From Magnetovibrio sp. (GTDB lineage: Bacteria; Pseudomonadota; Alphaproteobacteria; Rhodospirillales; Casp-alpha2): a stretch of 33,358 nucleotides of DNA. The translations under genes were made by a program, and so were the position numbers. A model generated the notes under the pieces. That model had not been told where the DNA came from. It made no database searches and saw only the letters and a program-made list of their open reading frames with translations. Positions 1-33,358 of this stretch are shown in pieces (position 1 is the stretch's first letter; every line of letters starts with the position of its first letter). The stretch lies in contig PARE01000070.1 in NCBI GenBank assembly GCA_002709525.1, forward strand, positions 1-33,358, in the 5' to 3' direction.

Positions 1-398
1 ACGAAGAGATAGCCATTGTAGATAGTTCGGTTGTTTTGCGGGAAAGCGGGGCAGGCAATAGTGAAGCTCGTGTCCAAGGCGTCCATCAAGGCATCCGCCA
101 CGGGGCCGATATTACCGTCATTAGTAGAATCGAAAGTTGAGCAGTACTTGAAGATGATCTGCTCCGCACCCTGGTCTTGCAGCCACGCAAGCGCGGCTAG
201 GGCATCGGCAACAGCCTGTTCGGCGGGGTTGGTGCGGATTTTCAGCGCTACTACCATGGCACGGGCCTCGCCCGGATCAAAGCCGTTGGCGGGTACGCCG
301 ATCGATTGAATCGTTGGCATGCCTTGTCCGACCAGGGTGTTTGCTAGGTCAGTCGCGCCTGTGAAGTCGTCGGCGATGGCGCCAAGTAGAATGCTCAT
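1..398 (-). CDS. otnK: Four-carbon acid sugar kinase (OtnK/DUF1537 family), N-terminal part; runs off the left edge
   Basis: Own reverse-strand translation from ATG at 398: MSILLGAIADDFTGATDLANTLVGQGMPTIQSIGVP...; the IADDFTGATD N-terminus is typical of DUF1537/OtnK. Open to the window edge, so missing from the ORF track. Lies just downstream of the otnI-like gene. Confidence 0.85.
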   Translation of the reverse strand, partial: MSILLGAIADDFTGATDLANTLVGQGMPTIQSIGVPANGFDPGEARAMVVALKIRTNPAEQAVADALAALAWLQDQGAEQIIFKYCSTFDSTNDGNIGPVADALMDALDTSFTIACPAFPQNNRTIYNGYLF

Positions 399-421
399 GA
401 AAAATCAACCCGTCCCTACCC

Positions 422-1198
422 CTACCGCCACGAATCAAGCCAAGCAAGACCATCGCGTGTTGCGCCGATGGGCATATATTCGCAGCCAATCCATTTATCG
501 TAACTGCTGGCTTCAATGTGCTTGAAGATAAATGGGTAATTGATCTCGCCCTTGTCTGGTTCGTGCCGGCCTTGCACACTAGAAACTTGGATATGGCTGA
601 TATCATTAAGGTAGAGGTCAAAGTTCCGGATCAGGTTACCATTCATGATCTGCACATGGTAAAAATCAAATTGCAGCCCGATGTTAGGCCTGCCGACGGC
701 TTGCACCACGCGTGCTGCATCGAAAATATGGGGTAGGAAGTAGCCGGGCGCATCCTGATTATTAAGCGCTTCCAGAACAATTGTGACCCCGGCATCTGCA
801 CAGAGGTCTGTGGCTTTGGTAAGGTTTTCAACAAAGGTCTCGAACATTTGTTCCGTGGTTGCGCCAGATGGAACAATGCCTGCCATGGCGTGCAGCGTCT
901 TGCAGCCGGTGGCCTCGGCGTAGATGAGCGCCTTCTCCAAGCCGGCATTGAATTCATCCTCGCGCCCGGGTAGCGCACCGAGTCCGCGCTCACCAGCATC
1001 CCAATCTCCTGGCGGCAAATTGAATAGCGCCTGTGTTAATCCATTGTCGCGGACCCGTTGACCGACATCCCGGGCCGGAAAATCATATGGAAAAAGGAAT
1101 TCAACCCCATTGAAACCAGCGTCACGGGCCGCGCCAAAGCGATCCAGAAACGGCACTTCATTGAACATCATGCTCAGATTTGCGGCAAATTTTAGCAT
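422..1198 (-). CDS. otnI: Hydroxypyruvate isomerase / 2-oxo-tetronate isomerase family (OtnI/Hyi-like)
   Basis: MLKFAANLSMMFNEVPFLDRFGAARDAGFNGVEFLFPYDF... with ...VLEALNNQDAPGYFL...QFDFYHVQIMNGNL..., typical TIM-barrel Hyi/OtnI. Internal ATG at 1198 preferred over the ORF-track start at 1270. Adjacent to otnK. Confidence 0.85.
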   Translation of the reverse strand: MLKFAANLSMMFNEVPFLDRFGAARDAGFNGVEFLFPYDFPARDVGQRVRDNGLTQALFNLPPGDWDAGERGLGALPGREDEFNAGLEKALIYAEATGCKTLHAMAGIVPSGATTEQMFETFVENLTKATDLCADAGVTIVLEALNNQDAPGYFLPHIFDAARVVQAVGRPNIGLQFDFYHVQIMNGNLIRNFDLYLNDISHIQVSSVQGRHEPDKGEINYPFIFKHIEASSYDKWIGCEYMPIGATRDGLAWLDSWR

Positions 1199-1412
1199 CG
1201 GCGGAGTGTTCCTCAAATGACCGCCTTGGGCAATTCTTAATGCGATCAGTTCCTCCTTAAAGGTGTACAAAATTAGGAAAACTGTTCGCGGAAAACCAAA
1301 TGTTTTTGCTCGTTGTGTTGGCCAACGTCAACAGCATCTTGGATCTCACCAAGCATGACCTATCAAAACGCATTGCTCAATCTGTTTAGGATGATCCCTT
1401 TAGCCGCGGAAA

Positions 1413-4400
1413 CTACTCCGCCGCGGCGCGATCGTCTGCGCCGGCATGAAACGAGTCCATGAGGGTGCGATGGCGGGTTTTTGCGATCTGGCGGTTTTTC
1501 TCCCAGACATGGCCAAATCCTCGGACCGAAAGGGGAAGCCCGGCGATATCGATGGCAAGTTCGTGGTTCTCGATGTTCAGGCCATTGATCACATGTTGAA
1601 GTGTGGCTATGTACTCATCACGGTGCGCGCGTTCGGCCTTACGCTCTTTTGTCCTACCAAAGATGTCGAAAGGCGTGCCCCGAAGTGATTTCAGGGCCGC
1701 TAAAATCTTAAATGCCTTTAACATATGAGGCCCGTATTCCTTTTTGCGCAGACGGCCTGTGGCCGGATCCCGTTCTGCAAGCAAGGGGGGTGCAAGATGG
1801 AAGGTCACTTCAGCGCCGTCCGCGAACTGGTCGCGAACAGCTTGTTCGAACCGACCGTCGGTGTAGAGGCGCGCTACTTCGTATTCGTCCTTGATTGCCA
1901 TCACTTTGTAGAGCGCCTTGGCGACGGTTTCGCGAAGTGCTGTCGTGCCCGGAGCGACGGCCTCCTCGGCGACGGCGACCTCGGCAATGAGATCTGCATA
2001 GGTCTTCGCGTAGGCGGCGTTGTGGTAGGTGGTCAAATCCATTTCGCGGCGTTCAATGAAAGCCATGTCGCCATTTCTAGCCGCTTCGGGTGTCGGTAAG
2101 GTCGAGTTGGAGGTCGTGGCCAAAACAGCGCGCACAGCGGTTGTGTCATGCGCGGCACGGCGTCCCCACAATAGAGCACGCTTGTTGAATTCGGGTGCGA
2201 CGCCGTTGAGTTCGATAGCCGCATGCAGCGCACTCACCGTTAGCGGCAGCAATCCCTTCTGTAGGGCATATCCGACCAAAAAGAGATTAGCGCCGATTGT
2301 GTCGCCCAAGAGGTCACGCGCTAAAGCGGTTGCTTCGACGAAATTAACCTTGCTGTCGTTTGGCGCCGTTTCCACGCCATCGACAGCAAGGTGGATCGCT
2401 TTGTGCAGGCGACGCTCAGGGAAATTCAAATCTGGGTTGCGGGTGAAATCTGCTGTCATCGATTTCTGACCGTTGACGACTGCGTGTGTACGGCCAGCCT
2501 GCAATTTCGAGAGTGTCTCATAGCTGCCGCTGGTGACCATATCACAGCCCAACAAAGCGTTCGCACCACCGGCGGCAATACGTACGGCGTGGAGTTGTTC
2601 CGGATCGTCACAGATCCGCACATGGCTATATACCGCTCCGTTTTTTTGAGCTAAGCCCGCCATGTCGAGAACCGTCACGCCCTTTTCCATCATGTGCGCG
2701 GCCATAGCTAATAACGCTGATATCGTAACGACCCCCGTGCCGCCGACGCCGGCGATCACGATCGAATATGGAACCGCTGACTCCGCCACAGGGGCGTCCG
2801 GGAGAGCTGGGAACGGTATTTCTCTCGCGCCATCGGCTGCGGATTTGGGTTTTCGAGGCTCCGCGCCGTGTACTGTCACAAAGCTGGGACAGAAACCTTC
2901 GATACAGGTGAAGTCCTTGTTGCAGGCGGATTGGTCGATGGCGCGTTTGCGGCCCAATTCCGTCTCCTTCGGCGTTATGGATACACAGTTCGAGGCGGTG
3001 CCGCAATCGCCGCAGCCTTCGCATACAAGCTCATTAATGAACGCTCGTTTCGCCGGATTTGGGAAGGTGCCTCTTTTTCGCCGGCGGCGTTTCTCCGCGG
3101 CGCAGGTCTGATCGTAAATAATTACTGAAACGCCCAGCCTCTCCCTAAAATCGCGCTGTAGAGAGTCCAGATCGCGCCGGTGATGAAAGGTAACACCCGA
3201 TGCCCATTGCGTGCCAATGGGATACTTATCCGGCTCGTCAGAAGCGAGGGCAATGTGTTTGACACCTTCCGCTGCCATTTGGCGTGTGATTATGGCGGGG
3301 TTTAGTGGCCCGTCCATGGTTTGACCGCCGGTCATGGCGACGGCATCATTGTAAAGTATTTTGTAGGTAATGTTGACGCCGGACGCGACAGCTGCGCGGA
3401 TGGCCAGGATGCCCGAGTGAAAATAAGTACCGTCGCCAATATTGACGAACATGTGATCGCGGTTGGTGAATGGTGCCTGACCGATCCAATTGGTGCCCTC
3501 GGCGCCCATATGGGTAAAGGTTTCAGTCTCGCGGTCCATCCAGATGGCCATGTAGTGGCAGCCAATGCCGGCGGCTGCCTTGGATCCGTCAGGAACCTTT
3601 GTCGATGAGTTGTGAGGGCAACCGGAGCAGAAATAGGGGATGCGTGTGATATCTGTATCTAATTTCTCCAGATTATCCTCCTTGTCATTCAAAAAGCCGA
3701 GGCGCGAAATGATTGAATCCGATGTGCCGTAACTGCGGAGGCGGCTAGCGATTACCCTGGCAACCCGAGCGGGTGTTAGCTCACCGGCGCTTGGCAAGAT
3801 CCACTCGCCGGATTCGTCAAACTTTCCGATGACCTTTGGGCGAATATTGTTGTGCCAGTTGAAAAGTTGCTCTTTCACCTGGTTCTCGATGACGGCGCGC
3901 TTTTCCTCGACGATCAGCACCTCGTCGAGGCCTTCGCAGAAATTACGGATGATTTCTTTTTCCAGTGGCCACGGCATGCCGATCTTGAGCAACCGGAGCC
4001 CTAGCCGATCTGCTTCCACGGCGTCGATACCCAAATCGTCCAGCGCTTGTAGAGTGTCGAGGTAGGATTTGCCTGTGGAGATTATCCCAAAATGCGGCTT
4101 CGCGCTGTCCATTGTAATCTTGTTAATGTCGTTAGCGCGGGCGAACGCGAGTGCCGCGTATATCTTGTACTTGTGTAGGCGCATTTCCGCATCCATTGGC
4201 TGGTCGGGCCAACGGATGTGAAGCCCATCGTGAGGCATTTCAAAATCTATGGGGGTGACGATTTTGATGCGGTGAGGATCTACGGCGACTGAGGCGGAAC
4301 TGTCGACGTTGTCGGTGATGCATTTCATGCCCACCCAGCAACCAGAATAGCGGGACATGGCCCAGCCCAGGATGCCATAATCCAAAACTTCCTGAGTGTT

Positions 4401-4925
4401 GGCGGGATGAAGGAAGGGGATTTGCGCGTCTATCAGCGCGTGTTCCGACTGGCTCGGTACTGTTGAGGATTTACACGACGGATCGTCGCCGGCCAATGCC
4501 AGTACGCCACCATTGGGGGACGTTCCCGCCATGTTGGCATGCCGAAATACGTCGCCCGAACGATCGACGCCTGGGCCCTTGCCGTACCACATGCCGTACA
4601 CGCCATCGTACTTGGCAAGATCTTCATCAAGGTTGGCCTGTTGCGAACCCCAGATGGCCGTGGCGGCCAAGTCCTCATTCACGCCTGGATGAAATTTGAC
4701 GTGATGCGTGTTCAAATGCCTTGCGGCGGCTGCGAACTCCTTGTCCATGCCGCCAAGTGGGGAGCCTCTGTAGCCGGTGACGTATCCTGCCGTATTCAGG
4801 CCAGAGGCTAGATCACGGCGACGCTGCATCAGTGTAAGGCGGACAAGCGCCTGAGTTCCGTTCAGATAGATGCGGCCATCTTCCTTGGTGTACTTATCGT
4901 CCAGCGAGACCTTAAGCAGTGTCAT
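1413..4925 (-). CDS. Indolepyruvate ferredoxin oxidoreductase, fused alpha/beta-type 1170-aa protein
   Basis: N-terminal GYRGSPLGGMDKEF, ThDP region GAEGTNWIGQAPFT...NIGDGTYFHSG, Fe-S cysteine clusters CEGCGDCGTASNC...CNKDFTCIEGFCPSF, then IAGVGGTGVVTISALLAMAA (gamma-type domain). SD GGAGGGA before ATG at 4925. Confidence 0.92.
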   Translation of the reverse strand: MTLLKVSLDDKYTKEDGRIYLNGTQALVRLTLMQRRRDLASGLNTAGYVTGYRGSPLGGMDKEFAAAARHLNTHHVKFHPGVNEDLAATAIWGSQQANLDEDLAKYDGVYGMWYGKGPGVDRSGDVFRHANMAGTSPNGGVLALAGDDPSCKSSTVPSQSEHALIDAQIPFLHPANTQEVLDYGILGWAMSRYSGCWVGMKCITDNVDSSASVAVDPHRIKIVTPIDFEMPHDGLHIRWPDQPMDAEMRLHKYKIYAALAFARANDINKITMDSAKPHFGIISTGKSYLDTLQALDDLGIDAVEADRLGLRLLKIGMPWPLEKEIIRNFCEGLDEVLIVEEKRAVIENQVKEQLFNWHNNIRPKVIGKFDESGEWILPSAGELTPARVARVIASRLRSYGTSDSIISRLGFLNDKEDNLEKLDTDITRIPYFCSGCPHNSSTKVPDGSKAAAGIGCHYMAIWMDRETETFTHMGAEGTNWIGQAPFTNRDHMFVNIGDGTYFHSGILAIRAAVASGVNITYKILYNDAVAMTGGQTMDGPLNPAIITRQMAAEGVKHIALASDEPDKYPIGTQWASGVTFHHRRDLDSLQRDFRERLGVSVIIYDQTCAAEKRRRRKRGTFPNPAKRAFINELVCEGCGDCGTASNCVSITPKETELGRKRAIDQSACNKDFTCIEGFCPSFVTVHGAEPRKPKSAADGAREIPFPALPDAPVAESAVPYSIVIAGVGGTGVVTISALLAMAAHMMEKGVTVLDMAGLAQKNGAVYSHVRICDDPEQLHAVRIAAGGANALLGCDMVTSGSYETLSKLQAGRTHAVVNGQKSMTADFTRNPDLNFPERRLHKAIHLAVDGVETAPNDSKVNFVEATALARDLLGDTIGANLFLVGYALQKGLLPLTVSALHAAIELNGVAPEFNKRALLWGRRAAHDTTAVRAVLATTSNSTLPTPEAARNGDMAFIERREMDLTTYHNAAYAKTYADLIAEVAVAEEAVAPGTTALRETVAKALYKVMAIKDEYEVARLYTDGRFEQAVRDQFADGAEVTFHLAPPLLAERDPATGRLRKKEYGPHMLKAFKILAALKSLRGTPFDIFGRTKERKAERAHRDEYIATLQHVINGLNIENHELAIDIAGLPLSVRGFGHVWEKNRQIAKTRHRTLMDSFHAGADDRAAAE

Positions 4926-5188
4926 ATTCCCTCCTCCCTAAAATGTAGTATGCGGGTGTGAGTTGGACAATCGGCTCGCGTGTCATTCCTTGAAATTCTT
5001 TGGGCTCATTCGGGCTGCCATCTCTTTTTTGATTTTCTCCCATGCTATCTTATGAAAGAAAGTTTCAAGTTGGATGACTAAATTTGGGCCGATCTTTGGA
5101 CATTTCGCTTTACGATATGAATCTAGCGGGTGCTTTTTATCGATGAACAGGCTATAGGGAAACCGGCTTTAAAAAAGTGGGAGTCTCC

Positions 5189-6169
5189 ATGTCCGTCTTG
5201 ATTACTGGAGTTGCTGGATTCATAGGGTTCCACCTCGCCGAAACCTTGTTGGATCTGGGTCGAAAGGTCGTTGGAGTCGACAATCTGAATGACTATTACG
5301 ATCCGACATTGAAGGACGCACGTCTGGCTCGCCTTAGAGGCCGTGACGGCTTTGTGTTTCACAAATTGGATGTATCGGACCGGGCTAAGGTCGAGACACT
5401 CGCTGCCGAGTACCAGGACCTGACTGGCATTGTCCATTTGGCGGCGCAGGCGGGCGTTCGCTATTCATTAGTGAACCCGTACGCCTATACACAGGCGAAT
5501 GTGGAAGCGCACTTGGTTCTCCTGGAGGCGGCGCGACGGCTGCCTGCCTTGAAGCACTTTGTTTATGCGTCGTCATCGTCGGTCTATGGTGCTAACACGC
5601 ATATGCCGTTCTCCGTCGGTGACCGGACGGATAACCCTGTGTCTCTATATGGCGCTACCAAGAAGACGATGGAGGTGATGAGTGAATCTTATGCTCGCAT
5701 GTGGGGGCTGCCTTTGACGGGTTTGCGGTTTTTTACAGTCTACGGCCCGTGGGGACGACCAGACATGGCAGCGTTTATTTTTCTGAGGAAGATCCTCGCA
5801 GGTGAGGCCATTCCGGTCTTTAATAACGGCGATATGCAACGCGACTTCACCTATGTGGATGACATTGTCGCAGGTGTCGTGGCTTGTCTTGACCAGCCGC
5901 CCGAGGCAAGTGACGACGCGCCATCGCATCGGATTTACAACATAGGCAACAATAATTCTGAATTCCTAATGCGTTTTATCTCGATTATCGAAGAGACCAT
6001 AGGGATCAAAGCAGAAATTGAGTTCTTGCCTATGCAGCCTGGAGACGTGAAGGCAACTTACGCCGATATCGAGGCGACGACGCGGGACTTCGGGTTCGTG
6101 CCATCGACCCCAATTGATGTGGGTTTGCCTAAAGTGATCAAGTGGTATCGCGATTACTACGGTGTTTAG
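5189..6169 (+). CDS. NAD-dependent epimerase/dehydratase, UDP-glucuronate 4-epimerase-like (CapI type)
   Basis: MSVLITGVAGFIGFHLAETLLDLG (Rossmann GxxGxxG), DNLNDYYDPTLK, YGATKKTMEVM (YxxxK), RFFTVYGPWGRPDMA. ATG at 5189 chosen over the upstream start at 5177. Confidence 0.9.
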   Translation: MSVLITGVAGFIGFHLAETLLDLGRKVVGVDNLNDYYDPTLKDARLARLRGRDGFVFHKLDVSDRAKVETLAAEYQDLTGIVHLAAQAGVRYSLVNPYAYTQANVEAHLVLLEAARRLPALKHFVYASSSSVYGANTHMPFSVGDRTDNPVSLYGATKKTMEVMSESYARMWGLPLTGLRFFTVYGPWGRPDMAAFIFLRKILAGEAIPVFNNGDMQRDFTYVDDIVAGVVACLDQPPEASDDAPSHRIYNIGNNNSEFLMRFISIIEETIGIKAEIEFLPMQPGDVKATYADIEATTRDFGFVPSTPIDVGLPKVIKWYRDYYGV

Positions 6170-6172
6170 GTC

Positions 6173-7066
6173 ATGAATGGTGTCCCATTCCGGGATGTAT
6201 TTTGGTTGATCACTCTCGCGCTGGTATGGGGGTCTTCTTTCGCTGCTATTAAGATCGCCGTGGAAACAATGCCACCCATGACCATGGTCGCCGTTCGGAC
6301 AGTCATCGCACTGTGTATGCTGCTGCCCATCATGATTGCCCAAGGTGCAGCCCTGCCTAGGGACATAAAAAGTTGGTATATGGGCGTTGTTTTGGCTGTG
6401 TTCGGATTGGCGCTGCCTTTCTTCCTTATTGGCTGGGGCGAGAAACGGGTGGAAAGTGGACAGGCGGCCATTCTGATGGCGGTCATGCCCATCGCGACCA
6501 TCGCCCTGGCTCATTTTTTCGCACGTGGCGATCAGTTTCACTGGCGCAAACTGGTTGGTATTCTTCTTGGGTTTTTTGGGGTTCTGGTCCTAGTTGGTCC
6601 GGAGGCGCTCAAGGGTCTGGGTGGCCAAATTTGGCATCAACTGGCAATCGCCGGTGCCGCAATTTGTTACGCGATCAATGCGATTGTCACGAGAAACCTG
6701 CCGTCTGGCGGGACGTTAATTGGGCGGGCTGTTATGGTCATGACATGCGGTGTGGCGATCTCGCTACCTTCAGCGATACTGCTCGATGGCGCTACAGCCG
6801 TGTTCGATGCAAGTGCGGAAAGTATTTGGATAACGCTGTATATGGGTGTGTTGCCGACAGGGTTAGCTACACTGATTTATTTTTATATTGTCGAGGCCCA
6901 GGGCCCGTCATTTTTTTCTTTCGTCAATTACCTGAACCCCGTATTTGGCGTTTTGTGGGGGGCATTTCTATTGAGCGAGATCGTGCATCTGGATGCTGTT
7001 CTGGCACTGGTCGCCATTCTCATTGGGGTTGCCATATCTAGCTGGGCGCCAAAAATGAAGCTCTGA
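6173..7066 (+). CDS. EamA/DMT-family inner-membrane transporter
   Basis: 297 aa, about ten hydrophobic segments, N-terminal LALVWGSSFAAIKIAVETMPPMTMVAVR and internal repeat IAGAAICYAINAIVTRNLP...NPVFGVLWGAFLLSE, typical of EamA. Confidence 0.9.
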   Translation: MNGVPFRDVFWLITLALVWGSSFAAIKIAVETMPPMTMVAVRTVIALCMLLPIMIAQGAALPRDIKSWYMGVVLAVFGLALPFFLIGWGEKRVESGQAAILMAVMPIATIALAHFFARGDQFHWRKLVGILLGFFGVLVLVGPEALKGLGGQIWHQLAIAGAAICYAINAIVTRNLPSGGTLIGRAVMVMTCGVAISLPSAILLDGATAVFDASAESIWITLYMGVLPTGLATLIYFYIVEAQGPSFFSFVNYLNPVFGVLWGAFLLSEIVHLDAVLALVAILIGVAISSWAPKMKL

Positions 7067-7087
7067 CCCGCGAAACAGGAGAATTGA

Positions 7088-8017
7088 TTGAACATCGTGT
7101 TAAAAGTCGGCGGCAGCCGGGCATCGTGGTGGAAACAGCATTTGTCTACCTTGTTGTCTGAAGCCACGGTTTACTTAGCTAACGAGGAAATGAACCGCGA
7201 TGACATAGACTACGCTGTTGTTTGGAAGCCGGAGCCGGGATGGCTTAGAACCTTCGAGAACCTGAAATGCATCGTCTCAATTGGGGCCGGTATCGATCAT
7301 GTTCTTTGTGATCCAGAGCTACCGGTTCACTTGCCAATCATCCGCACTACGAGCCCGGACCTTACAGTGCGTATGCGAGAATACGTGACCTTGCATGTGC
7401 TGCGTTTGCATCGACGCCTGCCGGAGATCGTTGCCGCGCAGTCGGCTCGGGAGTGGCGCCAGATAATTGAACCACCGGCCCATGAGCGGCGGGTTGGGAT
7501 CATGGGATTGGGTAACCTGGGTGCGGATTGTGCGGTGACCCTTGCGGCGATTGGCTTCGACGTAGCTGGCTGGGCACGCTCGGAGAAAACTATCGACCAG
7601 GTTGCATGCTTCGCAGGTGAAGCGACACGAAATGCTTTTCTTGCACGATCCGATATTCTGGTTTGCATGCTGCCGCTGACGCCAGAAACGGAAGGTATTT
7701 TGAACGCGGATCTGTTCGACCGGTTGCCCGACGGGGCAGCGGTTATTAACGTTGCCCGAGGCCAGCATCTGGTTAATGAAGATCTGCTAGCGGCCCTGGA
7801 CCGCGGAAAGGTGCGCGGTGCAACTCTTGATGTGTTCCATGTGGAACCATTACCGATTGACCATGCTTTCTGGGATCACCCGAACGTCTTGGTGACGCCG
7901 CATATCGCGAGTCTTATCGACCCCATTGCAGGTGGAGAACGGATCGCCGAAAACATCAAAAAGTTTGATGCGGGTGAGCTCATTGCCGATCTGGTTCCTC
8001 AGGGCCGGGGATACTGA
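7088..8017 (+). CDS. D-2-hydroxyacid dehydrogenase, glyoxylate/hydroxypyruvate reductase A (GhrA)-like
   Basis: GIMGLGNLGADCAVTLAAIGFDVAGWARS, INVARGQHLVNEDLLAALD, ATLDVFHVEPLP...HPNVLVTPHIAS. TTG start at 7088 with AGGAG upstream. Confidence 0.85.
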   Translation: MNIVLKVGGSRASWWKQHLSTLLSEATVYLANEEMNRDDIDYAVVWKPEPGWLRTFENLKCIVSIGAGIDHVLCDPELPVHLPIIRTTSPDLTVRMREYVTLHVLRLHRRLPEIVAAQSAREWRQIIEPPAHERRVGIMGLGNLGADCAVTLAAIGFDVAGWARSEKTIDQVACFAGEATRNAFLARSDILVCMLPLTPETEGILNADLFDRLPDGAAVINVARGQHLVNEDLLAALDRGKVRGATLDVFHVEPLPIDHAFWDHPNVLVTPHIASLIDPIAGGERIAENIKKFDAGELIADLVPQGRGY

Positions 8018-8027
8018 AAGATCTTGT

Positions 8028-9620
8028 CTAAGCCCGAACGCTGACCCGGCCAGAGACATTTTCTTCCAAGTGAAACGGTTGCTCGGCGATAGCACCGGCG
8101 ACTGGGTTGGCTTTGTCGCCACAACCTTGGGTGTGGCCGCTCGCTGGGTCGCGGAAGACGCCGGACGGACAGGAATAGAGCTTGGGGAACACAAGGTTCT
8201 GGGCGACCTCAAGATTGAAGGAACTTTCCAGGGCGGCTAGCACTTCTTCGCCAGCGGCCGGATCAACCCGTATCGATGCCCGCCCGCCGGCGTCGATCCG
8301 CGGTGTGTTGAAGGCCTCTTCCAAGGACATGCCGTAATCCAGCATAAAGGCGGCCACCTGCATGGTGCAGGGGACTATTTGGTTGGCCCCTGATGCGCCC
8401 ACCGCGAAGATCGCTTCGTCGTCACGGACGCAGACCATGGGGCACATGTTGGACGCATTGATGCGTTTCCCGCCCGCCATGGAGGTCGGATAACCGGGCC
8501 GTGGGTCGAAATAGGAAACAGCGTTGTTCATGAGGACGCCCGACGATGGCAGCACCACTTTAGACCCGAAACGGTTCAGCAGCGTGTATGTAAGAGCGAC
8601 CATATTGCCCTCTGCGTCCACGGCACTCATGTGAGAGGTGCTGCCGGTCTCCGGGAGGCGGCCAAGCCGGCGGTCATGATTATGAAACGCCTGGTTCAGG
8701 GCTCTCGCATAAATTTCGTAGGAATGGGCGCCAAACGGCCGCGATAGGTCCAAGTGTTCGGTGACGAAATTTAGCGCTTCGCCCAGGCGTTGGCCGCCGC
8801 TAGTTTCGCTTGGGGTGTATAGGGTCGCGCCACGGTGATCGTGTACCAGTGGCGTAAGAACCTGTGGACGGTACGCGGCAAAGTCTTCGACGGTTATGCG
8901 GCTGCCACCTTCTTGCAGATCCGCTGCCATGGCTGTTGCGATCGCACCTTTGTAGAAGGCGTCCGGTCCTTCGTCGGCAAGCATCCGCAGGCTCGCTCCG
9001 AGATTGCCAAGGTTGAGAAATTGTTCTGGTTGTGCTGGCGCCCCGCCCGGCAGATAAACCGCTGCACTAGCCGGGAACCGTGCGAGTTCGCCAGCCTCCA
9101 GGCCGATTTGTAGTGTAGCGAACCAGTCTACGGGCAAGCCTCGCTCTGCCAACTGGATCGCCGGCGAAAGCAAAGAGTCGAAACCAAGACGGCCATGTGC
9201 AAGGGCCGCCGCCGACAGGCCCGCTACGGCGCCGGGAACGGAGATCGATTTATAACCGACAACATTGGCGTTTCCGGAAACCCCCGGAAAGCCCATGATG
9301 GCGTTCGGAACACTGGGGTCCAGGGGATAGTCGGCGATGTCAATGGCGTCAGGCAAGGTCCCTTGAAAATCGATTGCGACGGCGCGTCTTTCGTTGGCTA
9401 ACCAGATCACAATATACCCGCTGCCACCCATGCCGCACATCCACGGCTCCACGGCGTTCAATGCGAAGGCGCAGGCAATGGCGGCATCAATAGCGTTTCC
9501 GCCTCGCGACAAGGCATCTGCACCGGCCGCCGCTGACATCCAGTTTTGCGCAGCAACGATCCCTCGCTCTGAGGAAACCGCTCGCTTGCTGACCTGCCAT
9601 TGTTCGACATTACGGTTCAT
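8028..9620 (-). CDS. Gamma-glutamyltransferase family Ntn-hydrolase (substrate not determined)
   Basis: GIVAAQNWMSAAAGADALSRGGNAIDAAIACAFALNAVEPWMCGMGGSGYIVIW; putative processing site STSHMSAVDAEGN; SSGVLMNNAVSYFDP. ATG at 9620 preceded by SD AAGGAG. Confidence 0.88.
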   Translation of the reverse strand: MNRNVEQWQVSKRAVSSERGIVAAQNWMSAAAGADALSRGGNAIDAAIACAFALNAVEPWMCGMGGSGYIVIWLANERRAVAIDFQGTLPDAIDIADYPLDPSVPNAIMGFPGVSGNANVVGYKSISVPGAVAGLSAAALAHGRLGFDSLLSPAIQLAERGLPVDWFATLQIGLEAGELARFPASAAVYLPGGAPAQPEQFLNLGNLGASLRMLADEGPDAFYKGAIATAMAADLQEGGSRITVEDFAAYRPQVLTPLVHDHRGATLYTPSETSGGQRLGEALNFVTEHLDLSRPFGAHSYEIYARALNQAFHNHDRRLGRLPETGSTSHMSAVDAEGNMVALTYTLLNRFGSKVVLPSSGVLMNNAVSYFDPRPGYPTSMAGGKRINASNMCPMVCVRDDEAIFAVGASGANQIVPCTMQVAAFMLDYGMSLEEAFNTPRIDAGGRASIRVDPAAGEEVLAALESSFNLEVAQNLVFPKLYSCPSGVFRDPASGHTQGCGDKANPVAGAIAEQPFHLEENVSGRVSVRA

Positions 9621-9977
9621 TTTTGGCTCCTTGCTGTCGACATAGTGCACTGTGTTTTATCGCGATCACCTGTAGATGCAATCCGATGTTTCTATTGCAC
9701 GGAGGACACAAAGTGGTGGCTTTATATTGATTGAGGTCTCATCGGCCTCTCTAATCTAGGCGGGTTGGCATTGGTGCCTTTGCTGCTCTAGTAGCGTTCT
9801 AAATGGAACTCTTGCCTCGCACCACTGACTTACGGAATATACTGAATGTGTTCGTTAGTTCGTATTCCCGGATTTTGGCACGGATGTTATAACAAACGTG
9901 CTGGATAATCTGCGTCAGGGTCGACCTCAAAGCCAAGTGCCAAATTCATGGTTGAGGCATTGTGAGAGGATATAGAT

Positions 9978-11231
9978 TTGTCGGAAAGCGGGGAAAAAAC
10001 GGCGACGGTCGTCGGGGCTGGAATGGTAGGCATTTGCTGTGCCCTCTATCTCCAAAACGAAGGCTATCAAGTCACGGTAATCGATCGGAACGCCCCAGGC
10101 GAAGCGACCTCGTCCGGAAATCTGGGTGGGTTCGGAATAGCCTCGTGTCCACCGGCTGCCATGCCGGGAATCATAAGGAAAGTTCCGGGCATGCTTTTCA
10201 AGGAAACGGCGCCACTGAAACTTCGTTGGGGCCATGCGGTGACGGCGTTGCCCTGGTTCATTCGGTTCATCGCGCAATCGCGGCGCTCAAACGTCGAAGC
10301 AAATGCCAGAGCGCGGCAGAGCCTGCTCGACAAGGTTCATGAGGCAATTGATCCGTTGATTGATGAGGCAGGTGCCCAGGCCTTAATGAAATCAGCGGGC
10401 CTCATGTTCACTTTCGAGAACGAGGCGGCCTTCCAAAAGGCAGCCTACGCCTTCGAGCTGCGCAAGCGCAACGGGGTGGATCTGGATCTTCTTGATGGCA
10501 ACGAAGCTCGCCAGGTGGAGCCTAATCTCTCGGAAAATATTATTCGCGCCTATCGGGTTGCGAACTTTTCTAACACGGCCGACCCTCTGCGTCTTGTGCA
10601 AGCTCTGGCGCAATTATTCCTGGCGCGAGGCGGCATATATCATCGTGCCGAGGTTCGCGGTTTCAAAGTTGGGTCGAAGGGGGTGAGTGATATTTTGACC
10701 GACACGAGCGAAATACCAGTGGAGGTATTGGTATTGGCAGCCGGCGTGTGGTCGCGACCTTTGGCAAAACAGTTGGGCTCTTCCATTCCTCTTGAGGCGG
10801 AGCGTGGATATCACACCAACTTCGTGGGTTCCGAAGTGGCTATGACCGGGGCGATCATGTCTGTCGAACGCCACGTAGCAGTGACGCCAATGCGGGAAGG
10901 GATTCGCGTTGGCGGCATGGCTGAATTCGCTGCCCCTGATGCGCCGGCAGACATGCGCTATGCCAAGATCGTGCGCGCCCATGCCCAAGCACTATTTCCA
11001 GGCCTTTTGTCGCATCAGAAATTTTCGGAGTGGATGGGGCCTAGGCCTTCTCACCCAGACGCTAAACCGGTAATTGGGCGCTCTCCACTACATCGAAACG
11101 TTTACTTTGCCTTTGGCCATGATCATTTGGGGCTGACCTTTGGCGGGATCACGGGCAAGCTTATTTCGGAATTAGTGACGAACAACATGCCAAGTGTGGA
11201 CCTCGCACCGTTTCGACCAGATCGTTTCTGA
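9978..11231 (+). CDS. FAD-dependent D-amino-acid dehydrogenase (DadA/DAO family)
   Basis: TATVVGAGMVGICCALYLQNEGYQVTVIDRNAPGEATSSGNLGG (FAD-binding Rossmann) and GMAEF...WMGPRPSHPDAKPVIGRSPLHRNVYFAFGHDHLGLTFGGITGKLISELV. TTG start at 9978 with AGAGGA upstream. Confidence 0.9.
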   Translation: MSESGEKTATVVGAGMVGICCALYLQNEGYQVTVIDRNAPGEATSSGNLGGFGIASCPPAAMPGIIRKVPGMLFKETAPLKLRWGHAVTALPWFIRFIAQSRRSNVEANARARQSLLDKVHEAIDPLIDEAGAQALMKSAGLMFTFENEAAFQKAAYAFELRKRNGVDLDLLDGNEARQVEPNLSENIIRAYRVANFSNTADPLRLVQALAQLFLARGGIYHRAEVRGFKVGSKGVSDILTDTSEIPVEVLVLAAGVWSRPLAKQLGSSIPLEAERGYHTNFVGSEVAMTGAIMSVERHVAVTPMREGIRVGGMAEFAAPDAPADMRYAKIVRAHAQALFPGLLSHQKFSEWMGPRPSHPDAKPVIGRSPLHRNVYFAFGHDHLGLTFGGITGKLISELVTNNMPSVDLAPFRPDRF

Positions 11232-11347
11232 GGCTATCTCTCAATAAGGTCGAATTTTACTTTCACCCGATTGATCCCTCACGGTCAGTAGGCGCTTATC
11301 GGTCCTCTTGTACCCAGGTCCGCCAGTAATTAATGCCGGTTGCTTGT

Positions 11348-13054
11348 TCATGCAATCCATTCGCTGACCGGCGCGGCAGCTTCTTGCAGCGGTTGAGAAA
11401 TGATGTCAACCAGGGTCGGACCATTATAATTGAGGGCTTCGCTGAGCACGCCTTCCAATTGTGCAGGATCTTCAACCGTGTAGGACTTTACACCGAAGGC
11501 ATTGGCCACTGCAGCGTGATCTGTCCTGCTGAAATCGACAGAGAAGTAGCGTTCATCGAAGCCCGTTTTCTGACCGGCCTTGATCCAGCCAAACACCGAG
11601 TTGGAAAACACAATGAGGGTAATTGGCATGTTCTTGCGGACCACAGTTTCCAATTCGCCGCAGGTAAAGCCGAAGCTGCCATCGCCCATCATGGCAACGA
11701 TCTTCTTATCCGGTCGCCCAATGTGGGCCCCCATGGCTGCCGATAAGGAGTATCCTAACGCGCCGTGTGCACGGTTTGAAAACAAGGTTCGGCCCGTCGT
11801 TCGAATTTCATAATAGGCGGAAACGTAGGGGCAAGGCGTTCCCGGGTCAGCAACAATGATAGCCTCGTCATCAAGGATTTTTCGAAGTGTGGCCACGGTG
11901 CGTTCGGGTTTGATAGGGCTGTCGTCGCTGGCAGCCAGGATGTTGAAGGCGTCCCATTTGATCTTTTTCTGAGCGGCCACGGCCTTGGCGCCACCAAAGC
12001 CGGTGCCAGTGGGTGGGTTGTGGGCTAAAAGTTTGTTCATGGCCGATAAAGCCAGGCGAGCATCGGAGACCACTGCGACTTCTGTGTCGTAGGATGCGGA
12101 GATAACCTCGGGATCTGAATCGATATGCACAATCCGCGTCGTCTTGGCTGGATATCGCCAGAGTTCCGTTGTCACCGAACCAGCTCGGCACCCGATGAAC
12201 ACGATCAGATCCGCCTTCTTGACCAAGTCCCTTGTTGCCGGTACGCCACCGTTTGATCCAACAACCCCAACGCAGTTGGGGTGCGTTTCGGGGATAGTGC
12301 CCTGGCCGGAAATCGTTGTAGCAACGGCAATGTCTAAGCTCTCAACAAAGTCTTGGAACTCAGCTTCTCCGCCGGCGAGCACGATGCCGCCGCCGACGAT
12401 GACAGCGGGGAAGGACGCCGATTGGATGGCTTCCAGCGCCTTTTCGATTTCGATCATGTCTGGTCCGACGGGATAGGCCGGGAAAAATCCGTGGTTGGGG
12501 TCCGCCCAGACGGCATTGGGGTCGACTTCGTCGCGTTGCACGTCGATGGGCAGGCCCAGGTGTGCCGAACCCGGCCGACCCGTGGTCATCTTACGAAACG
12601 CCGTCCTAACCACATCGGGAAGCATATCGGAGCGGTTGATGATCGTATTCCACTTAGTCAGCGGGCGCATTAGCCCTTCCTGGTCTAACTCGGTCAACGG
12701 GTAATGGCCGCGTGCCTTCACTGATACGTCCGACGTGATCGCTAAGATTGAAACGGATGATTCGTTGGCTTCAACCAATCCTGGAAGGATGTAGGTAGCG
12801 CCGCCACCCGATGGGCCTTCGCACACACCGACTTTACCCGTTACGCGGGCATAGCCATCCGCCATGTAAGCGGCGGAACGTTCATCGCGGGTCAGGATGT
12901 GTTCCATCTCGTGATCAAGACGATATAGCGCGTCGTAAAACGGAAGCGTTGTGTCTCCGCACAGTCCAAAAATATGGCGCACGCCGTGGATTTCTAACAT
13001 GCGCACCATAGCTTCTGCGCCATTCATTACGTTTACACGATGTTGATCCGACAC
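11348..13054 (-). CDS. Thiamine-diphosphate-dependent enzyme, acetolactate synthase-like (substrate unknown)
   Basis: GVRHIFGLCGDTTLPFYDAL, TRDERSAAYMADGYARVTGKVGVCEGPSGGGATYILPGL, GDGSFGFTCGELETVVRKNMPITLIVFSN (ThDP motif). GTG start at 13054; ATG at 13027 is an alternative. Confidence 0.85.
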   Translation of the reverse strand: MSDQHRVNVMNGAEAMVRMLEIHGVRHIFGLCGDTTLPFYDALYRLDHEMEHILTRDERSAAYMADGYARVTGKVGVCEGPSGGGATYILPGLVEANESSVSILAITSDVSVKARGHYPLTELDQEGLMRPLTKWNTIINRSDMLPDVVRTAFRKMTTGRPGSAHLGLPIDVQRDEVDPNAVWADPNHGFFPAYPVGPDMIEIEKALEAIQSASFPAVIVGGGIVLAGGEAEFQDFVESLDIAVATTISGQGTIPETHPNCVGVVGSNGGVPATRDLVKKADLIVFIGCRAGSVTTELWRYPAKTTRIVHIDSDPEVISASYDTEVAVVSDARLALSAMNKLLAHNPPTGTGFGGAKAVAAQKKIKWDAFNILAASDDSPIKPERTVATLRKILDDEAIIVADPGTPCPYVSAYYEIRTTGRTLFSNRAHGALGYSLSAAMGAHIGRPDKKIVAMMGDGSFGFTCGELETVVRKNMPITLIVFSNSVFGWIKAGQKTGFDERYFSVDFSRTDHAAVANAFGVKSYTVEDPAQLEGVLSEALNYNGPTLVDIISQPLQEAAAPVSEWIA

Positions 13055-13194
13055 CCTTTTTTTATCCCATTCATCTGAGTTGACAAAAGTTCTCGCCAGT
13101 CATTGTTAATGAGTTACATTCTGCTCCGCATTTATCTCTATACGCTGGGTAAACCGCTACTCTGACGCATACGTAAAAAGTAGGTATGGCGAAG

Positions 13195-13229
13195 AGTTAC
13201 ACGTACTGAGAGTTCTAGTGTGTGTAACT
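13195..13229. promoter_or_regulatory. Perfect 8-bp inverted repeat AGTTACAC-N19-GTGTAACT in a divergent intergenic region
   Basis: Arms at 13195-13202 and 13222-13229 are exact reverse complements, in the ~610-bp gap between the divergent ThDP gene and allC. Confidence 0.35.
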
Positions 13230-13667
13230 TTGGTCCGCATGTCTGCTAACAAGCAGATCGCGAGGTTAATTCCTGACCTCTGGTTTGCGCAAGTCTCCTT
13301 TACTAAGGGGATAGGATGGACAAAAGTCGTGATTATCCCTCTGAAAAGTCGAATACATCGGTTGGTTTATGGTTAAGATCACTATTACGCGCACGTGAAC
13401 GAGCCGCCCAGAGCTGTGTATCCCCCACGGCTTAGTCTTGAGCGGTTCGTAGGGGCGCTGCAGGGGATTGTTGGGGTAAAATCCAGCCATAATCAGTGAG
13501 CTGCCAAATGAATTAATATTATCTTTGAATTTTTGAGAGTTTTTGAATATGGACATATACACAAAGTATCCGTGTTAGATGCTTGGTAATGTGACACCGG
13601 TCATGAACCCACGAGGGTCACATGTCTGATTTTTCCCTATTGGCCTGCTAGTTAACATATATTTCGC

Positions 13668-14948
13668 GTGAGCAATATCATGAACATTAGCGTTTCCAGA
13701 AGCACCAGCGCTGCTATTTTGTCGCGGTTGGATACCCTGGCGCATTTAAGTGAGTCCGATGATGGCCTCACGCGACAATACTTGTCGGTAGAACATCGCA
13801 AGGCCAATGAGCTAGTTGGTAGCTGGATGCGTGAGGCCGGCATGCGGGTTCACCAGGACGCTATCGGCAATATCATTGGCCGTTACGAGGGCGAGCACGA
13901 GGGCGCGCCTGCGCTTCTTATCGGGTCGCATTTGGATACGGTTGTGATGGCAGGAAAATACGACGGCATGCTGGGTGTCGTCACAGCGATCCAATGCGTG
14001 CAAGACCTCCATAACCGTGGAATTCAAATGCCGTTTGCCATCGAAGTGATTGGTTTTGCAGATGAAGAAGGTGTCCGTTTTCAGTCCACCTATTTGGGCA
14101 GTCGTGCTATTGCAGGAACATTTCGTAAGGAGTTGTTGGAGGCCCGTGATGCGAACGGCATGACCATGGCCGACGCGCTTCGCGCATTCGGCTTAGATCC
14201 GAGCCAGATCAATACAGCTGCGAAGCGGTCGGAGGATGTAATTGCATATTTGGAACTGCATATTGAACAGGGACCAGTATTGGAAAGTAAGGGTGAACCG
14301 GTTGGTGTGGTGACTGCCATAGCCGGCGCAACACGCCGGCTAGTAACTCTCTCGGGGGTCGCTGGTCATGCTGGGACAGTGCCTATGGATCATAGGCAAG
14401 ACGCGCTTTTGGCAGCTGCAGAATGTTCTTTAGCGGTGGAGAAGGTAGCCGCCAAGCGAACCCATTGCGTGGCCACAGTTGGTCGCATGGAGGTCTCGCC
14501 TGGAGCGACTAATGTTATTCCGGGCAGCGTTACATTTTCGATTGATATTCGCGCCGATGAGGACGTCAAGCGCACCGAGGCTCTTGCCGAGTTGGACCCG
14601 TGGTTAACAAAAATTGCAGAGAATCGGGGATGCACGTTGAATGTGGAAACTGTGCACGAAGCCGATAGCGTTGCCTGTGCACCTTGGATTGTCAGACAGA
14701 TTGAGAATGCTATTTCGACTGACAAAAGCCGTGTCGTCCGTCTACCCAGTGGCGCTGGTCACGATGCTGCGGCCATGGCGGACTTGACGGACGTCGGAAT
14801 GATTTTCGTGCGCTGCGCTGGCGGCATCAGTCACAACCCCGATGAAACCATCACTGAAGCTGACGCTGGCACTGGTGCCGATCTTCTGTTGCAGATCATT
14901 GAGAACTTCCGCGTGGAGGACCATTCATGCTCGATAGAGAGCACGTGA
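13668..14948 (+). CDS. allC: Allantoate amidohydrolase (M20 family; N-carbamoyl-L-amino-acid hydrolase superfamily)
   Basis: LIGSHLDTVVMAGKYDGMLGVV, GFADEEGVRFQSTYLGSRAIAG, HIEQGPVLES, AGHAGTVPMDHRQDAL, SGAGHDAAAMAD. Context (pucG, allFGH) supports allantoate. GTG start at 13668 or ATG at 13680. Confidence 0.85.
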   Translation: MSNIMNISVSRSTSAAILSRLDTLAHLSESDDGLTRQYLSVEHRKANELVGSWMREAGMRVHQDAIGNIIGRYEGEHEGAPALLIGSHLDTVVMAGKYDGMLGVVTAIQCVQDLHNRGIQMPFAIEVIGFADEEGVRFQSTYLGSRAIAGTFRKELLEARDANGMTMADALRAFGLDPSQINTAAKRSEDVIAYLELHIEQGPVLESKGEPVGVVTAIAGATRRLVTLSGVAGHAGTVPMDHRQDALLAAAECSLAVEKVAAKRTHCVATVGRMEVSPGATNVIPGSVTFSIDIRADEDVKRTEALAELDPWLTKIAENRGCTLNVETVHEADSVACAPWIVRQIENAISTDKSRVVRLPSGAGHDAAAMADLTDVGMIFVRCAGGISHNPDETITEADAGTGADLLLQIIENFRVEDHSCSIEST

Positions 14949-15238
14949 GCATTTCGGATACTCTGTGCCAAACTCGGCACTGTACATTGACGTATCTGAG
15001 CAAAAGGTCGCGCCTCCGCCGCGACAGCAGCCGAGCTACTACGTTGAACGCAACCCGCGACGGCGGAGTTGTTGTCTCTCCTTGGGGCGAGGCTACTGGC
15101 CACCGTGACATGATAAAACTCCGACTTGACGATCTGGAGAAAGCGATGATCGTAGATGCTGAAATTATACTTGATCTGATGAGCTCGTTCGCATCGCTGC
15201 GGGCAGGAGGGAATACGAATGAATGCACTTGTGCCTGA
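14927..15238 (+). CDS. Hypothetical 103-aa protein filling the allC-pucG gap
   Basis: Complete ORF with SD GGAGGA at 14915-14920, 6 nt before ATG 14927; overlaps the allC end (14948) and pucG start (15219). No recognised family; Arg/Ser/Thr-rich middle is atypical. Confidence 0.4.
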   Translation: MLDREHVSISDTLCQTRHCTLTYLSKRSRLRRDSSRATTLNATRDGGVVVSPWGEATGHRDMIKLRLDDLEKAMIVDAEIILDLMSSFASLRAGGNTNECTCA

Positions 15239-16472
15239 AATCTTTCAGGAACTGGATCCAAGCCCACGCCTGATCATGGGCCCTGGACCTGTGGACGTCT
15301 ACCCGCGCGTCCTGCGTGCCATGTCGGTCCCTATGTTGGGTCAGTTTGATCCCGAGTTCACTGAATACATGAATGAGACTATGGCGCTCTACCGGCAGAT
15401 TTATCAAACACAGAACCAATGGACTTTTTTGATAAATGGCACGGCCCGCGCGGGCATTGAGGCCTGTCTGGGGTCGTTGTTGTCCTGTGGAGATAAGGTG
15501 CTGGTACCCCGGTTTGGACGGTTCGGATATCTTCTTACTGAAATTGCCCAGCGGGTCGGTGGCGACGTGATAACCCTGGATACCGAGTGGGGCACGGTCT
15601 TCGAGACCGACAGGGTCTGCGATGCGATATACAAACACCGGCCGCGCGTTGTTGCGCTTGTTCATGGCGATACCTCAACGACGATGGCGCAACCCCTGGA
15701 CGGGATTAGTGCAGTTTGCCGAGAGGTCGACGCGTTGTTATACGTGGACACGACGGCAACTCTGTGCGGCATGCCTATTCCTGTTGATGATCTGCAATTG
15801 GATGCGGTGAGCACCGGACTGCAGAAATGTATGTCTGGTCCTCCCGGCACTTCGCCTATCACTATCAACGAACGTGCCGCCGCCGTGGTCAACAATCGCA
15901 AGCACATTGAAGGAGGAATTCGACCTGATGACTATGTGGCCGGTGACGGCCCGAAGATCATTTCCAACTATCTGGATCTGGGCATGCTGATGGATTACTG
16001 GAGCCCAAAGCGTCTCAACCACCATACGGAGTCTACCTCCATGCTCTATGCCGCAAGGGAATGTGCACGTGTGATTTTGGAAGAAGGACTGGATGCTGGG
16101 TTTGCCCGTCACGAAACGGCTAGCCGAGCCCTGCGGTCTGGTCTCAAGGCCATGGGATTGAAACTATTTGGCGACCAAAACAACAGCATGACCAACGTCA
16201 CTGGTGTCATGATCCCAGAAGTCTGCGGAGACGGTGAGGGCGTTCGCAGTGAAATGCTGCACGATTTCAGTATCGAGATTGGAACTTCATTTGGGCACCT
16301 GGCCGGCATGATCTGGCGTATTGGTACGATGGGTTATGTCTGTCGAAAATCCAATGTCCTGCGCTGTGTGAATGCTCTGGACGCGGTGCTGCGTCGGCAC
16401 GGTTTTGATGCCCCAGCTAATGCTGGAGTGGATGCGGTCCTGAACATTTATTCAGGGGGTCCAGATGACTAA
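15219..16472 (+). CDS. pucG: (S)-ureidoglycine-glyoxylate aminotransferase, class V aminotransferase (PucG-like)
   Basis: LIMGPGPVDVYPRVLRAMSVPMLGQFDPEFTEYMNETMALYRQIYQT, VHGDTSTTMAQPLDGI, DAVSTGLQKCMSGPPGTSP (PLP-lysine region). SD AGGAGG before ATG at 15219. Confidence 0.88.
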   Translation: MNALVPEIFQELDPSPRLIMGPGPVDVYPRVLRAMSVPMLGQFDPEFTEYMNETMALYRQIYQTQNQWTFLINGTARAGIEACLGSLLSCGDKVLVPRFGRFGYLLTEIAQRVGGDVITLDTEWGTVFETDRVCDAIYKHRPRVVALVHGDTSTTMAQPLDGISAVCREVDALLYVDTTATLCGMPIPVDDLQLDAVSTGLQKCMSGPPGTSPITINERAAAVVNNRKHIEGGIRPDDYVAGDGPKIISNYLDLGMLMDYWSPKRLNHHTESTSMLYAARECARVILEEGLDAGFARHETASRALRSGLKAMGLKLFGDQNNSMTNVTGVMIPEVCGDGEGVRSEMLHDFSIEIGTSFGHLAGMIWRIGTMGYVCRKSNVLRCVNALDAVLRRHGFDAPANAGVDAVLNIYSGGPDD

Positions 16473-16644
16473 AGATTTGACCCAAGACCTGCTGCACGAG
16501 CCTCTGTCAGTGATCAATATTGGTTTGGAAGGGTTCTGCGCGGAGCTAAAGGCACAGCGGGTAGAGGTCATTCAGGTCAATTGGGCCCCACCCGCAGGCG
16601 GCGACCCAAGGTTGGCCGATCTTTTGGCTAAATTAGGGTCATAG
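16465..16644 (+). CDS. 59-aa FdrA-domain-like small protein (detached AllF C-terminal segment candidate)
   Basis: Own translation: MTKDLTQDLLHEPLSVINIGLEGFCAELKAQRVEVIQVNWAPPAGGDPRLADLLAKLGS*. SD AGGGGG at 16454-16459; overlaps pucG by 8 nt and ends 3 nt before allG. Below the apparent ORF-track length cutoff. Resembles the xNxGLxxFxxxLxxQxxxVxxVxWxPxAGGxxxLxxLL segment recalled for FdrA proteins. Confidence 0.8.
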   Translation: MTKDLTQDLLHEPLSVINIGLEGFCAELKAQRVEVIQVNWAPPAGGDPRLADLLAKLGS

Positions 16645-16647
16645 AAC

Positions 16648-17898
16648 ATGCAGCGAATTGAGAAGGCTAACCAAAAGGCTATAGATCGCATGGTCGCGGG
16701 AGATCCAGTACTGGTGGACGTAATCCCTGCAGCTAGGGCTATTCCCGCACTCAAAGACCGAATGATCCTGCATGCTGGGCCACCGATTGAATGGGGTCGC
16801 ATGTGCGGTCCGATGCGCGGTGCGATCATGGGCATTGCTGTGTTTGAAGGCTGGGCTGATGACCTGGCTGAGGCGGAGTCTATGGCTGCAGCCGGTGAGT
16901 TTGAGTTTCATCCCAATCATCATTTCGATGCTGTCGGCCCAATGACTGGTATGACCACCTTCAGTCAGCCTTTGATGGTGGTGGAGAACGCGACTTATGG
17001 TAACCGAGCTTATTGCGCCATCAATGAAGGCCTGGGCAAGGTAATGCGGTTCGGTGGGAACGATGCAGAGGTATTAGAGAGGTTATGCTGGCTGCGTGAC
17101 GATTTTGGCCCATCCTTAGGTCGGGCTCTTAGGCATATGGATGGTTTGCCATTAAAAAGTCTTGTAGCACGCGGACTTACCATGGGTGATGAAATGCACC
17201 AGCGTAACGTCGCTTGTTCGGGGTTGACGCTTCGCGCCCTGTCCCCAGTTTTGGCGGCTACCTCGGATACTAATGAAGCTTTGGCAAAAGCTTTGGCGTT
17301 CATGGGTGACAATGACCAATTCTTTCTCAATATCGCAATGGCCATGGGTAAATCGATTATGGATCCGGTGCGTGATATTGAGGGTGCTTCCGTTGTTACG
17401 GCAATGTGTCGGAATGGTACGGATTTTGGTATTCGCGTCAGTGGTACGGGAGATGCCTGGTTTACCTCTCCCGTGGAGATGCCGGCGGGATTGTATTTCC
17501 CGGGTTTTACCGAAAAAGACGCGAACCCGGACATGGGAGACTCTACTATCGTTGAGACCATCGGCCTGGGCGGGTTTGCTATGGGCGCGGCGCCGGCAGT
17601 GGCAGGTTTTGTAGGGGCTGGCGCGGCGTCAGAGGCTGGTCATTACACTCGCACCATGTCGGAAATCGCGATTGCTGAGAATCCAGAATGGACAATTCCT
17701 TCCATGGATTATCTTGGGGTGCCAACGGGAATTGATATCCGGCTAGTTGTAGAAACAGGTCTTGCGCCAACAATAAATACTGGCATCGCGCACAGGGAAC
17801 CTGGAGTTGGTCAGGTTGGCGCAGGCGTAGTACGCGCACCCATGGCCTGTTTTGAAAAAGCCCTTTTGGCACTTGCTGCCAGTTTGGGTGTGTCATGA
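16648..17898 (+). CDS. allG: DUF1116/YlbE family protein, oxamic transcarbamylase subunit AllG
   Basis: 416 aa: QRIEKANQKAIDRMVAGDPVLVDVIPAARAIPAL, HAGPPIEWGRMCGPMRGAIMGI, GEFEFHPNHHFDAVGPMTGMTTFSQPLMVVEN, GLTMGDEMHQRNVA. Typical DUF1116, next to FdrA and carbamate kinase. Confidence 0.88.
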   Translation: MQRIEKANQKAIDRMVAGDPVLVDVIPAARAIPALKDRMILHAGPPIEWGRMCGPMRGAIMGIAVFEGWADDLAEAESMAAAGEFEFHPNHHFDAVGPMTGMTTFSQPLMVVENATYGNRAYCAINEGLGKVMRFGGNDAEVLERLCWLRDDFGPSLGRALRHMDGLPLKSLVARGLTMGDEMHQRNVACSGLTLRALSPVLAATSDTNEALAKALAFMGDNDQFFLNIAMAMGKSIMDPVRDIEGASVVTAMCRNGTDFGIRVSGTGDAWFTSPVEMPAGLYFPGFTEKDANPDMGDSTIVETIGLGGFAMGAAPAVAGFVGAGAASEAGHYTRTMSEIAIAENPEWTIPSMDYLGVPTGIDIRLVVETGLAPTINTGIAHREPGVGQVGAGVVRAPMACFEKALLALAASLGVS

Positions 17899-19391
17899 GC
17901 GCAGTCATTATCAATGAAGTTCGTAAAGGCTTCTACCTCGACTCTGTCGCTCTCATGCGCATGTCTCGAACAGTGGCTGACCTGGACGGTGTCGAGGAGG
18001 CTGCAATGATGATGGGGACCCCATCGAACATACAAATCATGGAGGATGCGGGGCTTCTTGAGGAATTAGGGAAGAGCGCAGGTGGGGGTGACCTGATAAT
18101 TGGCATTCGCGCCGTAGATGTGGCCTCGGTGGAATTAGCGCGGGATAAAGCAAATGAGCAGTTGGACGCTCCCGCAGCGCGAGGCGGTGACGGTGAGGCG
18201 TGGCGTCCTCGCACCTTGCGTGCGGCTGTTAGGGAAGTGCCCGACGCCAATTTGGCTCTGATCTCGGTGCCGGGTGATTTCGCGATTGCGGAAGCGCGAA
18301 AAGCTATTCGCCGTGGTCTTCATGCAATGATTTTTAGCGACAACGTAGAAGTGGAAGCAGAAGCTGAATTGAAGCGAGAAGCACAGGATCTAGGCCGCTT
18401 GGTCATGGGTCCCGATTGTGGCACTGCCATTATAAACGGCACGCCGCTTGCCTTCGCTAATGTGGTGTCCCGTGGAGGCATCGGCATTGTTGGTGCCTCC
18501 GGCACTGGAACCCAGGAGGTAAGCTGCTTGATCTCTCAATATGGTGGGGGAATTTCGCATGCGATAGGCGTTGGCGGTCGCGATTTGAACAGCGAAGTGG
18601 GCGGGATCTCCACGGTTATGGCTATCGATAGTTTGTGTCATGACCAGGCGACAGAACATATCGTTTTGATCTCAAAGCCCCCTCCCGCTGAGGTGGCCTC
18701 AAGGGTCCTGGATCGCATTGCGATTAGTCACAAGCCGGCAACCATTTGCTTCATTGGCGCTAGTGACCTCCCCATGCCTGACAATGCAACCCAGGTATTC
18801 AACCTCCGCGCGGCCGCGCGAGCAGCGCTGGGCTTGGATGATAGTAACCAAGCCACTCCAAAAGTGAGTTTTGTATCGGTATCGGGTCGGTCCCAGATCC
18901 AAGGATTGTATTCTGGCGGAACCCTTTGCGCTGAAGCGCAAGTTCTTCTCCGCGCGGCCGAACTGGCGATTTGCTCCAATGCGCCTGTGCCCGGCGTGCC
19001 GAATTTGATTGATGCAAATACTGGTCATCGTCTGCTGGATCTAGGCGATGACCAATACACCCAGGGGCGTCCGCACCCAATGATTGAACCTGGCGTGCGT
19101 GACGATGCAATTATCGCGGCTTTGAATAACCCAGAGATCGCGATTATCCTCGTCGATGTGGTAATTGGTTATGGCGCACACCTTGATCCCGCTGGCCACT
19201 TGGTCGCCGTGCTTTCCGCCAATTCTCTTCCGGACGCGCCGTTAGTCATCGCCTCTGTCACGGGCACAGATGAAGACCCGCAGGTGCGGTCCGCGCAGAT
19301 GGCCAAACTTGCTGATGCCGGCGTCCAGGTAGCGCCGACCAATGCTGATGCTGCCCAATGGGCTATCGAACTTATCAACGTGGCCAGTTGA
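17895..19391 (+). CDS. allF: FdrA family protein (succinyl-CoA synthetase-like), oxamic transcarbamylase subunit AllF
   Basis: YLDSVALMRMSRTVADLDGVEEAAMMMGTPSN, VMGPDCGTAIINGTPLAFANVV, GGIGIVGASGTGTQEVSCLISQYGGGISHAIGVGGRDLNSEVGG. ATGA overlap with allG stop. Ends at ...WAIELINVAS without the NxGLxxF segment. Confidence 0.9.
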   Translation: MSAVIINEVRKGFYLDSVALMRMSRTVADLDGVEEAAMMMGTPSNIQIMEDAGLLEELGKSAGGGDLIIGIRAVDVASVELARDKANEQLDAPAARGGDGEAWRPRTLRAAVREVPDANLALISVPGDFAIAEARKAIRRGLHAMIFSDNVEVEAEAELKREAQDLGRLVMGPDCGTAIINGTPLAFANVVSRGGIGIVGASGTGTQEVSCLISQYGGGISHAIGVGGRDLNSEVGGISTVMAIDSLCHDQATEHIVLISKPPPAEVASRVLDRIAISHKPATICFIGASDLPMPDNATQVFNLRAAARAALGLDDSNQATPKVSFVSVSGRSQIQGLYSGGTLCAEAQVLLRAAELAICSNAPVPGVPNLIDANTGHRLLDLGDDQYTQGRPHPMIEPGVRDDAIIAALNNPEIAIILVDVVIGYGAHLDPAGHLVAVLSANSLPDAPLVIASVTGTDEDPQVRSAQMAKLADAGVQVAPTNADAAQWAIELINVAS

Positions 19392-19400
19392 GAGTTCACC

Positions 19401-20369
19401 ATGGTCAATCCGTTCGATATCCCCGATCGGATACTTGTTGCCATTGGTGGCAATGCGACTCATCCGGAAGATATTGAGGGCACGTCACGCGAACAAAAGA
19501 TAATCGCGGCTAATACTGCAAAGGCTCTATTGCCGTTGGCGTTGATAGATAACGAGCTCGTGGTGACCCATGGTAATGGACCGGTGGTGGGTAAAATTCT
19601 TATGCGCCAAGCCCTGACCAGCGACACCATAGCGCCGATGCCGCTGGATATCTGTGTTGGTCACTCCCAGGGAGGTATTGCCTATCTATTGGTACAGGCT
19701 CTTGAGAACGCGCTGCGGGAAGTTGACAGCTCCCGCCATGCAGCTTGCCTGCTGACCCAGGTGGAGGTCGATGAAGACGATCCTGCCTTTGATGATCCCA
19801 GCAAGTTCATTGGTGCCTTCTACACCGAGGAGGAAGCCCGTCGCATTGAAGCTGAGATGGGTTGGCAAATGAAGGAAGATTCTGGGCGCGGCTGGCGGCA
19901 TGTGGTACCATCTCCAAAACCGCAGCATGTTTGCGATATCTCCCTGGTCCAGGTGCTTGCGCGCCGTGGCACCATTGTGATCGCTGGCGGTGGCGGCGGC
20001 ATTCCTGTCGTTCGTGGTCCCAAAGGCGTTAGACGAGGTGTGCAGGCGGTCATCGATAAGGACCTCACTTCGGCTCACATGGCCAATGTCTTGGGTATTG
20101 AACTTCTGATGATCCTCACTGCCGTGTCCAGGGTGGCTGTTGATTTTGGAAAACCGGGTCAGCGTGAACTCGATCAAGTTACCATGCGTGAGCTACGAGC
20201 ATTGCACGCTGAAGGACATTTTCCACCCGGCAGCATGGGACCGAAGATTGAGGCTGCATTACGGTTTCTCGAAGGTGGAGGTGAGCGGGTAATAATCGCA
20301 CACCTGGATGAAGCTATGACCGCGCTCCATGGTGAGGCCGGTACCCACATCCTTGCCGACGATGCTTGA
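19401..20369 (+). CDS. allK: Carbamate kinase (ArcC/AllK)
   Basis: ILVAIGGNATHPED, VVTHGNGPVVGKILMRQ, CVGHSQGGIAYLLVQAL, IVIAGGGGGIPVV, AVIDKDLTSAHMANVLGIELLMILTAV, GSMGPKIEAALRFLEGGGERVIIAHLDEA. Canonical carbamate kinase motifs. Confidence 0.95.
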   Translation: MVNPFDIPDRILVAIGGNATHPEDIEGTSREQKIIAANTAKALLPLALIDNELVVTHGNGPVVGKILMRQALTSDTIAPMPLDICVGHSQGGIAYLLVQALENALREVDSSRHAACLLTQVEVDEDDPAFDDPSKFIGAFYTEEEARRIEAEMGWQMKEDSGRGWRHVVPSPKPQHVCDISLVQVLARRGTIVIAGGGGGIPVVRGPKGVRRGVQAVIDKDLTSAHMANVLGIELLMILTAVSRVAVDFGKPGQRELDQVTMRELRALHAEGHFPPGSMGPKIEAALRFLEGGGERVIIAHLDEAMTALHGEAGTHILADDA

Positions 20370-21297
20370 TGCCTATAACCCCTGGCAAGTAACGGCTCAT
20401 TCCATCGGGCCAATGGCAAGACGGGCGCTAAATGGATCAATGTTGGGTGAAGTTTGTGCGGTCTTTGCACGGACATTCTATATCCGAACAGAGAACTGCC
20501 TTCTGTGTGTTGCTACCGGCGATGTGTATAATGGCCCTTTGACAATCGTGACTAGCGCGCCTGAGACGACGAATTGGCAGGCGAGTGGTGTGCGCGTTCG
20601 ACAGCGCGTCGTTCTGCAGTCCCGTAGAATAGCGGTTGGAATGATGTTGGTTATTCCCTATGGGGAAGCTACCGAGTGGATGCCGCCACGCCCACATGCC
20701 AATGATAAGGAAATGACCTCAAAAGGCATCGCCAATTTACGCGCGAAGGTTGTCGATAGATTGCCACGGAATGGTCTGGCAGAATTCGTGGTGCGGTCGA
20801 GCTTGAATATTAGATCTTCTCTCGCTGTAGTTGCCAAAGGGCCAATCCGCCGAATAAGTTCAGCATTGTCCGTGGCGCTGTTCAGACGCCGGCTTTTTCA
20901 GCCATCGCCAGTCGATGTGGCAGCCCTGTTGGGGCTGGGCCCTGGTTTGACTCCGTCTGGCGATGATTTTTTGGGCGGTATGATGGTCGGTCTGTATGCA
21001 GTTCGCGAGGATGGCTTTGCGAAGGACCTTTGGCGGATTATTAACGATTGCGACGAGAGTTCGGCAAATATCGTTTCCTGGGCGCACTTGCGTGGGGCAG
21101 CCCATGGTCTAGCGGCCGACAGTATACTCCGTTTGACGTGCATTGTTAGTTCAGGCGGAGAACCTGATGATGAGATACTTGCAGCTATCGATCGAATTGG
21201 CCATACGTCGGGTTGGGATATGGTTGCCGGATTGGTCGTCGTTCTCGAGACTTGGACAGGTGTGATGGACAACACTTCAACAAACAGAGAAAATTGA
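20362..21297 (+). CDS. allH: DUF2877 family protein, oxamic transcarbamylase subunit AllH (YlbF)
   Basis: LLGLGPGLTPSGDDFLGGMMVGLYAVRE is the DUF2877 hallmark. ATG at 20362 overlaps the carbamate kinase stop by 8 nt. Confidence 0.85.
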   Translation: MLDAYNPWQVTAHSIGPMARRALNGSMLGEVCAVFARTFYIRTENCLLCVATGDVYNGPLTIVTSAPETTNWQASGVRVRQRVVLQSRRIAVGMMLVIPYGEATEWMPPRPHANDKEMTSKGIANLRAKVVDRLPRNGLAEFVVRSSLNIRSSLAVVAKGPIRRISSALSVALFRRRLFQPSPVDVAALLGLGPGLTPSGDDFLGGMMVGLYAVREDGFAKDLWRIINDCDESSANIVSWAHLRGAAHGLAADSILRLTCIVSSGGEPDDEILAAIDRIGHTSGWDMVAGLVVVLETWTGVMDNTSTNREN

Positions 21298-22889
21298 TGC
21301 TTCATACTCCACGATCCTATGGCGGCATGGTCACGGCGCCGCATCATCTAGCCGCGCGCGCCGGGCTGCGCGTGCTTGAAGAGGGCGGTAATGCGATTGA
21401 GGCTATGGTGGCCGCGGCGGCGGCCATTACAGTGGTTTATCCTCACATGAATGCGCTGGGTGGTGATAATTTCTGGCTCATTCATACGCCGGGTAGTGAG
21501 GTCACCGGCATTGATGCTTGTGGAGCTGCGGCTGCCCTGGCTGATATAGATTATTATCGCGGACAAGGTCATAAGGGTATTCCGTCGCGCGGCGCTAAGG
21601 CGGCTCTCACGGTGGCGGGTGCCGTTTCAGGTTGGGAGGAAGCGCTTAGGTTCAGCAAGGAGACGTGGGGAGGAACCATGTCCTTAAGCCGCCTTCTTGA
21701 GGATGCCGTGCACTACGCAGAGGATGGTGCGGCTGTGACCAGGACCCTGGCCTTTAATGCTCTGATCAAACATGATGAGCTCAAGGATGCTCCCGGTTTC
21801 ATTGATAATTTCATCATCGATGGCGCTCTGCCGATAGAGGGTCAGCGTTTCCGCCAACCTCGGATTGCCGCGACATTTAGGCGCTTGGCCGAACACGGGT
21901 TGGATGATTTTTATCGCGGAGAACTCGCGCGGGAAATTGCTGCGGATCTCGAGCGCGCCGGTTCGCCCCTGCGACTGGAAGATTTAGAACGTCATAAGGC
22001 TCTTCAGGTTAAGCCGCTCTCCTTGCGTGTCGCTGGGCATGATGTCTTCAACATGCCTCCGCCAACACAGGGTCTAGCCTCGCTGCTTCTCCTGGGCGTA
22101 TATGATCGCCTTGGGGTTTGTGTGGCTGAGGATTTTGACTTTATCCATGGCCTTGTTGAGGCGACCAAACGCGCTTTTCGGATCCGGGATCGCTATGTCA
22201 CCGATCCGGCCTACATGGATATTGATCCGGTTAACTTTCTTAATGGCACAAGGTTGGACGCAATGGCCGCCGACATCCACGCAGAGCAAGCATTGCCGTG
22301 GCCAGATCCGGTCCAAAAGGGTGATACAGTTTGGTTGGGTGCGGTTGACAAGGAGGGCCGCGCAGTCAGTTTCATTCAGAGCATTTATTGGGAATTTGGC
22401 TCGGGTACGGTGCTCGAAAACTCGGGGATCATGTGGCAGAATCGCGGCACCAGTTTTTCCCTTGATCCAGTGCACCATAATTGTCTGAAGCCGCACCGTC
22501 GACCATTTCATACGATTCAGCCCGCAATGGCGCGCCTGGCAGATGGACGTGTTATGTCGTATGGAACCATGGGTGGCGAGGGACAGCCGCAGACCCAGGC
22601 CATGGTGTTCACGCGCCACGTCATGTACGGCCAAGGTTTGCAAGAGGCGGTTACGGCGCCGCGGTGGCTGCTTGGACGGACCTGGGGAGCAGCGACGACG
22701 AACCTCCGTGTTGAAAACCGGTTTGACCCGGCCGTCATCCAGGACCTTCGGAATGCGGGGCATGACATTGAGGAGATTGGTGATTTTGACGAGGTTATGG
22801 GACACGCTGGCGCTCTGGTGCGCCATCCAAATGGATTGATTGAGGGTGCAGCCGATCCGCGCGGTGACGGTGCTGCCGCCGGCGCCTAA
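21297..22889 (+). CDS. hpxW: Gamma-glutamyltransferase-family Ntn-hydrolase, candidate oxamate amidohydrolase (HpxW-like)
   Basis: SYGGMVTAPHHLAARAGLRVLEEGGNAIEAMVAAAAAITVVYPHMNALGGDNFWLIH; putative processing site KGDTVWLGAVDKEGRAVSFIQSIYWEFGSG with Thr344 (codon 22326-22328). ATG overlaps the allH stop. HpxW identity rests mainly on context. Confidence 0.72.
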   Translation: MLHTPRSYGGMVTAPHHLAARAGLRVLEEGGNAIEAMVAAAAAITVVYPHMNALGGDNFWLIHTPGSEVTGIDACGAAAALADIDYYRGQGHKGIPSRGAKAALTVAGAVSGWEEALRFSKETWGGTMSLSRLLEDAVHYAEDGAAVTRTLAFNALIKHDELKDAPGFIDNFIIDGALPIEGQRFRQPRIAATFRRLAEHGLDDFYRGELAREIAADLERAGSPLRLEDLERHKALQVKPLSLRVAGHDVFNMPPPTQGLASLLLLGVYDRLGVCVAEDFDFIHGLVEATKRAFRIRDRYVTDPAYMDIDPVNFLNGTRLDAMAADIHAEQALPWPDPVQKGDTVWLGAVDKEGRAVSFIQSIYWEFGSGTVLENSGIMWQNRGTSFSLDPVHHNCLKPHRRPFHTIQPAMARLADGRVMSYGTMGGEGQPQTQAMVFTRHVMYGQGLQEAVTAPRWLLGRTWGAATTNLRVENRFDPAVIQDLRNAGHDIEEIGDFDEVMGHAGALVRHPNGLIEGAADPRGDGAAAGA

Positions 22890-22895
22890 AACTGT

Positions 22896-23444
22896 CTAGG
22901 CGTTCTTTAGCGCGATTGGCTTGCTGGCGGCGACCTCTTCTTCGGTCAGGCCCTCCAATTCGTGTGGAAACACCAGCCATTCTTCGGTTTCGTTAATGAA
23001 GTAGTCGGGAACTAGATCGACTTTACGTTTTCCAGGTTTGTAATAGACGGTGGCAATTCGGATCACGTCGGGCGTGTTGCGTCGTGAAAGCTCGTTTATT
23101 CGGTCGATGACGGCGCGGATAGAGCGCCCAGTATCGAATACATCATCTACAATTAAGAGCGTGTCCTCGGCATTAACATTCTCAATGATGTAATGCAGGC
23201 CGTGGACACGAATGTCATCGTTTTGCTGTTCAATGCCCGTGTAAGACGATGTCCGGATAGCGATGTGGTCAGAGGGATGGCCGTGATAATTGAGGAGTTC
23301 CTGGACGGCGATCCCCACCGGTGTTCCTCCACGCCATATACCGATGATGTAGTCGGGATGGAAGCCGTCCTCCATAACCTTGAGCGCCAACCGAAACGAG
23401 TCGTCCAAGAGGCTTTGCGCCGTTACATGGGTCTTCTCAACCAT
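22896..23444 (-). CDS. Purine phosphoribosyltransferase (hypoxanthine/xanthine-guanine PRTase type)
   Basis: YIIGIWRGGTPVGIAVQELL and the PRPP-binding motif LLIVDDVFDTGRSIRAVI; YKPGKRKVDLVPDYFINETEEWLVFPHEL. Converges with hpxW (6-nt gap), divergent from xdh. Confidence 0.88.
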   Translation of the reverse strand: MVEKTHVTAQSLLDDSFRLALKVMEDGFHPDYIIGIWRGGTPVGIAVQELLNYHGHPSDHIAIRTSSYTGIEQQNDDIRVHGLHYIIENVNAEDTLLIVDDVFDTGRSIRAVIDRINELSRRNTPDVIRIATVYYKPGKRKVDLVPDYFINETEEWLVFPHELEGLTEEEVAASKPIALKNA

Positions 23445-23682
23445 TCCTGTTTCCCCGTGTTATTCATATTTTCTTGGATAATTTTAATTATTATCAAAAA
23501 ATAACGGATGGTTCGCATCATTTGTTGGTTTATGATGTTGAGTCCAGCGATGCTGCAATCCGCCCCTTTGATTGCGTATTCCGGTCGTTTGGGCAAGGCC
23601 GAAGGTTGCCTGGGAGACCAATAGGGAAGAAAAAAGCCGGACCGGTCGTCGTGGGCCGGAAGTCGGGACGATGGGGATAGCT

Positions 23683-26600
23683 ATGCGCGACCATGTAACG
23701 TTTCGTCTCAATGATGAGGTTCAAGTTCTTCGCGACGTTTCGCCGACGTTGACGTTGCTGGAATTTTTGCGTGAGCGTAGACGCCTGACAGGGACCAAGG
23801 AAGGGTGTGCGGAAGGTGACTGTGGCGCTTGCACCGTTGCCGTCGGAGGATTGGTAGATGGAGAGGTGTCTTATCAGGCAATCAATGCCTGCATCCAATT
23901 CGTTGGGATGCTTGAAGGGAAATCGATTCGCACTGTCGAGGCCTTAAAAGCGCCCAACGGTCAATTGCACCCGGTCCAGCAGGCGATGGTTGATGAGCAT
24001 GGATCCCAATGTGGATTTTGTACGCCGGGGTTCATCATGTCTATTTACGCAGCTTACATTATGGATCACCCCATGGACGCAGATGCGAGCCCCGATTTGC
24101 TGGCGGGTAATCTTTGTCGGTGCACGGGCTACGGCCCGATCGCGGCAGCGGCGGCAAAGTTAGCGGCGTATGAAAAACCGGATTGGGATAGGGCGCGATT
24201 GCGAGCGGATCAACGCTGGGTCCGCGAGGCAGCAGACACCGAAACTGTAGATTTCTTTTGTAGTGGCCAGAGGTTTGTCTCGCCGGGAACCCTGGACGAT
24301 TTGGCTCGTATTTATGCGGCCGAGCCCAACGCGACCTTGGTAGCTGGTGCCACCGATGTGGGATTGTGGGTCACGAAAATGCACCGAAAATTAGACACGG
24401 TAATACATCTTGGTCGTGTTCGTGAACTGAAGTCGATCGTCGATGATGGTGAGAAGTTGAGTATTGGTGCGGGTGTTACGTACTCTCAGGCTTTGGAAAC
24501 TATGGCCATTTATTTTCCCGATTTTGCGGAGATGACCCGTCGCATCGGTGCGGTTCAAATTCGCAATGTCGGCACCATTGGCGGTAACGTAGCGAACGGA
24601 TCACCAATCGGCGATACCCTGCCGGCGCTGATTGTTTTGGATGCGTCGCTTGTCCTTCGAAAGGGTAATGAATTACGACGCATCGCCATCGAAGAATTTT
24701 TTGTGGAATACGGCAAACAGGACCGGGCGTCTGGAGAGTTCCTGGAAGCGATCGAAATTCCCTTGCCCGGACCGGGCATGGCACTCAGGTGCTACAAGAT
24801 TTCCAAACGCTTCGATCAGGATATTTCAGCAGTCTGTGGTTGCATGGCTGTGCGTGTTGAGGGCGGCAGGGTGATCGATGCGCGAATTGCATATGGTGGC
24901 ATGGCAGGGACGCCAGAGCGGGCTCATACGGTGGAAGGGGCCTTAATCGGTCAGGATTGGAGCGAAGCGACAATCAATGCCATCATGGGTGCGTTTGACA
25001 ATGATTTCGCGCCAATTTCGGATATGCGTGCCAGTGCTACGTATCGTCAGGAGGTGGCTGCAAATTTGCTGAAACGCTATTTCCAAGAAACTTCTGGAAA
25101 CGTGGCAAAAACGCGCCTCGTCGGGATTGGTGCTGATATTGGTGGTCCGCGACTTGATAGTTCGATTGTCACTACGCCGACTGTCATGAAGAGTATTGCG
25201 GGTGATGTTGAGACCCCCCAAAGGCACGACAGCAGCCATAAGCACATCGCGGGCGAGGCCGTTTTCGTTGATGATATTCCAACACCGAAAGGTACCTTGG
25301 CCGTCCACGTCGCTATGAGCACGAAAGCGCATGCAAAGATTGTGGATCTTGATCTATCCCCTGTTCGCGCGGCTCCTGGCGTTGTGTGTGTTGTTGCAGC
25401 TGCCGATATTCCCGGTAAGAACGATATCAGTCCGGTCATGGGTGATGACCCTCTGTTTGCCGAGGGAGTAGTGGAATACGCCGGCCAGTCCCTGTTCGCC
25501 GTGGGGGCGGAGACGATTGAGAGGGCCCGTGATGCCGCGGCCTTGGCGCGTATTTTCTATGAAGACCTGCCCGCTGTCATTTCTATTGACGAGGCAATGG
25601 ATCAGGGTTCCTTGTTGGAGGAACCGTATGTCATGTCCCGTGGTGATGCGCAGGCGGCTATCGATGGCGCTGTGCACTCGTTGTCTGGCCGTGTTTACGT
25701 GGGCGGGCAGGAACATTTCTATCTGGAAGGCCAAGCAGCGTTAGCTCTACCAGGTGAGGACGGCGATATTACATTACATAGTTCGACGCAACATCCCAGT
25801 GAAATCCAGCATACCATTGCCAAGCTTCTGGGTCTCGCAAACAATGCGGTTACGGTTGAGGTCCGCCGTATGGGTGGAGCCTTTGGCGGCAAGGAGAGCA
25901 ATGGTAATCTGCCGGCAGCGGCAGCGGCACTAATCGCTTCAAAGACGGGCCGCGCCGCGAAGGTTCGTTACGATCGTGATCAAGACATGATCATTACGGG
26001 CAAGCGTCATGACTTCCGTATCGACTACGAGGTAGGGTTCGATAATAACGGCCGGATCGAAGGCATTGACTTCCAACAGGCTGCTCGGTGCGGCATGTCC
26101 TATGATCTGTCCGTACCCATTTGTGACCGAGCCATGTTTCATGCGGATAATACTTATTATCTGCCCAACGTGAAGATAACGTCCTATCGATGTAAAACCC
26201 ACACAGTTTCGAATACTGCGTTTCGAGGGTTCGGCGGACCTCAGGGTATGGTTGGCATTGAACGCGTGGTGGACGAAATTGCCCATTATTTGGGCAAGGA
26301 TCCTATCGAAGTGCGACGCGTTAATTTTTACGATCCAAAAGGAGCAGTAAAAGACCGCGCTGTTACCCCTTATGATATGACCGTGGAAGACTGTGTGATT
26401 GATGAAATTGTCAGTGAACTGGGAAGAACTGCTGACTACGATAGACGACGCGCTGACATTCGAGAATGGAACCAAACCAGTCAAACCCTTAAAAGAGGGA
26501 TTGCTCTTACACCGGTGAAATTCGGTATCTCATTTACTCTCACTTTTCTCAATCAGGCTGGCGCTCTTGTTCATATCTATAATGATGGTTCAATACATTT

Positions 26601-27513
26601 GAACCACGGTGGCACCGAAATGGGCCAGGGCTTGTTCACTAAGGTGGCGCAAGTAGCAGCCCGATCTTTTCAGGTTGACATTGATCGGATCAAGATCACC
26701 GCGACTCATACGGGAAAAGTCCCTAATACGTCGGCGACGGCGGCCTCTAGTGGGTCAGATTTAAACGGTATGGCAACAGCTGATGCTTGTACAAAGATTA
26801 AGAAACGGCTTCAGAACTTCGCTGCTGAGCGCTGGCAGACGTCGCCGGATGAGGTGAAATTTTATCCCGGCCGAGTGCAGGTTGGCTGCGATACGATATC
26901 TTTTGATGAATTAATCTACGAGGCTTATCAGGCGCGTGTTCCCCTATCCGCAACAGGGTTTTACGCGACGCCAAAAATTAACTGGAATAAAGCACAGGCA
27001 AAAGGTCGGCCATTTTTTTACTTTGCATATGGTGCTGCTGTCACAGAGGTGGCCATTGATACCCTGACGGGAGAAAACCGTATGCTCCGAGTCGATATCT
27101 TGCATGATGTGGGCAAGTCGTTGAACCCGGCGATTGACCTTGGTCAAATTGAAGGCGGTTTCATTCAGGGCGCCGGCTGGTTGACCACGGAGGAACTCTG
27201 TTGGGATGACGAAGGCCATCTTCGCACGTATGCGCCGTCAACTTACAAGATCCCCACTCTGGGCGACCGGCCGCCAGATATGCGGATCAATATTTGGGCT
27301 CCAGGCGAGAATGTGGAGCAGACGATCCATAGATCCAAGGCGGTTGGTGAACCGCCATTAATGTTGGGTATCTCTGCATTAATGGCCCTGTCTGATGCTG
27401 TTGCTGCTGCTGGTGACTATGTGCATTATCCACAATTGAACGCGCCAGCTACACCAGAGCGTGTGCTTGCGGCCGTGCGTCGTGTCATGGCGAATGAAGA
27501 GACTGCATTATGA
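23683..27513 (+). CDS. xdh: Xanthine dehydrogenase, single chain (2Fe-2S x2 + FAD + molybdopterin domains)
   Basis: GCAEGDCGACTVAVGG and QCGFCTPGFIMS...AGNLCRCTGYGPI; FAD region IGGNVANGSPIGDTLPAL; Moco region GQEHFYLEGQAAL, RMGGAFGGKES, NTAFRGFGGPQGM, GGTEMGQGL, KAVGEPPLMLG. Start at 23683 (23671 and 23572 possible). Confidence 0.93.
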   Translation: MRDHVTFRLNDEVQVLRDVSPTLTLLEFLRERRRLTGTKEGCAEGDCGACTVAVGGLVDGEVSYQAINACIQFVGMLEGKSIRTVEALKAPNGQLHPVQQAMVDEHGSQCGFCTPGFIMSIYAAYIMDHPMDADASPDLLAGNLCRCTGYGPIAAAAAKLAAYEKPDWDRARLRADQRWVREAADTETVDFFCSGQRFVSPGTLDDLARIYAAEPNATLVAGATDVGLWVTKMHRKLDTVIHLGRVRELKSIVDDGEKLSIGAGVTYSQALETMAIYFPDFAEMTRRIGAVQIRNVGTIGGNVANGSPIGDTLPALIVLDASLVLRKGNELRRIAIEEFFVEYGKQDRASGEFLEAIEIPLPGPGMALRCYKISKRFDQDISAVCGCMAVRVEGGRVIDARIAYGGMAGTPERAHTVEGALIGQDWSEATINAIMGAFDNDFAPISDMRASATYRQEVAANLLKRYFQETSGNVAKTRLVGIGADIGGPRLDSSIVTTPTVMKSIAGDVETPQRHDSSHKHIAGEAVFVDDIPTPKGTLAVHVAMSTKAHAKIVDLDLSPVRAAPGVVCVVAAADIPGKNDISPVMGDDPLFAEGVVEYAGQSLFAVGAETIERARDAAALARIFYEDLPAVISIDEAMDQGSLLEEPYVMSRGDAQAAIDGAVHSLSGRVYVGGQEHFYLEGQAALALPGEDGDITLHSSTQHPSEIQHTIAKLLGLANNAVTVEVRRMGGAFGGKESNGNLPAAAAALIASKTGRAAKVRYDRDQDMIITGKRHDFRIDYEVGFDNNGRIEGIDFQQAARCGMSYDLSVPICDRAMFHADNTYYLPNVKITSYRCKTHTVSNTAFRGFGGPQGMVGIERVVDEIAHYLGKDPIEVRRVNFYDPKGAVKDRAVTPYDMTVEDCVIDEIVSELGRTADYDRRRADIREWNQTSQTLKRGIALTPVKFGISFTLTFLNQAGALVHIYNDGSIHLNHGGTEMGQGLFTKVAQVAARSFQVDIDRIKITATHTGKVPNTSATAASSGSDLNGMATADACTKIKKRLQNFAAERWQTSPDEVKFYPGRVQVGCDTISFDELIYEAYQARVPLSATGFYATPKINWNKAQAKGRPFFYFAYGAAVTEVAIDTLTGENRMLRVDILHDVGKSLNPAIDLGQIEGGFIQGAGWLTTEELCWDDEGHLRTYAPSTYKIPTLGDRPPDMRINIWAPGENVEQTIHRSKAVGEPPLMLGISALMALSDAVAAAGDYVHYPQLNAPATPERVLAAVRRVMANEETAL

Positions 27514-28565
27514 CACGGGAATGGCTTACCAATCTGCGCGAGATGGTGGAGGCAGAACGTTCCGCTATCCGCGTCACTATTATTCGAGCTGATGGATCGA
27601 CGCCGCGTGGCGTTGGTTGCGCCATGATCGTGGGTCGAACCGCATTCTCTGGGACAATCGGCGGCGGTGCGCTGGAAATGGGTGCTCTCCGCACCGCTAG
27701 GAGGTTGTTGGCTCTCTTTGCGACGGACACGGCACCGCAATGGTGGCGGGAAGTTCACGACTTTCCCCTTGGTCCGGCGCTTGGTCAATGTTGCGGCGGA
27801 TTTATCCAGTTGTTGTTTGAACGCGTGGGGGAAGCAGAGCTTCGCGATGTGCCTATTGCCAGTTCCAAAGACATGCTCCTCGTGCGGCATATAAAGCCAG
27901 GGCAACCCTGGCGGTTTGCAACACATCGCAAGGACGATGAAGACGCATGGCCGCTAAAGATTCGTGGTTATGTTCGGAAATGTTTTTCCGGCACTCGTGG
28001 CCGCGATGCCGCATTAATTTCAGACTGGTTTATTGAGCCCATTAATGTTTCAAACCAGGATATGTTTTTATATGGCGCTGGGCATGTTGGTCGTGCCGTG
28101 ACAAAAGCGTTTGTCGATTTGCCGTTTAAAATCTATTGGGTGGATACCCATTCAGAGCGCTATCCCTCAGATTTTCCAGAGAATGTAACAAAATTGGTGG
28201 CGAGGGATCCGGCAGATGCGGTTCGCCACGCTCCACCTGGGGCCTGGCATGTGATAATGACACATTCTCATGCCATCGACTTCGATATTTGCCATGCGGT
28301 CATGAAGCATTGTGATTTTGGCTACATCGGGGTGATCGCCTCGAAGACGAAGCGGGTCCGATTCGAGAGACGTCTGCGTGAGGTTGGCATCCCGGATCCA
28401 CTCATTGCACAACTGCAAGCACCTATTGGACTGGCCCGGCTTGACGGTAAAGAGCCAGCTGTGATTGCCGTATCTTTAGCTGCGGATTTTTTGCTACGAT
28501 TGCAAATCGGCGGGATCCAGAGAAGCCTGCTGCAAACAGAGAGGGCTGAAGGGGCTCATGACTGA
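27510..28565 (+). CDS. xdhC: XdhC family molybdenum cofactor insertion/sulfuration accessory protein
   Basis: IIRADGSTPRGVGCAMIVGRTAFSGTIGGGALEM, GPALGQCCGGFIQLLFE, LYGAGHVGRAVTKAF, MTHSHAIDFDICHAVMKHCDFGYIGVIASKTKRVRFERRL. ATGA overlap with xdh. Confidence 0.95.
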   Translation: MTREWLTNLREMVEAERSAIRVTIIRADGSTPRGVGCAMIVGRTAFSGTIGGGALEMGALRTARRLLALFATDTAPQWWREVHDFPLGPALGQCCGGFIQLLFERVGEAELRDVPIASSKDMLLVRHIKPGQPWRFATHRKDDEDAWPLKIRGYVRKCFSGTRGRDAALISDWFIEPINVSNQDMFLYGAGHVGRAVTKAFVDLPFKIYWVDTHSERYPSDFPENVTKLVARDPADAVRHAPPGAWHVIMTHSHAIDFDICHAVMKHCDFGYIGVIASKTKRVRFERRLREVGIPDPLIAQLQAPIGLARLDGKEPAVIAVSLAADFLLRLQIGGIQRSLLQTERAEGAHD

Positions 28566-30093
28566 CAAATCGCTCCTCGATCTCTCAAGGATCACCAAAC
28601 ACTTCCCTGGGGTGATTGCGAACGATGACGTTACTTTTTCGATTTTGCCCGGCGAGTTGCACGCCCTATTCGGTGAGAACGGAGCCGGAAAGTCGACCTT
28701 GGTGAAAATAATCTATGGCGTCCTTCACCCGGACGTAGGCGCGATGCAATTCGACGGTAAACCATACGCGCCGGCCAAACCATCCGAAGCGCGGGCCATG
28801 GGAATTGGAATGGTGTTTCAGCACTTTTCCTTGTTCGAGGCACTGACCGTCGCCGAAAATGTTGCGCTTGGCATGAACAAGGAAGCCGTTGGCAGCAATT
28901 TAGATGAACAGATCATCGAAGTTTCAAAAGCCTACGGGCTGACCTTGGACCCGGCCCGATCCATTGGTTCCCTCTCTGTCGGTGAGCGCCAGCGCGTCGA
29001 AATCATTCGTTGCCTATTGCAGAAACCACGGCTCTTAATCATGGACGAGCCAACTTCTGTACTAACCCCGCAGGAAGTGGAAATTCTTTTTCAGACCTTG
29101 AGACAGCTGTCCTCAGAGGGGTGCTCAATTCTCTATATTTCCCACAAGCTCGAGGAAATCCGTGAGCTTTGCGAAAAAGCGACGGTGCTCAGAGGTGGCA
29201 AGGTTGTCGCCACCTGTGACCCGCGTGAGGAAACGGCCAAGAGCTTGGCCGAGATGATGATCGGCACCTCGTTCAAATTTGCGGAACGTCGGGTGCACGA
29301 GCTTGGCAAAGACCGCTTGGTTGTGAACAACCTGACCACCGTCAGTTATGATGCCTTTGGCGTCGATATCTGCGATGTTTCATTCCGGGTGCGCTCCGGG
29401 GAAATATTGGGGATTGGCGGCGTCGCCGGGAACGGACAGGTGGAGCTTATGGAAGCCTTGATTGGCGAGATTACAACCGTCGCGGACTCTATACGCCTAG
29501 ACGGTGAAGCAATTGGCACCATGGGTCCGACGGCGCGGCGTGAGAGGGGTATTTGCTCCGTGCCCGAAGAACGCCTGGGTCACGGAGCTGTATCCGACAT
29601 GTCATTATGGGAAAATACAATTCTTTCAGCGCGCACCCGCAAGTCTATAGAAAAAAGAGGGTTTTTGGATCTGCAAATTGCAAAGGACTTTGCCGGCCAG
29701 GTGGTGTCCAAGTTCAACGTCAAGACGGCTGGTATCGATCATGCGGCCAAAAGCTTATCGGGGGGTAACTTGCAGAAATTCATCGTTGGCCGCGAGATTT
29801 TGCAGGCGCCGACTGTTCTTGTGATCATGCAACCGACCTGGGGCGTTGATGCTGCTGCAGCTGCTGATATTCACCGAACCCTTCAGGACATGGCGGCAGA
29901 CGGTGTAGCCATCTTGGTGATTTCCCAAGATTTGGAGGAGTTGATGGCCATATCCACGAATTTTGCAGTGATTGCCGAAGGCCGTCTGTCCGAACCGAAA
30001 CCGACGGGTAGTCAAACTATCGAGGAAATCGGTCTGCTCATGGGCGGTGTGTACGACCGTCTAGGGGACGTTGATGAAGGGGCGTCAGCATGA
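28558..30093 (+). CDS. ABC transporter ATP-binding protein, tandem NBD, nucleoside/simple-sugar type (NupO/YufO-like)
   Basis: Walker A FGENGAGKSTLVKIIYG, LSVGERQRVEIIRCLL, LIMDEPTSVLTPQEVE; second half GIGGVAGNGQVELMEALIG, LSGGNLQKFIVGREIL. Overlaps xdhC by 8 nt. Confidence 0.93.
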   Translation: MTDKSLLDLSRITKHFPGVIANDDVTFSILPGELHALFGENGAGKSTLVKIIYGVLHPDVGAMQFDGKPYAPAKPSEARAMGIGMVFQHFSLFEALTVAENVALGMNKEAVGSNLDEQIIEVSKAYGLTLDPARSIGSLSVGERQRVEIIRCLLQKPRLLIMDEPTSVLTPQEVEILFQTLRQLSSEGCSILYISHKLEEIRELCEKATVLRGGKVVATCDPREETAKSLAEMMIGTSFKFAERRVHELGKDRLVVNNLTTVSYDAFGVDICDVSFRVRSGEILGIGGVAGNGQVELMEALIGEITTVADSIRLDGEAIGTMGPTARRERGICSVPEERLGHGAVSDMSLWENTILSARTRKSIEKRGFLDLQIAKDFAGQVVSKFNVKTAGIDHAAKSLSGGNLQKFIVGREILQAPTVLVIMQPTWGVDAAAAADIHRTLQDMAADGVAILVISQDLEELMAISTNFAVIAEGRLSEPKPTGSQTIEEIGLLMGGVYDRLGDVDEGASA

Positions 30094-31166
30094 TCCGCCT
30101 CGAGCCACGAAAGGAGATGTCGAAAAATCTTCTGTACCTGACCCCGGTGATAGCCGTGGCGCTCACCATTGTTTTTGGCGGGGTAATGTTTCTTATACTT
30201 GGGAAGAACCCCGTGCGGGCAATTACTATCATATTCGTTACGCCGTTGACGGATTTATTCACCATTTCTGAGATGATCGTCAAGGCAACGCCCCTTATTC
30301 TCATCGGTATTGGTCTTTCTTTTGGGTTTCGCGCTGGTATTTGGAACATTGGTGCAGAGGGCCAATTCACTATTGGCGCCTTGGTCGGCGGGGCATTGCC
30401 GGCACTATTTCCTGTCGAAGGGTTCTGGGTTTTGCCTATCATGTGTTTGGCTGGGATCATTGGCGGTATGGCCTGGGCAGCTATTCCTGCGTTTCTGCGC
30501 ACGAAGTTGAATGCCAACGAGATTCTTGTCACGCTGATGCTGACCTATGTGGCTGTGCTCCTGCTTAGCGTTCTGGTCCATGGTCCTTTGAAGGATCCGG
30601 CGGGTCTAAATTTTCCTGAAAGTCGCCTGTTCAACGAATCAGCAACCCTGCCCATCCTTATTCCTGAAACTCGGGCCCACGTTGGGTTCTTGTTCGCGAT
30701 TTTGGCTATCATTGTCGCTTGGATTCTGATGACGCGTCACGTCTTCGGCTATCAGGTCAAGGTTATGGGGCAATCACCTAAAGCGGCGTCTTTCGGCGGG
30801 TTTGTTCAGAACAAGGTCGTCTGGCTGTGCCTAATGATTTCAGGTGGACTAGCTGGCTTGGCGGGTACATTTGAGGCGGCGGGCCCTGTAGGGCAATTGG
30901 TCCCTGCCCTGCCAGTCGGTTATGGCTTCACCGCGATTATCGTGGCTTTCTTGGGTCGATTGACACCCATTGGTATTTTGTTCGCCGGTTTTGTGATGGC
31001 GCTGACCTACATAGGCGGGGAGGCAGCGCAGATCGAGATGAACCTTCCGAGTGCCGTGACAGGCGTGTTCCAAGGTATGTTCCTGTTCTCGCTTCTTGGT
31101 ATCGACGTGTTGGCTGGTTTTCGCATTCGTTTGGCCGGGCGCAGGCCCGCCGAGGCAACGAGGTAG
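30090..31166 (+). CDS. ABC transporter permease (nucleoside/BMP-type, NupP-like)
   Basis: GIGLSFGFRAGIWNIGAEGQFTIGALVGG, LNANEILVTLMLTYVAVLLLS, GGLAGLAGTFEAAGPVGQL...GYGFTAIIVAFLGRLTPIGI. May start at ATG 30117. Confidence 0.92.
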   Translation: MIRLEPRKEMSKNLLYLTPVIAVALTIVFGGVMFLILGKNPVRAITIIFVTPLTDLFTISEMIVKATPLILIGIGLSFGFRAGIWNIGAEGQFTIGALVGGALPALFPVEGFWVLPIMCLAGIIGGMAWAAIPAFLRTKLNANEILVTLMLTYVAVLLLSVLVHGPLKDPAGLNFPESRLFNESATLPILIPETRAHVGFLFAILAIIVAWILMTRHVFGYQVKVMGQSPKAASFGGFVQNKVVWLCLMISGGLAGLAGTFEAAGPVGQLVPALPVGYGFTAIIVAFLGRLTPIGILFAGFVMALTYIGGEAAQIEMNLPSAVTGVFQGMFLFSLLGIDVLAGFRIRLAGRRPAEATR

Positions 31167-31170
31167 ACCC

Positions 31171-32091
31171 ATGGATCTTCTCGTCCTTATTTTGCAGGGC
31201 GTCATCATCGCCGCAACACCATTGGTTTTTGCGGCCATTGGCGAATTAGTCGTCGAGAAGTCGGGTGTTCTTAATTTGGGTGTTGAAGGCATGATGATTA
31301 TGGGGGCCATCGCCGGATTTTCAGTTACACTGGAGACGGGGTCTTATATTCTGGGCATTGCCGCCGCCGCCTTGGTAGGCGCTCTTTCGGCCGGTTTATT
31401 CGGATTGCTAACCCAGATACTTTTGTCGAACCAAGTGGCCACAGGATTGGCACTCACGATTTTTGGCCTCGGCCTCGCAGCGCTGTGGGGGCAAGGATAC
31501 TCGGGTGTGTCGACCCCAGCTCTTGGAAAAGTTTATATTTTTCTCTTTTCCGACATTCCCATTGTTGGGCCGCTATTCTTCTCATATGACCCGTTGATTT
31601 ATCTGTCAGTAACGCTTGTGATTGGCGTGTCTTGGTTTTTGAACAAAACCCATCTGGGCTTGATTTTACGATCCGTTGGCGAAAACCATGACTCAGCTCA
31701 CGCTATTGGTTACAGCGTTGTTGCCGTGCGTATGGTCGCCATATTGTTTGGTGGAGCTTGCGCCGGGCTCGGCGGGGCATATTTATCGATTATTCAAACG
31801 CCACTGTGGGTAGAGGGCATGACAGCTGGACGGGGTTGGATTGCTTTGGCCATTGTTGTCTTTGCCGCCTGGCGTCCCGGGCGCGCCTTAATTGGGGCTT
31901 ATCTGTTTGGTGGTGTTACAGTGATCCAGTTGCACGTCCAAGGGTTGGGTTTTGAAATCGAGGCACAATACATGTCCATGCTTCCCTACCTGGTCACCAT
32001 CGTGGTTTTGGTGGTGATATCGCGTGATAAGGCACGATCTAATCTTAATGCGCCCGCGTGTCTTGGTAAGCCATTCTTTGCCTCTTCTTGA
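31171..32091 (+). CDS. ABC transporter permease (nucleoside/BMP-type, NupQ-like)
   Basis: MDLLVLILQGVIIAATPLVFAAIGELVVEKSGVLNLGVEGMMIMGAIAGF; GLILRSVGENHDSAHAIGYSVVAVRMVAILFGGACAGLGGAYLSI. ATG 31171 used instead of the ORF-track start at 31096. Confidence 0.93.
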   Translation: MDLLVLILQGVIIAATPLVFAAIGELVVEKSGVLNLGVEGMMIMGAIAGFSVTLETGSYILGIAAAALVGALSAGLFGLLTQILLSNQVATGLALTIFGLGLAALWGQGYSGVSTPALGKVYIFLFSDIPIVGPLFFSYDPLIYLSVTLVIGVSWFLNKTHLGLILRSVGENHDSAHAIGYSVVAVRMVAILFGGACAGLGGAYLSIIQTPLWVEGMTAGRGWIALAIVVFAAWRPGRALIGAYLFGGVTVIQLHVQGLGFEIEAQYMSMLPYLVTIVVLVVISRDKARSNLNAPACLGKPFFASS

Positions 32092-32155
32092 CAAGGCCGG
32101 TAAAAAAGACGGAACAGAATTATGGACGCGATAATTTCGACAAGGGAGAAATGTT

Positions 32156-33259
32156 ATGAATAATCTCGTCAAAATGTTAGTGGTCATCGCCATCGTGATC
32201 GGTGTGATCGCCGGAGTTTATTATTTTTCTGAACAGGAAAAACAAGACGCTGCGAGCGCCCAGACTAAAGTTGGGTTTGTCTACGTTGGTCCTGTTGGTG
32301 ATCATGGCTGGACCTACGAACACCATCAGGGCTTAAAGGCTGTTGAGGAGGCCTTTGGCGATAAGGTAAAGACCAAACACGTCGAGAATGTATCCGAAGG
32401 GCCAGATGCTGCCAGAGTGATTCAGCAATTGGCGCGTGGCGGTCATGATATCATATTTACGACGTCGTTTGGTTTCATGAACCCAACCCTGAAAGTGGCG
32501 AAGGAGTTCTCGAAGATAAACTTTGAACACGCTACCGGTTATAAGAGGGATAAGAATGTGTCTACTTATTCCGCGCGTTTCTATGAAGGTCGTCACGTAA
32601 TCGGCTTGATCGCTGGTAAGATGACGAAAACGAATACCATAGGTTACATAGCGTCGTTTCCGATCCCGGAAGTAGTTCGTGGAATAAACGCCGCCTATCT
32701 TGCAGCTAAGAGTGTCAATCCGCAGGTAAAGTTCAAGGTAATTTGGGTCTCTACGTGGTTCGATCCGGGCAAGGAAGCAGACGCTGCGAACGCGCTCATC
32801 GACCAAGGCGCGGATATTCTCATGCAGCACACAGACTCACCTGCCGCGATGCAAATCGCCGAGAAAAAGGGGATCCATGCCTTTGGCCAAGCCTCCGATA
32901 TGATCAAGTTTGGTCCAAATGCGCAACTGACAGCCATCGTTAATAATTGGGGGCCCTATTATGTCGCGCGGGTCAAGGCCACGATGGATGGCACATGGAA
33001 GAGCGGAGATGTGTGGGACGGTATCAAGGAGGGCATGGTTACTATGGCGCCATTCTCCAAGAAAATTCCGGAAGATGTCCGTACGATGGTTGCTAAAGCT
33101 CGTGACGACATTGCGGCTGGCAAACTCCATCCCTTTACCGGTCCAATAAACAAACAGGATGGATCTCCTTGGTTGAAGGCGGGAGAGACGGCACCTGCTG
33201 GTGACCTTTTGGGCATGAACTTCTACGTAGAAGGTGTAGAAGGCTCCTTGCCGAAGTAA
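32156..33259 (+). CDS. BMP-family ABC transporter substrate-binding protein (Med/PnrA-like)
   Basis: KVGFVYVGPVGDHGWTYEHHQGLKAVEEAFGDKV; ANALIDQGADILMQHTDSPAAMQIAEKKGIHAFGQASDM. N-terminal hydrophobic signal/anchor without a lipobox Cys. SD AGGGAG upstream. Confidence 0.92.
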   Translation: MNNLVKMLVVIAIVIGVIAGVYYFSEQEKQDAASAQTKVGFVYVGPVGDHGWTYEHHQGLKAVEEAFGDKVKTKHVENVSEGPDAARVIQQLARGGHDIIFTTSFGFMNPTLKVAKEFSKINFEHATGYKRDKNVSTYSARFYEGRHVIGLIAGKMTKTNTIGYIASFPIPEVVRGINAAYLAAKSVNPQVKFKVIWVSTWFDPGKEADAANALIDQGADILMQHTDSPAAMQIAEKKGIHAFGQASDMIKFGPNAQLTAIVNNWGPYYVARVKATMDGTWKSGDVWDGIKEGMVTMAPFSKKIPEDVRTMVAKARDDIAAGKLHPFTGPINKQDGSPWLKAGETAPAGDLLGMNFYVEGVEGSLPK

Positions 33260-33269
33260 ATGGAAATGC

Positions 33270-33302
33270 GGCGGTTTGGCCAAGCGCCGGACCGCCTTTT
33301 TT
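33270..33302 (+). terminator. Rho-independent terminator at the end of the xdh-ABC operon
   Basis: Stem GGCGGTTTGGC (33270-33280), loop CAAGC, GCCGGACCGCC (33286-33296): 11 pairs with two G-U, then TTTTTT; 10 nt after the BMP stop codon. Confidence 0.9.
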
Positions 33303-33358
33303 CTAGCCTGACTTTGGCTGAAATTCGATGACTCAAAGCGTTATTCTGAAGGGCCAAA

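Follow-up and report, generated by a model that had tools for sequence, protein, structure and literature searches.

What is a 59-aa open reading frame (ORF) doing directly in front of allG in a cluster that appears to encode an oxamate carbamoyltransferase? The ORF, here called module m, lies at positions 16465 to 16644 of the forward strand of a 33,358-nt stretch of contig sequence from Magnetovibrio sp., and this whole stretch is referred to below as the window. It was not until 2024 that AllFGH was recognized as a transcarbamylase, one that has no relation to the classical family. In E. coli, allFGH encodes an oxamic transcarbamylase of three polypeptides with an AllF of 555 aa, and it is only for E. 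coli AllFGH that the conversion of oxamate and carbamoyl phosphate to oxalurate has been demonstrated (PMC11326118). The description in the literature covers three genes, without setting apart the segment that is of concern here (PMC11326118), and a 2025 survey of nitrifiers likewise lists only allFGH (PMC12625717). Our literature search found no text that separates this segment and no use of the term "fdrA domain". The results described below indicate that the enzyme known as three proteins is probably four in the window genome.

The genes of the cluster are arranged on the forward strand in the order m-allG-allF-allK-allH. The allG gene (16648 to 17898, 416 aa; Pfam AllG PF06545) begins right at the AllG core and is without module m, and allF (17895 to 19391, 498 aa; FdrA family, PF00549/NF004760) is without the C-terminal segment of its E. 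coli counterpart. These are followed by an allK-type carbamate kinase gene (19401 to 20369, 322 aa; arcC/carbamate kinase models), allH (20329 to 21297, 322 aa; Pfam AllH PF11392), a gamma-glutamyltransferase-family gene, and then genes for xanthine dehydrogenase, an XdhC accessory protein, and an ABC transporter. A pucG-like class-V aminotransferase gene (15219 to 16472) precedes module m directly, and an allantoate amidohydrolase gene lies at 13668 to 14948, both also on the forward strand. By its gene content, the region is assigned to purine and allantoin catabolism. Homologues of AllF, AllG, and AllH are present together with a carbamate kinase, and it is this context that suggests an oxamate carbamoyltransferase of the AllFGH type; some relatives, of the YahFG type, may act on another ureide. 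Instead of two subunits, xanthine dehydrogenase is encoded here (23572 to 27513, forward strand) as a single polypeptide of 1313 aa, to which the XdhA and XdhB models both match over their full length. Gamma-glutamyltransferase-family genes are found on both sides of the region, at 21213 to 22889 on the forward strand and at 8028 to 9650 on the reverse strand. The former, beside allH, could presumably be an HpxW-like oxamate amidohydrolase.

The ORF of module m is complete, with an ATG start and a TAG stop. Its start overlaps the stop of the pucG-like ORF by 8 nt, only 3 nt separate it from the ATG of allG, and the sequence AGGGGG at 16454 to 16459, located 5 nt before its own ATG, is a likely ribosome-binding site. 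All of this agrees with an earlier reading made from the DNA sequence alone, which had also proposed that the peptide resembles the C-terminus of FdrA and that the neighboring AllF ends before any such segment. Both of these proposals were borne out. The 59-aa peptide, which is encoded once in the source genome, matches the NCBIfam FdrA model NF004760 at positions 505 to 554 of 555 (E-value 3.1e-12) and at no other part of the profile, and it matches residues 426 to 473 of PDB entry 3dmy, E. coli FdrA (E-value 1e-6). The window AllF aligns to positions 6 to 494 of the same model and ends there, such that each match covers a part of the model that the other leaves uncovered. AllF relatives that carry no fused segment all end at this same point in the alignment. 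Because the peptide shares ancestry with the C-terminal segment of E. coli FdrA/AllF, and because the window AllF is without that segment, the enzyme in this genome probably includes a fourth polypeptide, as the sequence-only reading had anticipated.

A search of Pfam with the 59-aa peptide matched no domain. Similarly, 57 of 58 sampled m sequences match NF004760, and no Pfam domain is common to them. When the m profile was compared with solved structures, only 3dmy gave a convincing match (E-value 1.4e-17). Module m is thus a small domain absent from Pfam. Its signature comprises the near-invariant motifs N-x-G-x3-F and W-x-P-x-A. In a collection that includes some duplicates, the G and F are each present in 190 of 190 sequences, the W in 190 of 191, and the P in 191 of 191, and the N (180 of 190) and A (177 of 190) are conserved nearly as well. 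The window peptide has all six residues (N18, G20, F24, W40, P42, and A44).

To place module m among its relatives, 85,462 species genomes were scanned with an AllG alignment, which yielded 80 named loci. These were combined with loci from whole-genome searches and with records from E. coli, Peptoclostridium, and Vibrio, and all were classified with profiles for AllF, AllG, AllH, AllK, and module m. The module occurs in four states, all of which carry the signature described above. In architecture A, m is fused to the C-terminus of AllF and AllG is separate, as in E. coli allF, Bacillaceae, Paenibacillus, Staphylococcus, Lactobacillaceae, and Gilliamella. In architecture B, which extends over many phyla, AllF is without m, which instead forms the N-terminus of AllG, as in E. 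coli yahF-yahG, Sporomusa, Peptoclostridium, Chloroflexota, and several proteobacteria. Free m constitutes architecture C, with the order m-allG-allF in the window and its relatives, Bradyrhizobium, Afipia, Microvirga, and Granulosicoccaceae, and the order allF-m-allG in Fusibacter, Oscillospiraceae, and a Chloroflexi metagenome-assembled genome (MAG). Architecture D is a single AllF-m-AllG chain of approximately 1000 aa and is found in Clostridium, Halolactibacillus, Amphibacillus, Lacticigenium, Propionivibrio, and Oscillibacter. The collection, which includes some duplicate loci and is weighted toward the best matches of one AllG alignment, contains 36 representatives of A, 81 of B, 63 of C, and 11 of D.

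Comparison with characterized or annotated systems helps to define what is unusual about the window. As in the window, the E. coli FdrA-YlbE-YlbF (AllFGH) cluster unites homologues of AllF, AllG, AllH, and AllK, and it includes the m segment, which there forms the C-terminal end of AllF (555 aa). However, the E. coli enzyme consists of three polypeptides, whereas in the window m is a separate gene and AllF has 498 aa, and the E. coli gene order is allF-allG-allH-allK rather than m-allG-allF-allK-allH. The second E. coli operon, yahF-yahG (L033), is paralogous to the first, and E. coli as a species therefore has both A and B architectures. YahF, like the window AllF, is an AllF homologue (515 aa) without the segment, which again lies directly 5' of the AllG core, but in this case m forms the N-terminal part of the YahG chain itself (472 aa). 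The single chains of Clostridium, Halolactibacillus, Lacticigenium, and others (L084, L099, and L081) contain all three elements, in the order AllF, m, and AllG, but joined in one chain. More distantly, NDP-forming acyl-CoA synthetases and succinyl-CoA synthetase have CoA-binding and CoA-ligase folds in common with AllF, but no module m was found in them, and AllFGH is a carbamoyl transferase.

The distribution of module m follows that of AllF. Among 399 Bacillota genomes, AllF was found in 57 and m in precisely these 57, when hits were accepted at E-values, computed per genome, of at most 0.001 for m and at most 1e-60 for AllF. Module m is present in 101 of the 102 loci in which AllG and AllF occur with enough upstream sequence; in the remaining one, the AllG is the second of a tandem pair that follows a single m. 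Where a genome has only distant homologues of AllG, a true AllF is absent and AllG has no m next to it. Because of these patterns, we conclude that m goes with AllF and that its usual place is just 5' of allG; indeed, in nearly all loci with both AllG and AllF, the segment is located there wherever allF is. Adjacency to allG is not universal. Free m follows AllF with no AllG within approximately 1.5 kb in six locus records that represent five distinct places (among the loci are L118, L117, L185, L187, and L194), and in L194 a carbamate kinase gene comes next. A search for m in other contexts among 385 alphaproteobacterial, 399 Bacillota, and 301 Chloroflexota genomes returned none, and in every m-bearing locus examined, AllF or AllG is either beside m or in frame with it.

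Two loci, L058 and L059, were considered as examples of AllG lacking m and were rejected, since those genomes carry AllF with m elsewhere. Their bare AllG genes (5001 to 6245 in each) are paralogues with neither AllF nor m adjoining, located downstream of an amidohydrolase-like ORF, and they suggest that AllG may also be used without AllF. Separately, five clostridial loci (L092, L156, L157, L169, and L170) have two AllG matches in tandem behind a single m and AllF. The second match is a gene in L092, and the others are possibly split matches.

How did m come to be a free gene in the window? Trees were built for AllG (108 rows) and AllF (74 rows), and these require 13 and 9 changes of architecture, respectively, and one change of gene order each. 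Both are quick searches with an uncertain root and uneven sampling, and ancestral states were reconstructed with a simple equal-rates model. The window falls in a clade composed only of proteobacterial C and B forms, all with the order allG-allF. At the base of this clade, m-AllG is reconstructed with a probability of 0.97 on the AllG tree and 0.92 on the AllF tree. Because the clade mixes free m with m-AllG, and because m-AllG is reconstructed as ancestral, the free gene of the window was more likely split from an m-AllG fusion than from AllF.

It could be argued instead that m began as a separate gene located between allF and allG and was joined to one neighbor or the other many times independently, in which case the window would preserve the ancestral free state. 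Free m does occur in several separate lineages (Alphaproteobacteria, Clostridia, Chloroflexota, and Granulosicoccaceae), and the 13 or 9 state changes required by the trees are in keeping with repeated fusion. The inner nodes, however, are reconstructed as m-AllG with probabilities of 0.92 to 1.0 under equal rates, a result that weighs only weakly against a free ancestor given the uncertain root and uneven sampling. We regard a free ancestor as somewhat unlikely, and we continue to favor separation from an m-AllG fusion.

The natural fusions also provide clues regarding where m might reside in the complex. In B and D chains, the gap between m and AllG has a median of 5 to 6 residues (range −1 to 13), whereas in A and D chains the gap between AllF and m is 12 to 36 residues (median 30). 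The short and nearly constant linker on one side and the longer linker on the other suggest that m lies near the N-terminal end of AllG, with a looser tether to AllF. An AlphaFold2 (AF2) model of the natural AllF-m-AllG chain from Clostridium (L084, 999 aa), computed from 73 sequences with four rows from annotated plasmid records left out of the alignment, has a pLDDT of 91.4 and a pTM of 0.82. Module m is well ordered in this model and adopts a helix-strand-helix-strand-helix arrangement. The AllG portion of the model superposes on 3clq (TM 0.95 of target), and the AllF portion can be superposed on 3dmy only by allowing for large shifts between domains (rmsd approximately 20 Å over the whole alignment), such that the modeled orientation of the AllF domains and of m is tentative. 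The window peptide modeled alone has the same order of elements with moderate confidence (pLDDT 80, pTM 0.47), and its best PDB match is again 3dmy, at a nonsignificant E-value of 0.16. Confidence is lowest in the second half, which holds the W-x-P-P-A-G-G loop.

Together, the single-chain fusions and the AF2 model support the view that m may be physically part of the complex, where it would most likely be a small alpha/beta domain at the interface of AllF and AllG. Under the mechanism we propose, m would sit at the AllG N-terminus, as the 5- to 6-residue linker of the fused proteins implies, and the longer linker of 12 to 36 residues would allow it to reach AllF. From this position, it could bridge the two large subunits, complete an active site via the residues of N-x-G-x3-F and W-x-P-x-A, or do both, and its conserved loop may become ordered by contact with these partners. 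In the window lineage, where m would be made separately, assembly would have to be non-covalent.

Alternatively, m might be a conserved regulatory or assembly peptide, such as a folding aid or an allosteric subunit, that acts outside the catalytic interface. In being small, and in occurring as a free gene in many genomes, it resembles small assembly factors, and in a few loci it is found beside AllF with no AllG. But in about two thirds of the classified loci m is covalently joined in one chain with AllF, AllG, or both, every AllF-bearing genome of the Bacillota sample retains it, and four of its residues hardly vary in any of the states, a pattern that better fits a structural or active-site element. 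A purely accessory role consequently appears unlikely. Our preferred reading, to which we assign a high probability, is that the ORF encodes a fourth component of an AllFGH-type oxamate carbamoyltransferase, namely an alpha-beta-alpha-beta-alpha domain of approximately 50 residues that works with AllF and AllG and was probably split from m-AllG.

A broader proposal, for which we see about even chances, is that oxamate carbamoyltransferase is in general a four-domain machine composed of AllF, m, AllG, and AllH. The module would shift among partners (AllF, AllG, both, or neither, with at least nine changes on the trees) while holding the catalytic interface, and its free form would be an independent and essential subunit missed by the three-gene description. 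If m is required, three-gene reconstitution from alphaproteobacterial or clostridial genomes would likely fail. More immediately, what we describe is a recently recognized enzyme in a split-subunit form, together with a small domain that has no Pfam model. A 59-aa gene without such a model may be skipped by annotation pipelines. The architectures of m account for the tail of E. coli AllF that many homologues are without, and they direct attention to the AllF-AllG interface in the search for mechanism and assembly. The existence of both AllF-m-AllG single chains and genomes with free m makes the role of the module directly testable.

The sequence-only reading had offered a different origin for the ORF, in which an E. 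coli-like AllF was split in the window lineage and its C-terminal segment was relocated in front of allG. In its favor, E. coli FdrA, which is the best known member of the family, has the segment at its C-terminus, and the window AllF stops where the segment would start. The trees do not support it. With the exception of one long-branched row (L103), the AllF-m and AllF-m-AllG proteins form one strongly supported clade away from the window, and the window lineage is not nested among AllF-m forms in either the AllG or the AllF tree. The clade of the window holds only free-m and m-AllG forms, an AllF-m state at its base has a probability of approximately 0 under equal rates, and m already adjoins allG in almost every architecture. 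A split of AllF is therefore very unlikely. The gene order is better read as a change in the place of allF while m stayed beside allG, and the fusion of m to AllF that is known from E. coli is probably derived.

There is a negligible chance that the ORF is a fortuitous frame or a decayed remnant with no protein product, as its shortness might lead one to ask, and we rejected this reading because of the profile match, the intact frame in dozens of free homologues at a conserved position, and low dN/dS values. These values are mostly 0.07 to 0.35 among free copies, with many synonymous distances near saturation such that close pairs carry the weight, and pairs of free m from Bradyrhizobium give 0.07 to 0.12. 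On these grounds, we consider the ORF to be genuine, conserved, and under purifying selection.

Two loci show unusual forms of the module. In a Defluviicoccus MAG (L061, 2996 to 3235), free m carries an in-frame expansion that repeats the PPAGG loop, and a close relative (L066) is without the expansion. On a Vibrio diabolicus plasmid (L036, 4067 to 4153), an m-AllG gene is apparently truncated within m and has transposase genes on both sides, and it is probably a remnant.
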